A program made the translations under genes and the position numbers. This document shows positions 1-64,000 of a DNA stretch of 64,000 bases, piece after piece. The notes under the pieces are model-generated. The model was given only the letters and a program-made list of their open reading frames with translations, was not told where the DNA came from and searched no databases. Source of the DNA: Maribacter huludaoensis (GTDB taxonomy: Bacteria; Bacteroidota; Bacteroidia; Flavobacteriales; Flavobacteriaceae); assembly GCF_029350945.1 (NCBI RefSeq), contig NZ_JARKMS010000003.1:310001-374000 (forward strand). The letters are read 5' to 3'. Numbering within the stretch: position 1 is the first letter of the stretch; every line of letters begins with the position of its first letter.

Positions 1-836
1 ACTGCTTCTTTTTCAAATATATAAACATCGTTAACGGCACCAACTATAGCAACATTTGATGAAATGGCCACAGATTTTCCAAATCTATTATATCTACTAC
101 TATTACTTGCAAAGAGTTTTTGTGTTTGAATCCATGTATTTGCATTTTTTTCATAAATATAGGCAGAGCCACTGTCACGACCTCTTTCATCATCTGAGAA
201 TGCGCCTATTATCGCCATATCATTTGACACGGATACTGAGATTCCAAAGCCGTAACCATAAATAGCATCTTCAGGAATTACTTTCACTACTTCAACCCAA
301 GTATCATCAGTACTTTTTTCAAATATATAAGCAGCGCCTGTTGAACCATTATCCCTAAAAGCCCCTATCACAATTGTGTTATTCGATATAGATAAGGAGT
401 TACCAAAAGTGTTACCAATGGGGCCATCACTAGCGATTAGTTTTTGTAATTCTATCCATGAGCCATCGACCGACTTTTCAAAAACATATACAGCTGGGTT
501 ACCAGGTGCCCCTATGATGGCAATATTCCCATTTATTGCGACAGATTCACCAAAGCGGTGGTATTCATCTGCATCACTAGGTAGAAGTATTTGTATTTCA
601 TTCCAAGTACCGTCAATAGCCTTTTCATACATATAAGCTGCTCCGCTGTCAGTTCCGTTTTCATCATTACTTTTTGAGCCAATTATAGCATAATCTCCAG
701 ATATCGCAACGGCACCCCCAAAGAAATCACCTTCTGCATTATTACTGGCTATTTGTCGTTGCTCGTTGCTCCATTGTGCATTTAGATTCCCTACACCCAC
801 AAGGAGTAGAATGATGAAAAGTAGTTTTAACTTCAT
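1..836 (-). CDS. secreted FG-GAP-type beta-propeller protein (partial)
   Basis: The reading frame is open from an ATG at 836 leftwards to the window edge, so the C-terminus is missing. It starts with a Sec signal peptide (MKLKLLFIILLLVGVGNLNAQ), followed by at least five copies of an approximately 55-residue repeat. Each copy has the form FG-x-SVAISGN-x-AIIGA, then AY-x-YEK and a Trp-containing strand (TWxExQKL). This is the FG-GAP/integrin-alpha-like propeller pattern common in secreted Bacteroidetes proteins, which often end in a type IX sorting domain. That domain would lie outside the window. A role in surface adhesion or binding is inference only. Confidence 0.85.
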   Translation of the reverse strand, partial: MKLKLLFIILLLVGVGNLNAQWSNEQRQIASNNAEGDFFGGAVAISGDYAIIGSKSNDENGTDSGAAYMYEKAIDGTWNEIQILLPSDADEYHRFGESVAINGNIAIIGAPGNPAVYVFEKSVDGSWIELQKLIASDGPIGNTFGNSLSISNNTIVIGAFRDNGSTGAAYIFEKSTDDTWVEVVKVIPEDAIYGYGFGISVSVSNDMAIIGAFSDDERGRDSGSAYIYEKNANTWIQTQKLFASNSSRYNRFGKSVAISSNVAIVGAVNDVYIFEKEA

Positions 837-1071
837 AGATGTTTGCTGTATGTTCTTGAAAACAAATAGTATCTGAAATTTTTTTTGTTAAAATTTCGCT
901 TTAGTTCAACGCAGAAGAGAGAAAGATATTTTGAAATAAATGGATAAAGCGCAGTTATTAGGGGATTTAAAAAAAAAAAGAAGATAAAACTTGAGCTAAA
1001 TTACCCATTGAGCCTCAGAATAAAATAATAATATAGGCAAGATTCTTAAACACATTAATTGGAAATAGTAA

Positions 1072-1185
1072 ATGTGTTATGGAATAATTGAAGAAGAAAG
1101 ACTAGTAAATTATAGTCCTTATAGAAAATTTAAGAATAATCCAGTTGAAGAACTAAACAAAAAAATAATAGCACTTATAGAATAA
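1072..1185 (+). CDS. possible 37-aa small ORF or gene remnant
   Basis: An ATG-to-TAA frame of 37 codons with a protein-like composition: it begins MCYGIIEEERLVNYSPYRK and ends in an amphipathic stretch (NNPVEELNKKIIALIE). No ribosome-binding site or promoter is evident and no family is recognised. It could be the end of a decayed gene, a small peptide gene, or chance in an AT-rich spacer. Confidence 0.2.
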   Translation: MCYGIIEEERLVNYSPYRKFKNNPVEELNKKIIALIE

Positions 1186-1223
1186 ACTCACCCAATTTCA
1201 ACTTGAGATATATAGCTGTAATC

Positions 1224-1255
1224 ATCAGCTTTTAATTTATAAATTAAAAGCTGAT
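1224..1255. terminator. perfect 32-bp palindrome, possible bidirectional terminator
   Basis: Two 16-base arms (ATCAGCTTTTAATTTA and its exact reverse complement) meet with no spacer. It lies 88 bp beyond the stop of the leftward DUF1338 gene and 38 bp beyond the small ORF 1072-1185. The A/T-rich core could act as a terminator in either direction. An operator is the alternative reading. Confidence 0.45.
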
Positions 1256-1343
1256 TTAAAAAACCAATGACATATACCTTTCACTAAAGGTTAGAAGTTA
1301 TGTAATTACCATGTTCAATAAGAACTGTAACCAGTAAAAACCA

Positions 1344-2252
1344 TTACTTCTTGGAAGTCTGCTCCAAATAAGTGCTTTCAAATATTTTATCAGCATTTGC
1401 AGCTTCAAAGCCTTCCCTTCTATGCTCTCTTTGTATTTCATTTTTATCTAAAGAGACAAATTCTGGCAGTATGGAGCGTTCTGCAAATTCTACATAACTT
1501 CCTGAAATTTTCATAATTTCGTTATGTGAAAAGGTTGCTTCTACCATTTCGGCAACCGAACTACTTTGGCGTAATAAACCGTCATTGCTGGTTTTTATCT
1601 TTCCGCCAGAGGTATTAAGCACAACTCCTAATCCTTCTAAAAATTCATTGAATACTTCTAAAGAATTATATGGGGAAGGTAAATCATGAACACTAATGGT
1701 GTAGTGATTTAAATAATAACGATTGTAGATTACCCAAGCGGCATATTCACTTTCTTCCGATAATTGTTGAAAATGGGCTAACGTTGGCAATTTCCATAAC
1801 GGTTGGTAGAAAAAATCGCCAACTGCTTTTGTATCGTCCAAATCAATAGTATCTATAGGGTCTGTGTTGATGGCGTTGGTATATTCAGAAATGATACGTT
1901 GCGCTTTAGTAGATAGGTCTTGTACTCTTAGCTCACTAATAAAAATTCTAGGATACTCCGGGCTTGGCGGTGCATACCAATAGGCATCTAGTTTTTTACC
2001 TGGAAAATAATAGGAGTCCATTTTGGTGTATCCGTAGTGTAAAAATATCTTTTCAAAAGAAGAAATTCCCAAATTAGGAACACCTAAGGTACGAAACGCA
2101 ATATGATCGTTTACGATTTCATCTTCGTTAGAAATCATATGGGTATCGATCATTGCCTTGGAGATTTTTTCTACGTCGGTAACACTTTTTTTATAGGGAA
2201 CAAATAAAGCGTTCAACACTTTATCTAGAGAAGTATTTTTTTGAAAATTCAT
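1344..2252 (-). CDS. DUF1338 family protein (2-oxoadipate dioxygenase/decarboxylase-like)
   Basis: A 302-residue protein of the DUF1338 (YdcJ/HglS) family, a VOC-fold Fe(II) enzyme group. The characterised HglS turns 2-oxoadipate into D-2-hydroxyglutarate in lysine catabolism. The metal and substrate signature is visible: H50 and R54 in NDHIAFRT, H183 in NHYTISVHDL and E255 in GSYVEFAER. The length suits the shorter Bacteroidetes members. The start is the ATG at 2252. The gene is divergent from a LysR regulator across 110 bp, the classic layout for regulator-controlled expression. The 2-oxoadipate substrate is inferred from the family. Confidence 0.8.
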   Translation of the reverse strand: MNFQKNTSLDKVLNALFVPYKKSVTDVEKISKAMIDTHMISNEDEIVNDHIAFRTLGVPNLGISSFEKIFLHYGYTKMDSYYFPGKKLDAYWYAPPSPEYPRIFISELRVQDLSTKAQRIISEYTNAINTDPIDTIDLDDTKAVGDFFYQPLWKLPTLAHFQQLSEESEYAAWVIYNRYYLNHYTISVHDLPSPYNSLEVFNEFLEGLGVVLNTSGGKIKTSNDGLLRQSSSVAEMVEATFSHNEIMKISGSYVEFAERSILPEFVSLDKNEIQREHRREGFEAANADKIFESTYLEQTSKK

Positions 2253-2362
2253 AGCACGTAGGTATTTAGAATAGATGGTAAGTTTAATTAGCTATAATTA
2301 TTATTCAAAGTTCTTATCTATTTTAACAATAAACAATTAACATTGTATGTTTATTGATAAGT

Positions 2363-3241
2363 ATGACTAATCAATTAGAATTTAGACATCTCCACTACTT
2401 TTTAGTGTTGGCAGATACATTACACTATCGTGAGGCGGCAGAGAAATTATACATTTCACAATCTGCCCTGAGCCAACAGATACAGCGTTTGGAGTTAATT
2501 TTGGGGAAGAGTTTGTTTGTGCGCAACAATAGAAAAGTGCGCTTAAGTGCTGAGGGAATTCTTTTTAAACAAGAGGCAATGCTGATACAAAATCAGGCTA
2601 CCGTATCCATGGAACGTTGGAAATCTGCAGTTTCTGGCAAACAAGGATTGCTTAAAATTGGATTTGTAGGATCTGCAATGCAAAAATACTTGCCCACTAT
2701 TATCAAGAATTTTACGGAAACGCACCCGAATATTGAATTTTATCTGAACGATCTTAGTAACACCGATCAGCTTTCCGCTTTGGAAGCTGAAAGAATTGAT
2801 ATTGGATTTATACGCTCTAATGTTGTTCCCGCTACATTGAAAATCAAGTCGGTTTTTAAAGAAAAATTCGCTTTGGTATTGCCAAGAGATCATGCAATTT
2901 CTACATCTAATTTTAAGGATGTGTCGCAATTGTCAGATGAGTCTTTCATCTTATTGCCAAACGAGAATAGTCAAATGTACTATGACCAAATTGTAGCGCT
3001 TTGTAATGATTATGGATTTGCTCCTAAAGTATCGCATCGATCAATTCATGCCCCTACAATTTTTAAGCTAGTGGAAGGCGGATTGGGTATTTCTATAGTG
3101 CCCAACTCCCTTAGGGATGACCACAATACTAAAATTAAATTCATTGAATTGGATAATGTACCTCAGGAAACCGAGCTGTTTGCCGTTTGGCTCCAAAAAA
3201 ACACAAATTTGGCATTATCCTTTTTTCTGAAGATGCTGTAA
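2363..3241 (+). CDS. LysR family transcriptional regulator
   Basis: The 292-residue protein has an N-terminal winged helix (LEFRHLHYFLVLADTLHYRE, then AAEKLYISQSALSQQIQRLE) and a C-terminal periplasmic-binding-like effector domain from about residue 90 (GLLKIGFVGSA). I chose the ATG at 2363; a TTG three codons earlier is also in frame. An ATG at 2347 is out of frame and closes after seven codons. Divergence from the DUF1338 gene suggests this regulator controls it. The effector is unknown. Confidence 0.88.
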   Translation: MTNQLEFRHLHYFLVLADTLHYREAAEKLYISQSALSQQIQRLELILGKSLFVRNNRKVRLSAEGILFKQEAMLIQNQATVSMERWKSAVSGKQGLLKIGFVGSAMQKYLPTIIKNFTETHPNIEFYLNDLSNTDQLSALEAERIDIGFIRSNVVPATLKIKSVFKEKFALVLPRDHAISTSNFKDVSQLSDESFILLPNENSQMYYDQIVALCNDYGFAPKVSHRSIHAPTIFKLVEGGLGISIVPNSLRDDHNTKIKFIELDNVPQETELFAVWLQKNTNLALSFFLKML

Positions 3242-3253
3242 GGCAGTTCTATT

Positions 3254-3853
3254 CTAATAATACAGCCTAAAATCTAACAACTTACAGACACTGTAATGTC
3301 TTTGGTGTAGCTCTTCGACCACATCGAACATATTATCATCTTCTTTAAAAAGATTAAAAAAGGCTTTATCTAGGTTGGCACTGCTAACGCCATTAAAAGC
3401 ATTACCATAACCAGAGACGGCTTTTGCGTTGGTGATGTCTAAAAAGTACTGGGCTTCATCTTCGTCCAAATCTAGAATTTTGGCGTTGGAGAAATGCAGT
3501 ATCTTGCCTTTTAATCGCCCTTCAAAAATCTCTGCAATTTCCTGTAAGGTGTAATAGTAATCGTTTAGGCAAATACTATTGGCTTCGCCATGCATGACCA
3601 AGTAGATAATCTCATAATCCTTAAAATTATGATCATCTAAGACCAGTGCGTTTAGACTGTCTTCCATACCCTCAATAGTATCGCATGTTTTATAAATACT
3701 TGCAATACCATATTTCATGGCCAATTGTTCCAAGCTTTGTTGCGCTTCGGTCAGCAATTCATTTTCTATATCTTCGACACCTTCTAAACAGTATATGAAA
3801 TGGTCTTCATCTGTTAATTGGGTTTGGGGTAATTGTCGTCTTTTTTCTAGCAA
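3254..3853 (-). CDS. hypothetical protein, possible caspase-like (DUF6642-like) fold
   Basis: A 199-residue cytoplasmic protein, not firmly recognised. The block IIYLVMHGEANSICL followed by a hydrophobic strand (KGKILHFSNAKIL) resembles the His strand and the following strand of caspase/CHAT-like DUF6642 proteins. The position where such enzymes carry Cys is Asn (SNAK), so catalysis is doubtful. There is no ATG in frame: an in-frame stop lies upstream and the first usable start is a TTG at 3853. It converges on the LysR gene with a 12-bp gap. Confidence 0.55.
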   Translation of the reverse strand: MLEKRRQLPQTQLTDEDHFIYCLEGVEDIENELLTEAQQSLEQLAMKYGIASIYKTCDTIEGMEDSLNALVLDDHNFKDYEIIYLVMHGEANSICLNDYYYTLQEIAEIFEGRLKGKILHFSNAKILDLDEDEAQYFLDITNAKAVSGYGNAFNGVSSANLDKAFFNLFKEDDNMFDVVEELHQRHYSVCKLLDFRLYY

Positions 3854-3931
3854 TATTTTGTATGTATTTGAGGTGTATGAAATACAAAATTACAGCAACT
3901 GTTGTTTTCTTCTTAGCGTTTTAGGGATAAA

Positions 3932-4654
3932 CTATAACTGCTTTAAAAAGTTTTTTACGGCATTCCAATAGCCATCATTATCCTTGAACTTTTCCCATAA
4001 CGCTCGCGAACCATGATTTCCTGCCGTTGCCGGTACATAGGTTACTTTTGTTGTAGTTGATATCGCTTGGTTTATGGCGGCCCAATTATCTTGTTCATTT
4101 TGTGCGGAAGTAATAAACGTAGGTACGTTAATGTGTGTGGCACTATTTTTTATGAAATCGTCTTTGCCAAAATATTCTCCGGGAGAAAATGCCATGGCAG
4201 CATCTATCTGATCATGATGGTCACCTGCATATTTAAGCACCAAAGAAGAAGAATAGGAACTGCCCCAAATAATGATTTTCTTTGGGGAATATGCTTTTTT
4301 AACATAAGCTACGGTTGCTTCAATATCTTGATAAGCATCTAGGTATGTGGTCTCCTTCCCTGCCGCTACCGCTCTTTTATGGGTCTGGTTGGTAACGGAA
4401 TTTACCGCTCCGCCAGAACGTTGGTCAATTGCCAAGCAATTATAACCCAAAGTGTTTAGTTTGGGTGCTATTTCTTTGTATTCTCCACGGCTCCACCCCG
4501 CTTGATGAAAAAGGAGTATAAAGGTTTCGCTCCCTTTGGCTTCATAATAATCTGCAGTAATCAGTAAACCGTCTTTAGAAGGAAAGTCTATAGTTTTCTG
4601 TGCGAACATATAAATGGAGCTTAAGCTTAAAACAAAGGCGAAAAACGTTTTCAT
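3932..4654 (-). CDS. secreted alpha/beta-hydrolase
   Basis: A 240-residue protein with a signal peptide (MKTFFAFVLSLSSIYMFAQ) and an alpha/beta-hydrolase core of the dienelactone-hydrolase or acyl-peptidase type. An oxyanion-loop-like HQAGWSRGEY (50-59) is followed by the nucleophile elbow WGSSYSSS, with Ser133 in G-S-S-Y-S and Ser in place of the usual second Gly. The catalytic His is H214 in GNHGSRAL. It probably acts in the periplasm. The substrate is unknown. It is monocistronic with its own 213-bp upstream region. Confidence 0.8.
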   Translation of the reverse strand: MKTFFAFVLSLSSIYMFAQKTIDFPSKDGLLITADYYEAKGSETFILLFHQAGWSRGEYKEIAPKLNTLGYNCLAIDQRSGGAVNSVTNQTHKRAVAAGKETTYLDAYQDIEATVAYVKKAYSPKKIIIWGSSYSSSLVLKYAGDHHDQIDAAMAFSPGEYFGKDDFIKNSATHINVPTFITSAQNEQDNWAAINQAISTTTKVTYVPATAGNHGSRALWEKFKDNDGYWNAVKNFLKQL

Positions 4655-4867
4655 AATTAATATAGTTGGTTAAAGGGCCTTTAGTCTTTGTTTACTCGGC
4701 ATGCTTACAAAAAGTTGACCCAAATTACTTTGATTTAAAATTTATGGTCAATACAGTTAATTTAAATTAGTGCTTTTGGTCATTTAGCCTACGTTTAGTA
4801 GGAAGTTGATTATAATGTATATAATATAACTCGACTATTTCTGTTATTTTAGCATAAAACTATCCTT

Positions 4868-5422
4868 ATGCTTGTATTTATTGTAGTCATTGCCATTGTT
4901 GTAATCTTGTTTTTATATGCTATTTCTGTGTATAATGGCTTGGTAAAAAAGAAAACGGAGATGGCAGAAGGCTGGAGCAGTATTGATGTATTCTTAAAAA
5001 AACGATACGATTTGATTCCGGGTTTAGTGGAAACCGTAAAAGGCTATGCGACTCATGAGAAAGAAACCTTTGAAAATATCACTAAAGCACGAAATCTAGC
5101 GCAAAACGCTTCATCTGTTGATGAACAAGGAAAAGCGGAAAGTGCCTTGAAAAATTCTATGGTCAATCTTTTTGCCGTTGCCGAGAACTATCCCGATCTA
5201 AAAGCCAATCGTAATTTTAGTGAGTTACAAAATGAGCTTTCATCATTAGAAGACGATATAGAAATGGCACGTAGATATTACAACGGTACGGTTAAAGAAA
5301 ACAATATTGCCATTGAAAGTTTTCCTTCCAATATATTTGCCAACATGTTCAACTTCAATAAGGGTGAGTTTTTTGAGATTGAAAATTCAAAAGAGAAAGA
5401 ACCAGTTAAATTTTCTTTTTAA
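4868..5422 (+). CDS. lemA: LemA family membrane protein
   Basis: The 184-residue protein has one N-terminal membrane segment (residues 2-20) followed by the long helical LemA domain, recognisable from GWSSIDVFLKKRYDLIPGLV and ETVKGYATHEKETFENITKAR. LemA proteins are widespread inner-membrane proteins of uncertain function, often next to TPM-domain or peptidase genes. Here it is the first gene of a run of seven, followed after 6 bp by a glycosyltransferase. That unusual partnership suggests an envelope-glycan context. Confidence 0.92.
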   Translation: MLVFIVVIAIVVILFLYAISVYNGLVKKKTEMAEGWSSIDVFLKKRYDLIPGLVETVKGYATHEKETFENITKARNLAQNASSVDEQGKAESALKNSMVNLFAVAENYPDLKANRNFSELQNELSSLEDDIEMARRYYNGTVKENNIAIESFPSNIFANMFNFNKGEFFEIENSKEKEPVKFSF

Positions 5423-5428
5423 TTGGCA

Positions 5429-6580
5429 ATGACAAGAAATGTCTACGCTACATATGATGTTTTCCCTAGCGCAAAAGGTGCATCTACGCATATAAGAGAG
5501 ATGATCAATGTATCTTCACAGCAATGCGATGAATTGCAATTATTCTGCTTACGAGGCAATAGCACCTACCCTGCCGTACAAACAGAAGGTAATATTGTCA
5601 TTAAGCGCTATTACAACGAAGAGAAGATGAATTATTTGGAAAAAGCTTCACTTTTCTCGCAGCAGCTATTCATTGATATCCAAAAAAATAAAGAATCTAT
5701 TCAAATAGGTCATTTTAGAGATGTTTGGAGCGGCATGGGCTTAACCGCCGAGCCTAGTATAAAAACAATTTTTGAAGTAAACGCCCTAACTTCGATAGAA
5801 CTACCTTACAGATACCCTAATTTAACACCCTCTTTTTTAGAAAAACTTAGAGAAATTGAGTTGCAGTGTTTACAAAAAGCTACTGTGATTATTACGCCAT
5901 CCGAAGTAACAAAAACCTACTTAGAAACAGAATATTCCGTTAATGCCGATAAAATTAAAGTGATACCGAACGGGGCACATATACCAGAATCTTACGAAAA
6001 ACCCATTGATGCTCCTGAACAGTACATTATCTACTTTGGCGCCATACAGCCGTGGCAAGGTGTAGATGTATTGCTAAAAGCAATGACGTACTTGGAAGAT
6101 TTTGAAGATCTGAAATTGGTTATTTGTTTGGCGGTAAAAGAAAAAGCTTTTAAACCTTATAAAAAGTTGTTGGAAAAATTAGGCTTAGAAGATTGTGTTA
6201 TTTTAAAATCGAGACTTTCAAAAAAAGACTTGTACAACTACATATATTTCGCAGAAGCTTCAATAGCGCCTTTAAAGGCATGTGATAGAAATATTACACA
6301 AGGTTGTTCTCCACTAAAGATATTAGAAAGCATGGCTTGTGAGACAGTGGTCATTGCAGCTGAATTACCAGTGGTTACAGAATTGGTTACTGAAAAAGAA
6401 GCATTACTTTTTGAGCCTGATAGAGAACAAGATCTTGCACGTTGTATTCGATTTGTATTAGATGAACCGGAACGAAAGAAAACCTACATTTCTAATGCTT
6501 TTAAAAAGGTAAAAAGTACTTTTTTGTGGGATACTCAAAAAGAGAAATTGAAAAACATATACCAAGAACTAACGCTCTAA
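5429..6580 (+). CDS. GT4 family glycosyltransferase
   Basis: A 383-residue GT-B glycosyltransferase. The N-terminal acceptor domain carries the loop PSAKGASTHIREM. The C-terminal nucleotide-sugar domain starts near residue 195 (YIIYFGAIQPWQGVDVLLKA) and has the GT4 acidic motif in SPLKILESMACETVVIAAE. The start is the ATG at 5429; a TTG two codons upstream directly abuts the lemA stop. It probably transfers a hexose from a nucleotide sugar on the cytoplasmic side. Acceptor and sugar are unknown. Confidence 0.88.
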   Translation: MTRNVYATYDVFPSAKGASTHIREMINVSSQQCDELQLFCLRGNSTYPAVQTEGNIVIKRYYNEEKMNYLEKASLFSQQLFIDIQKNKESIQIGHFRDVWSGMGLTAEPSIKTIFEVNALTSIELPYRYPNLTPSFLEKLREIELQCLQKATVIITPSEVTKTYLETEYSVNADKIKVIPNGAHIPESYEKPIDAPEQYIIYFGAIQPWQGVDVLLKAMTYLEDFEDLKLVICLAVKEKAFKPYKKLLEKLGLEDCVILKSRLSKKDLYNYIYFAEASIAPLKACDRNITQGCSPLKILESMACETVVIAAELPVVTELVTEKEALLFEPDREQDLARCIRFVLDEPERKKTYISNAFKKVKSTFLWDTQKEKLKNIYQELTL

Positions 6581-6581
6581 A

Positions 6582-7535
6582 ATGGATAGACAAGGCAATG
6601 TATTAAATAAAGAACAATATATAGGAGCCCCTATAGAAAGAGCGCACTTACACCGTGGTTTTAGTTCTAAAAAAACACCTATAAAATGGATTCGTTTTTT
6701 CAGGGCCTGTGTATTACAACGAGAAATAGCCCAAGAACAAAAGAGTAAGCGTATAAAGAAAATTTGGTTTATTCTTCTTGGTGTTTTCTTATGTAATTTT
6801 TTATCAATTCCGTTGAACTTTATATCCGAGACAATAGGAGCATTTTTTGGAGTAATAGGTATGCTCACTTGTCCTGGGTTGATCGTTGCGGGTATCATGA
6901 CCTATTTAACGAACAAGAAGTTTAAAAAGAATTTTACAGACGGTTTTGACTTTTTTGCCGATTACTTTTCTGCCTTGTTTACCTTGATAGAAGAAGACTT
7001 GCAGTTAGATTCTAGAATAGCCTTAGAGGCGAATGTAAAAGATACGGTAACAGAAGAAAACCTGATTAAAAATGAATCGTACACAAGTGAATCTAGGGGA
7101 TTTATATCTGGCGTAGAAAAAAACTATGAGCGGGTCATTAGTAAAGGGTCCTGTTTTTTTAATGATGAATCGCTTATCTTCTTTCAGTTTAGTGAAAGAA
7201 CAAGAGAACGTATTATTAAAAAAAGGGGAAGCTCTGGTAAAAGAAAAACAAAGCACAAGTATAGGGCTGCATATCCTTTTACCATTAAAATGAAAATACC
7301 GAAACACAAATATCAATTAAACCCCTCGATAGATACAACTCAAATAAGCTTTGCTGAAGATGATGAATATTACGTATTTAAGGTATACCGAAAATTCGAT
7401 GTAAAAAAAGAAAATCCGGCTCAATACAATCCGTATGAAGAAAGTAGCATTTCTTCATTTGCTGTAGATTATTTCTCTTTAGAAGTTATTAACCTGATCA
7501 ACACCTGCTACAGTTGTGTAACACCTAGCGCTTAA
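6582..7535 (+). CDS. hypothetical two-helix membrane protein
   Basis: The 317-residue product has a basic N-terminal region and two adjacent hydrophobic segments at about residues 60-80 (IWFILLGVFLCNFLSIPLNF) and 86-108 (GAFFGVIGMLTCPGLIVAGI). A soluble C-terminal domain of about 200 residues contains a basic KKRGSSGKRKTKHK patch near 210. No family is recognised. It starts one base after the upstream glycosyltransferase stop and lies five bases before the next gene. Co-transcription suggests it anchors or feeds the same pathway. Confidence 0.7.
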   Translation: MDRQGNVLNKEQYIGAPIERAHLHRGFSSKKTPIKWIRFFRACVLQREIAQEQKSKRIKKIWFILLGVFLCNFLSIPLNFISETIGAFFGVIGMLTCPGLIVAGIMTYLTNKKFKKNFTDGFDFFADYFSALFTLIEEDLQLDSRIALEANVKDTVTEENLIKNESYTSESRGFISGVEKNYERVISKGSCFFNDESLIFFQFSERTRERIIKKRGSSGKRKTKHKYRAAYPFTIKMKIPKHKYQLNPSIDTTQISFAEDDEYYVFKVYRKFDVKKENPAQYNPYEESSISSFAVDYFSLEVINLINTCYSCVTPSA

Positions 7536-7539
7536 TCTT

Positions 7540-7947
7540 ATGGAAGAAAATAAAATACGTTGCGAAGAATTTACAGGATTGTTTGTAGTTCGCAATTGCG
7601 AAAATAAACCGACCATAGTTTGTTATAAATGCAAGAAGAACGTATGTAACATACATGCGTTTAAAGCCAATAAAATTGTAAGTCAAAATAGCGGACTTCA
7701 AGTTTATAAAAAAAAGAACGCCATATTATGCATTAGTTGCTTTGTAGAATTCGATGCAAGATTGACCAACGATATTGAGCTCTATTCAAAAGATAGGTCT
7801 GTTTGGAGAAGGAAAATGATCAATAGATTCCATGAAGAATACCCGTATATGGTATTTATGGCAGATGATTATGGTAGTTTATTTGATAGCAGTTCAACGG
7901 TTTTCTTGCATGATGATTCTGATGATGGGTCTTATTTTGACAGTTAA
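7540..7947 (+). CDS. Cys-rich zinc-finger-like hypothetical protein
   Basis: This 135-residue protein has a Cys/His array typical of a treble-clef or B-box-like zinc site: C8, C20, then CYKCKKNVCNIHAF (C28, C31, C36, H39), then CISC (C64, C67). The C-terminus is strongly acidic and Ser-rich (DDSDDGSYFDS). It has no signal peptide or membrane segment. The stop overlaps the ATG of the next glycosyltransferase (TAATG), indicating translational coupling. Function is unknown; a scaffolding or regulatory role in the operon is conceivable. Confidence 0.7.
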   Translation: MEENKIRCEEFTGLFVVRNCENKPTIVCYKCKKNVCNIHAFKANKIVSQNSGLQVYKKKNAILCISCFVEFDARLTNDIELYSKDRSVWRRKMINRFHEEYPYMVFMADDYGSLFDSSSTVFLHDDSDDGSYFDS

Positions 7948-9050
7948 TGAATGTACTATTAATAACTCAAAATTATCCGCCTAATAAAGGTGGTATGGCA
8001 GTTTCTTGTGATCGCTTGGTTCGTAATTTTAAGCGAAACGGCGTTACGGTTCATGTCATTCATTTTACGAATAGAAAAAAAAAGTTCAAAACAGATATCG
8101 TTGTAAAAGGAACCTATTCTGCAGTACCTTTTGAGACCTCGGAGGAGTTTACCTTATCGCTGGCTTCTGAATTTATACAACAACTCCCCTATTTAGATAC
8201 TTTGACCCACGTTGGTGTGTTTGGAGGCAACCTACCGCTTAATATCGGACCTATTTTAGCTAAATGGATACAAAAACCGCTTATTACTTTTATAAGAGGA
8301 AATGATTTTGACGAAGGTATCTTTTCAAAGAAGCGAAATCAATTATTATATGCGTTAGAGAACTCTAGTCATGTATTTACCGTTACGAGCGAGAAAAGAG
8401 AAAAGATTGAACGCCTAGTAACACATAACAATACTTATTTTACGCAAAACGGAATCAATACAGGGTTATGGAAACCGGCTAAAAGTCATCTTAGAAGTAT
8501 AGATGCTTTACATAAGTCGTTCAATTCTAAAATACCGATAGCCTTTGTAGGGCAATTAAAAGCTAAAAAGGGTGTTGTAAATTTTGTTGAAACCTTTGCA
8601 AAATTTCCCCTTAAGAACGATTTTGTTCTTTGTTTAATAGGTGATGTAGCCGAAGAAACAAAAACATACATTCTAAATCTAGATATTAATGTTCAGTTTT
8701 TTGCTTTCGCGAATCAGAATGAACTTGTTTCGTTCTACAATGCCATTAGTATCGTTGCCATACCTTCTTTTTATGACGGTATGCCGAATGTACTGTTAGA
8801 AGCAGCAGCAACGAAAAACATAGTAATCGGTTCGAATGTAGGTGGAATAAAAGATGTAATAAGTGATAAAACGGATGGATTTTTATACCACCCATTACAG
8901 CCGAATGAACTGTTAGATATTCTGCTGCAAATACATAAAATGACACCTGCAGAAAAGGAAGCTATGGCTGAGGTATTGTATCAGAAAGTTAAAACAAAGT
9001 ATACCGAAGAAATAGAAATATCAAATTACCTAAATATTTTAAAACCATGA
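7947..9050 (+). CDS. GT4 family glycosyltransferase
   Basis: The 367-residue GT-B enzyme has the N-terminal glycine loop YPPNKGGMAVSCDRLVRNF, then the C-terminal donor domain (IPIAFVGQLKAKKGVVNFVE) and the motif PSFYDGMPNVLLEAAATKN, followed by VGGIKDVI. Its ATG overlaps the previous stop by one base, and its TGA overlaps the ATG of the following lipoprotein gene (ATGA). It is clearly distinct from the first GT4 of the operon, so two different linkages or sugars are likely. Confidence 0.9.
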   Translation: MNVLLITQNYPPNKGGMAVSCDRLVRNFKRNGVTVHVIHFTNRKKKFKTDIVVKGTYSAVPFETSEEFTLSLASEFIQQLPYLDTLTHVGVFGGNLPLNIGPILAKWIQKPLITFIRGNDFDEGIFSKKRNQLLYALENSSHVFTVTSEKREKIERLVTHNNTYFTQNGINTGLWKPAKSHLRSIDALHKSFNSKIPIAFVGQLKAKKGVVNFVETFAKFPLKNDFVLCLIGDVAEETKTYILNLDINVQFFAFANQNELVSFYNAISIVAIPSFYDGMPNVLLEAAATKNIVIGSNVGGIKDVISDKTDGFLYHPLQPNELLDILLQIHKMTPAEKEAMAEVLYQKVKTKYTEEIEISNYLNILKP

Positions 9051-9655
9051 AAAAATTACATCTACTTTTTGTACTATCATTGCTTCTATTAGGAAGCTGT
9101 AAAACAGAAAACAAGAATTCATCTAGCTCAGCAGAAACTACTACTGAAGCAAGTGCGACAACCAATAGCCTCGATGTTACCATAGCAAACGCTGACGGAG
9201 CATTAATTGGAGGTTTTGATCTATCGCCTATAAAAATCGTTGCGAACAATACGACCTATACTTTTAAAAGTAAACCAGACAAGCATAAATTCTATGCCAA
9301 CGGAAAAATGAAGTATGAGGTAAAGTTCAAAGAAGGAAGTTTAAAATTACGTGATAAAGATTCTGATTTGTTGTGGAAAGTAAAGATATACCCAGACAAA
9401 GTAAAAATCTCTAATAATGAGGAGAATGAAAATGCTTTTGAAGTCCGTCCTTATGATGATAAAATTAAGGTGAAACGTAATGAAGAAGAATTATATAGGG
9501 TAAATCTAGAAGGTAACATTGTAAAGGTGAACGATACCGAAGCTTTTACACTTTCTTCAAATCAAGAAAGTTATGTGTATGCAATTTTGGCGATAGATGA
9601 GATACCTAATGAGCATAAAATGTTCATTATCGCAGAATTATTAAATAAGATATAG
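9047..9655 (+). CDS. lipoprotein of unknown function
   Basis: A 202-residue protein beginning MKKLHLLFVLSLLLLGSCK, a type II signal with lipobox LGSC, then a Ser/Thr-rich linker. The rest is predicted beta-rich with short charged repeats (KFKEGSLKLRDKDSDLLWKV, KIKVKRNEEELYRV) resembling an elongated beta-sandwich. No family is recognised. Its ATG overlaps the glycosyltransferase stop and its TAG overlaps the GTG of the next gene, so expression is tightly coupled to the glycosyltransferases. Confidence 0.78.
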   Translation: MKKLHLLFVLSLLLLGSCKTENKNSSSSAETTTEASATTNSLDVTIANADGALIGGFDLSPIKIVANNTTYTFKSKPDKHKFYANGKMKYEVKFKEGSLKLRDKDSDLLWKVKIYPDKVKISNNEENENAFEVRPYDDKIKVKRNEEELYRVNLEGNIVKVNDTEAFTLSSNQESYVYAILAIDEIPNEHKMFIIAELLNKI

Positions 9656-10461
9656 TGTATTTATTTTATGTCTATGGTGCCGGTTTTGGGCATATAAACA
9701 GGGTTCTGAATTACATATACACACAAAATATTCCACTGGCGGATTGTGTGTTGTTGACAAACTCTATTTACCATGACCGGGTACCAAAAGATATAAAAAC
9801 GATACATAAAGAAGATGCATTCTTTAAGGATAAAGAAGGTTTCGACCTCTTTCTTCGAAACTGCATAACGGATTATAAGATAGCTACTTTGGTTGTTGAT
9901 GTTTTCCCTGCGGGATTTTACGGGGAACTCGAAAATAGCATCACAGAACTTACTACCATACAGACCGTATTACTGGTTCGCATATTACATAAAGATTACT
10001 TTGAAAAATATGAGAGGCCCGTTTACGATGTCATATATAGCCTTGAAAAGGGAGTTATGCTGGCGAATTATAATTACAAGGAAGTAATTCCACTAACACT
10101 ACAATTAAAACCAAGAGAATGTTCACAAGAAGTAACACTTAAGAAACCCTATTTTTTGGTGATGCACTCCTCCCCTATAGATGAGGTTTTGTTATTGTAC
10201 AGACAAGCGCTATTGTACCGCACAAATGAACACATTTATATCTATTCATTTTCTAAAATTCCAGAACAGCAAGTCTTTAAAAATTCTAGTGTTATTCATA
10301 GTGTTGGTATAGCAGATAAGCATTTAAAAGAGGCGTCAAAAATCTTTACTGGAAGTGGGTTTAATAGTATTCTAGAAACTAAGAAATATAGAGAAAAACA
10401 GCATGTATTGCCTTTTAAACGAAAGTATGATGACCAGTTTTTGAGGAAGCGGTTGCTTTGA
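9655..10461 (+). CDS. MurG/GT28-like glycosyltransferase family protein
   Basis: A 268-residue GT-B-like protein opening with YVYGAGFGHINRVL, the glycine loop of MurG-type enzymes. It ends with FTGSGFNSILETKKYREKQ, HVLPFKRKYDDQFLRKRL, the nucleotide-sugar pocket with the D-D-Q motif. The protein stops right after that motif, so it is shorter than typical family members. The start is GTG (9655), overlapping the lipoprotein stop as TAGTG. It is the last gene of the LemA cluster; no strong terminator follows. Confidence 0.75.
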   Translation: MYLFYVYGAGFGHINRVLNYIYTQNIPLADCVLLTNSIYHDRVPKDIKTIHKEDAFFKDKEGFDLFLRNCITDYKIATLVVDVFPAGFYGELENSITELTTIQTVLLVRILHKDYFEKYERPVYDVIYSLEKGVMLANYNYKEVIPLTLQLKPRECSQEVTLKKPYFLVMHSSPIDEVLLLYRQALLYRTNEHIYIYSFSKIPEQQVFKNSSVIHSVGIADKHLKEASKIFTGSGFNSILETKKYREKQHVLPFKRKYDDQFLRKRLL

Positions 10462-10587
10462 AAGGTATTAAAATAGTAGAGCAGCTGATGTTGAACTTAA
10501 CAGATATTAATGAATTTGAAATAAACTGGTAATCATACTAACTTTCACCATCATATCTCATATCTAATTCCTAACTTAGCCATGTAG

Positions 10588-10664
10588 ACTTTAGGAGTAG
10601 CTATTTCATAGTTTGAGAAATATCCTTAGAACCTGATTTGATTAATATCAACGTAGGGAAAAGT
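10588..10664 (+). ncRNA. TPP riboswitch (THI element)
   Basis: The conserved thi-box elements occur in order upstream of thiS. A P1 arm (ACTTT at 10588-10592) leads to GGAGTAGC, then TTTGAGAA (pyrimidine-binding pocket, 10612-10619), CCTTAGAACCTGATT, and AACGTAGGGAAAAGT, where AAAGT closes P1. It lies 114 bp ahead of the thiS start. TPP binding is expected to switch off thiS-thiC-thiE-thiG-thiH. An AATCAA/TTGATT pair near 10737-10764 followed by a short T run could be the expression platform. That last point is inference. Confidence 0.92.
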
Positions 10665-10777
10665 TATCGGGAACAACTACCTGTACTTTCCAATTATCAT
10701 TTCAATTTCAAATTCCCCTAGTTTACACTGTAATCAAATCAATGTGGCCATGCGCTCTTGATTAAATTTTTAAGCAG

Positions 10778-10981
10778 ATGATAAACATAATCGTAAACGA
10801 CACCCCTCACCTATTTAGGCCTGACACTACTTTAGACCGTATTATCAAAGAATTGAAGATTTCCGAAAATGGCATTGCCGTAGCGGTCAATGAGAATATT
10901 ATTACCAAGAGTGCTTGGAACACCAAAACGCTGAACGAAAATGATAAAGTTTTAGTGATCAGGGCTACACAAGGAGGGTAA
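10778..10981 (+). CDS. thiS: sulfur carrier protein ThiS
   Basis: A 67-residue beta-grasp protein ending in the diglycine tail (VLVIRATQGG) required for C-terminal thiocarboxylation. It delivers sulfur to ThiG for thiazole formation. It is the first gene after the TPP riboswitch and is followed after 70 bp by thiC. The adenylating enzyme ThiF that should charge it is not in the cluster. Confidence 0.95.
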   Translation: MINIIVNDTPHLFRPDTTLDRIIKELKISENGIAVAVNENIITKSAWNTKTLNENDKVLVIRATQGG

Positions 10982-11024
10982 AATTCCACTTCAAATTAGT
11001 AATAACACTAGGTACAAAAGATAA

Positions 11025-12911
<1,887 letters not shown>

Positions 12912-12926
12912 GTGTTTAAGGAAGTT

Positions 12927-12946
12927 CCCACGCTAAAAAGCGTGGG
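12927..12946. other. 7-bp stem hairpin in thiC-tenI spacer
   Basis: Perfect arms CCCACGC and GCGTGGG around a TAAAAA loop, starting 16 bases after the thiC stop. It is the most GC-rich element of the spacer. It has no following T-run, so it may be an mRNA-processing or stability structure rather than a terminator. Confidence 0.5.
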
Positions 12947-12964
12947 CAGGCTTTCCATTTCAAT

Positions 12965-12984
12965 CTTTTGCAAAAAGGCAAAAG
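12965..12984. other. second 7-bp stem hairpin in thiC-tenI spacer
   Basis: Arms CTTTTGC and GCAAAAG around an AAAAAG loop, 18 bases downstream of the first hairpin and 30 bases before the tenI-like start. Stem and loop sizes match those of the first hairpin. Together they may set the relative expression of thiC and the downstream genes. Confidence 0.4.
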
Positions 12985-13014
12985 GATTTTCATTGCAATC
13001 CTTAACTCAAAAAA

Positions 13015-13656
13015 ATGATCGTACTAATAGCACCGGAAAAAGATATTCCTAACGAAATTGAACTGCTACATCAATTGTTTCAGGAAGGTTTGGAATATTA
13101 TCATCTAAGAAAACCTTTTAAGGACTATCAAGAACATTGTGATTATTTGAATGCTATAGATTCAAAATATCATAATAGAATCGTAGTACACTTACATCAT
13201 GAGCTGATCAATGATTATTCTCTAAAAGGGTTGCATTTTCAAGAACAAATGCGAATAGATCATATTGATAACCCCGGTCAGTACTTTAAAAAACTGAATA
13301 TGTATGGTAAAACCATAAGTTCCTCTTTTCATGACCCACAGGTATTGGAAAATTGTGAATTTGAGTTCGATTACCATTTGCTGAGTCCCGTTTTTACATC
13401 CATCTCTAAAAAGGGATATGAAGGTAAAGGTTTTAATGTCAACCATAGTACTAAATTGGTTATAGGTATGGGCGGTATTACCAATACCAACATAGCGGAA
13501 ACCTTAAGTTTAGGGTTTAGGGGAATTGGGGTCTTAGGCGGTGTATGGAATATGGACAACCCTATACAAAGCTTTATAAGCTTAAAAACGGCATATGAGC
13601 AGGTATGGATGGAAAAGCGGCAGGCACAATTAGAGAACAATACAAAAGGCAATTAA
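13015..13656 (+). CDS. TenI/ThiE-like thiamine phosphate synthase family protein
   Basis: The 213-residue TIM-barrel protein belongs to the ThiE/TenI superfamily and is diverged from the ThiE encoded next to it. Seen are YYHLRKPFKDYQEH near the N-terminus, KGLHFQEQ (equivalent of the ThiE GVHLGQ strand), HLLSPVFTSISKKGYEGKGF and the phosphate-binding IGMGGITNTNIAETLSLGFR, GIGVLGGVW. In such tandem pairs one copy is usually the thiazole tautomerase TenI. That assignment is inference. Confidence 0.8.
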   Translation: MIVLIAPEKDIPNEIELLHQLFQEGLEYYHLRKPFKDYQEHCDYLNAIDSKYHNRIVVHLHHELINDYSLKGLHFQEQMRIDHIDNPGQYFKKLNMYGKTISSSFHDPQVLENCEFEFDYHLLSPVFTSISKKGYEGKGFNVNHSTKLVIGMGGITNTNIAETLSLGFRGIGVLGGVWNMDNPIQSFISLKTAYEQVWMEKRQAQLENNTKGN

Positions 13657-13668
13657 GCAGTAAAATAT

Positions 13669-14322
13669 ATGATTCCGAAATTACACTATATATCACAGGG
13701 ACAAACACCCGAAGAGCATTTAGAACACATTCAAAAAGCATGTACCGCAGGAGCGGAACTGGTGCAGCTACGCCTAAAGAAGTTACCGGGAAAAACGGTT
13801 TGGGAAACCGCAAAAAAAGCAAGGGAGATCACGGAAAAATACCAGACGAGATTAATAATCAATGACTTTTATAAGATTGCAGCTTCGGTAAAAGCGGACG
13901 GAGTACATTTAGGAAAGACCGATACCTGCCCTACCGTTGCTAGAAAAGAACTGGCATCATGGCAAATTATTGGCGGTACGGCCAATACCTTAGAAGATTG
14001 TGAAGCTTTATTGGATAAGAAAGTGGATTATATAGGTCTAGGTCCTTTTCGTTTTACGAAGACCAAAGAAAATTTGAGTCCGGTTTTAGGCATAAACGGG
14101 TATTTGGCCATCCTTGAAGAATTGAAATCGCAGGTACCGGTTATTGCCATAGGTGGTATTGTTTTGGAAGATGTTACGGAACTAATGAAAATCGGTGTTC
14201 ATGGTATTGCGGTATCTGGCGAAATAACCCGAAACTTCAATTCCATATCAGAATTTAAAAAATTGATTAATGGAGGTCCGCTTGATGAGCAACGATGGAT
14301 CTCAGATGAAAAAATAAAATAA
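13669..14322 (+). CDS. thiE: thiamine phosphate synthase ThiE
   Basis: A 217-residue TIM barrel that couples HMP-PP with thiazole phosphate. Motifs: [12 protein letters not shown] (pyrophosphate site region), [39 protein letters not shown] and the phosphate loop [12 protein letters not shown]. It starts 12 bp after the TenI-like gene. thiD, which often sits between such paired copies in related genomes, is missing here, so HMP-P kinase must be encoded elsewhere. Confidence 0.92.
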
Positions 14323-14323
14323 T

Positions 14324-15088
14324 ATGTTACAGATCGCAGATAAAAAGTTTAGTTCACGATTGTTTACGGGGACAGGGAAATTTAGCTCGTCATCATTAAT
14401 GAAAGAAGCTTTATTGGCTTCTGAAAGTGAGTTGGTCACCGTTGCCCTTAAACGTGTAGATGTGGAAGATACACAAGACGATATATTACGGCATTTACAA
14501 CATGAACGTATCAATTTATTGCCCAATACATCTGGGGTGCGTACGGCAAAAGAAGCGGTATTTGCCGCTCAATTATCTCGTGAGGCTCTAGAGACCAACT
14601 GGGTGAAATTAGAGATACATCCAGATCCAAAATACTTGCTGCCAGACCCAATAGAAACCTTAAAAGCGGCAGAAGAGCTTGTAAAATTAGGTTTTGTGGT
14701 GATGCCTTACATACATGCCGATCCCGTTCTGTGCAAACGTTTGGAAGAAGTTGGTGTGCAATGTGTAATGCCGTTAGGCGCTCCAATAGGCAGTAACAAA
14801 GGGTTGAAAACACAAGATTTTCTAGAGATTATAATAGATCAGAGCAATGTTCCGGTTATTGTTGATGCCGGTATTGGGGCACCATCACATGCTGCCTTTG
14901 CCATGGAATTAGGTGCAGACGCAGTGCTGGTTAATACGGCAATAGCGGTTTCCCAACATCCTGTTAAAATGGCAAAAGCATTTAGAATGGCCGTAACAGC
15001 GGGCAGAATGGCCTATGAAGCAAAATTGGCTCCGGTAGTGCATAAAAAAGCCGAAGCTAGTAGTCCTTTAACCAGTTTCTTGAACTAA
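14324..15088 (+). CDS. thiG: thiazole synthase ThiG
   Basis: A 254-residue TIM barrel that forms the thiazole phosphate ring from DXP, dehydroglycine and ThiS-thiocarboxylate. Visible are [28 protein letters not shown] with the Schiff-base Lys region, [26 protein letters not shown] and [20 protein letters not shown]. It starts one base after the thiE stop. Confidence 0.96.
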
Positions 15089-15093
15089 ACAAC

Positions 15094-16206
15094 ATGAGCA
15101 ATTTTAAGTCGGTCTTTGACACCTATAATTGGGATAAAACCTTAGAGAGTATTTTTGCAAAAACGAAGCATGATGTGTTACGTGCCTTGGGCAATTCTAA
15201 ACGCGATTTAGAAGATTTCAAAGCATTGATATCGCCCGCTGCAAAACCTTATTTGGAGCAAATGGCGCAGTTAAGTCGGCAGTTGACCAAAAAGCGCTTT
15301 GGCAATACCATACAAATGTATTCGCCCATGTATTTAAGTAACGAGTGCCAAAATATTTGTACCTATTGCGGATTTAGCATGACCAACAAAATACCGCGTA
15401 GAACCTTGACCGATGCTGAAATTTTAAAGGAAGTTGCCTATATAAAATTTAAAGGTTATGACCATATTCTTTTGGTAACCGGTGAGGCAAACAAAATAGT
15501 TGGTGTAGACTATATCAATAATGCCTTACAATTAATTCGTTCTCAATTTGCGAACATTACTATTGAAGTTCAGCCTTTATTGCAAGATGAATATGAGCTA
15601 TTGATCGAAAGCGGATTGTATGCTGTGTTGGTATATCAAGAGACCTATCATAGGGACGAATACAAAAAACACCACCCAAAAGGTAAAAAGTCGAATTTCG
15701 ATTTTAGGTTGGACACGCCCGATCGCTTGGGCAAGGCGGGTATTCATAAAATTGGATTAGGTGCCTTATTCGGGTTGGAAGATTGGCGTGCCGATAGTTT
15801 TTTTACAGCACTACATTTAAAATATTTACAGAAAACCTATTGGAAGACCAAATACTCCATTTCTTTCCCTCGGTTAAGACCACATTCGGGCGGTCTGGAA
15901 CCTAAAGTTGAAATGACAGATCCAGATTTGGTGCAGCTAATTTGTGCTTTTCGGTTATTGGATGAAGATGTAGAACTTTCCATATCTACACGGGAAAGTG
16001 AAATCTTTAGAAATAACATCGTCAATTTAGGCATTACGTCCATAAGTGCAGAATCCAAAACCAACCCAGGTGGGTATGCCGTAGCGCCAGAATCATTGGA
16101 GCAATTTGAAATATCCGATGAAAGACCAACGGAACAAATTACGGAAATGCTGAAAGCACAAGGCTTAGATGTGGTTTGGAAAGACTGGTCTAACAATTGG
16201 GCCTAA
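15094..16206 (+). CDS. thiH: 2-iminoacetate synthase ThiH (radical SAM)
   Basis: The 370-residue radical SAM tyrosine lyase supplies dehydroglycine for thiazole synthesis. The Cys cluster CQNICTYCGF (C85, C89, C92) is the CX3CX2C motif, and FPRLRPHSGG and STRESEIFRNN are family blocks. Having ThiH rather than the oxidase ThiO suits low-oxygen-capable Bacteroidetes. It ends two bases before the convergent FAD enzyme gene, and no thiF follows. Confidence 0.95.
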   Translation: MSNFKSVFDTYNWDKTLESIFAKTKHDVLRALGNSKRDLEDFKALISPAAKPYLEQMAQLSRQLTKKRFGNTIQMYSPMYLSNECQNICTYCGFSMTNKIPRRTLTDAEILKEVAYIKFKGYDHILLVTGEANKIVGVDYINNALQLIRSQFANITIEVQPLLQDEYELLIESGLYAVLVYQETYHRDEYKKHHPKGKKSNFDFRLDTPDRLGKAGIHKIGLGALFGLEDWRADSFFTALHLKYLQKTYWKTKYSISFPRLRPHSGGLEPKVEMTDPDLVQLICAFRLLDEDVELSISTRESEIFRNNIVNLGITSISAESKTNPGGYAVAPESLEQFEISDERPTEQITEMLKAQGLDVVWKDWSNNWA

Positions 16207-16208
16207 AT

Positions 16209-17462
16209 TTATTTAAATAAACCCTGCAAATTTTCTAAAACCCCAAGTGCCGCTTTTTCACCAGCAATCATTGCCGCATTTAATGAACCATTTAATTGTA
16301 CATCACCTGCCAAATATATAGTTTCCGTCAAGCGGGTTTCAGAAGGTGATATTTCATATTGCAAATCACTTAATTTTGGTAATGACTTAGGAATGCTGTA
16401 GTGTTTTATAAATGAGCAAGTGGTTATACCACAAAATTCTTTCAGCTCCTTTTGTACTTGGTCAACAAGAGTATTCCCGGATAAGCCCTGATTATTCACC
16501 ACGGTAACCGATAGTAATTCCTTACCGCCATTTACGGATGTCTTAAGACCGGTATGGTAAACAATATTGTTGATCAATGTGTTTTGATCAGGAATTAATC
16601 CGATCAACGGTTTTTGAATTGCCCTGTCTTCCGTTTCAAAATACAAAGTATCACAACGCTTCCAATCAATTTTCTGATTCTTTAAGTTTTGAATTAAGCT
16701 ACTAGCTTCAGTTGCAACGATAATAAAATCACTTACTATTTCTTGACCATTATTAAGAATAATTTTACCATCTACGATTGAGGATACGGCTGAATCATAC
16801 GTAACCGTCGTATTTTCTAATTTCTGTAATAATTGTTTGGGAATTTCTTCAATACCACCTTTAGGTAATGCAGCACTGCCTTCACCAAACATTTTATAAA
16901 CAAACTCAAACATTCTGCTAGAGGTTTCTAGTTGGTCTTCTAAAAATATTCCGCTAAAGAAGGGTTTAAAAAAATCATTTATCATACTTTCAGAGAAATC
17001 TAGCGCCTTTAAATAGGAAATAGTAGATTGTTCTTTGTCCGAGAAAATTTGATCAATAGTTTTATTTTTAAGTCTGGTATTTAATTTTAGAATCTTTATT
17101 TTATCTAAAAATGAGCCAACGTTGGCAAAAAGAGTTGAAAAAAGTAGGGATGTATCTCTTAACGGATCACCGATTACCACTTGTTTTTGATTTTTAAAGA
17201 TTGATGCCCCAGGCAAGAAGTATTGAAGCTGTAAAGAATCATAATCAAGATATTTTTTGGCAGCGGGATAAGCCGTTAACAAGACCTGGAAACCACGGTC
17301 TAATTGATAGTTGTTTATAACATCTGTTTTCACTCTACCACCTACGCTATGGGTAGCTTCAATGAGCACAGGAGAAAAACCATGTTGTTCTAAAACAGTT
17401 GCTGCTATTAAACCACTAATACCGGCACCAATAATATGTATTTTACACTCCTGTTTATTCAT
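16209..17462 (-). CDS. FAD-dependent amine-oxidase/desaturase-like protein
   Basis: A 417-residue flavoprotein with an N-terminal dinucleotide fold (IHIIGAGISGLIAATVLE), the following motif SVGGRVKTD and a C-terminal FAD contact (IYLAGDVQLNGSLNAAMIAG). The layout is that of NAD(P)-binding/amine oxidase or phytoene-desaturase-like enzymes. The substrate cannot be read from sequence. A -7 box on the minus strand at 17479-17486 (TAAATTTG) lies just upstream. Confidence 0.85.
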   Translation of the reverse strand: MNKQECKIHIIGAGISGLIAATVLEQHGFSPVLIEATHSVGGRVKTDVINNYQLDRGFQVLLTAYPAAKKYLDYDSLQLQYFLPGASIFKNQKQVVIGDPLRDTSLLFSTLFANVGSFLDKIKILKLNTRLKNKTIDQIFSDKEQSTISYLKALDFSESMINDFFKPFFSGIFLEDQLETSSRMFEFVYKMFGEGSAALPKGGIEEIPKQLLQKLENTTVTYDSAVSSIVDGKIILNNGQEIVSDFIIVATEASSLIQNLKNQKIDWKRCDTLYFETEDRAIQKPLIGLIPDQNTLINNIVYHTGLKTSVNGGKELLSVTVVNNQGLSGNTLVDQVQKELKEFCGITTCSFIKHYSIPKSLPKLSDLQYEISPSETRLTETIYLAGDVQLNGSLNAAMIAGEKAALGVLENLQGLFK

Positions 17463-17478
17463 AACTTATTTTGTTTAA

Positions 17479-17486
17479 CAAATTTA
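17479..17486 (-). promoter_or_regulatory. putative -7 box of the FAD-oxidoreductase gene
   Basis: On the minus strand the sequence is TAAATTTG, an exact match to the Bacteroidetes TAnnTTTG -7 consensus, 17 bases ahead of the ATG at 17462. The -33 element is not clear. Confidence 0.45.
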
Positions 17487-17508
17487 CATTAAATATAAAC
17501 ATAATTAG

Positions 17509-17516
17509 TATTTTTG
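17509..17516 (+). promoter_or_regulatory. putative -7 box of the DoxX-like gene
   Basis: TATTTTTG matches TAnnTTTG and lies 43 bases upstream of the ATG at 17560, in a spacer shared with the divergent FAD-oxidoreductase promoter. Confidence 0.4.
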
Positions 17517-17559
17517 TTTAAAGTTGATATTGACCGTTATAAACAAAACTACCTGAAAA

Positions 17560-17922
17560 ATGAATTACTTAATAATTGTATGTCAAATTATTGTTGGTTT
17601 AAGCATTCTTAATGTTTGGCTAATACAGAATAAGAAGGAAACTAAATGGCGTGGAGGTAATGCCAAAACAATAATAGAAGAGTTTAAGGTTTACGGATTA
17701 TCGGAAACTATGTGCTATGTTGTAGGATTTTTAAAAGTTACCTTAGCTATTTTATTGCTTGTAGGTATTTGGGTGCCAGTGTTGGTACAACCTGCAGCTT
17801 TAGGGTTAGCTGCTTTATTATTAGGTTCTATAATAATGCATTTTAAAATTAAAGATCCGTTATTTAAGTCTTTTCCTGCGGCCTTGTTCTTAACCTTGTG
17901 TTTGTTAATAGCCTTTTTATAA
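17560..17922 (+). CDS. DoxX-like membrane protein
   Basis: The 120-residue protein has four hydrophobic segments (for example LIIVCQIIVGLSILNVWLI and VTLAILLLVGIWVPVLVQPA) and the DoxX-like layout seen in small Bacteroidetes quinone-type membrane proteins. Its role is unknown. It converges with a second DoxX-like gene 3 bp away. Confidence 0.78.
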   Translation: MNYLIIVCQIIVGLSILNVWLIQNKKETKWRGGNAKTIIEEFKVYGLSETMCYVVGFLKVTLAILLLVGIWVPVLVQPAALGLAALLLGSIIMHFKIKDPLFKSFPAALFLTLCLLIAFL

Positions 17923-17925
17923 AGT

Positions 17926-18279
17926 TTAGCTTGTAAGTTGTTTACAGAAGTTTATTGCTATAAATAGATTAATAAGACCTAGTATTAATGAAGGTAGCGA
18001 TTCTGCTATGCTATCTTTAATTTTGATTCTAACACCAAAACCCAAGAACATAAGCAGAGTAAGACCGGCTGCAGATACGAAAACCAGTATAGGAGAAAGG
18101 AAATATCCTAAAATTAGGCCAAGCCCTCCCAATAGTTGCAGGTAACCGATTAGTATACGTTGATTTTTTAACCCGAACCTAGCGAATTCGTTTATCATTT
18201 TTTGTGCAGTTAAACATTCATAACCATAGTATAGAAAAGCACTGCTAGAAAGAAATATGGCAATTTTGAGTATGGTCAT
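17926..18279 (-). CDS. DoxX-like membrane protein
   Basis: The 117-residue four-helix protein carries the DoxX-family segment EFARFGLKNQRILIGYLQLL, GGLGLILGYF. It resembles the convergent neighbour in size and topology but differs clearly in sequence, so the pair looks like old paralogs rather than a recent duplication. Confidence 0.78.
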   Translation of the reverse strand: MTILKIAIFLSSSAFLYYGYECLTAQKMINEFARFGLKNQRILIGYLQLLGGLGLILGYFLSPILVFVSAAGLTLLMFLGFGVRIKIKDSIAESLPSLILGLINLFIAINFCKQLTS

Positions 18280-18324
18280 TCGTTTGTTTTAAATGCAAGA
18301 ATGGTAATTTGGGTAAAAATCCAA

Positions 18325-18489
18325 TTAATTTAATCGTTCGATCTTTTTCATAATCTGATCGGCTTCAAACGTTTTTTGATCACTCATTTTTCTATTTGTT
18401 GTAGACAAGGTATGTGCCTCTTTTAAAAGCTTTTCATATTGAGATTGTAACTTTTCTTTCTCTGATTTCTTTTTAAATATTCCGAACAT
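18325..18489 (-). CDS. Lacal_2735 family small protein
   Basis: A 54-residue highly charged helical protein reading MFGIFKKKSEKEKLQSQYEK at the start, then LLKEAHTLSTTNRK with an acidic/basic tail. I recognise it as the Lacal_2735 family found throughout Flavobacteriaceae: the FKKKSEKEKL and LSTTNRK blocks are typical. Function is unknown; it is likely a coiled-coil cytoplasmic protein. Confidence 0.8.
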   Translation of the reverse strand: MFGIFKKKSEKEKLQSQYEKLLKEAHTLSTTNRKMSDQKTFEADQIMKKIERLN

Positions 18490-18679
18490 ATTTATTTAGA
18501 TTTAAGCAGTGTATACTGCAATTATACTGATATTAGATAAAGATACGTATTGTTTAATAATTTTATATTAAAATTAAACAAAATAACATAATAGCATATT
18601 TCGTTTTCTTACAGTGGTGTAAGTAATAGGCACTACTGTTAAATAAATATTGGTAGAACCAGAATTATTTTAACATTTT

Positions 18680-18697
18680 AAGTTTTAAGTAAAACTT
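18680..18697. terminator. weak A/T hairpin downstream of DUF5995 gene
   Basis: Arms AAGTTTT and AAAACTT enclose AAGT, 60 bp past the leftward DUF5995 stop. The stem is all weak pairs and lacks a clear T-run, so terminator function is uncertain. Confidence 0.25.
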
Positions 18698-18756
18698 ATT
18701 AATTAGAATGTTGTATAGCCTTGGATGATTGGTGTTATAAGAAGTTTCTTGGGCAG

Positions 18757-19473
18757 TTAATCCGCTCGCAACCTAGAAATTACCGTACCTACATTTTTTT
18801 CTTCAAACTTGCTTAAAAATTTTAGCGCGTAGGTAACTATTTTTGATTTTGGAGCTTTTATAAGTTTCCCAAGTTTTAAAACCGTGTTGTCCATTTGCTG
18901 AATAGCTACATCTTGGTGCTCATTCCCTAAACCCCAAAGTAAATTTGCATTTAACCATGAAACTTTGCGGGCTTTAGCCAAACTAAAATTTATAATTTCT
19001 TCATCGGTATTTTTTCCTGCAAAATCAAGTAAAAACAATAATGGAGAAACACGGCTTAGGCGGTCTTGCATTTCGTTCACAATATTACCTAAAATAGAAT
19101 TTACTGTATTGAAATCATTTTCAATATCGGTAATTTGCTTGCTTTGCATTACTGCGCTTGCTGCTAAACCCAAATCAAGATTAATGTGGGTATTGATACC
19201 TAACATGATATGTTGTAGAATGGTTAAAGGGTCATTTTTAGTATCAAATGCAATTTGCCATGATTTACTAATAGGTTGGTTTTCACTATAACCGCGGTAT
19301 GCATCTAAGTAGTAATTGGCAAAGGCAACATCAAAGATTTCCATTCGGGCATTATCTTCAAAATTGCCCAATTGAACTTCTTTAAGTATTTCGGCGGTGA
19401 CTCTTCTGTATAAAAAAGCAAAGTACCCTATGCGATCGTTGTTGGCTATGGCACTATCTATGATTTCGTCCAA
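18757..19473 (-). CDS. DUF5995 family protein, non-AUG start
   Basis: The 238-residue frame from TTG at 19473 matches DUF5995 (RIGYFAFLYRRVTAEI, PLTILQHIMLGINTHINLDLG). The family normally continues N-terminally. Here the frame upstream of the TTG encodes INRPTTIQEVLIQL, which fits the family, but it runs to an in-frame stop at 19519-19521 without any ATG, GTG or other TTG. The true start may therefore be a rare codon such as the ATA at 19516-19518, directly after that stop. Function is unknown. Confidence 0.75.
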   Translation of the reverse strand: MDEIIDSAIANNDRIGYFAFLYRRVTAEILKEVQLGNFEDNARMEIFDVAFANYYLDAYRGYSENQPISKSWQIAFDTKNDPLTILQHIMLGINTHINLDLGLAASAVMQSKQITDIENDFNTVNSILGNIVNEMQDRLSRVSPLLFLLDFAGKNTDEEIINFSLAKARKVSWLNANLLWGLGNEHQDVAIQQMDNTVLKLGKLIKAPKSKIVTYALKFLSKFEEKNVGTVISRLRAD

Positions 19474-19599
19474 TTGAATTAGGACTTCTTGTATGGTAGT
19501 CGGTCGGTTGATCTTTATTTAAAATTTACGATACTGATTTTTAAAATGTCCTTAAAAATATTCATTTCTAATTGTTACGATGCTATATAAATCATGTTT

Positions 19600-20373
19600 T
19601 TATAATTCCCTAATTTTCACATTTCTAAACCAAGACTCAAAATACCAATTCTGAAATGCAATTTTGCCCTTACTAGTTTTTCCGAAATCTGGTGCATCTT
19701 TAAATTTGGAGTTGGCAACTTTATTTTTCCAAGCTATGGAGTTTAAATCTTCTTCGGCTGTAAGTACACCATTAAGATAAAATTGAATTTTTCCGTCTTG
19801 TTGGATTATTCGTGAAGTATTCCATTCCCCTACCGGATTGGCTTCAACAGTATTTAATTGAGGTGACAATCCCCATATGGTACCAGGTCTTTTTAAAGGG
19901 GTTTTGGTATCCATATGTTCTGGTTCTAAAAGTTGATATTCTACACCAGTGTTGTAAGTTGCCTTATATTTGGGAGTTTCTTGGACATTGATAAATATGC
20001 CACCATTACCTCTAAGTGCCATTTGCCAATCGAATTGCAGCTCATAATTTTCATAGTCCTTATCGGTAACTAAATCTCCAAATATTTTACTTTCGTCAGT
20101 AGCATTACAAAATATCATTCCGTCCTTTACTTCCCAAGCCGAGAATTGTGTGGAATCCGGGTTGTTAAAAAGATGCCATCCTTTTAATGACTCGCCATTA
20201 AAAAGTAAGCTCCAACCCTGCTCTTTTTCTATATCCAGTAATTTGTTGTGAACTTTATTTTTTGCGGCTATTTCCTTAGAACGCGAAATCTCAAAAGCTT
20301 TTTTTTTGTCGGTATTACAAGAAGCAGTGATTACTACAGTTAGTACTGAAAAACATATAAAAACTTTGGTCAT
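19600..20373 (-). CDS. DUF1080 (3-keto-disaccharide hydrolase) lipoprotein
   Basis: The 257-residue protein has a lipoprotein signal (VLTVVITASCN) and a concanavalin-like fold of the DUF1080 family. Diagnostic blocks are GWSLLFNGESLKGWHLFNN, ENYELQFDWQMALRGNGGIF, GTIWGLSP and NWYFESWFRNVKIREL. Members hydrolyse 3-keto-glucosides in the periplasm or bind carbohydrate. The specific sugar is unknown. It stands alone on the minus strand. Confidence 0.88.
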   Translation of the reverse strand: MTKVFICFSVLTVVITASCNTDKKKAFEISRSKEIAAKNKVHNKLLDIEKEQGWSLLFNGESLKGWHLFNNPDSTQFSAWEVKDGMIFCNATDESKIFGDLVTDKDYENYELQFDWQMALRGNGGIFINVQETPKYKATYNTGVEYQLLEPEHMDTKTPLKRPGTIWGLSPQLNTVEANPVGEWNTSRIIQQDGKIQFYLNGVLTAEEDLNSIAWKNKVANSKFKDAPDFGKTSKGKIAFQNWYFESWFRNVKIREL

Positions 20374-20546
20374 TGGTTATTTGTTGGAAGTGTAATTAGT
20401 AATACAACAAGTTGAATATAGGACTAAATTACTAATTTAGAATTAATGATAGATAATCTGTAATTCTACAGGTAAAGTATTATTTAAATGAATAGAAATT
20501 AGCCCGTTTAGCAATACTATTTTTAGTTATTTCTACCTGTTCTTTA

Positions 20547-20948
20547 TTATTTAATTACACAACAATTATCAGTAGCACATTTACAGTGATTTCTATTATA
20601 TAAATGCAGGATGATTAAAGCAATGGCCGGTATGTAGATAACAAATTCCGGTATAGAAAAGAGTTCTATTTTTTCATTGATTACTATAGCTGTTAACACT
20701 GTATAAGTACTCCAAAGCATTGGTTTTATCCATTTTAGTGTTGTATTTTTTGTTGACCAAAATATGGCAAGAAATGAAATAGCCAAGAACACGTAATCTA
20801 AAGATTTCCACCACACAGGCGGACCACTGTAAAAGGTTGCTGCACTAGCTTGGACAAGAAATAGAAACGGAGTGGCAATACAATGAACAAGACATAAGGA
20901 ACTGGCAAAAGTTCCTAAAATGTCAGATTTTTGTTTAATTAATAGCAT
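20547..20948 (-). CDS. MerC domain membrane protein
   Basis: A 133-residue protein with four hydrophobic segments and the MerC signature SSLCLVHCIATPFLF near residue 20, where two Cys in the first helix could bind metal. The C-terminus is Cys-rich (CKCATDNCC). MerC proteins carry Hg2+ in mer operons. Bacteroidetes versions sit beside Fur-like regulators and metal uptake genes and probably act in zinc or another metal. Its promoter is shared with the divergent Fur-like gene. Confidence 0.85.
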   Translation of the reverse strand: MLLIKQKSDILGTFASSLCLVHCIATPFLFLVQASAATFYSGPPVWWKSLDYVFLAISFLAIFWSTKNTTLKWIKPMLWSTYTVLTAIVINEKIELFSIPEFVIYIPAIALIILHLYNRNHCKCATDNCCVIK

Positions 20949-20965
20949 TGAGGTTATTGTTAATA

Positions 20966-20976
20966 CAACTAAGTTG
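20966..20976. promoter_or_regulatory. operator 1: CAACT-A-AGTTG palindrome
   Basis: A perfect 5+1+5 inverted repeat immediately downstream of the merC -7 box (20977-20984), around the expected merC transcription start. It shares the CAAC/GTTG half-site with operator 2, consistent with one repressor binding both. Confidence 0.6.
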
Positions 20977-21006
20977 CAAATGTAATTATAATATTTGTTA
21001 ATGCAA
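20977..21006 (-). promoter_or_regulatory. promoter of the merC-domain gene
   Basis: On the minus strand there is a -33 TTG (21004-21006), exactly 19 bases of spacer, then TACATTTG (20977-20984), an exact Bacteroidetes -7 box. The -33 lies inside operator 2 and the start point lies at operator 1. Confidence 0.65.
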
Positions 21007-21025
21007 CAAAGTTGCGTTATATTTG
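20994..21025 (+). promoter_or_regulatory. promoter of the fur-like gene
   Basis: TTTG (20994-20997), a 20-base spacer and TATATTTG (21018-21025) form a consensus promoter. The ATG follows at 21030, so the transcript would be nearly leaderless. Operator 2 overlaps the spacer and the first bases of the -7 box. Confidence 0.65.
20999..21019. promoter_or_regulatory. operator 2: GCAAC-N3-GTTGC palindrome
   Basis: The core GCAAC-AAA-GTTGC is a perfect inverted repeat, extended by TAA/TTA outer arms with one T/G mismatch. It covers both the -33 of the leftward merC promoter and the spacer/-7 edge of the rightward fur-like promoter, so one bound repressor could block both. Geometry suits a Fur-superfamily box. 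Confidence 0.65.
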
Positions 21026-21029
21026 TTTT

Positions 21030-21410
21030 ATGGGAGTAATTAGAAAAACAAAGGCTGTTGAGGTATTACTTAATGAGTTTAGCACAGGCTCAGTGGCCAT
21101 TTCTGCAAAAGCTTTGATAGAGCAATTGGGAGAAATGTTTAATAAAACCACTATTTACCGTGTGTTGGATAAGTTGGAAGATGATGGAGTTCTACACTCC
21201 TTTTTAGGGAAAGATGGATTAAAATGGTATGCAAAATGCAATGGCTGTACCTCTAAAGAACATAAAGATGTTCATCCACATTTTCAATGTTTACAGTGTG
21301 GTAAGGTAGATTGTTTGCCCGTACATGTATCACTTCCCGAAATTCCAAACAGAAAAATAGAGATATCACAATTATTGATACAAGGTAAGTGCGAAGCATG
21401 TTTTGTTTAA
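21030..21410 (+). CDS. Fur family transcriptional repressor (Zur-like)
   Basis: The 126-residue Fur-superfamily protein has an N-terminal winged helix (NKTTIYRVLDKLEDDGVLHS) and a C-terminal metal domain with HKDVHPHFQCLQCGK and a second Cys pair GKCEAC, forming the structural zinc site. The ATG at 21030 is preferred over a TTG at 21012, which lies in the operator. It is probably Zur-like, repressing itself, merC and perhaps the downstream transporter genes. The metal is inferred. Confidence 0.88.
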   Translation: MGVIRKTKAVEVLLNEFSTGSVAISAKALIEQLGEMFNKTTIYRVLDKLEDDGVLHSFLGKDGLKWYAKCNGCTSKEHKDVHPHFQCLQCGKVDCLPVHVSLPEIPNRKIEISQLLIQGKCEACFV

Positions 21411-21549
21411 ATGCATGAAAGTATTCTAAGTAAACGTGGGCATATTCATTTTACAAACGTGCCATACTTCTCATAGTATCCAATTCAGATGCATTTTTAA
21501 GGTGTATTGGTAAAAACAATTATTTTATTATTTATTTTTGAAGCTTCCC

Positions 21550-21852
21550 ATGAAGAACGCTAAGCATCTTATAGCCTTGTTTTATGTTACCTTGATATTG
21601 TTATTCAAGGTTGCAGGTCTTCATTCGCTTACTCACCATACAGATGATACAGATATTCAACATTGTGAAGTCTGTCATATTACTACAGCCGTTAATTTTA
21701 CGCCCTTAGTAGAGGTTGAAACTTCAGCCATACCAAAAGTGGTTTTCTATGTAGTGCCGGCTAAAGTCAGTACCGTAACCCCTGTTGAAGCCAACAATGA
21801 TAGGTTTCTATCTAGTTATCTCTTTACTAGACCACCTCCACAATCGGTATAA
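21550..21852 (+). CDS. small membrane-anchored His/Cys motif protein
   Basis: The 100-residue protein begins with a signal or anchor helix (NAKHLIALFYVTLILLFKVA), followed at once by a metal-ligand-rich stretch, HSLTHHTDDTDIQHCEVCHI. The remaining approximately 50 residues are bland and beta-like and end with RPPPQSV. It resembles DUF2946-type peptides found beside metal receptors but is not a confident match. I chose the ATG at 21550 over a TTG at 21538. It sits between the repressor and the ABC/TonB genes, suggesting a periplasmic metal-binding role. Confidence 0.65.
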   Translation: MKNAKHLIALFYVTLILLFKVAGLHSLTHHTDDTDIQHCEVCHITTAVNFTPLVEVETSAIPKVVFYVVPAKVSTVTPVEANNDRFLSSYLFTRPPPQSV

Positions 21853-22091
21853 TCCATTTGTAATTTTGCTTGTTTCATTTTTGAGATAAGTATTCGGTTT
21901 TCAATCATTTACTAGTTTTTATAACCTCTTATTCCAAGGAGGTTGCAGTGATTGTAACTGATTTATTATATACGGATTCCATACAGATTCTAGCTATTTC
22001 TACTAGAACTTAAATACTTGAACGCTCTGTTTATCATTGCGCAGCACGGTATTTACATCATATACATTCAATTTTAATACATAACATTTAT

Positions 22092-22781
22092 ATGCTTAAA
22101 GCAGTAAACATAACCAAGTCCTACAGCGGGAAAATGGCTTTAAAAGACGTTTCTTTTGAAGTATCAAAAGGTGAAATATTTTGTCTTCTAGGGCAAAATG
22201 GAGCGGGTAAAACCACAACCATCAATATCTTTTTGGGGTTTATAAAAAAAGATGGTGGACAAGCCTTTGTTGGCAATAAAGAAGTAGGTGTCCATGATAC
22301 CAATACGCTTACTGCTTACATTCCAGAAACCGTTCAGCTATACGGTAATATGAGCGGTATAGAAAACCTTAATTTCTTTAGTCGTTTGGCAGGTTTTTCC
22401 TATTCCACGCCAGAATTGGAAGATTTTCTGAGCAAAACAGGTTTGCAGAAAGATGCACAGCACAAAAGACTTTCCTCCTATTCTAAAGGAATGAGACAGA
22501 AAGTAGGTATAGCGGTTGCCCTTGCCAAAAATGCTGAAGTCATTTTTATGGATGAGCCTACTTCTGGTCTTGATCCCAAAGCCACAGCAGAATTTACCAA
22601 AATCTGTAAGGAATTGGCAGCTATGGGCAAGGTAATATTTATGGCTACACATGATATTTTTAATGCTGTAGAATTGGGTACTACGATCGGAATAATGAAA
22701 GAGGGTGTTTTAGCGCAAAAAATGAAAGCTAGCGAAATAAACGCCAATGAACTTAATCAACTTTATTTAGAAACTATTTAA
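22092..22781 (+). CDS. ABC transporter ATP-binding protein
   Basis: A 229-residue ABC ATPase with Walker A GQNGAGKTTT, signature SSYSKGMRQKVGIAVAL, Walker B VIFMDEPTSGLD and switch His in MATHD. It is of the ABC-2 (NosF/CcmA-like) type. It is followed after 4 bp by a TonB-dependent receptor and then by two ABC-2 permeases that would complete the transporter. Confidence 0.93.
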   Translation: MLKAVNITKSYSGKMALKDVSFEVSKGEIFCLLGQNGAGKTTTINIFLGFIKKDGGQAFVGNKEVGVHDTNTLTAYIPETVQLYGNMSGIENLNFFSRLAGFSYSTPELEDFLSKTGLQKDAQHKRLSSYSKGMRQKVGIAVALAKNAEVIFMDEPTSGLDPKATAEFTKICKELAAMGKVIFMATHDIFNAVELGTTIGIMKEGVLAQKMKASEINANELNQLYLETI

Positions 22782-22785
22782 TATA

Positions 22786-25284
22786 ATGAGACACTATATA
22801 ACAACCATCCTACTAATGCTTATGTGCCATGCTGCATTGGCTCAAATGAACATTAACGGAAAAATTACCGATAATAACGCATCACCTATTTTTGGTGCTA
22901 CCATTTCATATGTACTTGAAAACACGACCAAAAAAGGAGGAACGGTTACCGCAGAAGATGGTAATTTTAGTTTTGAGCTTTCTACAACCGGTAATTATCA
23001 AATTACGGTAAGCTACATAGGTATGAAAACCCTTAGCTTTCAAAAATCATTCAATCAAATGACCGATTATGATTTGGGCACAATTAACCTTCAAGAAAAT
23101 ATAGAGCAATTACAGTCCGTTGAAGTCATAGGTAGAGCAAGAACGGATTACAATAGTGATTATTCTTTTTCGGCAACAAAAGTAGCCATTGCCAATAAAG
23201 AATTGCCACAAGCCATAACTTCGGTTACCAAAGAGTTAATTGCGGACCGATTAGCTTTTCAAGTTCCAGATGCCGTAAAAACGGTTAGTAACGTATCGGT
23301 TACGGGCTTGTACAATCATTATAATATTCGAGGGATTACGCAGGCAGATGATGGGCAGGTATTGAACGGTATGCGTACCCGTCAATATTACTTTCTACAG
23401 CCTATTACTTCTCACTTAGAACGTGTTGAAGTTATAAAAGGTCCGTCTTCGGTTACTTTTTCTAGCGCAGATCCAGGGGGTACCGTAAACATGGTAACCA
23501 AAAAACCATTGACAGAAAAGCGTAGTGAGGTTTCTTTGACAACAGGTAGCTTTGGAACGTTAAGAGCCACGGCAGATTTTACAGGTCCGTTGAACGAATC
23601 TAAAACCCTTCTATATCGTTTTAATGCCGCAATTCAAGAAGCAGATTCGTTTAGAGATGTGGTAAACAACAATGCCATTTTGCTCTCGCCTTCTTTAAGT
23701 TATATACCGAACGAAACAACTTCGTTGAATGTTGAAATGATCTATAGTGATGCGGTAGGTAATTTAGACAGAGGGCAGCCGATCTTTGGGGCTATCAATG
23801 GTAATTATGATATCAATAGTACGCCAATTACAATGAACGTGGGTGCATCTACCGATCACTACAAGAACAAAGAGTTCATATTCATGGCGAACTTCAGTAA
23901 AAAGTTATCTGACAATTTAGGTTTCAATGCGCAGTTTATGAAGCAAACTTGGGATGAGGATCTAGCTGAGCATAGAGTGGATGGAACTGCCGTAGATATT
24001 GATGGAAATGTTATTCCTACCCTAGCAAGAATGCGATATGATGAAAGACAGCAATACTGGGAGACCGATAATTTTAGCACCTATTTTACGTATGACATTA
24101 AAACAGATAGGATTACCAATAAAATATTGGTTGGTTACGATGGTACACGTTGGGAAAGAAAGATTGGAGCAGGATTCTTAAGAGCCAGAAGGTATTTAAC
24201 GGTTGATGGCGGTCAAGCAAACTACGACCCTGCTAATCCTGGTAATTATCAGCAAATGGTGGTAGATGGTGTAACCATGCCTGTACCTGCTGTGCCTCAT
24301 TTTAACTTTGCAGACCCCTTTAACGGTGCTAGAAATACAAATGCTTATAATTTGGCAGAATTAAGTATTCCTGCAAACTTGAATACTTCAAATGGTTTCT
24401 ATATTCAAAATCAGTTTAAAGTCGGCAAATTTTCAGCTTTAGTGAATTTAAGATATGAACGGTTTACTGATATTTTTGATTATGAAGGTGATGAGCAAGA
24501 GTTTACAAATGACGCCATTGTACCTAGGTTTGGTCTAACCTATGAAGTTTCTAATACCGTAAGTGCATATGCTACCTATTTAGAAGGTTTTCAACCGCAT
24601 ACAAACACCGTATCGTTATCACCAACTGCTGAAGGTTTCTTTTGGTCCACTTCACCAAGCAGATTTGACCCACTGGAAAGTAGTTTAACGGAATTTGGGG
24701 CTAAAGGAGAGTTCTTGAACGGAAAAATATTTGCCAACCTAGCCATATTCAATATTACCCAAAAGAACATTTTATTAGGGGATACCTATGATTTGGACAA
24801 TCTGACGACTAGAGGTGAGCAAAGAAGTAGAGGGTTTGAAATGGATGTATCCGGTTATATAGCATCAAATTTTCAACTTACCGCTTCTTATGGGTATGCA
24901 GATGCCGAGATTGTAGAAGATGCCATAGAGGAATTTATTGGCGAGCCAATTGGTGGGGCCCCTAAGCATAATGCAACTATTTGGGGTAGATATGATTTTA
25001 CGAACAACACTTTAAAAGGTATTGGAGTTGGCTTGGGCGCCCAATTTATGGATGAGCGCTTTACATGGTATAATCCAACATACGACACGGATAGATTGCT
25101 GTTACCATCTTATACCGTATTTGATGCAGCGGTATATTACAAGCCTAACAACACAAGTATGCAATTAACGCTAAAAATCAATAATTTATTTGATGAAACC
25201 TATTGGTTGGGTGGGCTAAACCCCTCAAGATTAGGACCTGGTGCACCAAGAAATATATTATTGAACGCCACTTATAAATTTTAA
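22786..25284 (+). CDS. TonB-dependent receptor (siderophore/metallophore type)
   Basis: The 832-residue outer-membrane receptor has a signal peptide (ITTILLMLMCHAALAQ), a carboxypeptidase-regulatory-like N-terminal domain (about 22-105), a plug domain with GLYNHYNIRGITQADDG and RVEVIKGPSSVTFSSADPGG, then a 22-strand-type barrel. The last strand ends in Phe (NILLNATYKF). Plug features match siderophore receptors. Its position inside an ABC cassette downstream of a Fur-like gene suggests uptake of a chelated metal. The ligand is unknown. Confidence 0.93.
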   Translation: MRHYITTILLMLMCHAALAQMNINGKITDNNASPIFGATISYVLENTTKKGGTVTAEDGNFSFELSTTGNYQITVSYIGMKTLSFQKSFNQMTDYDLGTINLQENIEQLQSVEVIGRARTDYNSDYSFSATKVAIANKELPQAITSVTKELIADRLAFQVPDAVKTVSNVSVTGLYNHYNIRGITQADDGQVLNGMRTRQYYFLQPITSHLERVEVIKGPSSVTFSSADPGGTVNMVTKKPLTEKRSEVSLTTGSFGTLRATADFTGPLNESKTLLYRFNAAIQEADSFRDVVNNNAILLSPSLSYIPNETTSLNVEMIYSDAVGNLDRGQPIFGAINGNYDINSTPITMNVGASTDHYKNKEFIFMANFSKKLSDNLGFNAQFMKQTWDEDLAEHRVDGTAVDIDGNVIPTLARMRYDERQQYWETDNFSTYFTYDIKTDRITNKILVGYDGTRWERKIGAGFLRARRYLTVDGGQANYDPANPGNYQQMVVDGVTMPVPAVPHFNFADPFNGARNTNAYNLAELSIPANLNTSNGFYIQNQFKVGKFSALVNLRYERFTDIFDYEGDEQEFTNDAIVPRFGLTYEVSNTVSAYATYLEGFQPHTNTVSLSPTAEGFFWSTSPSRFDPLESSLTEFGAKGEFLNGKIFANLAIFNITQKNILLGDTYDLDNLTTRGEQRSRGFEMDVSGYIASNFQLTASYGYADAEIVEDAIEEFIGEPIGGAPKHNATIWGRYDFTNNTLKGIGVGLGAQFMDERFTWYNPTYDTDRLLLPSYTVFDAAVYYKPNNTSMQLTLKINNLFDETYWLGGLNPSRLGPGAPRNILLNATYKF

Positions 25285-25286
25285 GT

Positions 25287-26726
25287 ATGCGAAAGAATGT
25301 AATTGTATTATTGGCCCGGCAACTATGGCAAGATGCCTTTAGGTCTAAGGTCATGTTAGTAGCATCAACGCTAATGCTGTTCTTGTTGCTTTTTTCTGCT
25401 TATACCGGGTGGGAGAATTATCATGACCAGAATTTTACGAGAGATGAAATTCAAGAGGAAGTCCAAGAAAGTTGGGAAAATAATCCAGATAAACACCCGC
25501 ATAGAATGGCCCATTACGGGTCGTTCGCTTTGCGGTTAAAACATGTGTTAAGTGTTTTTGATCTAGGTATGGAAAACTTTGTAGGTAACGCCGTTTTTCT
25601 AGAGGCGCATAAACAGAATACCGTAAACTTTTCAGAAGCTAGTATGTCTACCGGGTTGTTGCGTTTTGGGGAAGTGAGTATGGCTATGCTGTTAAAAGTA
25701 ATAGTCCCTTTATTAATTTTCTATTTAGGATTTGCCACCATAGCAAGGGAACGGGAAAACGGAACATTGAAACTTTTGATAGGTCAAGGTATAACACGTA
25801 AAGAAATAGTTTTCGGAAAATGGCTTGGTTTGTGGAGTCTTTCCTTGTTGTTTCTGGGCGCTATATTTTTGGTACTGTTGTTGTTTGTACTAGTGGAATC
25901 TCATGATACCATGCACTCAGATAGCATATTTAGATATCTGGTACTACTATGTGCTTATTTAATGTTCTTTGGAATTTTAAGTGCCATTACTATTTTGATT
26001 TCAGCCTTTAGTGCATCGGCAAAAGGTGCCTTGGTAAAATTGTTGGGTATTTGGTTATTGTTCGTAGTTATTGTTCCAAAATCATTACAGGCAGTTGGTT
26101 TTTACCTATACCCTACCCCTTCTAAAATTGAAATGGAAACTGCGGTGGAACATGATCTGGCCCAGATAGGAGATAGTCATGATCCTAATGACCCACACTT
26201 TAAAGCATTGAAAGATTCTGTATTACGTGTACATAACGTAGAAAAGGTTGAAGACCTTCCTTTTAATTATGGTGGTTTTGTGATGTCTAAAGGAGAAGCT
26301 ATGAGCACTAAAGTGTATTTAAAGCATCAAGAAAATTTGTACAAAGTGTATAATAAGCAGAATAATGTAGAACGTATGTCTGCATTCATCAATCCATATA
26401 CCGCGATCAAGAATTTGTCTATGGCATTCTCAGGAACCGATTTTCAATCTTTTCTACACTTTAAGGACAAAGCGGAAACATATCGTTTTACCCTCGCCCA
26501 AGAAATGAATCAGCTGCAAATGGATTTAATTCCGAACAAGGGAAAAGCCGGTCCTAATACCATTTCAAGTAATTATTGGAAAGAATTTCCGCCCTTTGAA
26601 TATCATTTCTTAAGCATTGCGGATGTATTTAAAAATGAAGTCATTTCATTGCTAGCTTTAATGTTATGGGGAGTATTATCCGTTTTTGCATTGTTAAGAT
26701 TGTCAACAAACCTAAAAGCCATATAG
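25287..26726 (+). CDS. ABC-2 type permease with DUF3526-like periplasmic domain
   Basis: The 479-residue membrane protein has a first helix at about 20-37, a large extracytoplasmic loop containing the His-rich NPDKHPHRMAHYGSF, then helices near 130-270 with the ABC-2 coupling sequence TIARERENGTLKLLIGQGIT. A second soluble loop (about 280-455) precedes the final helix. It starts 2 bp after the receptor stop. With its partner it would form the ATPase-driven complex. Confidence 0.85.
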   Translation: MRKNVIVLLARQLWQDAFRSKVMLVASTLMLFLLLFSAYTGWENYHDQNFTRDEIQEEVQESWENNPDKHPHRMAHYGSFALRLKHVLSVFDLGMENFVGNAVFLEAHKQNTVNFSEASMSTGLLRFGEVSMAMLLKVIVPLLIFYLGFATIARERENGTLKLLIGQGITRKEIVFGKWLGLWSLSLLFLGAIFLVLLLFVLVESHDTMHSDSIFRYLVLLCAYLMFFGILSAITILISAFSASAKGALVKLLGIWLLFVVIVPKSLQAVGFYLYPTPSKIEMETAVEHDLAQIGDSHDPNDPHFKALKDSVLRVHNVEKVEDLPFNYGGFVMSKGEAMSTKVYLKHQENLYKVYNKQNNVERMSAFINPYTAIKNLSMAFSGTDFQSFLHFKDKAETYRFTLAQEMNQLQMDLIPNKGKAGPNTISSNYWKEFPPFEYHFLSIADVFKNEVISLLALMLWGVLSVFALLRLSTNLKAI

Positions 26727-28067
26727 ATGTATAGATTATTATTTAAATCATTTTTTAGGACAAGAATATTTATGGTTAGCCTGGCTTTATTGTTGACCGT
26801 TGGTGTTATAGGTATTTTAATTGGGAAGCAATATTTAGTTAAACAAGAAAAAACCATTGCCGCCGCTCAAGTTTTTCAGGAAGAAAGCATTAAAAAGAAC
26901 ATTCAGTATCATAGTGAGGACTTAGGGCTGCTTTTGTATTATTTGAGGTTTACCTTAATTAAGAAACCCGAAAATATTAGTGCTATTTCCATTGGGCAGA
27001 GTGATGTCAATCCGTTGTTACAAGCGGTAACCATTCGCGCTTTAGAGGGGCAAAAATACGATACCGATTTTGAGAATCCTTCATTGCTCATTTCTGGCAA
27101 TTTAGACCTAGGTTTTGTTATTATATATCTCTTTCCTTTGATATTGATAGCCATGACCTTTAATTTATACTCAGAAGAAAAGGAATTGGGTACATGGCGC
27201 ATATTGGCGGCACAAACATCGGGGAAAGCACAATTTTTATTTAAAAAACTTCTGGTTAGAATAGTGTTTGTATTTGCTGTGCTGATATTCTTAATGATTC
27301 TGGCAAGTACTATTTTACAAATTCCGATGAATGCCAATTTTTGGGCAATTTTTCTTCTAAGTGTATTGTATATTTTGTTTTGGAGTGCATTGTGTTTTTG
27401 GATGGTTACTTTTTTAAAGAATTCCAGTTTTAATGCTTTGGCGCTAATTTCGATCTGGGTGGTATTAACTATTTTATTTCCTGCCTTAGTGAACAATTAT
27501 GTGATAAACACCTATCAAGTACCAGAAGCGTTAGATGCCATGGTAGAGCAAAGAGATGGGTATCATGAGAAATGGGATATGAAAAAAGATATTACCATGA
27601 ACGGTTTTATAGGCTCATATCCACAATTTATAAAATATGAAGTTCCTGAAGATGAATTTAGTTGGATCTGGTATTACGGCATGCAACATATGGGAGATAT
27701 GGCAGCCAAGGAAACTAGCCAAGAAATGACGGATAAGATAATGCTTAGAAATAAGGTAAGTGAACAAATTGCGCTATTGGTGCCTACCATGCATGCACAG
27801 TTAAGCTTTAATAAACTTGCAGGTACGGATATGGTGAGCCATTTGTCGTTTTTAGAGGCGCTGACCAATTTTCATAAAAATTTACGTGAAGGTTTTTATA
27901 CCAAGATATTTGATCATAAATCTGCAGATGGAGTAGATTGGCAAAATTACAAAGCTAAATTTTACGAATTAGATTATGGCTTTAGCTGGCTAAAGCTTCT
28001 ACTGCCCTATTTATTAACGTCAATAATTATTGGGGTCTTAACAAGTATAAACTTAAGAAGATTATAA
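26727..28067 (+). CDS. ABC-2 type permease, DUF3526 family
   Basis: A 446-residue permease with the same plan as its upstream neighbour: a first helix (FMVSLALLLTVGVIGILIG), an extracytoplasmic loop, a helix cluster with EEKELGTWRILAAQT, a second loop and a last helix. ATG directly follows the upstream TAG. The pair probably acts as a heterodimer with the ATPase at 22092. A strong terminator follows at 28073. Confidence 0.85.
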   Translation: MYRLLFKSFFRTRIFMVSLALLLTVGVIGILIGKQYLVKQEKTIAAAQVFQEESIKKNIQYHSEDLGLLLYYLRFTLIKKPENISAISIGQSDVNPLLQAVTIRALEGQKYDTDFENPSLLISGNLDLGFVIIYLFPLILIAMTFNLYSEEKELGTWRILAAQTSGKAQFLFKKLLVRIVFVFAVLIFLMILASTILQIPMNANFWAIFLLSVLYILFWSALCFWMVTFLKNSSFNALALISIWVVLTILFPALVNNYVINTYQVPEALDAMVEQRDGYHEKWDMKKDITMNGFIGSYPQFIKYEVPEDEFSWIWYYGMQHMGDMAAKETSQEMTDKIMLRNKVSEQIALLVPTMHAQLSFNKLAGTDMVSHLSFLEALTNFHKNLREGFYTKIFDHKSADGVDWQNYKAKFYELDYGFSWLKLLLPYLLTSIIIGVLTSINLRRL

Positions 28068-28072
28068 AGAGC

Positions 28073-28103
28073 AAAAAGGCTGGAAGAAATTCTGGCTTTT
28101 TTT
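28073..28103 (+). terminator. intrinsic terminator of the metal-transport operon
   Basis: A 13-bp stem with G-U pairs (AAAAAGGCTGGAA pairing with TTCTGGCTTTTTT) is closed by a GAAA tetraloop and ends in a run of seven T. It starts 6 bp past the last permease stop. Confidence 0.8.
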
Positions 28104-28328
28104 ATAACATAAAGCTTTGTCATTAGATATTTTACACATAATATTTTTATTTTATGTACAAGGTAATGTTTTATGTTTAGAAGCTATTACATTGTAATGA
28201 CACTAAATAAGCGGCATTTTAGGTGTAATAATTACATATAAAGATACTTTTACGCCTTTAAACAGAATTAATTTTTCATTCTAAGTCAATGGGGTACTTT
28301 TCGTCTTTCAAACCTCAAACTCAAATTA

Positions 28329-28703
28329 ATGAAACTCGAATTAGTAATTGTTGATGATTCACCTCTTTGGTTGTCATTGGCAGAAAAGCTCGCTAAAACC
28401 CACCCAATGGTCGGTAAGGTTACGACCTTTGAAGATTCTTATGACGCTTGGGTGCATATACAGATCAACAAGCCTCAGTTTGTTATTTCAGACATAGAAA
28501 TGCCTGGCATGAACGGGCTCTCATTTTTAGAAATGTTCAGTTATCGGTTACCTTTTATTTCAACCTCTACAAAACAAGAATTTGAAGAAGTTGCAAGAGA
28601 ATTAGGCTGCATAGATTTTATAACCAAACCCTTTTCTAAGACAGACATACATCATTCTATAGATTCTGTTTATTATCACATGTATGGTAAAAAGGTTGGG
28701 TAG
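28329..28703 (+). CDS. stand-alone response-regulator receiver protein
   Basis: The 124-residue receiver domain has acidic residues D9/D10, phosphoacceptor D55 in VISDIEMPGMNGL, hydroxyls at S78/T79 and K100 in FITKPF. There is no output domain. No histidine kinase is adjacent, so it probably serves a distant kinase or acts by protein contact. Confidence 0.88.
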   Translation: MKLELVIVDDSPLWLSLAEKLAKTHPMVGKVTTFEDSYDAWVHIQINKPQFVISDIEMPGMNGLSFLEMFSYRLPFISTSTKQEFEEVARELGCIDFITKPFSKTDIHHSIDSVYYHMYGKKVG

Positions 28704-28828
28704 TTAATTCATTGATTATCTCTACATATTATAGATGACAATCATTTCTTAATTATAGACATAATATTTAGATTGGTTATATTTACTTTTTTAGGTAGAT
28801 AATTATATTTTAAAACGTATACATAACC

Positions 28829-29578
28829 ATGACCCCCGAAAAAGATATTTTTAGTAGTAAAGAAGGCAGATGGGATTTTGCAATTGCGATTATCGTAATA
28901 GCTTTATTCTCTATTTTTATTTACCTGTATATATTTACCAAAGAAGATAAAATTGCAGATTCTACTATTGAATTGGAAACCACTGAAGAATCACCTTTAC
29001 CTACTTCTTATCATGCTAAAGAACGAACATATGTATATTCTAGTTCAGATATTTATGTACCGGTAACAATACCTGCAAAAGATGCTATAGACCCTAACAA
29101 AATAATGGCAGTCGTTATTTCCGATACGACAATTACTGAAGCCGATTTTGAAAACGATAAGTTAGATGCTATTATTGAGAAAGAAACCTTTAAAAAACAG
29201 CCAAGTCTAGCAACATCAGAGTCTCAAGAAATAATGTTGGATTCTGTTGTGGAAAATAATGGGTCTACGGTGATAGAAGAGACGGTTATTTCAAAAAAAG
29301 AAGTGCCAACAAAAATATCTGATAAGGCTATGGTTTCTAGTCCAGAAACCAAGTTTGAATGTATGGCAATGGTGGGGGTTTTTAAAGATGAAAATAATAT
29401 ATCTGCTATTGTCAAAAGATTAAAAGACTTAGGGTATACACATACACAAGGTTCTTACCCAAAAGGATTAACCTATGTAAGTGTACCGGTTGATTGTGCT
29501 AATGAATCGAAAAAGAAGGAACTAATTTCAGAATTAAATAAAGCTTTCGGTATAGATTCTTATGTTAAAAAGCGGTAG
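28829..29578 (+). CDS. membrane protein with C-terminal SPOR-like domain
   Basis: The 249-residue protein has a short cytoplasmic start, one membrane helix (FAIAIIVIALFSIFIYLYIF, 17-36), a long acidic, Ser/Thr-rich periplasmic linker and a C-terminal domain of about 75 residues. This domain reads as a SPOR repeat (MVGVFKDENNISAIVKRLKD, then a GY-x-H-x-Q turn). SPOR domains bind denuded peptidoglycan at division sites. Cys176 and Cys223 flank the domain and may pair. Confidence 0.65.
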   Translation: MTPEKDIFSSKEGRWDFAIAIIVIALFSIFIYLYIFTKEDKIADSTIELETTEESPLPTSYHAKERTYVYSSSDIYVPVTIPAKDAIDPNKIMAVVISDTTITEADFENDKLDAIIEKETFKKQPSLATSESQEIMLDSVVENNGSTVIEETVISKKEVPTKISDKAMVSSPETKFECMAMVGVFKDENNISAIVKRLKDLGYTHTQGSYPKGLTYVSVPVDCANESKKKELISELNKAFGIDSYVKKR

Positions 29579-29896
29579 TGCTTTAAGCATGTTCAGTAAT
29601 AAGTAACTATTTCAAAATGAATAAGGTTGCATAGTTTGCATTCTTCATCTGCGCGTTTTAATACTTCACAATTTAATTTTTTTTAAAATTGAGATTAGTG
29701 TAAACAAATTGGTTTTTCTAAAGACCGTATTGCTTAGTACATTGCTACCTGTAACAACTGAAAATTGCTTGTTCGTTTCATTTATTATTTTGTTTTTAAA
29801 GGTGTTAGGCCTGTGTTCAAGGAATTTTTTAATAATAATTCATGATATTAGTATAATTTAAGATACAAGTGGTCTTTTAGTTTATAATAACAAAGA
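29579..29896. other. 318-bp intergenic region upstream of the FecI-like gene
   Basis: AT-rich spacer with no ORF of interest. A CAATTT...AAATTG inverted repeat around a T-tract near 29679-29701 could terminate the SPOR-like gene. The 3' half should carry the sigma-factor promoter, but no exact TAnnTTTG box with a matching -33 is visible near the ATG. Confidence 0.5.
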
Positions 29897-30415
29897 ATGG
29901 GAAAACCATCGGTTTGCGAAGAAAGCGTTTACAACGAGATTTATAAAACCCATGCCAAAGATTTGCGCAATTACCTGTATTATAAGTTTGGGAATATGCA
30001 AAGGGCAGAAGATATTGTTCATGATTCATTTGTAAAATTATGGTCTAAGTGCAGTACGGTAGTTTATGAGAAAGTTACCGGTTTTTTATACAAAATATCC
30101 CGTAACTTAATGATAGACACTTTACGTACCAATAAGGTGGCCTTAAAATTTGAAAAAGGATTGGTGCAAGCGCATGATAATGAAGACCCTTATTTTACAC
30201 TAAGGACTAAAGAGTTTCAAATAAAATTGGAGTCCGTAATATCAGCTTTACCAGAAAAGCAACGCGAAGCTTTTTTAATGAATAGAATAGATAAACTTAC
30301 GTACAAAGAAATAGCGGTTAGATTAGAAGTTAGTGAGACCGCTATTGAAAAACGTATTTCAAAGGCCTTGATAAAATTGAACAGCATTGCGGAAATTAAA
30401 GATTTTTCTATTTAG
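29897..30415 (+). CDS. FecI-type ECF RNA polymerase sigma factor
   Basis: A 172-residue ECF sigma factor with region 2 (DLRNYLYYKFGNMQRAEDIV, HDSFVKLW, FLYKISRNLMIDTLR) and region 4 (LPEKQREAFLMNRIDKLTYK, EIAVRLEVSETAIEKRISKA). It is followed after 37 bp by a FecR anti-sigma gene and a TonB-dependent receptor, the standard cell-surface signalling trio. Confidence 0.93.
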   Translation: MGKPSVCEESVYNEIYKTHAKDLRNYLYYKFGNMQRAEDIVHDSFVKLWSKCSTVVYEKVTGFLYKISRNLMIDTLRTNKVALKFEKGLVQAHDNEDPYFTLRTKEFQIKLESVISALPEKQREAFLMNRIDKLTYKEIAVRLEVSETAIEKRISKALIKLNSIAEIKDFSI

Positions 30416-30452
30416 GCGGTTGGTTAAATAGCTTTAAAAACGTATTGGTAAT

Positions 30453-31361
30453 ATGAGCAAGCATTTAGAAGATAATAACTTAATTGCCCGTTGGATGGAT
30501 AATCGTTTAAGTAACGAGGAGAAAGAACAATTGAAAGGTTCGGGCGAACTGGATGCGCTAAAGACCGTAATAGATGAAATTGATACTTGGAAGGTAAAAC
30601 CATTTGATGTGGATAGGGGTTTGACCAGGTTAAAAGAAGCGAACAAGACAGTTGTTCCTATAAAAAATAACAACAAAAATTGGTTGCGTATAGCAGCAAG
30701 TATAGCGCTATTACTTTCCTGTGGTTTAGTCTGGTATTTTATGGCAAATAGCGCCACGACCGTTGTTACCGATATAGCGGAGAAAAAAACGATAGAATTG
30801 CCAACAGGCTCTTTGGTAGAACTAGATGCTGCGTCAAGCATAGCCTATAATAAAAATGATTGGGAAAATAGCAGGATGCTTACCCTTTCTGGCCAAGCTT
30901 TTTTCAATGTTACCAGTGGTGCTCCTTTTGTAGTAAAAACCAATACGGCGCAAGTAACGGTTTTGGGCACGCAATTTAATATACGCACACAGAACAATGA
31001 TTTTACGGTATTTTGCTATGAAGGTAAAATAGAAGTAACACATCTAGGCAGTTCAGAAATAATTACCAAGGGTCAAAGTGTAATGCTTACTGGTGGAAAA
31101 CTTCAAAAGGCAACACATAAATCTTCTGGTCCTGAATGGTTGAACGGTGTAAGTACCTATGATAAAACTCCCCTTAGTTCTGTAATTACCGATATAAAAA
31201 GATATTACAATGTAGAAGTTAATTTACCTGAAGAGTATAAATCACTACAGTTTACGGGTACGGTTGCACATAATGACTTAGCAAACTCATTAAGCGTTAT
31301 TTTTACTACAATGGAAATTCCATATAGTCTTCAAGATGGCAATACCGTTATATTTGAATAG
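30453..31361 (+). CDS. FecR-type anti-sigma regulator
   Basis: The 302-residue protein has an N-terminal cytoplasmic sigma-binding region, one membrane helix (WLRIAASIALLLSCGLVWYF), the FecR domain (IELPTGSLVELDAASSIAYN, VLGTQFNIR) and a C-terminal DUF4974/STN-like domain (PLSSVITDIKRYYNVEVNLP). It passes the receptor signal to the adjacent sigma factor. Confidence 0.92.
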   Translation: MSKHLEDNNLIARWMDNRLSNEEKEQLKGSGELDALKTVIDEIDTWKVKPFDVDRGLTRLKEANKTVVPIKNNNKNWLRIAASIALLLSCGLVWYFMANSATTVVTDIAEKKTIELPTGSLVELDAASSIAYNKNDWENSRMLTLSGQAFFNVTSGAPFVVKTNTAQVTVLGTQFNIRTQNNDFTVFCYEGKIEVTHLGSSEIITKGQSVMLTGGKLQKATHKSSGPEWLNGVSTYDKTPLSSVITDIKRYYNVEVNLPEEYKSLQFTGTVAHNDLANSLSVIFTTMEIPYSLQDGNTVIFE

Positions 31362-31379
31362 TATACGTAAAAACATAAT

Positions 31380-33881
31380 ATGATAGTAAACAATAAGAAC
31401 CGGAAAGCAGTTTTACAGTGTCTTGTTCTTGTTGTCATTGGTTTATTTTGTCATAATGCTGTTCATGCCCAAATTCCATCTAAAATCAAACTGGTTGATC
31501 ACCTAGAGCATTTAAAAAATACTTATTCGGTAGATTTCATCTATAACTACACGCTTTTGGAACAGGTACTGTTACCGTCAAATTTTGACTGTGTTAATTT
31601 AACTGACTGTTTAAATGCGATACAAGAAGTAGCTCCCATAACCTTTACAGGGAATGGTATAAATTCATATCTCATCGTTCCTGTAAGAAAGGATGTGTCA
31701 TTTACCGTTGAAGATGTTGCAACCTCTGAATTGCTTGGTGATATTACGGTAAAGGTGAACAATGGCAAAGAGCGGTTTTTGTATCCCGTAAAATCCAATT
31801 TTACGATTAAGAATCTGTTCCCTCTAGATTCTGTCCACATCCGTTCCGCATTTTATAATACTGTGCATTTAACAGCGTCAGAACTGTTGGCGTTAAAAAC
31901 ACCTCTACGCCTAGCGCATGAAATAATTCATTTAAATGAAGTTCAAATTACCGATTACTTGACAAAGGGTGTTAACGCTAAAATTAGTGATAACACTTTT
32001 CAAATTGATATGAAGGCTTTGGGTTTGCTGGCGGGTGAAACTGATGGCGATGTTTTTAATGTAGTAAAGAATATTCCTGGTGTACATACGCCAAGCGGTA
32101 AGCCAGGTAGTTTAAATTTAAGAGGAAATACTTTTGACCAATCCTTAATTGAAATTGACGATATACCTATTTACCACAATGGTCATTTTTATGGAGCCAT
32201 AGCACCCTTTAATCCTACTACGGTTAGTAAAATTGAAATACAGAGAAATATCTTGGCTGCAAAATGGGGAGGTCGTGTTGGCGGACTCATACATATGACC
32301 ACAAATAATACCGTACCAGACTCCACCCTATATGAAGTTCAGGCAAATACCGTCTATGCAGGGGCAACTGTTCAAATACCTTTGGCAAAGGATAAATTGG
32401 CTTTATATGTTGCCGCAAGATCTAATTATCCCAGTATTAATTCCCCAAAATTAACCGCCTTTTCTAATCTTAATTTTCAGGGCAGTCGTTTAGAGGATGT
32501 TGCCGATAATGTCAATAGTGAATTTTTTAAAGTGGGATTTTATGATATCAATTCAAAACTCGTATATGATATTAATGAAAACCATAAGGCAACCATTAGT
32601 TATATCAGTATTCAAAACCTATTGTCGGCAACTCTAGAAGATGCTGATGATAAGGATAATAAAGATTTTAGGGATTTGTCTTTAAATAACTGGGGTATGA
32701 CCGTAAAGTGGGAAGGTACATTCTCAGAGAAGCTTAAAGCGCAGGCAAGGTTTAGCAAATCATCAGTATTTATAGATAATAAAAGTGAAGGTTTTTCTGC
32801 TTCAGAGCGTTCAAGTTTTGAAAAATACTCCAATACCATTGATGATACCAGGTTCATTAGCGATGTTCAATTGCAGCTAAATGAAAATACTGCGTTGGAA
32901 ACCGGATATGCATTAACGGATTATAGTTTAAGGTTTGATGAAAGAAATGATGGGAATAGCGTAGACAATCGTAGAAATCAAGATGCATTAACGCATAGCA
33001 TGTATGTATCGGTCAACAAAAATTGGAGCGATAAAATAACTGCCAATTTTGGGATGCACACAGATTATTACGAACCTAATAAAAGATTCTATGCAGACCC
33101 TAGAATTTCAATGAATGTAAGAACAAGTGATGCATTATACATAAAAACTTCGGCAGGTAGATCACATCAATTCATTCAAAAAAAATTAAGGGATGATTTT
33201 GATGACTTTAATAATCAGACACAATTTTGGTTTTTACCTGATCAAACCACAGCTGTATTGGAGGGTTACCAAACTATGCTTGGAGCTTTGTACAACAAAT
33301 CTGGCTGGTTGGTAGATTTAGAACTCTATATTAGGAATACCAATAATGTAACGTTACAGACCAATACGGATAAGCTAGAAAAAGGTAAGCTAAAAAGTAA
33401 AGGGGGCGATCTTTTTGTAAAAAAACGTTGGAATAATTTTGAAGCACTCTTTAGTTATTCACTAAGCGAAGTAAATACCGACTTTGGACAAACCTTACCT
33501 ATTTATTTTGATCAGCGCCATATTTTACACGTAACAGGGTTATGGCATTTAGACCCTATAAACTTGGCTGTCACTTGGGGTTACTTTTCCGGTATGCCCG
33601 TAGTTGTTCCGGATTTTGAAACAAATGAAGGTTCTTCTCAGAACGATTTAGATATTGAATACACCAACAGGTTTCCCCATATGCATCAATTAGATGTATC
33701 TGCTACTTACGCATTTACGAATGCCAAGAAAAGTTGGAAAGGTATTGTAGGCCTTTCATTCGTTAATCTGTACGATCAGGATAATATTGTCAATATTTTT
33801 CAGAACGAACCACCGATCAATGACCCATACCGTAAAACCATAGCCTTTGCCCCTAACCTTCAATTAAGTGTACAGTTTTAA
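31380..33881 (+). CDS. FecA-type TonB-dependent transducer/receptor
   Basis: An 833-residue outer-membrane receptor with a signal peptide (CLVLVVIGLFCHNAVHAQ), an N-terminal STN signalling domain (about 40-105, VDFIYNYTLLEQVL), a middle regulatory-like domain, a plug (VVKNIPGVHTPSGKPGSLNL, then RGNTFDQ) and a beta-barrel ending in Phe (FAPNLQLSVQF). The STN domain and the FecI/FecR genes just upstream mark it as a signalling receptor. The ligand, probably an iron complex, is inferred. Confidence 0.9.
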   Translation: MIVNNKNRKAVLQCLVLVVIGLFCHNAVHAQIPSKIKLVDHLEHLKNTYSVDFIYNYTLLEQVLLPSNFDCVNLTDCLNAIQEVAPITFTGNGINSYLIVPVRKDVSFTVEDVATSELLGDITVKVNNGKERFLYPVKSNFTIKNLFPLDSVHIRSAFYNTVHLTASELLALKTPLRLAHEIIHLNEVQITDYLTKGVNAKISDNTFQIDMKALGLLAGETDGDVFNVVKNIPGVHTPSGKPGSLNLRGNTFDQSLIEIDDIPIYHNGHFYGAIAPFNPTTVSKIEIQRNILAAKWGGRVGGLIHMTTNNTVPDSTLYEVQANTVYAGATVQIPLAKDKLALYVAARSNYPSINSPKLTAFSNLNFQGSRLEDVADNVNSEFFKVGFYDINSKLVYDINENHKATISYISIQNLLSATLEDADDKDNKDFRDLSLNNWGMTVKWEGTFSEKLKAQARFSKSSVFIDNKSEGFSASERSSFEKYSNTIDDTRFISDVQLQLNENTALETGYALTDYSLRFDERNDGNSVDNRRNQDALTHSMYVSVNKNWSDKITANFGMHTDYYEPNKRFYADPRISMNVRTSDALYIKTSAGRSHQFIQKKLRDDFDDFNNQTQFWFLPDQTTAVLEGYQTMLGALYNKSGWLVDLELYIRNTNNVTLQTNTDKLEKGKLKSKGGDLFVKKRWNNFEALFSYSLSEVNTDFGQTLPIYFDQRHILHVTGLWHLDPINLAVTWGYFSGMPVVVPDFETNEGSSQNDLDIEYTNRFPHMHQLDVSATYAFTNAKKSWKGIVGLSFVNLYDQDNIVNIFQNEPPINDPYRKTIAFAPNLQLSVQF

Positions 33882-34054
33882 GTCCTTAATTAATATTGGA
33901 ATTTCAATTTATACTACCATTTTTTCCACGAACCAAAAATTAATTTCATTTATTTTTAAAATAAGGGTTGGGTAAAATCATAAGCTAAACGTATTAAGGA
34001 AAAGGCAAAAAAAATAGCCTGAAATAAACATTAACCTTAATACAAAAAAATGTT

Positions 34055-35509
34055 ATGCGTAATAATAGATTAAGATGGATAATTATAATCCTTACAGTGG
34101 TTTTGGTGCAATCTTGTGCAAAAGATGAATTGGACGTTTTAGAAATTGGTGAGACAGGTACGGATGATGTTGAAACCGTAGCACAAGATTCCTTGACTGC
34201 TAGAAGACAAAACAATAGAAATAACGGTTTAAACCCTTCGGAGGAGACAGTGCAGCTTATAACCCAATGGAACGACTTGTGGTTAGTATTAGACCGTTAC
34301 ACTAACGGTTTAAGACCTAATACTACCGCAAGAGCTTTGGCATATATTCACTTGGCCGGATATGAAACAGCGGTTTCGGATATGGAAGGTTATGGGTCAA
34401 CCAGGAATCAATTACAAGGTTTTGATCTAGATCAAGATGATAGATCCGATAATGTGGATAGAAATTTGGCGTTGAACACTTGTTATGCACTGGTATTCGA
34501 TCATTTTATGTTTAGTGTATCCAACAACGCAAAAGCCGGTATTGCCACCTTGGAAAATGAGATAGCACAAGAACTATATGAAAATTTATCTCAAGAAGAA
34601 ATAGAAGATTCTGAGGAATGGGGAGCATTGGTGGCAGAAATGGTCATTGCCTATAGCCAAACGGATAATGAAGCAGAGACCCAACAATTAGATCCAAACC
34701 CCGGTTCTTATGTTGCACTAGTGGGCGAAGGTCTTTGGGAGGCATCTGAAGGAGAAAGCGCTTGGTTTCCTTACTGGAACAGGGTGAGGACTTTCGTGAT
34801 TTCACCGCAACAGACTTCAAGTACGCCACCACCATTTGCACATAATGCAAATAGCAATAGTGGCTATTATAATGAAATGGATGAGGTAGAACGTACGGCA
34901 ACTGCGGCCAGATTGGAAGATAATGAAGACTTATGGATTTCAGAATTTTGGTCAGATGATGTTGAGGGATTGATGATGAGCCCACCAGGAAGACAATTCT
35001 CCATAGCCAATCAGCTTATAGAACAAGAAGATTTAAACTACGGGCAAACGCTAGAGTTATTGTTAAAATTAGGATTTGCCATGAACGATGCGGCAGTATC
35101 TGCCTGGGATGATAAATATACATACAATACAGAGCGTCCAAGTAGGTTTATTTTAGAATATATAAATGACGATTTTCAAACGAATCTAGCACGGTTTATT
35201 TCGTCTCCAAATCCAGCTTTCCCAGCGTATCCATCAGGTCATGCAACTTTTGCAGCAGCGGCATCCGGAGTATTTATGGACATATTTGGTGGTGATGCAA
35301 TTAATTTCACCGATAGAACCCATGCCGGTAGATCAGAATTTAATGGTGCACCTAGAAGGTTCAATTCTTTTACCGAAATGGCACTGGAAAATGGATATTC
35401 AAGAATACCCTTAGGTGTACACGTACAAGCAGATAGTGATGAAGGTCTACGTTTGGGATATGAAATTTCTACTGCGGTAAATAACTTTAACCTATCCCCC
35501 AATTTCTAG
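34055..35509 (+). CDS. vanadium-dependent haloperoxidase/PAP2-fold lipoprotein
   Basis: The 484-residue lipoprotein (lipobox VQSC) carries the vanadate/phosphate-binding set of the PAP2-haloperoxidase superfamily: DKYTYNTERPSRFI (about 353-366), AYPSGHATFAAAA (about 390-402) and SRIPLGVHVQADSDEG (about 448-463). The last holds the R-x3-G-x-H-x3-D arrangement with the essential His. Similar secreted proteins in Bacteroidetes are annotated as haloperoxidases or phosphatases, and sequence alone does not decide. It follows the FecA-like receptor by 173 bp. Confidence 0.85.
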   Translation: MRNNRLRWIIIILTVVLVQSCAKDELDVLEIGETGTDDVETVAQDSLTARRQNNRNNGLNPSEETVQLITQWNDLWLVLDRYTNGLRPNTTARALAYIHLAGYETAVSDMEGYGSTRNQLQGFDLDQDDRSDNVDRNLALNTCYALVFDHFMFSVSNNAKAGIATLENEIAQELYENLSQEEIEDSEEWGALVAEMVIAYSQTDNEAETQQLDPNPGSYVALVGEGLWEASEGESAWFPYWNRVRTFVISPQQTSSTPPPFAHNANSNSGYYNEMDEVERTATAARLEDNEDLWISEFWSDDVEGLMMSPPGRQFSIANQLIEQEDLNYGQTLELLLKLGFAMNDAAVSAWDDKYTYNTERPSRFILEYINDDFQTNLARFISSPNPAFPAYPSGHATFAAAASGVFMDIFGGDAINFTDRTHAGRSEFNGAPRRFNSFTEMALENGYSRIPLGVHVQADSDEGLRLGYEISTAVNNFNLSPNF

Positions 35510-35530
35510 TGCTTAACCTTTGGTTTGTAG

Positions 35531-35558
35531 AAGTTTCGCCAGTAATGGCGAAGCTTTT
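35531..35558 (+). terminator. hairpin between haloperoxidase and cytochrome peroxidase genes
   Basis: AAG-T-TTCGCCA, loop GTAA, TGGCGAA-G-CTT gives an 11-bp stem with one T-G pair, followed by TTT. It starts 21 bp past the haloperoxidase-like stop and may be a terminator or attenuator before the peroxidase gene. Confidence 0.6.
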
Positions 35559-35658
35559 GCAATATCATAATCCTATCTCTACTCTCCCCTTAATTAACTG
35601 GCCTATAAGACAAAAAGTTACTTTCTATTTTTTTATCAATTTTTAAAATCAATATAAT

Positions 35659-36867
35659 ATGAAAAAGAATTTTGTCACTTTTTGCATTATGGTAATTGCT
35701 TTATGTTCGTGTAGTAAAGATGAGTATATAGATATAACAGAAGAAGAACAATTACTGGTCAATGATGAGAATGATGATACGGTCGTTAATGATAATGATG
35801 AAATTGCTGATGACCTTGCCAATGATTCGTCAATTTTGACCTTACCGGACTCTCCGTTCAATTATGCCAATATCCTTTTGCCAGAATTCTTTTTGAACAA
35901 TGATGTTAGAAATGAGGATAACACTCCTAACAATAATGAAATTACAGATAACGGGGCAACTTTGGGCAGGGTATTATTTTATGATAAAAATCTGTCGTTG
36001 AACAATACCGTTTCTTGCGCATCTTGCCATATTCAACAACACGGATTTTCTGACCCAAATGCATTGAGTACCGGGTTTAATGGAGAATTAACTTCAAGAA
36101 ATTCTATGGGGCTGGCCAATGCCAGATTTTATGAAAACGGTAGGTTTTTTTGGGATGAAAGAGCGGAGACCTTAGAGGACCAAACCTTGGTGCCTATTCA
36201 GGATTTAGTGGAAATGGGGCTCACATTGGCAGAATTAGAAGCTAAATTGGCAGAACAAACATATTACGCGGCTTTATTTACGAATGCTTTTGGCGATGAG
36301 AATATTACAAGAAACAGAGTAGCTTTGGCCCTATCACAGTTTATACGATCAATGGTTTCATATGAATCTAAATTTGATGAAGGCTTGGCCCAAGCACAGG
36401 ATATAGAGGATAACTTTCCAAATTTTACAATATCTGAAAATAGAGGGAAGCAATTGTTTATGAGCAACCAGACAAGGTGTTTTGATTGCCATGCTACCAA
36501 CGTATTTGTAGGTGACGATGCAAGAAATAATGGATTAGATGCCACTATCACGGATTTAGGCGTTGGCGGTTTAACGGGTAATAACAATGAATTGGGGGAA
36601 TTTAAAGTTCCATCTTTACGAAACATAGCCTTAACCGCTCCGTATATGCATGATGGCAGATTTGAAACCTTGGCGGAGGTAATTGAGCATTACAACAGTG
36701 GCGTTCAAGACAATCCTAATTTAGATAATAGATTGACCCAAGGTAACAACGTAAGGAGATTAAATTTATCTGATACCGACAAACAGGCCTTGGTAGATTT
36801 TTTAAATACATTAACGGATAATGAGTTTGTCAACGATGAAAAATATGCGAATCCGTTCTTAGAGTAA
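35659..36867 (+). CDS. di-haem cytochrome c peroxidase (MauG/CcpA family) lipoprotein
   Basis: The 402-residue lipoprotein (lipobox ALCSCS) has an acidic linker and two haem c motifs, CASCH (120-124) and CFDCH (274-278). Family blocks include GRVLFYDKNLSLNNTVSCAS, HGFSDPNALSTGF, FFWDERAETLEDQ and TAPYMHDGRFETLAEVIEHY. It would reduce H2O2 with electrons from the respiratory chain or modify substrates as in MauG. The pairing with a haloperoxidase-type gene suggests peroxide-linked chemistry. Confidence 0.93.
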   Translation: MKKNFVTFCIMVIALCSCSKDEYIDITEEEQLLVNDENDDTVVNDNDEIADDLANDSSILTLPDSPFNYANILLPEFFLNNDVRNEDNTPNNNEITDNGATLGRVLFYDKNLSLNNTVSCASCHIQQHGFSDPNALSTGFNGELTSRNSMGLANARFYENGRFFWDERAETLEDQTLVPIQDLVEMGLTLAELEAKLAEQTYYAALFTNAFGDENITRNRVALALSQFIRSMVSYESKFDEGLAQAQDIEDNFPNFTISENRGKQLFMSNQTRCFDCHATNVFVGDDARNNGLDATITDLGVGGLTGNNNELGEFKVPSLRNIALTAPYMHDGRFETLAEVIEHYNSGVQDNPNLDNRLTQGNNVRRLNLSDTDKQALVDFLNTLTDNEFVNDEKYANPFLE

Positions 36868-37213
36868 ACAGACAAAAAAGTAATTAACTATGGCTTCAAA
36901 ATTATAGCATGAGTGTTATTTCTTAATAAATTATTAATAATAGAGAATTAAAAATACCGTATTGCGCATTTGGTAAAAAACAGGCATAAATAAAATGTAA
37001 ATTTTAATTAGAGTGTTAAATAAAAAGCACGCACGTAAGAACTTTTTCTAATAAAGTAACTTTGATAAACTAATTTGAAAGGTACAATTAAAATTCTGAG
37101 TGATACGTTTAAGTTTTACATGTTAAAACATTGTATATGAGATTGTTGCGTGTTTGTATTTTGCCTTTTAAAAAATTAGTTTTATTTAATTTTCAACTTA
37201 TAATTATTTAATT
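36868..37213. other. 346-bp intergenic region with a putative promoter
   Basis: Very AT-rich and without ORFs. It contains a consensus -7 box at 37057-37064 that would give a leader of about 140 nt for the outer-membrane barrel gene. No stable terminator is evident after the peroxidase gene. Confidence 0.5.
37057..37064 (+). promoter_or_regulatory. putative -7 box for the outer-membrane barrel gene
   Basis: TAACTTTG is an exact TAnnTTTG match in the non-coding strand context upstream of 37214. No exact TTG is found at the expected -33 spacing. Confidence 0.4.
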
Positions 37214-38074
37214 ATGAAACACTTGATCGCTGTTTGTACAGCAATTTTATTAAGTTCGGTTACTTACGGGCAATGGCAGGTATCCGCAAGTTCTGGCTAT
37301 GCAATTGGTAGCGCCACTATGAAATTAGGAGAACGTATTAACGCATCTTCAACAGAAAACTCATATGGTAGTTATGGTGAAGGAACAAATTTTCAAATTA
37401 GAGGAACTTATTTCTTTGATGACTCTTTTGGTTTTGACCTTGGTCTTGGGTATTTGCATGGTACGGACCAGGATGTATCAATCGTTAATTTGCCAAATAC
37501 GGAAGTTAATGCGGTAGCAAGAGCACGTGCTTTTGGAGCCTCTGCCTCTGTAGTTTATAAATTCACGAATAATATATATGGCCGTTTTGGTGCATTGATA
37601 AAATTAGGCGGAAAAACTGAAGGCGTTATCTATCAAAAATCAGTTTTTTCAGAGCAAGAAGCTGAAGCTTTAGGTGTACCTAACGGTTCTTATTCCGAAA
37701 CAAACTACAAAGAAGATTTCCATGGTCATTTTCCATTGGGTTTTGTGGGTGCGCTTGGGTATAAATATGATCTAGATTCTAATTTTAGTGTTTTTGCCGA
37801 GGTTGAATATTACGGTATTAGTCTAAAGCGTAAAGACTCTGAAATTTCTGAATTCAATACCGATGTAAAATTACCTGATGGTACTGTAGCGGTTAATGGT
37901 TTTTATAGCATAGACAATTTGCCGGAGGGGATAAATAGGAATACTATATATGTAGATGAGTTATCCAATACAAATACGGATACTACTCAAGAACTATCTC
38001 AAAAAGTACCTTATTCTTCTTTTGGTCTAAATATTGGGATTACTTATAAATTTGCAAAAGCGAATAAGGAATAA
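37214..38074 (+). CDS. outer-membrane beta-barrel protein
   Basis: A 286-residue protein with a signal peptide (LIAVCTAILLSSVTYGQW) and alternating amphipathic strands typical of an 8-stranded OmpA-type or OmpW-type barrel (SFGFDLGLGYLHGTD, FSVFAEVEYYGISLKRKDSE). The last strand reads SSFGLNIGITYKFAK. Function is unknown; it may be structural or receptor-like. Confidence 0.82.
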   Translation: MKHLIAVCTAILLSSVTYGQWQVSASSGYAIGSATMKLGERINASSTENSYGSYGEGTNFQIRGTYFFDDSFGFDLGLGYLHGTDQDVSIVNLPNTEVNAVARARAFGASASVVYKFTNNIYGRFGALIKLGGKTEGVIYQKSVFSEQEAEALGVPNGSYSETNYKEDFHGHFPLGFVGALGYKYDLDSNFSVFAEVEYYGISLKRKDSEISEFNTDVKLPDGTVAVNGFYSIDNLPEGINRNTIYVDELSNTNTDTTQELSQKVPYSSFGLNIGITYKFAKANKE

Positions 38075-38096
38075 TCTTAAAACTCTGCAGAACGCT

Positions 38097-38131
38097 AACC
38101 CCTATTAAAATACGTTTTAATAGGGGTTTTT
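38097..38131 (+). terminator. strong intrinsic terminator
   Basis: A perfect 14-bp stem (AACCCCTATTAAAA and its complement) with a TACG tetraloop ends in a T-run. It lies 22 bp past the outer-membrane barrel gene. The stem's own A/T ends make it usable from both strands. Confidence 0.88.
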
Positions 38132-38314
38132 AATTTCTTTTTATTTTAAGTGTAAGCCGTTTTATTGATCTTAAAAAAGATATTTTACTAATGCTTTTTA
38201 ATATTTGATTGTATATCATGTCAAGTTTGTTATTCAAAAAAAATAGTAACTATTAACATGTTCAATTTTAAAAACGTATATTCAATTATTATGCATGCAT
38301 AGTAAATAAAGTAA

Positions 38315-40354
<2,040 letters not shown>

Positions 40355-40443
40355 TACTGGGGTAATTGTAAAGTCTTTATTTTAAGATGGATTAATATTA
40401 AGGGATAAAAGCTTGCTGTTAACGATTACTGTTTAAGTAATTA

Positions 40444-41730
40444 TTAATTACTATCTAATTTTCTTAAAACAGTTCCGCTTAAGGAATTCAACTCAATAGA
40501 ACTTACCTCTTCCCCTACTTCATTTAAATACGGTATATCCAAATCTATTTGTACGTTAGCGGTATCACTGGCGTTTACCAGTACTAATGCACGAGAAAAT
40601 TCTCTTTTGAAGAGTCCGTTTTCTAATTGCAAATAACTATCAACGGCTTCCCCAAAATTCCAATTGTATTCCTCTCGCCAAGGTGATGGGGAACTATAGG
40701 CATCTGTAATTTCTTGTTCGGAGAAATAGGTGTTACCATCGTTAACCAGCCAGTAACTTGCAAAAGCATAGTAGAATCCTTGATTATCAGAGATTGAAGT
40801 ATGCGGTTGTACTAAGGTTATTTTATTTTCTGCCTCATTGGTAGCTACTTCGCTAATTTGAGGAACAAACCCCTCTGAATAATCAGATAGGTAATTTCCA
40901 TTACCGAAAACAAGCCACCACTCATCTAAGGCACCATCTAAATGTTGTAAATAGCTTTCCCAAACACCAGAGTGTAATCTAGTATCCGTTATATTGGCAA
41001 TACCTAATTTGTTATCTTGTTTAAGTCTGGCATTAATGACTGTTAGCATAGCTTCATAAGCAGATTGAAAGGCTTCGTCAGTATCATAATTTGCAGGATA
41101 AACATTTTCATGGTACGTATCTCTTTTATAAATAGCATTGTCCATTAATACGCCGTCCCAATCATTGGCAACCAGCTCGTTTCCCACTTGTTCTGCCCAC
41201 AGTTGTTGGTATGCCGTGTTTCCAATATCCATTTGCCAATGATTTTCATAGCCCGTATATTCTAATCTATAACCATCTTCATCCTTTAAAAACCATTCAG
41301 GAAAATGGGTATCGGCATAATGAAAGCCTACTCCTGTTGGTAAATATTCATTGTCAGTTCCATCGTCTACGGCATAACTTCTGGTAGAAGAAAGGTCTTT
41401 ATAGACTAATGTTTTTATATCAGGATTAACAGATTTAAATTGCCGCACATAATCATGAAACCATGCATTCATTACAATTAAATCTCGTCTCGGTGCTTCC
41501 GTTTGTATCAAGGCATCGGGTATTTCTTCGTGATGTAGGTATAACCAAAACAATTTAGTTTGGTTGACGATAGTGTCGTTAAAGGTGTCGTCAAGTACGT
41601 TTGCCGTTTCGGTAATGTCCACCTCAGAAGAATCAATGTTTTCAGCTACTGCCTCATTTTCATCACTACTGCACCCTTGACAAATAAATAGGATAGATAC
41701 CACAACTAATCTTATAGTAAGCTTGTACAT
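40444..41730 (-). CDS. glycoside-hydrolase-like lipoprotein (GHL15-like)
   Basis: A 428-residue lipoprotein (lipobox ICQGCS) with a TIM-barrel-like catalytic domain. Visible are HHEEIPDAL, YKDLSSTRSYAVDD, HWQMDIGNTAYQQLWAEQVG, DWDGVLMDNAIY with the likely acidic residue, and ALDEWWLVFGNG. The pattern resembles the putative GHL15 glycosidase family. No activity can be assigned. It is divergent from the broken propeller lipoprotein, with 120 bp between. Confidence 0.75.
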   Translation of the reverse strand: MYKLTIRLVVVSILFICQGCSSDENEAVAENIDSSEVDITETANVLDDTFNDTIVNQTKLFWLYLHHEEIPDALIQTEAPRRDLIVMNAWFHDYVRQFKSVNPDIKTLVYKDLSSTRSYAVDDGTDNEYLPTGVGFHYADTHFPEWFLKDEDGYRLEYTGYENHWQMDIGNTAYQQLWAEQVGNELVANDWDGVLMDNAIYKRDTYHENVYPANYDTDEAFQSAYEAMLTVINARLKQDNKLGIANITDTRLHSGVWESYLQHLDGALDEWWLVFGNGNYLSDYSEGFVPQISEVATNEAENKITLVQPHTSISDNQGFYYAFASYWLVNDGNTYFSEQEITDAYSSPSPWREEYNWNFGEAVDSYLQLENGLFKREFSRALVLVNASDTANVQIDLDIPYLNEVGEEVSSIELNSLSGTVLRKLDSN

Positions 41731-41850
41731 AAATCAATTTTAATATTAGGTAGATCTGGGAATCCGTAGTCAAATTACGGAAAATCATTGTGTTAACAAC
41801 TATAATGCTAGTTGTATCCGTACATAATTAAACCCCAAAATTCCTACGCT

Positions 41851-43191
41851 ATGCAAAAAATGATGACTTGCCTATGGTTATTTTCACTTAGTTGTACACT
41901 AATTGGCTGCTCTAACGAAGAGGCTATACTACCTGTTCAAAATAGTGAGGACACCCAAGTATAGAGCATTGAGAATACCTCTGAAGAAGAGGAAGCACAA
42001 GAACCTACAACCGAAGAAAATACTATTTTGGTAGATGTGGCTACAGAGCTAATAGCAAATGATCTTACACCCCACCCTATGCAAGACATTGCTAAACCAA
42101 ATTATTTGGAAACTATAGTAGACCCTTCATTTGGGACTATTATTAGACGGATCTCTAATGCCGGACCGGGCGGAGTCATTAAACCAATGTACAGCACTAT
42201 ACAAGCTTGGAACGCTGATGAGACTAGAATGATTTTATACGACCAAACGAACGGAGTGCATCAATTATTGAATGGGATTACCTATGAGTTTATTCGAAAT
42301 CTTGACGATGTGCGACCCGGTGATCTAGAACAACTGTTTTGGGATTTTAATGACCCTGATATTTTATATTATTTGGATGCCGCTACTAATGAGTTTGTGA
42401 AGTATTTGGTGTCTACCGGTAATAAAGAAGTATTGGTAAACCTTAAAGAAATATCTAACTGCACCGGAAGTATTAGTATGGGCAATGATGTGCAGATGAT
42501 GTCTTGGGATTCTGATGTCATCGGATTTAGATGCGATAATAGCGAAACGTTTTCTTATCGAATTTCTACGCAAGAATTAGTATCCTTCAATATTGATGAT
42601 ATTAATTATACTGCAGCAATGCCTGCGCCTAGCGGTAATCTGTTTTATCACAATGTATCATCATACGACACAAGTGGTAATTTTAAAGCAAGACTAAACA
42701 AAAGTAAAATAGAACATTCCTGTCTAGGAAGAATGGTTGATGGTACAGATGCTGGTTTTTCCGTAACCTTTGATGCCGGTCCTAATGGCGGATGCTTGGG
42801 TAATATAGTGGCGTTCAATTTAAATACAGGAGATTGCCTACCCGTAATTTCTGAAGATTTAGGATATGACTATCCAAAAACAGGTACACATATTTCTGCT
42901 GTTGCACATAAAAACCCGGGTTGGATAGCTGCTTCCATGATAGGCTTTGAAGGCGATGGTCAATCTCTGTTAGATCAAGAACTGGTAGTTGCCCGTGTGG
43001 AGCCCGGCAATGTAAATGTGTACAGAATTGGTCACCATAGAGCGGATGAAGATGAATTTGATTATTGGGGAGAACCACATGCAGTAATTAGCCCCACTGG
43101 TACAAGAGTACTTTTTGGCTCAGATTGGAGCGGTAGCGAAGATGGCATTTCTGTAGAATCTTACGTGGTAGAATTGCCTTCGTTTAATTAG
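41851..43191 (+). pseudogene. beta-propeller lipoprotein interrupted by in-frame amber codon
   Basis: From the ATG at 41851 the frame encodes a lipoprotein signal (CLWLFSLSCTLIGCSNEE) and 37 codons, then TAG at 41962-41964. After the stop the same frame continues with a typical acidic linker (ENTSEEEEAQEPTTEENT) into a long open domain to 43191, with strands and WD40/propeller-like spacing (SWDSDVIGFRCDN, EPHAVISPTGTRVLFGSDWS). Without the stop it would be a normal lipoprotein of about 446 residues. The open part from TTG 42028 would lack any export signal. It may be a pseudogene, a read-through product or a sequence error. Confidence 0.8.
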
Positions 43192-43283
43192 TGAATTGTA
43201 ACTGTAATGAATGTTTACTGAAATTCTACATTTACTCTAATAAGGCTAATAAAAAGGGAATTTCCGATAGATCAAAAAAGCAA

Positions 43284-43291
43284 TATCTTTG
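43284..43291 (+). promoter_or_regulatory. putative -7 box for the deiodinase-like gene
   Basis: TATCTTTG matches TAnnTTTG and lies 34 bases upstream of the ATG at 43326, giving a plausible short leader. Confidence 0.45.
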
Positions 43292-43325
43292 AGTATAGAA
43301 ATTAATTTAAAATTAAAGGTATTAA

Positions 43326-44018
43326 ATGGCTACTGAATCCCATATATCGGTTAACGGACATACGCATGTGCTCTATAAAGCAAATGCACTATCTCAAGTA
43401 GAACTCGTGCAACAGAGCCGGGATTTTTATGAGCATTTAGACGAAAGAAGATCAGTACGGGAATATGCAGATACCCCTGTACCAAAAGAAGTAATTGAAA
43501 CTCTTATAAAAACGGCATCTACGGCACCTTCTGGTGCACACAAACAACCATGGACTTTTTGTGCTGTTTCCAATGCTGCGTTAAAAACTAAAATTAGGGA
43601 AGCTGCCGAAGCAGAAGAAAAAGTAAGCTACGAAAGTAGAATGAGCGAACGTTGGAAAAAGGATTTGGAACCTATGGGGACAAATATGTACAAGCCTTTT
43701 TTAGAAATTGCGCCTTGGCTAATTATCGTATTCAAAAAAGTGCACGATATAGGTGAGAATGGAGAAAAGGTTAACAATTATTACGTAAATGAATCTGTTG
43801 GTATAGCTTCAGGTATGTTGATTACGGCAATACATAATGCAGGACTGGTAACATTGACGCATACTCCAAGTCCTATGAACTTTCTGGCAAAACTCTTAAA
43901 TCGTCCAAGTAATGAACGCGCATTTTTGTTACTACCGGTAGGGTACCCAAAGACACCAACCTATGTGCCAGATATTAAAAGAAAACCAATTGAGACCATT
44001 TCCGAATTTTACGAGTAA
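43326..44018 (+). CDS. iodotyrosine deiodinase-like nitroreductase-fold flavoprotein
   Basis: A 230-residue FMN protein of the nitroreductase superfamily that matches iodotyrosine deiodinase (IYD) beyond the shared fold. RRSVREYADTPVP and TAPSGAHKQPWTF form the FMN site. The active-site lid AEEKVSYESRMSERWKKDLE supplies E98 and Y102, and K123 sits exactly 21 residues after Y102. This is the Glu-Tyr-Lys triad that holds the amino-acid part of halotyrosine in animal IYD. The C-terminus (RPSNERAFLLLPVGYP, VPDIKRK) also matches. It likely dehalogenates halotyrosines. Confidence 0.85.
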   Translation: MATESHISVNGHTHVLYKANALSQVELVQQSRDFYEHLDERRSVREYADTPVPKEVIETLIKTASTAPSGAHKQPWTFCAVSNAALKTKIREAAEAEEKVSYESRMSERWKKDLEPMGTNMYKPFLEIAPWLIIVFKKVHDIGENGEKVNNYYVNESVGIASGMLITAIHNAGLVTLTHTPSPMNFLAKLLNRPSNERAFLLLPVGYPKTPTYVPDIKRKPIETISEFYE

Positions 44019-44092
44019 AGCTTTAATTAGGGTACTATAGAAAGCTTATTTTTAATATTTTAATACTTTCTAAAACGGAAAGCTCTATGCCG

Positions 44093-45424
44093 CTATTTAC
44101 TTTTATCACCCTCAGTTTTATTTTTTAATATGATGGATTGGGCAAGATGGTTCGCTAGTATTTTGTCAACCAATTCATCTTTTGTCAAGTGATGAAAAAT
44201 AGTATGGACCTTAGTTTTTAATTCTTCCGATACTTCTCTGTTCGGTTTTGTTTTAAATATTTTCTTGGCCCATAATAAAGTGTTGTTCTCTTCAATACTT
44301 TTGGCGTCCGCTTTTTGATATTTAGAAAAAGAAATACCCAATTCTTTTTCAAAATCGAAAACTTCTGCAACCTCTTCTTTTTGTAAAATGGTCAAAGAAA
44401 GTCCCTTTGCCCCTGCTCTGGCCGTACGTCCACTTCTATGCACGTAGGCATCATAGGTGTCCGGTAAATGATAATTTACTACGTAACCCAATTCTTTAAC
44501 GTCTATACCTCTGGCAGCCAAATCGGTAGCCACAAGAATTTTAATGTGTCCCTCTCTAAATTGCCCCATAATGCGATCTCTAATAGGTTGAGATAGACTA
44601 CCGTGCAACGCTCCCGAAGAAAATTTATTTATCGCCAATTTTTTTGCCAGTTTGTTTACGGCGGCCTTGGTCTTACAAAATATGATTCCGCTTTGTCCCT
44701 CTTTTGAATTCAAAAAATGAGTTAATACATCTAGTTTTTCAATGGGCTCCACAACTACATATTTATGATCAATGCCTTTATGACCAAGAGTAGACATATC
44801 ATCTTCAATATGCACCACATGTTTGGACATATAATTTTGCACCATTTGTTTAATGGCACCGGACATGGTTGCAGTGAATAGAAAAGTACGTCTAGCTTTA
44901 GGTATGCTAGCAATAATGGTATCTAAATCGTCTTTTAATGCAGTTACCATTTCATCGGCCTCATCTAAAACCAAATACTTCAGTTTAGTAATATCTAAAG
45001 CTTCGCGTTTTACTAAATCAACTAATCTACCAGGTGTAGCGACAATAATTTGGGTAGGAGTTTTAAGTACCTCTATTTGAGGTTTAATGGGAATACCACC
45101 ACACAAAGCAGCAATGGAAACATCAGTATTATTTGAGGTATACGATGATAAGTTGGCATAAATCTGTTGTGCCAATTCTCTTGTTGGTGCTAAAATAACA
45201 GCTTGTACAGCTGTACTTTTGCTGTTTATCAATTGCAATAATGGTAGACCAAATGCAGCGGTTTTTCCAGTTCCTGTTTTTGCTAAGGCAACAAGGTCAT
45301 CCTTTTTGTCCAAAATAATAGGAATGCATTTCTTCTGAATAGAGGTGGGTTCGGTTATCTGTAATTCATCTAGACTTTTTTGTAAATCCTTAGAAATTCC
45401 TAAATCTGAAAATTGGCTTGGCAT
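44093..45424 (-). CDS. DEAD-box ATP-dependent RNA helicase
   Basis: The 443-residue two-domain helicase has a Q-motif (FSDLGISKDLQKSLDELQIT), motif I AKTGTGKT, Ia APTRELA, motif II DEAD (VLDEADEM), motif III in FTATMS, and motifs V-VI (VATDLAARGIDV, HRSGRTARAG), plus a short charged C-terminal extension. I placed the start at the ATG 45424. An in-frame TTG at 45466 lies within the predicted -33 box. A role in ribosome assembly or cold adaptation is family-based inference. Confidence 0.93.
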   Translation of the reverse strand: MPSQFSDLGISKDLQKSLDELQITEPTSIQKKCIPIILDKKDDLVALAKTGTGKTAAFGLPLLQLINSKSTAVQAVILAPTRELAQQIYANLSSYTSNNTDVSIAALCGGIPIKPQIEVLKTPTQIIVATPGRLVDLVKREALDITKLKYLVLDEADEMVTALKDDLDTIIASIPKARRTFLFTATMSGAIKQMVQNYMSKHVVHIEDDMSTLGHKGIDHKYVVVEPIEKLDVLTHFLNSKEGQSGIIFCKTKAAVNKLAKKLAINKFSSGALHGSLSQPIRDRIMGQFREGHIKILVATDLAARGIDVKELGYVVNYHLPDTYDAYVHRSGRTARAGAKGLSLTILQKEEVAEVFDFEKELGISFSKYQKADAKSIEENNTLLWAKKIFKTKPNREVSEELKTKVHTIFHHLTKDELVDKILANHLAQSIILKNKTEGDKSK

Positions 45425-45438
45425 AAAATAATTTTGAA

Positions 45439-45466
45439 CAAAGATAGGTACACTTTTAGTAGCCAA
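45439..45466 (-). promoter_or_regulatory. promoter of the DEAD-box helicase gene
   Basis: On the minus strand TTG (45464-45466), a 17-base spacer, then TATCTTTG (45439-45446) lies 14 bases before the ATG at 45424. The short leader supports the chosen start. Confidence 0.55.
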
Positions 45467-45541
45467 GACTAATTACGCGTAAAGGTTGTTTATAAATTGT
45501 AGAATAACCTCAGGGTATATGTAGATGTGATGGAAAATAAA

Positions 45542-45574
45542 AAGCTTGCACCATTAAAGAAATGGTGCAAGCTT
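45542..45574 (-). terminator. intrinsic terminator of the metalloprotease gene
   Basis: A perfect 14-bp stem (AAGCTTGCACCATT and its complement) with a five-base loop. On the minus strand it is followed by TTT-ATTTT, 50 bp downstream of the protease stop. Confidence 0.8.
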
Positions 45575-45624
45575 AATAATTTAAATGGTTTAAGGGTTAT
45601 GATATCCCTGTAAGAGGATGTGTC

Positions 45625-46662
45625 TTATTTTTTAACATTTACAAAACCTCTCAATGGTACTAGCTCTTCCATTTTGGCAATGTTTAAACCTTGATTTTCA
45701 GCAGTGCCAAAATCACCAAGATCATTGATATCAACACCTTCAGTTCCACGAGGTAAATCATAAGACTCCCCAACAGATGCGGACCCATAGCCTAAATCTT
45801 TCATTGATCCAGCAGTAATTCTACTTAATGGATTCTCTCCTAGATTTAAGAAACCGGTCATTAACTCATTGTTTAGGGTAGATTCTCTCCAATGACCTAA
45901 AGCAGTACCAGGACCGCCCATGTTCTCAATAGGTAATTCGTTTGTACCACCTTCGGCATTCCAGAACACGTTGGCTTTTTTTCCTGTAAAATACGGGTTG
46001 CTATCAGGTCCTGCTCTAAGGGTTCTGTCAAAGCCAAAAGGAGCTGTGTTCCATAATGTACCAATACCTAAAACGTGGCCCATTTCATGAACAATTACTT
46101 CTTCAAATAAATCTATTTCCTCAAGAAAATCAAGATCATCCACATCAAAGAACATAACTCCGGTCAATGATAAGAAATCTTCAGTTCTAACAAATTGAGG
46201 ACCTGCTTGGCCTAAAATTCCACCTGGTCCATCTATTGGCGCCAAGGCAACTTCAATTACCAAATCATCTATAGTTTCAATATCAGGAAAACCAGCGAAA
46301 GCAGAAGGAATAGGTCCGGCTACATCTGGTACATCTTTAATAATAATTCTTTCCCATCTTGCTGCCGCAGCTTCAAAAACTTCAACTTGTCTTTCGGTGG
46401 GTGGTAACAAATACTTTAAAGTAATATTATAACGGCCTTTGGTTGCGTTACTTGATTTTGCGGATTGTATATTGGTAATCCCCAGATCATCAATAATTAT
46501 AGGATTATCAGTGGGGGATTTTAAGGCAATTTCAAGCGTCTTAACTTCCTGCACAGTTTCAATTTCTGTATCTAATTTTTCCTCTGAACAAGATGTGAAC
46601 ATCAAAGTGCTAAAGGCACATGTAATCGCTAAAAATTTACCGGTTTTAAAAGCATTTTTCAT
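45625..46662 (-). CDS. leishmanolysin-like metallopeptidase lipoprotein
   Basis: A 345-residue lipoprotein (lipobox MFTSCS) with a metzincin-type zinc site: HEMGHVLGIGTLW (H192, E193, H196), a delayed third ligand H257 in GTALGHWRE and a Met-turn at ELMTG (M268). The insertion between the second and third His is typical of M8 leishmanolysin relatives. It would be a cell-surface or periplasmic endopeptidase. Start: ATG at 46662. Confidence 0.85.
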   Translation of the reverse strand: MKNAFKTGKFLAITCAFSTLMFTSCSEEKLDTEIETVQEVKTLEIALKSPTDNPIIIDDLGITNIQSAKSSNATKGRYNITLKYLLPPTERQVEVFEAAAARWERIIIKDVPDVAGPIPSAFAGFPDIETIDDLVIEVALAPIDGPGGILGQAGPQFVRTEDFLSLTGVMFFDVDDLDFLEEIDLFEEVIVHEMGHVLGIGTLWNTAPFGFDRTLRAGPDSNPYFTGKKANVFWNAEGGTNELPIENMGGPGTALGHWRESTLNNELMTGFLNLGENPLSRITAGSMKDLGYGSASVGESYDLPRGTEGVDINDLGDFGTAENQGLNIAKMEELVPLRGFVNVKK

Positions 46663-46717
46663 AAAATATATAGTGTTTAATGTTTTAAGTGTACTGTATT
46701 ACAATTTAGGTAATAAC

Positions 46718-46739
46718 ATTATGTTAAATTTAACATAAT
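46718..46739. repeat. perfect 22-bp palindrome
   Basis: ATTATGTTAAA is followed directly by its exact reverse complement. It lies 56 bp upstream of the metalloprotease start and 25 bp past the patatin stop (both genes leftward). With no T-run after it, an operator for the protease gene fits better than a terminator. Confidence 0.55.
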
Positions 46740-46763
46740 CATTATAAATTTGCAATATTTAAA

Positions 46764-47972
46764 TCAAAATTTCCACAAAATCCATCTCTCTATACCATTT
46801 TTATACCATTTGTCGCCTTGTAAAAACAAGAGGTCATTACTGCGTTCTACCCTGAACTCAATAGGTTGGTTATATATATGTCCGTTTTTCCAAGCCATAA
46901 AACAGGCTATAAGTTTATCGATCTCCTCATCTTTTGTAAGATCCATATCCAATAGATATAAGTCTTTAACCAACGGCACTATTTCTTTTGGTGTATGAAC
47001 ATCATAGTGAATTAGAGGCGATAATCTTATAATCTGCTCATTGGGTTTATTGCCCGTTGCAGCTTTTAAGAACATCATAGCAATGTAATTGGCGGTGTCT
47101 GGCGGTTGATATAATATGGTTTTAGCTTGGTGTAAAACAGTTTCTTTAAAAAAGTTAAGCTGCGGTTTCCATGTAGAAAATCGAAGTTTTTTTCTTCTAA
47201 ATTGAAGGGCAATCTGTTTCCAGTTCCAAAAGTCCCTTTTAGAATCTGCTGACATTAAGGAATTGCTGGTGCCAAGAGAAATTACACGAATGGTCTTAAG
47301 GTCAACACCAAGCTTGTATGCTTCAATGATTCCCGCTAAAATAGGATTGTTGAATCCGCCTAAGGCTCCGTCCCATAGCTCATAGAAAATATTGCTTCCC
47401 TGTGCTTTGAACCTTGCTGGAAAATCAAAATATTGAACCGGTGCATTTGAAGATGCATTTATGGCCTGTGTTAATCTTACGGAGTCGTCCGTGTCGGGGT
47501 TGTTTGAGAACGACTTGAAAAATTTAGCTCTATTGTTTAAGGCATCATACGTGGCGACTATAATTTTCAACGAATCTTTTCCAATATGTTTTGGCAGTTC
47601 ATTCATTTGAATTTTATCTATTTGGGGAAATAAATGTTCAAATGCCTCTTTTTTGCGTTTGGTACTATATTTAGGTCCAAAACCGGCATTGAAAAGTCCC
47701 AGATAATCCACGGGAAAGTATCGATCTTTAAATCTGTTTTTATAAAAAATAGCTGCCCTGTTCTTCTCTTCTTTAAATAAAGAGATGGCCTTGTCAATAG
47801 TATAGTCTTCAGCTAAAGCAGCCAATACAATACTACCACCTGAATTGGCAATGACCAAGTCAAATTTGTTCAAAATCTGATGACCATTTATATTACCATA
47901 TCTGTCCTTTAGCGTAAGTAATTGCATAATTGCCCAACTACCGCCGCCGTCTAATGATAGAATTTTATACAT
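46764..47972 (-). CDS. patatin-like phospholipase with variant nucleophile elbow
   Basis: The 402-residue patatin-fold protein has the oxyanion loop LSLDGGGSWAIM (D8-G11) and a nucleophile strand LVIANSGGSIVLA. S44 lies in N-S-G-G rather than the usual G-T-S-A-G. A catalytic Asp is in LWDGALGGFNNP (DGA). There is no signal peptide, so it is probably cytosolic. The Ser-Asp dyad seems intact, so lipid-acyl hydrolase activity is possible. Confidence 0.82.
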   Translation of the reverse strand: MYKILSLDGGGSWAIMQLLTLKDRYGNINGHQILNKFDLVIANSGGSIVLAALAEDYTIDKAISLFKEEKNRAAIFYKNRFKDRYFPVDYLGLFNAGFGPKYSTKRKKEAFEHLFPQIDKIQMNELPKHIGKDSLKIIVATYDALNNRAKFFKSFSNNPDTDDSVRLTQAINASSNAPVQYFDFPARFKAQGSNIFYELWDGALGGFNNPILAGIIEAYKLGVDLKTIRVISLGTSNSLMSADSKRDFWNWKQIALQFRRKKLRFSTWKPQLNFFKETVLHQAKTILYQPPDTANYIAMMFLKAATGNKPNEQIIRLSPLIHYDVHTPKEIVPLVKDLYLLDMDLTKDEEIDKLIACFMAWKNGHIYNQPIEFRVERSNDLLFLQGDKWYKNGIERWILWKF

Positions 47973-48152
47973 GTGTTTATGGAATACCTAGTAAGGTTAA
48001 ATGATGTAATAAATGAAAAGGACGTGGGAACTACCTTTATTAGACATCTTAAAGTTAGTGAATTATCAGATAGAGCCATTATAGGATGTTCTTAGAATTT
48101 ATGAGGATATTATATTTTAATACGACCAATTAAAGTTCTGTTAATAAAAAAG

Positions 48153-48166
48153 AATGAACGTTCATT
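48153..48166. promoter_or_regulatory. TetR-type operator palindrome
   Basis: AATGAACGTTCATT is a perfect 14-bp palindrome of the class bound by TetR regulators. It lies 30 bp upstream of the tetR-like ATG and just upstream of its -7 box, so autorepression is likely. Confidence 0.75.
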
Positions 48167-48171
48167 TTCTG

Positions 48172-48179
48172 TAACTTTG
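48172..48179 (+). promoter_or_regulatory. -7 box of the TetR-led operon
   Basis: TAACTTTG is an exact TAnnTTTG box 17 bases ahead of the start codon and 5 bases after the operator palindrome. Confidence 0.55.
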
Positions 48180-48196
48180 TACAAAGATTTTAATTC

Positions 48197-48781
48197 ATGG
48201 CAGCACTTCAAAAAAGTATAGACAAACGCAACGCATTAATAAATGCAACTATAGAGCTTGTTAATAACGACGGCTTTCATGCAACGCCTATGAGCAAAAT
48301 AGCTAAAATGGCATGTGTTTCTCCTGCCACTATTTACCTCTATTTTGAAAACAAGCAAGATTTGGTAAACAAGACATATTTAGAGGTGAAATCAAGTTAC
48401 ACTGCTTACGCTTTTGCTACTTATGATGAAACCATGTCGGTCAAAGAAGGTTTTGAAGTAATCTGGAAACGAATTGCTGAATTTAAACTGAAAGAAGATG
48501 CCTACGCCATGTTCTTGGCCCAATGTGATAATACGCCCATGATAGATGAAGAAAGCAGACAAGAAGGAATAAGGCATTTACAACCCTTGTTAGATGTATG
48601 GAAAAGAGGAATTAAAGAAGGAGTCATAAAACCCATGTCAGATTATATGTTGTATGCCTATGCTATAAATCCGCTTTCCTTTTTAACCATTGCTCAAAAT
48701 CGTGGTGCCTTAGTTTTGGACGACAAACAGTTGGAACAAGCTTTTGAGGCAGCTTGGAGCAGTATAAAAGTATGCGAATAG
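48197..48781 (+). CDS. TetR/AcrR family transcriptional regulator
   Basis: A 194-residue regulator with an N-terminal helix-turn-helix (ATPMSKIAKMACVSPATIYL, YFENKQDLVNKTYLEV) and an all-helical ligand domain. It heads a run of three redox genes: an NAD(P)-binding protein (1-bp gap), a nitroreductase and an alcohol dehydrogenase. Regulation of detoxification of reactive aldehydes or quinones is inference. Confidence 0.9.
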   Translation: MAALQKSIDKRNALINATIELVNNDGFHATPMSKIAKMACVSPATIYLYFENKQDLVNKTYLEVKSSYTAYAFATYDETMSVKEGFEVIWKRIAEFKLKEDAYAMFLAQCDNTPMIDEESRQEGIRHLQPLLDVWKRGIKEGVIKPMSDYMLYAYAINPLSFLTIAQNRGALVLDDKQLEQAFEAAWSSIKVCE

Positions 48782-48782
48782 G

Positions 48783-49448
48783 ATGAAAAAGACAGCTATT
48801 ATTTTGGGAGCTTCTGGTTTAACGGGTGGCTTGCTTTTAGAGAAACTTATTGTTGATGATAGATATGAAAGCATAAAGTTGTTTTCAAGATCTAACATAA
48901 AGGGTTTGCCCAATAAAGTGAAGCAGTATATAGGTAACCTTTTAGAATTGGAACACTTTAAAAATGATTTTACCGGTGATGAAGTCTATTGTTGTATAGG
49001 TACCACCGCAAAAAAGACTCCGGATAAATCTTTGTACAGAGACATTGATTTTAGTATACCTGTAGCCGCGGCAAAATTGGCGAAGGCTAATGGAATCAAC
49101 ACTTTTTTGGTTATTTCCGCAATGGGCGCAAATAAGAAAAGTAGTGTTTTCTATAACCGTACTAAAGGAGAAATGGAGCAAGAAGTTTTAAATCAGGCAA
49201 TACCGAGAACTTCCATTTTAAGACCCTCTTTAATAGGCGGGGAAAGAAACGAACAACGATTACTAGAAAAGATAGGTCTGGTAGTTTTTAAAGTAATTCA
49301 GCCCCTATTCATTGGTCCCTTAAAGAAATATAGAATAATTAATGCCGACAGTATTGCACAAGCAATGCTCAATTTGGCAAATACCACGAGTAATACCGAT
49401 GTTATAATTACGTCGAATGATATAGAACAATTAGCAAAAACAACTTAA
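48783..49448 (+). CDS. NAD(P)H-binding atypical SDR protein
   Basis: The 221-residue Rossmann protein has GASGLTGGLLLEKL at the N-terminus, then YCCIGTTAKKTPDKS and a conserved FLVISAMGANKKSSVFYNRT, KGEMEQEV segment. This places it with the HTATIP2/YbjT-like NAD(P)-binding family. No classical YxxxK catalytic pair is evident, so it may be a redox sensor or chaperone-like dehydrogenase. Confidence 0.85.
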   Translation: MKKTAIILGASGLTGGLLLEKLIVDDRYESIKLFSRSNIKGLPNKVKQYIGNLLELEHFKNDFTGDEVYCCIGTTAKKTPDKSLYRDIDFSIPVAAAKLAKANGINTFLVISAMGANKKSSVFYNRTKGEMEQEVLNQAIPRTSILRPSLIGGERNEQRLLEKIGLVVFKVIQPLFIGPLKKYRIINADSIAQAMLNLANTTSNTDVIITSNDIEQLAKTT

Positions 49449-49461
49449 TTAAGATTAGATA

Positions 49462-50094
49462 ATGGAATTATTGGATAAATTGAATTGGAGATATGCAGCT
49501 AAAGCCATGAATGGTGAAAAAGTTGCCGAAGATAAAGTGGAACGCATATTAGAGGCGGCACGCTTGGCTCCTACTTCTAGTGGCTTACAGCCTTTTGAAA
49601 TTATAGTGGTTAAAAATCAAGATATAAAAGAACAGATTAGACCGGTAGCATGGAACCAATCTATGATTACAGATTGTTCTCACCTTTTGGTATTTGCCGC
49701 TTGGGACACGTATACGGAAGAACGCATTAACTATATGTTCGACCTTACCAATGAAATTCGTGGTTTTAAAAATGAAGGTTGGGAAAACTATAGAAAGATG
49801 TTGTTGGATTCATATCCACAAAAAGATGAAGAGGAGAATTTTAACCACGCGGCAAAGCAAGCTTATATTGCTTTTTCACAAGCCATTGCTGCGGCAGCTT
49901 TTGAAAAAGTAGATGCAACGCCTATTGAGGGTTTTGATCCTGCAGCTGTAGATAAAATATTGGGTCTTCGTGAAAAAGGATTAAGAAGTGCGGTATTATT
50001 GCCGTTAGGCTATAGGAATGAAAGTGAAGATTGGTTGGTGAACCTTGTAAAGGTGAGAAAACCAATGAAAGATTTGGTTACTGTTATAGAATAG
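49462..50094 (+). CDS. NfsB-like NAD(P)H nitroreductase
   Basis: A 210-residue FMN protein of the oxygen-insensitive nitroreductase family (LNWRYAAKAMNGEKVAEDKV, ARLAPTSSGLQPFEI, KQAYIAFSQAIAAAAFEKVD, KGLRSAVLLPLGYR). It starts 13 bp after the upstream gene in the TetR-led operon. It may reduce quinones or nitro compounds. Confidence 0.9.
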   Translation: MELLDKLNWRYAAKAMNGEKVAEDKVERILEAARLAPTSSGLQPFEIIVVKNQDIKEQIRPVAWNQSMITDCSHLLVFAAWDTYTEERINYMFDLTNEIRGFKNEGWENYRKMLLDSYPQKDEEENFNHAAKQAYIAFSQAIAAAAFEKVDATPIEGFDPAAVDKILGLREKGLRSAVLLPLGYRNESEDWLVNLVKVRKPMKDLVTVIE

Positions 50095-50133
50095 TAAAGC
50101 CAATGAACAATTAAAAATTAAAAGAGAAAGAAA

Positions 50134-51291
50134 ATGAACAATTTTGAATTTAAGAATCCCACCAAAATCATTTTTGGAAAGGATACGATTAAAAAAATAG
50201 AAAGTGAAATACCCGCCAATGCAAAAGTACTTATGCTTTACGGTGGCGGAAGTATTAAGAAAAATGGCATTTACGATCAGGTAACCAAGGCACTGTCCAA
50301 TTTTGATGTTATTGAGTTTGGCGGAATTCCTGCCAATCCAGAATATGATACATTGATGAAGGCGTTGAAGGTTATTAAGGATGAAAATATATCTTACTTA
50401 TTGGCAGTAGGCGGCGGTTCTGTAATTGATGGGACAAAATTCCTTTCTGCGGCAGCTGTTTATGAAGGTGACACCCCATGGGATATACTAACCAAAAAGG
50501 TAAGAACACAAAAAGGAATGCCATTTGGTACGGTTTTGACTTTACCGGCAACAGGTTCTGAAATGAATTCAGGAGCGGTAATAACAAGAGCGGAAACAAA
50601 GGAGAAATTAGCCATGGGCGGACCAGGATTGTTCCCAGAGTTTTCCGTACTTGACCCACAAGTGATTACATCTATTCCTGAACGTCAATTGGTAAACGGA
50701 ATTACCGATGCTTTTACACATGTTTTGGAACAGTACATGACGTATCCTATAGAAGCATCGTTACAAGATAGATTTGCAGAAAGTATTATGCAAACGTTGA
50801 TCGAAGTAGCGCCAAAGGTGATTAAAGATCCTACCGATTATAAACCTGCGGCCGATTTTATGTGGAGCTGTACCATGGCCTTGAACGGATTAATTCAAAA
50901 AGGAGTACCTGGAGATTGGGCCGTGCACATGATGGGGCATGAATTAACCGCGTTGTTCGGTATTGATCATGCACGTACATTGGCAATTGTGGCACCAAGT
51001 CATTACAAGTATAATTTTGAGGCCAAAAAGGAAAAATTGGCTCAATATGGCGAACGTGTATGGAATATAACCGAGGGAAGTGTTGATGACAAGGCTTATG
51101 CGGCTATTGAGAAAACCGAAGCTTTCTTTCAAGAATTGGGCATAGATACCAAATTGTCAGATTATACTAAAGAATACGAAGGTACTGCTGAAGAGATTGC
51201 TAAACGTTTTACCGAACGAGGATGGAAATTAGGTGAGCGACAAGCTCTAATGCCAGAAGACGCTGAAAAAATCGTAAAAATGGCTTATTAA
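50134..51291 (+). CDS. iron-containing alcohol dehydrogenase (YqhD/BdhA-like)
   Basis: The 385-residue group III alcohol dehydrogenase has NAD(P) loop LLAVGGGSVIDGTKFL, metal-ligand regions GITDAFTHVLEQYMT and HMMGHELTALFGIDHARTLA. It resembles YqhD, an NADPH-dependent aldehyde reductase that clears reactive aldehydes. It is the last gene of the TetR-led operon and a strong terminator follows. Confidence 0.92.
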   Translation: MNNFEFKNPTKIIFGKDTIKKIESEIPANAKVLMLYGGGSIKKNGIYDQVTKALSNFDVIEFGGIPANPEYDTLMKALKVIKDENISYLLAVGGGSVIDGTKFLSAAAVYEGDTPWDILTKKVRTQKGMPFGTVLTLPATGSEMNSGAVITRAETKEKLAMGGPGLFPEFSVLDPQVITSIPERQLVNGITDAFTHVLEQYMTYPIEASLQDRFAESIMQTLIEVAPKVIKDPTDYKPAADFMWSCTMALNGLIQKGVPGDWAVHMMGHELTALFGIDHARTLAIVAPSHYKYNFEAKKEKLAQYGERVWNITEGSVDDKAYAAIEKTEAFFQELGIDTKLSDYTKEYEGTAEEIAKRFTERGWKLGERQALMPEDAEKIVKMAY

Positions 51292-51309
51292 CATTAAGTT
51301 TGAGTGTTG

Positions 51310-51346
51310 AAAAAGGGGGTGTCTTTACAAAAGGCATCCCCTTTTT
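51310..51346 (+). terminator. intrinsic terminator of the TetR-led operon
   Basis: AAAAAGGGGGTG pairs with CATCCCCTTTTT (one G-T pair) around an inner CTTT/AAAG stem, ending in T5. It lies 19 bp past the alcohol dehydrogenase stop. Confidence 0.82.
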
Positions 51347-51401
51347 GTTGTAAAGGAGCTATACAAGGTTTTTAGGTTATGAACAAATAAGATAAAACCA
51401 A

Positions 51402-51409
51402 TATCTTCG
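51402..51409 (+). promoter_or_regulatory. putative -7 box of the EamA gene
   Basis: TATCTTCG differs by one base from TAnnTTTG, 8 bases before the ATG at 51418, so the transcript would be nearly leaderless. Confidence 0.3.
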
Positions 51410-51417
51410 CGCGCATT

Positions 51418-52317
51418 ATGTGGATGTACCTTGGACTTTTAGCGGCGTTATTTTTAGGATTACACAACTTATGCAAAAAACATGCTGTACAGGGCAATGA
51501 GGTTTTTCCTGTATTGTTGGGTACGATCTCATCGGGGTTTTTATTGCTCCTGCCCTTTTATTTTGGCTCCTTGCTCTTCAAGGAATATATGGTGTCCATA
51601 GATTTCTATATCACCAATATTCCTCTTGAAACTCACGGATTTATTGCAATTAAATCAGCTATCATGGCAGCATCATGGGTGCTGGCCTACCAAGCATTAA
51701 AACATTTGCCCATAACCATTGTTACGCCCATAAGATCTGCGGGACCATTTTTTACTTTTATAGGTGCCATTACCATTTATCAGGAAAAACCGAATTCATG
51801 GCAGTGGATCGGTTTTTTTCTTATCATATTTTCTGTGATTCTCTACTCAAGAATCGGTAAAAAAGAAGGAATCCATTTTAAGAGAAATAAATGGATTTTT
51901 GCTATTGTTGGAGCAACTTTTTTAGGAGCTTCAAGCGGTTTGTACGATAAATTTTTAATTCAAAGCTTAGCCTTGAATCCGCAGACGTTGCAATTTTGGT
52001 TTTGCTTTTACACGGTTCTATTTTTATTGATCATACTTACGGTAACTTGGTTTCCTTATGCCGAAAAAAGAAAGGCATTTACTTGGAGATGGACCATACC
52101 ATTGGTGGGTATTTTACTTCAAATTGCAGATTACTTTTACTTTAAGGCATTACAGGATCCAGATGCATTGATCATGCTTTTATCGGCCATTAAACGAAGT
52201 CAAATTCTTATTGCCGTGGTCATAGGTGGCTTTATCTTCAAAGAGCAAAATAAGCGTGAAAAGCTAGTTCCATTGGCAGGTATTATGCTGGGCGTTTTTC
52301 TAATACTATATAGCTAG
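51418..52317 (+). CDS. EamA/DMT family transporter
   Basis: A 299-residue inner-membrane protein with ten hydrophobic segments in two EamA halves. The first ends in TPIRSAGPFFTFIGAITIYQ and the second starts at FAIVGATFLGASSGLYDKFL, each near a conserved gate motif. The family exports metabolites or takes up amino acids and sugars. The substrate is unknown. Confidence 0.87.
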   Translation: MWMYLGLLAALFLGLHNLCKKHAVQGNEVFPVLLGTISSGFLLLLPFYFGSLLFKEYMVSIDFYITNIPLETHGFIAIKSAIMAASWVLAYQALKHLPITIVTPIRSAGPFFTFIGAITIYQEKPNSWQWIGFFLIIFSVILYSRIGKKEGIHFKRNKWIFAIVGATFLGASSGLYDKFLIQSLALNPQTLQFWFCFYTVLFLLIILTVTWFPYAEKRKAFTWRWTIPLVGILLQIADYFYFKALQDPDALIMLLSAIKRSQILIAVVIGGFIFKEQNKREKLVPLAGIMLGVFLILYS

Positions 52318-52337
52318 TGCTTAAATATTCCTTCTAA

Positions 52338-52369
52338 TTGGTATTGCCCCCTTGTAGGTAGTATCTTTG
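52338..52369 (+). promoter_or_regulatory. promoter of the half-helicase gene
   Basis: TTG (52338-52340), a 21-base spacer and TATCTTTG (52362-52369) match the Bacteroidetes promoter pattern, 35 bp ahead of the ATG at 52405. Confidence 0.5.
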
Positions 52370-52404
52370 CACATGAACAGCTCGTTTAATTTGTATCATT
52401 AGCT

Positions 52405-53016
52405 ATGGCATTTAAAAAACTGAATCCGCATTTACTTGAAAGGTTGACAGCATTGGCAATTGAAAAGCCCACTTCACTTCAGAAGAAGAGTATACCGGTT
52501 ATTAAAAGTGGAGCAAATGTATATTGTTATGGTCCTAAGGAGAGTGGAAAAACCACCGCTTTAATTTTGACAACTTTACAAAAATTACAGTGCAAGGCAG
52601 ACGGTAATGCGCCTAGAGCAGTGGTCGTTGTTGAAAACAAAGAAAAAGTGCTGGAGCTCTATGATAAGTTTTTTGAGTATACCAAGTATACGGATATGAG
52701 GCTCTATGCCAGTTATAAAGAACTGCATATAGACATTCAGAAGTCGGAAATTTTTGAGGGGATCGATGTATTGATTACCACCCCTACTACCCTACATAAA
52801 TTGTTTTTGTTAAATGGTGTAAGTACTTCGCAATTAAAAATTTGCAGTATTGATGACGGTGATTTTTTAATTCAGAAATCCGATTATATCGCAATGGTTA
52901 CGGTTTCACAAAGTATAAGAAAATGCCAGTATGTACTATATGCCGAAAAATTATCTCCAAAATTAGAGCGATTTGAAGATTTCTTCATGGAACGTGCACA
53001 GTATGTCTCTGAGTAA
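52405..53016 (+). CDS. RecA1-only DEAD/DEAH-helicase-like protein
   Basis: The 203-residue protein carries only the first RecA domain. A Q-motif-like start (EKPTSLQKKSIPVI), motif I GPKESGKTT and a degenerate motif Ia (VVVENKEKVLELYDK) are visible. TPGR is replaced by TTPTTL and DEAD by SIDDGDFL. The second helicase domain is absent and the gene has its own promoter and a proper stop. It may bind ATP or RNA without unwinding. Possibly a domain remnant or an adaptor. Confidence 0.75.
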   Translation: MAFKKLNPHLLERLTALAIEKPTSLQKKSIPVIKSGANVYCYGPKESGKTTALILTTLQKLQCKADGNAPRAVVVVENKEKVLELYDKFFEYTKYTDMRLYASYKELHIDIQKSEIFEGIDVLITTPTTLHKLFLLNGVSTSQLKICSIDDGDFLIQKSDYIAMVTVSQSIRKCQYVLYAEKLSPKLERFEDFFMERAQYVSE

Positions 53017-53032
53017 ATACATTTTACTTTTT

Positions 53033-53791
53033 TTATTCTAAATCTTTTAAAACCTTAATGGTGCTTTCGTAACCAATTTTGAAGATCGTATCTATATTGC
53101 GCATATCAAAAGTTGCGAACTCACAAAGTTCATTTGGTGATATTACAAATTTACAAGTAGGGAATTTTGCAAGAGATTCTGCGGCTGATTTTATTTTGTA
53201 TGCTCTTTCAAGAACATTGTATGAATGTTTGAGGTCATTGATGGCTACAGGTTTAAGAGCGTTTACATAGCTACCAATTATAGTTTCACAAGAGCTTAAT
53301 AGAGGTTCTACAGGGAAATTGTTCAGTACACCGCCATCTATATAATAAGACCCTTCTATATCAATTGGAGAGAAAACACCGGGAAAAGTTGCCGAGGCTA
53401 GAATGGGTTTGATCAATTCTCCTTTTTCAAATATGACTAATTCGCCCTTTATAATGTCGGTAGCAGTAATAAACAATGGTTTTGGTAAGGCACCAAAATC
53501 ATCATTTGGAAAAAACTTTTTAAACTCGTCATAAAACTTTTCGGTATCTAAAAATCCGGGTTTTCTTCTTGCGAACCTATTGGTGTGAAAAATTGGAATT
53601 GCCTTGAAAAAGTCTAAAATTTCTTGCCATTGAATACCACCAGCGTATAGCGCACCAACTATGGCACCTGCACTGGTACCTGAAATATGGGTCGGAAAAA
53701 TATCATATTCTTCCAAGGCTTTTATGGTGCCAATATGGGCTACACCTCTAATACCACCTCCAGATAACACTAATCCTGTATTCATGACCAT
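53033..53791 (-). CDS. patatin-like phospholipase (RssA-like)
   Basis: A 252-residue patatin protein with oxyanion loop LSGGGIRGVAHIG, nucleophile elbow GTSAGAIVG (S40) and catalytic DGGVLNNFPVEPL. Length and motifs match bacterial RssA/YchK-type esterases. The start may be ATG 53791 or the next ATG at 53785. It lies 20 bp downstream of the lipoprotein-size gene at 53812 and could be co-transcribed with it. Confidence 0.9.
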   Translation of the reverse strand: MVMNTGLVLSGGGIRGVAHIGTIKALEEYDIFPTHISGTSAGAIVGALYAGGIQWQEILDFFKAIPIFHTNRFARRKPGFLDTEKFYDEFKKFFPNDDFGALPKPLFITATDIIKGELVIFEKGELIKPILASATFPGVFSPIDIEGSYYIDGGVLNNFPVEPLLSSCETIIGSYVNALKPVAINDLKHSYNVLERAYKIKSAAESLAKFPTCKFVISPNELCEFATFDMRNIDTIFKIGYESTIKVLKDLE

Positions 53792-53811
53792 TTATTTAAT
53801 TAGGTTAAAAT

Positions 53812-54426
53812 TCAATTTTCTGCCACTATTTCAAATTTTATCAATCCGCCATCAATTTCAGCCTTCTGTAAATATCCACGTTCATAGTAGTACACATTTT
53901 CATGTTTTTTGGCGTTGATCTTTTTATAGACATGATTGCCTAAAGGTACAATGGTGTTAAAGCTACCATCTTGTTCAGAATAGCAACTATCAATACCTAT
54001 AGGTTCTTTAAAATATAAAACTATGGTCGCATAATGTATAGCATTTTCTATAACCGATTCTTTCTTTTTGTTTTTAGTAATTAGGTAGGTTTTATCTGCA
54101 CGGTTGGTGATGATATCGGCATAGGGTTTATCATCTACCCCAATGATTACGCTAGCCTTTTTTAATAGGTTATCCTCAAATACAACATCATATTTATAAT
54201 CTACTTCAATTTCCTTGATCACCCTTGTTTTAATTGCCGTAATACTTTGATAATGAATTTTTGTACCATTAACAACTTTGGTAGCTTTTAGGGTGCCAAT
54301 GGCTTTGTCTTTATTGATAATGGTAAAGTTTAGGGTATTCTTACTGGTATTAACAGTATTTGGGGTTGCACTTAGCAGAGTCATAGCAAAAATGAAAATA
54401 CCAAGTAGTTGATTTGTTGACGACAT
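53812..54426 (-). CDS. exported protein, possibly DUF6134-like
   Basis: A 204-residue protein with an N-terminal signal (LLGIFIFAMTLLSATPNTVN) and a beta-rich body (KDKAIGTLKATKVVNGTKIH, YKYDVVFEDNLLKKASVIIG) that resembles periplasmic DUF6134 proteins. I am not sure of the family. Its function is unknown. It precedes the patatin gene on the same strand. Confidence 0.6.
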   Translation of the reverse strand: MSSTNQLLGIFIFAMTLLSATPNTVNTSKNTLNFTIINKDKAIGTLKATKVVNGTKIHYQSITAIKTRVIKEIEVDYKYDVVFEDNLLKKASVIIGVDDKPYADIITNRADKTYLITKNKKKESVIENAIHYATIVLYFKEPIGIDSCYSEQDGSFNTIVPLGNHVYKKINAKKHENVYYYERGYLQKAEIDGGLIKFEIVAEN

Positions 54427-54536
54427 TAGCTAATTATTGTTTTGAGGATGAATAATGTAATGAAGTAGTAAATCTAACAAAACGTGTTCTTGTAAAAACT
54501 AACCGTTGTCATATTTCACTACTATTCATAAACAGA

Positions 54537-54566
54537 AAAGGCCTACCCATTATGGGTAAGCCCTTT
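54537..54566 (-). terminator. intrinsic terminator of the DUF6515-like gene
   Basis: TACCCA/TGGGTA core with GGC/GCC and AAA/TTT outer pairs and two mismatches. On the minus strand it ends CCTTTTCTGTTT, starting 22 bp past the stop at 54588. Confidence 0.6.
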
Positions 54567-54587
54567 ACAAATTCAATTTTAATTTAA

Positions 54588-55172
54588 TTATTCCATATCA
54601 ATAATACCTACCACTTCATAGGCTCTAGAACCGTCCAGTTGTATTTTTTCATAAAGTATGTTAGCATATTCATAGTATGTTAAACCGTCAATAGTAACTT
54701 TTTCATACCCATCTGGTAATTCATAAACTACGGTGCCAATTTCTGGTTCAACCACCTCATATCCAGAATTTGCTTCAATATAAAAAGTGCCCCCTACATT
54801 AAAATAAAGTCGATTATTAAATCTTACTCTTGCTGAATTAGCAGGTAAAGTGTTGATTCTAAATCCTACTTTTGGTGCAATAGCAATATATCTACCTCTA
54901 GAAGCCGTATAATATTTATTATTGGCATAGTAATAATTTTGACCATTGTGTCTAACCACGGTTTTATTAGGAACCGATCTCACCGAAACCACCTTTTTCG
55001 TTGGTGTTCTGTATACTACTTTCTTACTGGAAACCCTTCCAGGTGTTTTAGTTACAGTCCTGGTAGTGGTAGTTTTTGTTGTTGTTCTTTTACGTGTTTG
55101 GGCATTGCTAGGTAAAGCAAAAGCAATTAATAACAAACCAAGTATTGCATATGTTTTAGTATTTGTTTTCAT
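54588..55172 (-). CDS. DUF6515-like secreted protein
   Basis: The 194-residue protein has a signal peptide (ILGLLLIAFALPSNAQ), a basic Thr/Arg/Lys linker (TRKRTTTKTTTTRTVTKTP), and a Tyr-rich domain (GQNYYYANNKYYTASRGRYI, ELPDGYEKVTIDGLTYYEYA). That domain matches the DUF6515 pattern of repeated YYY and LP-GY motifs. It is likely periplasmic or surface-exposed, of unknown function. The basic linker may bind nucleic acid or polyanions. Confidence 0.78.
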   Translation of the reverse strand: MKTNTKTYAILGLLLIAFALPSNAQTRKRTTTKTTTTRTVTKTPGRVSSKKVVYRTPTKKVVSVRSVPNKTVVRHNGQNYYYANNKYYTASRGRYIAIAPKVGFRINTLPANSARVRFNNRLYFNVGGTFYIEANSGYEVVEPEIGTVVYELPDGYEKVTIDGLTYYEYANILYEKIQLDGSRAYEVVGIIDME

Positions 55173-55366
55173 CTGTTTTAGTTTTAAAAGTTAAACTTTA
55201 CTTTATCGTTCCATACTTTGACAAGTAATATGGCAAGTGGTTTAAATGAAACAGATGAAAAAACTGTACTAATAGATGATTTAGGGAATTTGATCTACGA
55301 ATGAGTAAATTGTATAGAAGTTTTAAGGTTGAGTTTTGGTGGTACTTTACGTTATTGGTTTAGCGT

Positions 55367-57265
55367 TTAAGATTTGGCATTGTTCTGTTGGTTTTTCAAT
55401 ACTTTTCTAATAGACTCACTATCCCAATGAATATCATATTCAACAATGCCTCTTTTAAAATCCTCCTCCAATAATCGCTCTTGCTCTTCAAGTTCTTTTC
55501 TAACCTTAAAAAGGTAATCATCATCGCCTTTAGGTTCCATTGCAAGCCTTCTTAAACTAGATTCATCATACTTAATGAAATTCTGGACCTGTCTAATTAA
55601 GGTGTATTTTCTAAAACCTAGTTTACTTAAGACATCTTTTGCCAATGCTAAAGAGGTATCCAATGATTCTCGGTAAATATTCTCAAAGCCCAAATTCAGC
55701 AATTCATATGCATCATTTCTATTCTGGGCACGTATCATTAATTCTACATGAGGATATTTTTCTTTTACAAGTTTGGTAATTTCTTGTGTTATGGGAGGAT
55801 TATCTATGGCGCATATCAATATTTTAGCCTTTGCAATACCTGCAGCTTCAAGAAGATCAATTCTAGTGGCATCACCATAATATACTTCAAAACCCATTTT
55901 GCGGAGTACATCTACCCTATTGGAGTCTTGATCTAGTATAGTAGCTTCAATACCATGAGAGCGTAAAAATCTACCGACCGTACTTCCAAAATGACCAAAA
56001 CCTACCAAAATAACATTTTGTGATTTCGCAATATGATCCATAGGTCTTTTGATGGACTCCTTAGTTCCAATTTTTGGTAAGATGAAACGTTCGTTTATGA
56101 TACTGATAATGGGAGTAATGGACATGGTCAGTGCCGTGATTACCAACATTATATCCATCTGTTCCTGATCTAGGATATTTAATTGAAATGCGAAGGATAA
56201 CAATACGAAAGCAAATTCCCCAATTTGGGCCAAGCTAAATGTTAACAACAAGTTTTGGTCCAGTTTTAGGTTAAATACCTTTCCCGTAATAAAAAGTATC
56301 AATGCCTTTATCAAAACTATTGCCAATAATATACCGCCAATGGTCAACGGAATTTTGGCAATGACCACAAAATTGATGGACGCACCTACGGCTATAAAGA
56401 ACAAACCTAAAAGAAGGTTTTTAAAAGGTTCAAGGTTACTTTCAAGTTCATGTTTGTACTCACTACTAGAAAGTACCACTCCGCCTAAAAAGGCACCTAA
56501 AGCAGGTGATAGACCAACATACTCCATTAAGAATGAAATACTGAATACGATTAACAAAGCAGAGGCAAACAGCAGTTCCCTAACTCCCGTTTTAGCAACT
56601 CTTCTTAACATGGGAACAATTAAATATTGACCCGCACCTATGATCAACACTACAGATAGAATAATGGCCAATGTTTGGTAGCCCATGGGCAAACCATCTA
56701 AAAGATTACCGGTAGATTCATGACTATCTGCAGCTGCTTCAACCTCGGTATTGGAAAGCAAAGGAATTGCTCCCAACATAAAGATCACGATGATATCTTG
56801 AAATAATAATATGGAAAATGCCGAATTACCAAAGGTAGTTTCCATAAGGCCTTTTTCATCAATAGTTTGCATGGCTATAGCCGTTGAAGATAAAGCTACC
56901 GCCATAGATATCACCAAGGCAACCTTCCAATCAAAATCAATTAGTATAAAAAAGAGATAAGAGAGCAGCATGGTCCCGGCAACTTGTAAACCACCCATAC
57001 CAGCAATGGATTTACGCATATTCCAGAAGTTCTTTGGTTCAATTTCAAGCCCAATCAAGAAAAGCATGACCACTACCCCAAATTCAGCAAAATGAAGGAT
57101 GTCTTCTCCCTCTTCACCTATAAATCCTAAAACATACGGACCTATTAAAACTCCGGCGATCAGATAGCCTAAAACGGAGCTCAAGCCTAGTCTTTTAGCT
57201 ATTGAAACACAGATGATCGCTCCCAATAAAAATACAATGGCATCAAAAAGAAGGCTTCCGGTCAT
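55367..57265 (-). CDS. Kef-type CPA2 K+/H+ antiporter with TrkA-N domain
   Basis: A 632-residue cation:proton antiporter-2 with about twelve membrane helices (to about residue 395) and a C-terminal Rossmann TrkA-N domain (ILVGFGHFGSTVGRFLRSHG, then VYYGDATRIDLLEAAGI). The regulatory loop HELESNLEPFKNLLLGLFFI corresponds to HALESDIE of KefC. It exports K+ and is probably gated by electrophile-glutathione adducts. The KefF-like partner gene is 41 bp upstream on the same strand. Confidence 0.92.
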   Translation of the reverse strand: MTGSLLFDAIVFLLGAIICVSIAKRLGLSSVLGYLIAGVLIGPYVLGFIGEEGEDILHFAEFGVVVMLFLIGLEIEPKNFWNMRKSIAGMGGLQVAGTMLLSYLFFILIDFDWKVALVISMAVALSSTAIAMQTIDEKGLMETTFGNSAFSILLFQDIIVIFMLGAIPLLSNTEVEAAADSHESTGNLLDGLPMGYQTLAIILSVVLIIGAGQYLIVPMLRRVAKTGVRELLFASALLIVFSISFLMEYVGLSPALGAFLGGVVLSSSEYKHELESNLEPFKNLLLGLFFIAVGASINFVVIAKIPLTIGGILLAIVLIKALILFITGKVFNLKLDQNLLLTFSLAQIGEFAFVLLSFAFQLNILDQEQMDIMLVITALTMSITPIISIINERFILPKIGTKESIKRPMDHIAKSQNVILVGFGHFGSTVGRFLRSHGIEATILDQDSNRVDVLRKMGFEVYYGDATRIDLLEAAGIAKAKILICAIDNPPITQEITKLVKEKYPHVELMIRAQNRNDAYELLNLGFENIYRESLDTSLALAKDVLSKLGFRKYTLIRQVQNFIKYDESSLRRLAMEPKGDDDYLFKVRKELEEQERLLEEDFKRGIVEYDIHWDSESIRKVLKNQQNNAKS

Positions 57266-57306
57266 AATTGGTTTGGTTTATTTAGCGCTCTTGATACAAC
57301 TGAACT

Positions 57307-57858
57307 TTACGTACTAAGCACCGTCTTTTCATTTTGTAGGCTATCTATCAAAGAACTGTATTGCGAACCGTATTCGCTAAGCTGTTCATCAGTTAATCTA
57401 TAGGTACCCATAACGGTAAATGGTTGTCTATAATTCATCAGACAAAGGTTGGCGGTCTGTTCAAAAGGTCTTAAAAACTCGGTAATGGTATAGCTGTTGC
57501 TACCTTGTGAGCAATACAATTCTTTACTTCCACCGGTAGTAATAGCGTTTAGACATATTTTTGAAGTTAGGGCCTTGCCCTTTGGTCCGTACGCCCAATT
57601 AAATTCCAACACCATATCTATCCATTGCTTTAATAAAGGCGGACAACTGTACCAGTACATTGGATGATGCCAAACGATTACATCATGTTCTTCCAATAAT
57701 TTTTTTTCATAGGAAACATCAATATGAAAATCTGGATACTCTTCATACAAATCGTGAAAGGTTACACCCTCTTTATTTCTGATATAATTGACCAAAATGG
57801 TATTTGCCCTAGATTTCTCAAACTTTGGGTGAGCAAATAAAACAAGTACTTTTTTCAT
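57307..57858 (-). CDS. kefF: KefF-like NAD(P)H quinone oxidoreductase
   Basis: The 183-residue flavodoxin-like protein matches KefF/NQO1-type enzymes: LVLFAHPKFEKSRANTIL, DVIVWHHPMYWYSCPPLLKQ and WAYGPKGKALTSKI. In E. coli the KefF ancillary subunit activates KefC. Its position directly before the Kef antiporter gene supports that pairing. Confidence 0.9.
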   Translation of the reverse strand: MKKVLVLFAHPKFEKSRANTILVNYIRNKEGVTFHDLYEEYPDFHIDVSYEKKLLEEHDVIVWHHPMYWYSCPPLLKQWIDMVLEFNWAYGPKGKALTSKICLNAITTGGSKELYCSQGSNSYTITEFLRPFEQTANLCLMNYRQPFTVMGTYRLTDEQLSEYGSQYSSLIDSLQNEKTVLST

Positions 57859-57901
57859 GTTATATCAATTAAGAATAATGACCTATGGTTTAGTAAGCCA
57901 A

Positions 57902-58525
57902 TTACTTCGTAATTAGATTAAAGGAGATTTTAATACCCTCTATGATCATACCCGTACCAATAATGGCTATGATAAGACCCATTATTTTTCCAATTACCGA
58001 AATAACGTTAAAGCCAACTAATTTTACTATTAAATTACTAAGTCTGAACGTGAAATAAGTTAGAAGGCTCATAAAACCGAATACGGCAATAACTATGGCA
58101 ATATGTACCGGTTGTGCACTGGACACAAAGTTCATTGCGGTAACAATAGTTCCCGGACCGGCCAAAATTGGAATGGCAAGTGGAGACACGGCAATATTCT
58201 CATCAATATTTACGTGTTTTATATTTTTTACGTTAGATTGTTTTGATTGAAGCATCTCAAAACCAATATAGAAAATTAGAATTCCGCCCGTGATCTTAAA
58301 CGCCGGAATACTAATATTGAAAAGTTCAAAAATATACTTTCCTAAAAGCACAAAGACCAGTACAATAATAAATGCAATTAGGTTTGCTCTTTTATTGATA
58401 TCCTCTTTAGTTTTATTATCGGCACCTTGGGTTAACGATAAAAAAACGGTCATGTTAGAAATTGGGTTTGTAATGGCAAAGAAACCAGTAAAAACGGCAA
58501 TTGAAAATGTAATTAAGTCATCCAT
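57902..58525 (-). CDS. MarC family integral membrane protein
   Basis: A 207-residue MarC/UPF0056 protein with six hydrophobic segments (FFAITNPISNMTVFLSLTQG, SPLAIPILAGPGTIVTAMNF). The family's function is unsettled; an early link to antibiotic resistance was not confirmed. I chose the ATG at 58525 over the upstream in-frame TTG at 58537. It lies 43 bp upstream of kefF on the same strand. Confidence 0.88.
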   Translation of the reverse strand: MDDLITFSIAVFTGFFAITNPISNMTVFLSLTQGADNKTKEDINKRANLIAFIIVLVFVLLGKYIFELFNISIPAFKITGGILIFYIGFEMLQSKQSNVKNIKHVNIDENIAVSPLAIPILAGPGTIVTAMNFVSSAQPVHIAIVIAVFGFMSLLTYFTFRLSNLIVKLVGFNVISVIGKIMGLIIAIIGTGMIIEGIKISFNLITK

Positions 58526-58686
58526 TATTATGAGCAAAAATTAATCGTGCAAGAACTTCAATTCCATTTTAAATTCCTAAATAATTTTGAAACTTTTGGG
58601 AATTATTGAAAAATAAGAAAAGATGAGACCATTTTAAAATTAATCTCATTTTTAAACTGGAATACTTTAAGGGTACAGGTTTTAAA

Positions 58687-59802
58687 TTACTTGCCAATTT
58701 CAAACAAAATAAACTGATTGAGTTGACTGCCGTAAAGATTGAAGTTGTTATCGGCAACCACAATTAAAGACCTTTTACCATTTTCAAAATTTGGTCCAAA
58801 CGTAATACCTTCAATATTGTCTACAATACCGTTTGTTAACTCATTTCTAATAGTATCAAAATTATACAAAAGCTTTTTGGTTGCCTTTGTGTAGTTTCTG
58901 TCTTTTAAACTTACAAAATTGCTTACGTCCGTTGCATTACTGGCATCTACATCATAAATTTTAACCGTGTTACCACCATCTTTGTACCCCATAGCGTAAG
59001 AACGTTCCAAAACTAAAAACTTATTGGTATCATATTCCAAAATTTCTACAACACCATTCAATTCAAAAGAATGCCCATTTTTAGCTTGCCTGGCCACATT
59101 ATCTAATTCGTACACTATTTCTTTTTCAAAACTACCGGTTTCTTTATTGATAAAAGCAATCCTTACTGGCGAATCAGTCTCGTCTACCGTTGGTTCATCG
59201 CCATCTTGTTTTAGTGGTAATTCCATTGCTGCCCAATATCCTTTTTGGAAATGATTTAAGGTTATACTTTCAAAAACACCATTATGACGAGGACCAAACT
59301 TTGGGTCAGCGAGAATTAAAAAGCGGTCTCTGATTTCAATTTCTTTAACGAATTTTCCTTTTGAATCTGAAATACGTACAAATGGGTTTACTCCATTATT
59401 GATATTACCTTCACTTGTCCAAATGAACGAGCCGTTATCATATCTTAAAGATTCTGGATCAATACTTCCTTTAGAAAAACCTAGACCATTTGTATCCTTA
59501 AGGATTGTGACCGATTTCATGAAGATGGAATCAAAACCATTTAAGTCGAACGAAATCTCAGCCTGATAAAATCTTGGAGATTCAGTATCATCACTGATCA
59601 AATAATAACTGCCATTTGCATAATCAATACTGGATAAGCCACCAACTTTAGTGCTGTTAAGAGCTGACTCTGCCGGCAGAACATACTCATCTACAAAACG
59701 TAAGTTTATAGTGGTTTCGGCTTCTTCGCTATCCTTTTTACTACCGCAAGACGTTATTATTAAAGCTGTGCATGCAAATAGCAATTTTACTACAATCCTC
59801 AT
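58687..59802 (-). CDS. esterase-like activity of phytase family lipoprotein
   Basis: The 371-residue lipoprotein (lipobox IITSCG) has the PF13449 beta-propeller pattern: GGLSSIDYANGSYYLISDDT, SIDPESLRYDNGSFIWTSEG and NIEGITFGPNF. The family includes extracellular phosphoesterases. It is likely surface or periplasmic and could release phosphate from organic esters. A putative promoter at 59932 would give a leader of about 120 nt that contains clustered mini-palindromes. Confidence 0.85.
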   Translation of the reverse strand: MRIVVKLLFACTALIITSCGSKKDSEEAETTINLRFVDEYVLPAESALNSTKVGGLSSIDYANGSYYLISDDTESPRFYQAEISFDLNGFDSIFMKSVTILKDTNGLGFSKGSIDPESLRYDNGSFIWTSEGNINNGVNPFVRISDSKGKFVKEIEIRDRFLILADPKFGPRHNGVFESITLNHFQKGYWAAMELPLKQDGDEPTVDETDSPVRIAFINKETGSFEKEIVYELDNVARQAKNGHSFELNGVVEILEYDTNKFLVLERSYAMGYKDGGNTVKIYDVDASNATDVSNFVSLKDRNYTKATKKLLYNFDTIRNELTNGIVDNIEGITFGPNFENGKRSLIVVADNNFNLYGSQLNQFILFEIGK

Positions 59803-59831
59803 TTTATTGGTTTTAATAGCGAAATTTTATT

Positions 59832-59869
59832 GGCACCGCCAAAGGGTATAATACCCCGAGGCTTGCCTC
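59832..59869. repeat. cluster of three adjacent mini-palindromes
   Basis: Three inverted repeats lie end to end: GGC-ACC-GCC (59832-59840), GGGTAT-A-ATACCC (59844-59856) and GAGGC-TT-GCCTC (59858-59869). They are GC-rich in an AT-rich spacer. The layout resembles REP/RAYT-type repeats, insertion-sequence ends or a structured mRNA leader. No transposase is nearby. Confidence 0.55.
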
Positions 59870-59931
59870 CAATTTAAAAGTTTATTTCCGTTGAATGTCT
59901 CATGGGGTTATCCTGAGGTGTTTTACTCTTG

Positions 59932-59939
59932 CAAAATTA
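59932..59939 (-). promoter_or_regulatory. putative -7 box of the phytase-like lipoprotein gene
   Basis: On the minus strand TAATTTTG matches TAnnTTTG, about 130 bases before the ATG at 59802, placing the mini-palindrome cluster inside the mRNA leader. Confidence 0.45.
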
Positions 59940-59983
59940 TTCAAAATAAAAAGGTTGTATCAAATTAAAAGAACAAAAAAGTC

Positions 59984-60763
59984 CTAAACCAATGTATTTG
60001 TTATAGAAAGTAAATTTTTAATTTTCTGAGTGTTGTATGCATCTGCGTGTGCTGTGGCATATGAACCTTTATCATTATCAAAATACTCATCTGATTTTGC
60101 TAAATCTGTCATACTTAAATTGTATAGAATGTCAACGCCTTTTTCTGCTGGTGACCAATGCTGTCCATAAGCTTCTTTAGCCATTTTGGTATTTAATAAG
60201 GAACCTGGATTTACTGCTACTACCGTAATTGATGGTTCTTGTTCCGCTAAATAAAAACTCCACATTGTCAATGCCAGTTTACTTTGTGCGTAAGCTTCGT
60301 TGGCGCCCAAGCCTGTTTTGCCTTCTAATGCTTGTAGATTTATAGTTGATTGCGCGGCAGAACTTAAATTCACAATTCTTGGTGCGTTTGATGCTTTTAA
60401 ATTTGCTAAGATGCCATTAGTTAATACATAAGGTGCAAAGTAATTTACCACAAACCGTATATCTGTAGTCCCACTACTACCGTTTGTCATTAAAACGCCT
60501 GCATTGTTGACTAAAACATCAATTACTGGCATTTTTTCTGCAACTTCTACAGCCATTTTTTTAACTGCACTTAAGTCTGAAAAGTCCGCTAAAAAGCCAA
60601 TAACATTTTCATTATTAGATTGTTGTTTTATTTCTTTTAAAGTAGCGTTTAATTTAGCATCACTCCTACCGTGAATGGCAACAAAGTGCCCTTCTTTAGC
60701 CAAACGCAAGGCTAGTAATTTACCTATACCGTCTGTACTTCCTGTTATTAAAATATGTTTCAT
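59984..60763 (-). CDS. short-chain dehydrogenase/reductase
   Basis: A 259-residue classical-type SDR with cofactor loop ITGSTDGIGKLLALRLA, NNAGVL, catalytic Ser in IVNLSSAAQST and Y-x3-K in EAYAQSKLALTMW. The C-terminal PGSLLNTKMAKEAYG also fits. I chose the ATG at 60763 over the in-frame TTG ten codons upstream. The substrate is unknown. Confidence 0.9.
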   Translation of the reverse strand: MKHILITGSTDGIGKLLALRLAKEGHFVAIHGRSDAKLNATLKEIKQQSNNENVIGFLADFSDLSAVKKMAVEVAEKMPVIDVLVNNAGVLMTNGSSGTTDIRFVVNYFAPYVLTNGILANLKASNAPRIVNLSSAAQSTINLQALEGKTGLGANEAYAQSKLALTMWSFYLAEQEPSITVVAVNPGSLLNTKMAKEAYGQHWSPAEKGVDILYNLSMTDLAKSDEYFDNDKGSYATAHADAYNTQKIKNLLSITNTLV

Positions 60764-60856
60764 TGTATTTTTTATGTTGATGAAAACTGGCAATATAACT
60801 ATTGCCAGTTTTATAATTTTATTTTTGTCTAATATAATAAACTACGCTTGCTGTAA

Positions 60857-61819
60857 TTAAAATGGTGCAACGATATCTTTAGGACCATCTGGCAAACTCC
60901 AACGTTGACGAGCCGTAACACTTTCCAAGGCAACATCTTTAATAGAGTCACTGCTACTACTCCCGTAACTGCTAGTACTACCACGTGGTATTTGCATACG
61001 GTCACCATATAACCAAACTACTAAATTACTACGTTGTCCGCTTGTAATTGGATGTGTTGCGTGTGGCACATTACCTCGATGGATTATGGCTTTACCCGGC
61101 TCAAAAATAGCTTGTACCGTTTTTCCTGAAGCTTTATCATAAAAATCGACTTCAGATCCTGTAAACTTTTCATCCGGTAAGTTAATGTTGATATTCAAGG
61201 TAGCCGCAGAAGCATCGGTATGTGCGTGCAAATCCTTGTCTTTGTCTGGATTGTACTGGATTGAAAATCCAAAAGTCTGATTGTCATAACCATAGGTTCC
61301 CAATAACAAACGTGCTATCGGACGCATAAACCGGTCCATCATATCATTATAAAAAGCCTGAAAATTAGGTGCTGCCAAATGCCCTTCAGAACGAGGGTCT
61401 AGCATCATTCCATATCGGTTTAGCTGTATGCCATAAGGCGCACGTTTTGGTATTCTTGAGTTTGCCACAGCTTCTAAATAGTTGCGAAAATCCGCTAAGC
61501 GATCTACATCAAAAAACTGTGCTACATAAACACCAGGTATAACTTCTTCCCATAAATCGGCAACAGCAGATTCTTTTTCCGGGTTTTCCCAAGCCTCTTT
61601 AATAGCTTTACGTAAACGTGGGTCTAGCAAAGTTTCGTCAGGAACTAGTAAATCGTCTTTGTTTTCTATTTCCCATTCTGCCCAAGCAGCTTCTAACAAT
61701 TTACGGTTTTCATTCCAAAATTGTGCAACTGATGGATCGCGTCTTAAGGATAATTCTCTTGATGGTACTTCTAAAGCACGAGCTTCTGCAAGTGCATTTG
61801 TATGTTCTATTGTTTTCAT
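60857..61819 (-). CDS. 2-oxoglutarate/Fe(II)-dependent oxygenase family protein
   Basis: The 320-residue protein has a double-stranded beta-helix oxygenase core in its second half: iron ligands H200-x-D202 in HAHTDASAATLNINI and H256 in HATHPITSGQRSNLVVW, with R263 able to bind 2-oxoglutarate. GKAIIHRGNVPH precedes it. The N-terminal half is helical and charged, and the C-terminus has a Ser-rich tract. It may hydroxylate a protein or small molecule. The pattern resembles prolyl-hydroxylase-like enzymes. Confidence 0.82.
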   Translation of the reverse strand: MKTIEHTNALAEARALEVPSRELSLRRDPSVAQFWNENRKLLEAAWAEWEIENKDDLLVPDETLLDPRLRKAIKEAWENPEKESAVADLWEEVIPGVYVAQFFDVDRLADFRNYLEAVANSRIPKRAPYGIQLNRYGMMLDPRSEGHLAAPNFQAFYNDMMDRFMRPIARLLLGTYGYDNQTFGFSIQYNPDKDKDLHAHTDASAATLNININLPDEKFTGSEVDFYDKASGKTVQAIFEPGKAIIHRGNVPHATHPITSGQRSNLVVWLYGDRMQIPRGSTSSYGSSSSDSIKDVALESVTARQRWSLPDGPKDIVAPF

Positions 61820-61868
61820 AATTATATGTTTTAAGTATAGCTACTGCTATTGTGTTTTTTATCTATAA

Positions 61869-61876
61869 CAAAATTA
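61869..61876 (-). promoter_or_regulatory. putative -7 box of the 2OG-Fe(II) oxygenase gene
   Basis: On the minus strand TAATTTTG matches TAnnTTTG, 49 bases before the ATG at 61819. The -33 is not clear. Confidence 0.4.
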
Positions 61877-61955
61877 CGCACAACCGGCTGTTCTGCTTTG
61901 GTAGTTAAAATGGTGGTTTTAGTAAAAAACAAGGTTTTGCTATGTTTTAAATGAA

Positions 61956-61979
61956 AAATGCCTCTAAAAAGAGGCATTT
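61956..61979 (-). terminator. intrinsic terminator of the quinone oxidoreductase gene
   Basis: A perfect 10-bp stem (AAATGCCTCT and complement) with an AAAA loop on the plus strand. On the minus strand it continues into TTTTTCATTT, 48 bp past the stop at 62028. Confidence 0.82.
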
Positions 61980-62027
61980 AACACTAGTAATCAACCATAA
62001 GGATACATTGCAAATCCTTATTTGTTT

Positions 62028-63011
62028 TTAGTTCTCAACTACTATTTTACCAATAGCTTTTCCGCTTTGTAAATGTGCGTAAGCATCACCAACTTCTTCT
62101 AACGAGAACTTGTTTTCATCTACTATTGGCGTTAAATGTCCTTCATTAGAAATTTCAGCCAAACGCTCTAAAATAGTACCGTGTGCATCTCTTTTAAAAT
62201 TATGCAACATTGGTATTAGCATAAATACCACGTGTAATGATGCTCCTTTAAAATGCAACGGAGTTAAGTCTAACTCACACAACGAAACCGTAGTAGAAAT
62301 ATGTCCGTTTAAGGCAACAGCTTCAATAGAATTGGTCAGGTTTGCACCACCAACGGTATCAAAAACCACATCAAAACCACCATCGGTATATTTTGCAGTA
62401 TAATCGGCTACTTTTTCAGTTTTAAAATCGATAAAGGTTGCGCCAAATTTTTCAACAATAGCTTTTTGATTATCCCCAGTACCTGTAGCAAAAACTTCTG
62501 CTCCAAAATACTTTGCCAATTGTACCGCTAAATGACCTACACCACCGGAACCACCGTGTACCAATACTTTCTGACCTTCTTTTACGCCTGCTCTTGTTAA
62601 ACCTTCGTAAGCTGTAATAGCTACTAATGGTAAAGCTGCAGTTTCGCGCATTGTTAAGCCTTTTGGTTTGTGCGCTACAAGGTTGCTATCCGCTACAATA
62701 TATTCCGTTAAGGTTCCTGGTAAATCGGCTAAACCGCCAGCGCAACCGTACACTTCATCGCCTACTTTAAAACCTTCTACGCCATCTCCAATCGACTCTA
62801 CAGTTCCTGAGAAATCCATACCTAATAAGGCTGGTGTAGCTGGCGATAATGGTAAATCGGTTCCCATATTCTTAATCATAGTGTCAATCGTATTTACACT
62901 AGATGCCGCTATTTTTACCAATACGTGATTTGCCTTTACCGCTGGTTTTTCAATTTCTGATACTTCGAAATTTCCGTTTTCTCCGTAGTTGTTTATAAGC
63001 ATTGCTTTCAT
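62028..63011 (-). CDS. zinc-type alcohol dehydrogenase/quinone oxidoreductase
   Basis: A 327-residue MDR-superfamily enzyme with GroES-like N-terminal domain (LLGMDFSGTVESIGDGVEGF), an NADPH loop (KVLVHGGSGGVGHLAVQLAK) and a quinone-oxidoreductase C-terminus (KIVVEN). The catalytic zinc ligands of true alcohol dehydrogenases are absent, so it is probably an NADPH:quinone or enone reductase. It lies downstream of the crotonase-family gene on the same strand, separated by a structured 158-bp spacer. Confidence 0.92.
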   Translation of the reverse strand: MKAMLINNYGENGNFEVSEIEKPAVKANHVLVKIAASSVNTIDTMIKNMGTDLPLSPATPALLGMDFSGTVESIGDGVEGFKVGDEVYGCAGGLADLPGTLTEYIVADSNLVAHKPKGLTMRETAALPLVAITAYEGLTRAGVKEGQKVLVHGGSGGVGHLAVQLAKYFGAEVFATGTGDNQKAIVEKFGATFIDFKTEKVADYTAKYTDGGFDVVFDTVGGANLTNSIEAVALNGHISTTVSLCELDLTPLHFKGASLHVVFMLIPMLHNFKRDAHGTILERLAEISNEGHLTPIVDENKFSLEEVGDAYAHLQSGKAIGKIVVEN

Positions 63012-63079
63012 ATCTAATCTTCTTTTATTTTTCGTTAATCTGTTTATCTGTGAAAATATCTCTAGCCTTAGACAGAGAC

Positions 63080-63169
63080 TTTATTCGCTATTCGCTGTGC
63101 GCAACACGCTCTAAGCTAACTGCGATATGCGATTGGCGTAAAGCTTGTAGCGCAAGGCGCTCGGCGCCC
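63080..63169. repeat. GC-rich structured intergenic repeat-like segment
   Basis: The segment contains two tandem ATTCGCT units and several short G/C inverted repeats (AGCGC-AAG-GCGCT and GGCGC...GCGCC). Its composition is unlike the AT-rich spacers elsewhere in the window. It resembles degenerate short-unit intergenic repeats seen in some Flavobacteriaceae. Function is not known. Confidence 0.45.
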
Positions 63170-64000
63170 TTAATTTACTTCTTGAATATCCATCACCATT
63201 TGTTCCCAATTCTTTTGGTTGTTATGGTCAAACTGAGCGCCATTCTCATCGGCGTAGGTGAATCTTTTTATGGCTGGTGTTCTGCTTGTAGCCTGAAACA
63301 ATTGGTAGGCTTCTTCTTTTAAAGCCTCTTTAATTGGCAAGTCTATGGATGCATAAACTGCACGTTTGCTAGCTGCAATAGAGTCTGCCGGAAATTTAGA
63401 AATGCGCTCTGCCAAAGCATCTACATAAGGTCCTATTTCGTCTGCGTCTAAAGCTTTGTTTATTGTTCCGAACTTTTCAGCTTCGTCTGCATCCCAATCT
63501 TTTGCACCCAAAATAATTTCAAGTGCTTTTCCAAGTCCTGTTTGTCTTGCCATACGTGAAGCGCCACCACCACAAGGTAAAATGCCCATACCTACTTCCA
63601 TTTGCATAAATTTGGCTTTTCCTCTAGCTGCGAAACGCATATCCAGTGCCAACGCCATTTCGTGTCCGCCACCACGTGCAAAACCTTCAATTTTAGCAAT
63701 AGTTGCTTGTGGCACGTTGCTCAATCTTTCTAAAATTGCTTGTAAGTCTAATAACTGTACTTCGTTTCTTGGTACCGCTTCCATAGACATATCTCTAAGT
63801 AAGTTGGTATCATAATGACATACCCAATAATCTGGATTTGAAGATTCAAAAACAACTACTTTTACGCTTCTATCGCGCTCTAATCGTAAACAAAGACTGC
63901 TTAAATCTGCAAGCATTTCTTGCCCTTGTACGTTTACAGGACCAAAGTTGATAGTCACTGTTAAAATTCCTCCTTTTTGTTCTGCCGTAAATGTTTGAAA
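63170..64000 (-). CDS. enoyl-CoA hydratase/isomerase family protein (partial)
   Basis: The crotonase-fold frame stays open to the window edge; the conserved N-terminal strand reads TFTAEQKGGILTVTINFGPV before the GTG at 63958, so the true start lies outside. The core has PQATIAKIEGFARGGGHEMA (oxyanion hole), the ARGKAKFMQMEVGMGILPCG region and a C-terminal helix set. It could hydrate or isomerise an acyl-CoA. The glutamates of classical hydratases are not clearly placed. Confidence 0.85.
   Translation of the reverse strand, partial: FQTFTAEQKGGILTVTINFGPVNVQGQEMLADLSSLCLRLERDRSVKVVVFESSNPDYWVCHYDTNLLRDMSMEAVPRNEVQLLDLQAILERLSNVPQATIAKIEGFARGGGHEMALALDMRFAARGKAKFMQMEVGMGILPCGGGASRMARQTGLGKALEIILGAKDWDADEAEKFGTINKALDADEIGPYVDALAERISKFPADSIAASKRAVYASIDLPIKEALKEEAYQLFQATSRTPAIKRFTYADENGAQFDHNNQKNWEQMVMDIQEVN

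Follow-up and report, generated by a model that had tools for sequence, protein, structure and literature searches.

The window, by which we mean the whole 64,000-nucleotide stretch of Maribacter huludaoensis DNA that was analyzed, contains a merC gene divergent from a fur-like gene and then, on the fur strand, genes for a small His/Cys protein (the "peptide"), an ABC ATPase, a TonB-dependent receptor and two ABC-2-type permeases, PermA and PermB, ending in a terminator-like hairpin (Table 1). These seven genes and the terminator had been named in a preliminary description of the locus, and both held up (Pfam matches above cut-offs for all but the peptide; predicted hairpin at 28073-28102). 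Beyond the matches in Table 1, Pfam found DUF3526 (110.4 bits in PermA and 82.5 in PermB; cut-off, 25) and ABC2_membrane_2 (96.2 and 59.4 bits; cut-off, 27.2) in the permeases and a TonB barrel (135.9 bits; cut-off, 27) together with a plug domain in the receptor. The NCBIfam models nearest to the ATPase, drrA and GldA, were both below cut-off; its PADLOC matches were set aside as those of a generic ATPase. The hairpin has seven U's at the end of its 3' arm. A consensus terminator scan missed it because the U run sits within the stem, and the failure of the same scan to list a terminator in the gaps at 21411-21549 and 21853-22091 is therefore weak evidence that the gaps lack one. In a scan for sigma-70 promoters, the real sequence (35) did not clearly exceed its shuffles (31.6).

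Table 1. Features of the cassette, with window positions
Feature	Position	Strand	Evidence
merC: MerC-family membrane protein, Cys-rich tail HCKCATDNCCVIK	20547..20948	-	PF03203, 74.3 bits (cut-off 27.6)
Second Zur-box-like palindrome, merC side, TAATACAACTAAGTTGCAAAT	20961..20981		22.3 bits, 14-box matrix built from other loci
Zur-box-like palindrome directly 5' of fur, TAATGCAACAAAGTTGCGTTA	20999..21019		25.9 bits; top site in 64 kb
fur: Fur-superfamily repressor, very probably Zur; 126 aa, CxxC pairs	21030..21410	+	PF01475, 28.9 bits (cut-off 23.1)
Putative separate promoter for the peptide gene, TATTTTTG	21533..21540	+	T-rich element recurring in relatives
Small His/Cys protein, secreted or membrane-anchored, HxxxH...CxxC...RxPP	21550..21852	+	Motif comparison
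ABC ATPase, ABC-2 exporter type	22092..22781	+	PF00005 (ABC_tran), 92.9 bits (cut-off 25)
TonB-dependent receptor, siderophore-receptor class, N-terminal CarboxypepD_reg domain	22786..25284	+	TIGR01783, 257.6 bits (cut-off 223.5)
PermA: NosY-like ABC-2 permease with DUF3526 domain; conserved His72, His76, His108, His298	25287..26726	+	Pfam, alignments, NosY kinship
PermB: second NosY-like ABC-2/DUF3526 permease; His280, Asp284, His383	26727..28067	+	Pfam, alignment, Foldseek
Terminator-like hairpin at cassette end	28073..28102	+	-12.6 kcal/mol, z -3.85, 0/200 shuffles as good

The intergenic region between merC and fur holds the palindrome TGCAACnnnGTTGCA, and the copy nearer to fur overlaps an element at 21018-21025 that follows the promoter rule TAnnTTTG. 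The core of the box, GCAACnnnGTTGC, occurs at 3 places in the 4.24-Mb genome (1 for the backwards control), and a search of 120 genomes of the family with TGCAACnnnGTTGCA gave 49 matches, compared with 6 for the control read backwards. Loci were obtained for 30 of the 37 positive genomes, one site each. A Fur of the window's type was found in 11 of the 31 box loci (two of them the same site), and MerC accompanied it in 8 of these 11; 10 of the 31 (L083, L085, L088, L093, L097-L100, L105 and L109), in which the box lies inside genes, in a repeat or near genes with no known metal link, may be chance matches. With the 14-box matrix, sites of at least 13 bits were present in 17 of 40 DUF3526 loci from the phylum, these being 40 of the 59 other genomes that carry DUF3526. 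Measured by the same matrix and threshold, 45 of 80 named relatives have a box within 5.6 kb upstream of PermA, whereas the reversed-sequence control gave 0 of 80. One locus with a box upstream, L203, comes from Flavobacterium johnsoniae.

The genes that adjoin the box in relatives point to zinc. GTP cyclohydrolase I lies next to it in three loci (L138, L166 and L080), HisI and a COG0523 protein in L091, and DUF1826 in L058; its neighbor in L209 is a COG0523 protein to which the ZigA model gives 552 bits (cut-off, 600), and that in L101 is carbonic-anhydrase-like (115 bits; cut-off, 350). By comparison among relatives, the Fur-like gene thus has an operator in common with zinc-homeostasis genes (folE, hisI, COG0523 and DUF1826). 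In the Fur-like protein, PF01475 covers only residues 27 to 94, the NCBIfam equivalogs for Fur and PerR scored far under cut-off (24.8 versus 146), and the PDB matches are weak, the best being a Fur (8j6w, E 0.0005), followed by 3mwm (E 0.0009), which we take to be a Zur, and by the zinc regulator FurB (2o03) at E 0.02. Because zinc-starvation markers accompany its box in relatives, we concluded that, very probably, this regulator is Zur and the cassette a unit for acquiring zinc, and we regard a role in zinc starvation as highly likely. The metal uptake context proposed earlier would on these grounds be specifically one of zinc. In the open-licence literature, as far as it was available, we found no published Zur box for Bacteroidota, and the term "DUF3526" had no match in that literature.

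The cassette is not confined to close relatives, which the preliminary description had named as a ground for refutation: peptide, ATPase, receptor, PermA and PermB follow one another in this order elsewhere in Flavobacteriaceae, and other Bacteroidota and Pseudomonadota have the same components. Of 11 loci of the same family in the phylum sample, 10 preserve the order ATPase-receptor-PermA-PermB, as do 2 loci of another family. Relatives of the window's Fur (at least 45% identity, clearly separated by score from other Fur types) occur in 21 of the 120 family genomes and DUF3526 in 19, the two together in 12 (Fisher p 7.9e-7, an optimistic value because the genomes are related). That the Fur/Zur-type regulator, MerC, the receptor and the export-type ABC proteins belong together, as had been supposed, was confirmed by loci in which they form one block at the same box: Fur-box-MerC followed by ATPase-receptor-PermA-PermB in L138-L140 and L190, Fur-box-ATPase-receptor-PermA-PermB-MerC in L235, and the layout of the window plus folE in the Maribacter loci L166 and L167. 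MerC also stands 3' of PermB in L142, as it does in L235. The 784-amino-acid protein of another locus, L051, is an outer membrane barrel of a family other than DUF5916.

The peptide matched no Pfam or NCBIfam family at E 0.1, PF11162 (DUF2946) included. An alignment of 16 homologues picked by eye (A4), one of them a proteobacterial DUF2946 protein, has seven invariant columns, H25, H29, C39, C42, R94, P96 and P97. Of 80 loci, 53 have a small open reading frame with this signature in the 6 kb preceding PermA; in the control, the far-end 6 kb read on the opposite strand, the count was 0 of 80. In Eleftheria terrae, a DUF2946 protein occupies the same place, with a TonB receptor, an ATPase and two DUF3526 proteins; its HxxxH, CxxC and RxPP positions are those of the peptide, although the window's peptide has no PF11162 match and only the motif is common to both.

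ATP turnover by NosDFY is thought to drive a hand-over of copper in the periplasm. Among solved structures, NosY comes closest to PermA in sequence (E 3.8e-10), and in a Foldseek search with the predicted single chain, it filled the first 11 places (best E, 1.5e-4), with modest TM-scores (0.26 to 0.35 by query and 0.44 to 0.63 by target). The predicted single chain of PermB gave no match below E 0.001 and a likeness to NosY at E 0.02. The resemblance to NosDFY (PDB 7o0y, 7qba and 7znq) thus extends to the sequence and the predicted fold of NosY, whereas the cassette holds no nosD, nosL or nosZ gene, has two different permeases with extra DUF3526 domains, and stands in a zinc rather than a copper context. 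His72, His76 and His108 of PermA are invariant in all 24 sequences of alignment A1, which comprises the window's PermA and 23 of its 51 homologues (24 of 52 sequences). In A2 (50 sequences including the window's), their invariance is by construction, because these residues are in its search patterns, a circularity of which A1 is free. His280, Asp284 and His383 of PermB are invariant in 41 sequences, the window's included (A3). The conserved histidines of the permeases are predicted to sit in periplasmic parts.

Taken together, these results make it probable that the cassette serves zinc acquisition during starvation under the control of Zur, and we favor a NosY-like hand-over in the periplasm as its ATP-driven step. 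Zinc-bound Zur would occupy the TGCAACnnnGTTGCA boxes at the divergent promoters of fur and merC, departing when zinc is scarce; the receptor would then carry zinc, probably chelated, across the outer membrane, and in the periplasm or at the inner membrane, the HxxxH/CxxC protein and MerC would hold it or relay it. The ABC ATPase would power PermA and PermB as a NosY-like pair, the DUF3526 domains of which would reach into the periplasm bearing the conserved histidines, and ATP turnover would reshape these domains such that zinc is stripped from its chelate or carrier and handed on, with no export of a solute. Granted a role in zinc starvation, such a hand-over is quite possible, though we would stop short of calling it probable.

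Alternatively, the ABC-2 pair may import zinc, free or as a chelate, into the cytoplasm and so replace ZnuABC, as has been assumed for znuGHI of Caulobacter crescentus. In that organism, a Zur-repressed TonB receptor and ABC-2 transporter, znuK/znuGHI (CC1517-CC1520), was reported in 2014, with Zur repression supported by electrophoretic mobility shift assays (EMSA) and reporters; the mutants presented in the available text are of receptors and not of znuGHI (PMC4176598). Like the window, znuK/znuGHI combines a TonB receptor, an ABC-2 ATPase and two ABC-2 permeases with a link to Zur, and the view that the cassette is of a little-described kind needs correcting, because this type of system was already described there. 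The Caulobacter operator differs from the window's box, and the available text names no peptide, MerC or zur beside znuK/znuGHI (PMC4176598). The Caulobacter control genome has PF12040 (DUF3526) over cut-off (a genome-level match, for which CC1519 and CC1520 are candidates) and is not among the genomes positive for PF01297. Among six proteobacterial plasmid cassettes, the best Caulobacter-type Zur site outscored the reversed control and lay close to the ATPase gene in two, L158 (16.2 bits; control, 14.6) and L161 (12.0; control, 7.5), both just 5' of that gene; the others gave 10.8 versus 10.2 (L160), 9.1 versus 9.6 (L162), 10.6 versus 10.6 (L244) and 9.3 versus 15.0 (L245). The Novosphingobium locus L158 recalls znuK/znuGHI in that receptor and ATPase diverge around a similar site, the one of 16.2 bits, at 6134 in the gap at 6048-6218.

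Cytoplasmic import would also fit the lack of a match to ZnuA (PF01297) in the window's genome, and a classical binding-protein importer is, as the preliminary description had it, absent from the cassette. The lack of a periplasmic binding protein, however, argues against import by the ABC-2 pair, and the genome holds two ZIP-family genes that could perform this step. Moreover, replacement of ZnuABC by way of mutual exclusion was not seen in the family, where 9 of 19 DUF3526-bearing genomes have ZnuA, as do 44 of the 101 that lack DUF3526; in the phylum the depletion is weak (19 of 60 versus 155 of 335; one-sided p 0.024, rising to 0.10 if the 21 genomes with weak DUF3526 scores are moved to the group without it). 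True import, given a role in zinc starvation, appears somewhat unlikely.

A second question is whether the cassette itself answers to Zur. The preliminary description had assigned it to a Fur/Zur regulon, which agrees with the boxes at the fur and merC promoters. Before the peptide and ATPase genes, the best sites in the window reach 6.4 and 2.9 bits with the 14-box matrix. Because the window's boxes are at the fur and merC promoters only, Zur control of the cassette is plausible by way of read-through from fur. The window's subclade may instead have left the Zur regulon, so that the cassette is constitutive or responds to another metal and its adjacency to fur and merC is incidental. Of the 14 named relatives closest to the window, 11 show no box in the roughly 19 kb examined per locus; the Chryseobacterium and Aquimarina loci show none either, and in genomes G182 and G412, the fur/merC/box block is on a different contig from the cassette (L156 and L157). 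A T-rich element like TATTTTTG precedes the start codon in L037, L056, L146 (less exactly) and L147; a conserved regulatory motif at this place in the unboxed subclade was considered and rejected, the sequence being T-rich and promoter-like only. Against departure from the regulon, the cassette lies directly 3' of fur in the window, L166 and L167, with no terminator listed in the gap (by the scan that also missed the hairpin), and in L168, which belongs to the same subclade, a box of 19.5 bits stands immediately 5' of the peptide gene. Furthermore, the window's receptor groups (100/100) with six others, the nearest being that of L140 (77%), and five of the six belong to boxed cassettes. We consider it unlikely that the subclade has left the regulon.

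ABC-2 proteins are mostly exporters, and pairs of an exporter and a receptor are usual for metallophores. The ABC-2 pair could accordingly export a zincophore, or recycle the emptied chelate, while the TonB receptor, which belongs to the siderophore class, retrieves the loaded form. An export-type ABC system in a Zur regulon has precedents in Pseudomonas aeruginosa PA4063-PA4066 and Vibrio zrgABCDE; PA4063-66 originally carried an importer annotation, and its Zur-regulated MacB transporter, PA4064-65, was then proposed to export pyochelin-cobalt, according to the available text (PMC11481552). Those systems have MacB/FtsX domains, whereas Pfam found no MacB_PCD or FtsX domain in the window's permeases, which are of the ABC2_membrane and DUF3526 type; the loci L141 and L157 do have permeases of MacB/FtsX type next to the Zur-like gene. 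The cassette may also process a metallophore, an idea of the preliminary description. Next to the cassette, where most neighbors are unannotated, we recognized no gene for metallophore biosynthesis; NosY serves in copper handling, and simple export would need no extra domains bearing conserved histidines. Given a role in zinc starvation, we hold export to be improbable. Resistance to mercury or another toxic metal, suggested by the MerC domain, is highly improbable, as relatives group MerC, GTP cyclohydrolase I, the Zur-like gene and an uptake receptor at one box in what is a starvation set, and no MerA or MerR was recognized by eye among the open reading frames of 18500-30500.

If the periplasmic hand-over that we favor is correct, the DUF3526 pair and its ATPase may, as a tentative generalization, be a zinc counterpart of NosDFY that moves no solute across the membrane, with the peptide as zinc shuttle and the receptor as supply, forming a general second route for zinc across Bacteroidota and Pseudomonadota. 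The cassette ties the puzzle of what export-type ABC proteins do in metal uptake to a solved fold, that of NosY, and it provides candidate metal ligands as well as a candidate Zur operator and regulon for Bacteroidota.

The seven genes that the preliminary description had placed in this cassette are all present, and Pfam and NCBIfam name them as MerC, FUR, an ABC ATPase, a TonB-dependent receptor of the siderophore class (above the NCBIfam TIGR01783 cutoff) and two ABC-2 membrane domain plus DUF3526 proteins (PermA and PermB), the 100-residue peptide matching no family in either collection. The gaps from the ATPase through the receptor and PermA to PermB are 4, 2 and 0 bases, and the 3' arm of the hairpin that follows ends in seven U. 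A consensus scan found no terminator in the fur-peptide gap (139 bases) or the peptide-ATPase gap (239 bases); it also missed the hairpin after PermB, which weakens a minor argument. Beyond the hairpin, in 28329-31361, lie further reading frames that we named by eye.

Features of the cassette and its 3' flank, in window coordinates (start only for flanking reading frames)
Feature	Position	Strand
merC	20547..20948	-
Zur-box-like palindrome	20961..20981	
Zur-box-like palindrome	20999..21019	
fur	21030..21410	+
Peptide	21550..21852	+
ATPase	22092..22781	+
TonB receptor	22786..25284	+
PermA	25287..26726	+
PermB	26727..28067	+
Hairpin	28073..28102	
Response-regulator-like ORF	28329	
ORF	28829	
Sigma-factor-like gene, paired with the next	29897	
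FecR-like gene	30453	

The cassette is a real, conserved unit. DUF3526 (PF12040) is present in 60 of 395 sampled genomes of the phylum, mostly as two matches, and we examined neighborhoods from 40 of the 59 genomes other than the window's. The order ATPase-receptor-PermA-PermB occurred in 10 of the 11 same-family loci and in two loci from a second family of the class. A third family had receptor-PermA-PermB-ATPase at two loci, and more distant loci of the phylum retained ATPase-PermA-PermB. Beyond the phylum, the gene order in Eleftheria terrae is DUF2946-receptor-ATPase-DUF3526-DUF3526, and in Comamonas a small hypothetical gene precedes receptor, ATPase and two DUF3526 genes. A scan of named genomes gave at least 571 relatives, the best 80 of which were kept as test loci; the closest four among the matches listed, labeled Maribacter (two), Zobellia and Cellulophaga, are 85 to 87% identical over PermA. 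The PermB frame is split by decay or sequencing error in L056/L176 (Flavobacterium sp. 7A) and L146 (genome G412), where the cassettes are otherwise complete. Several distant cassettes adjoin a DUF5916/CBM9 protein (by Pfam in L047, L048, L050, L057, L058 and L072; by homology in L143, L144, L149, L152 and L153), some with a separate TonB receptor upstream (L144); beside sister-clade DUF3526 permeases, this protein has ~730 to 765 residues.

The two palindromes of the merC-fur gap score 25.9 and 22.3 bits against a matrix built from 14 boxes, 13 of which adjoin window-type fur genes (products at least 45% identical to the window's) of other genomes, the remaining one a flavoprotein gene of the window's genome. 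Two training loci (L081 and L094) adjoin cassettes (L138 and L141); none is among the 40 phylum loci nor, apparently, among the 80 named ones. With this matrix, sites of at least 13 bits were found in 17 of the 40 phylum loci, including 8 of the 11 same-family ones, the control having been run on the named loci only. There, 45 of the best 80 of at least 571 loci had such a site in the 5.6 kb preceding PermA (reversed-sequence control, 0/80), and 52 of all 58 sites fell in this interval, which makes up 29% of the sequence; reversing the sequence of the whole 80 loci gave two. In 120 genomes of the family, the 15-mer palindrome had 49 matches, as against 6 for its backwards-read control, and 11 of 31 surrounding loci carried a window-type fur gene, 8 of these with merC too.

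The exact core occurs three times in the window's genome (backwards control, once): in the merC-fur gap, within an lpxD-like ORF, which we take as chance, and 100 bases 5' of a pyridine-nucleotide-disulfide oxidoreductase gene named by Pfam (G000:C8:643856-643870; L077/L106). The latter gene may belong to the zinc regulon. A homolog in genome G182 is also boxed (25 bits; L156, 10117), and similar flavoproteins stand upstream of ATPase-PermA-PermB in L060, L061 and L071 (by eye; L060 by Pfam). Elsewhere, the palindrome accompanies a gene for a small Cys-rich protein in the vicinity of RND-efflux-like genes (L086, L087, L090, L104, L107 and L108) or a different Fur type adjoining a TonB-receptor-like gene (L092 and L095); a similar operator may serve a second Fur lineage, perhaps in connection with efflux. 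In L105 (1470-1706), eight box-like matches at 32-base intervals were rejected as a short tandem repeat rather than regulatory sites.

Among the 120 family genomes, 21 encode a window-type Fur, 19 encode DUF3526 and 12 encode both (Fisher p 7.9e-7, inflated by shared ancestry), and in 6 of these 12 (the window's and L138 to L142) the two lie within ~7 kb. L138 to L140 read Fur, box, MerC, one extra gene and ATPase-receptor-PermA-PermB, L142 reads Fur, box and ATPase-PermA-PermB-MerC, and Maribacter L166 and L167 have the window layout, extended by a GTP cyclohydrolase I gene that follows merC (Pfam for L166). Beside a Zur-like gene and box, L141 and L157 also carry MacB/FtsX-type permeases and alkaline-phosphatase-family genes (Alk_phosphatase and PhoX, respectively).

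In the window itself, no box precedes the peptide or the ATPase (best scores, 6.4 and 2.9 bits), and of the 14 closest named relatives (best 80 of at least 571), 11 have no box in the sequence examined, two have upstream fur/merC boxes and one, Flavivirga L168, has a 19.5-bit box directly 5' of the peptide. These missing boxes are a weak point in the case for regulation. Two genomes with unboxed cassettes carry the fur/merC/box block on a separate contig (L156 and L157). The receptor and permease trees conflict: the window PermA groups (100/100) with four unboxed cassettes (L037, L056, L146 and L147), and the receptor, nearest to that of L140 (77%), groups (100/100) with five boxed ones (L045, L046 and L138 to L140) and unboxed L153, which weakens a minor argument. 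We take the conflict to reflect an exchange of receptor between lineages, an argument for their having a common substrate.

Several box neighbors point to zinc. GTP cyclohydrolase I adjoins boxes in L138, L166 and L080; phosphoribosyl-AMP cyclohydrolase, with COG0523 after it, adjoins one in L091; the COG0523 protein beside the L209 box is near the ZigA zinc-chaperone model (552 bits; cutoff, 600); and DUF1826 is beside the box in L058 and farther along in L209. Paralogs such as these are zinc-sparing responses. The L101 box adjoins a gene distantly related to metal-independent carbonic anhydrase (115 bits; cutoff, 350), possibly encoding a zinc-sparing backup enzyme; L102 resembles L101 in this gene.

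In Caulobacter, EMSA and reporter data show znuK (a receptor) and znuGHI (an ABC-2 ATPase and two permeases) to be repressed by Zur, and mutants of receptors fail when starved of zinc (PMC4176598). The receptor and ATPase genes of Novosphingobium L158 diverge, matching what the shared Zur site suggests for znuK/znuGHI, and between them lies the top-scoring Caulobacter-type site of that locus (16.2 bits; reversed control, 14.6); in L161 the best site (12.0 bits; control, 7.5) is 44 bases 5' of the ATPase gene. These sites add a little support, and four other proteobacterial loci had no Caulobacter-type site notably above control. The window cassette can be seen as a variant of znuK/znuGHI that also has the peptide, MerC and an adjacent zur. 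Mutual exclusion of ZnuA and DUF3526 was not seen in the family, which we counted against our reading, although ZnuA is absent from the window's genome, which carries two ZIP-type genes. We conclude that the cassette very probably serves zinc acquisition under a Bacteroidota Zur.

The closest solved relative of PermA is NosY (E 3.8e-10). The AlphaFold models of the two permeases (mean pLDDT, 85 and 88) retrieved NosDFY-entry chains with Foldseek in places 1 to 11 for PermA (best E, 1.5e-4; TM-score, 0.26 to 0.35 by query length and 0.44 to 0.63 by target length) and 1 to 5 for PermB (best E, 0.02). DUF3526 is modeled as a mainly helical addition that, by the usual topology, would be periplasmic. 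In an alignment of the window PermA with 23 of 51 homologs, His72, His76 and His108, the last in a low-confidence model loop, were invariant (24/24) and His298 was kept in 92%. Of 54 Bacteroidota loci, 50 matched a loose pattern of the first histidine motif, 41 the second motif (EAHxxN) and 38 both in one frame. Four of six proteobacterial loci had the first motif; L158, L162 and L244 had both at the window spacing of 35 residues if E-G-H is allowed, and L160 and L161 only the second. The loose search found neither in the distant DUF3526 pairs of L073 to L076, which have a ~500-residue protein upstream and probably a different function. HxxxH, CxxC and RxPP are conserved in 16 members of the peptide family picked by eye, and a small ORF bearing this signature precedes PermA in 53 of the best 80 of at least 571 loci (control, 0/80).

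Because of the NosY kinship, the conserved PermA histidines and these peptide motifs, we favor a mechanism in which the ABC-2 pump would hand over zinc in the periplasm, driven by ATP. The rivals are that the pump exports or that it imports; counting against hand-over, export has a parallel in another Zur-regulated export-type ABC system, PA4063-66, which is proposed to export a pyochelin-cobalt complex (PMC11481552). Our literature searches turned up no DUF3526 permease whose function had been tested, and of the papers listed only PMC4176598 bears on the matter. It is this pump mechanism, with periplasmic hand-over of zinc as the favored form, that is the interesting part of the finding.
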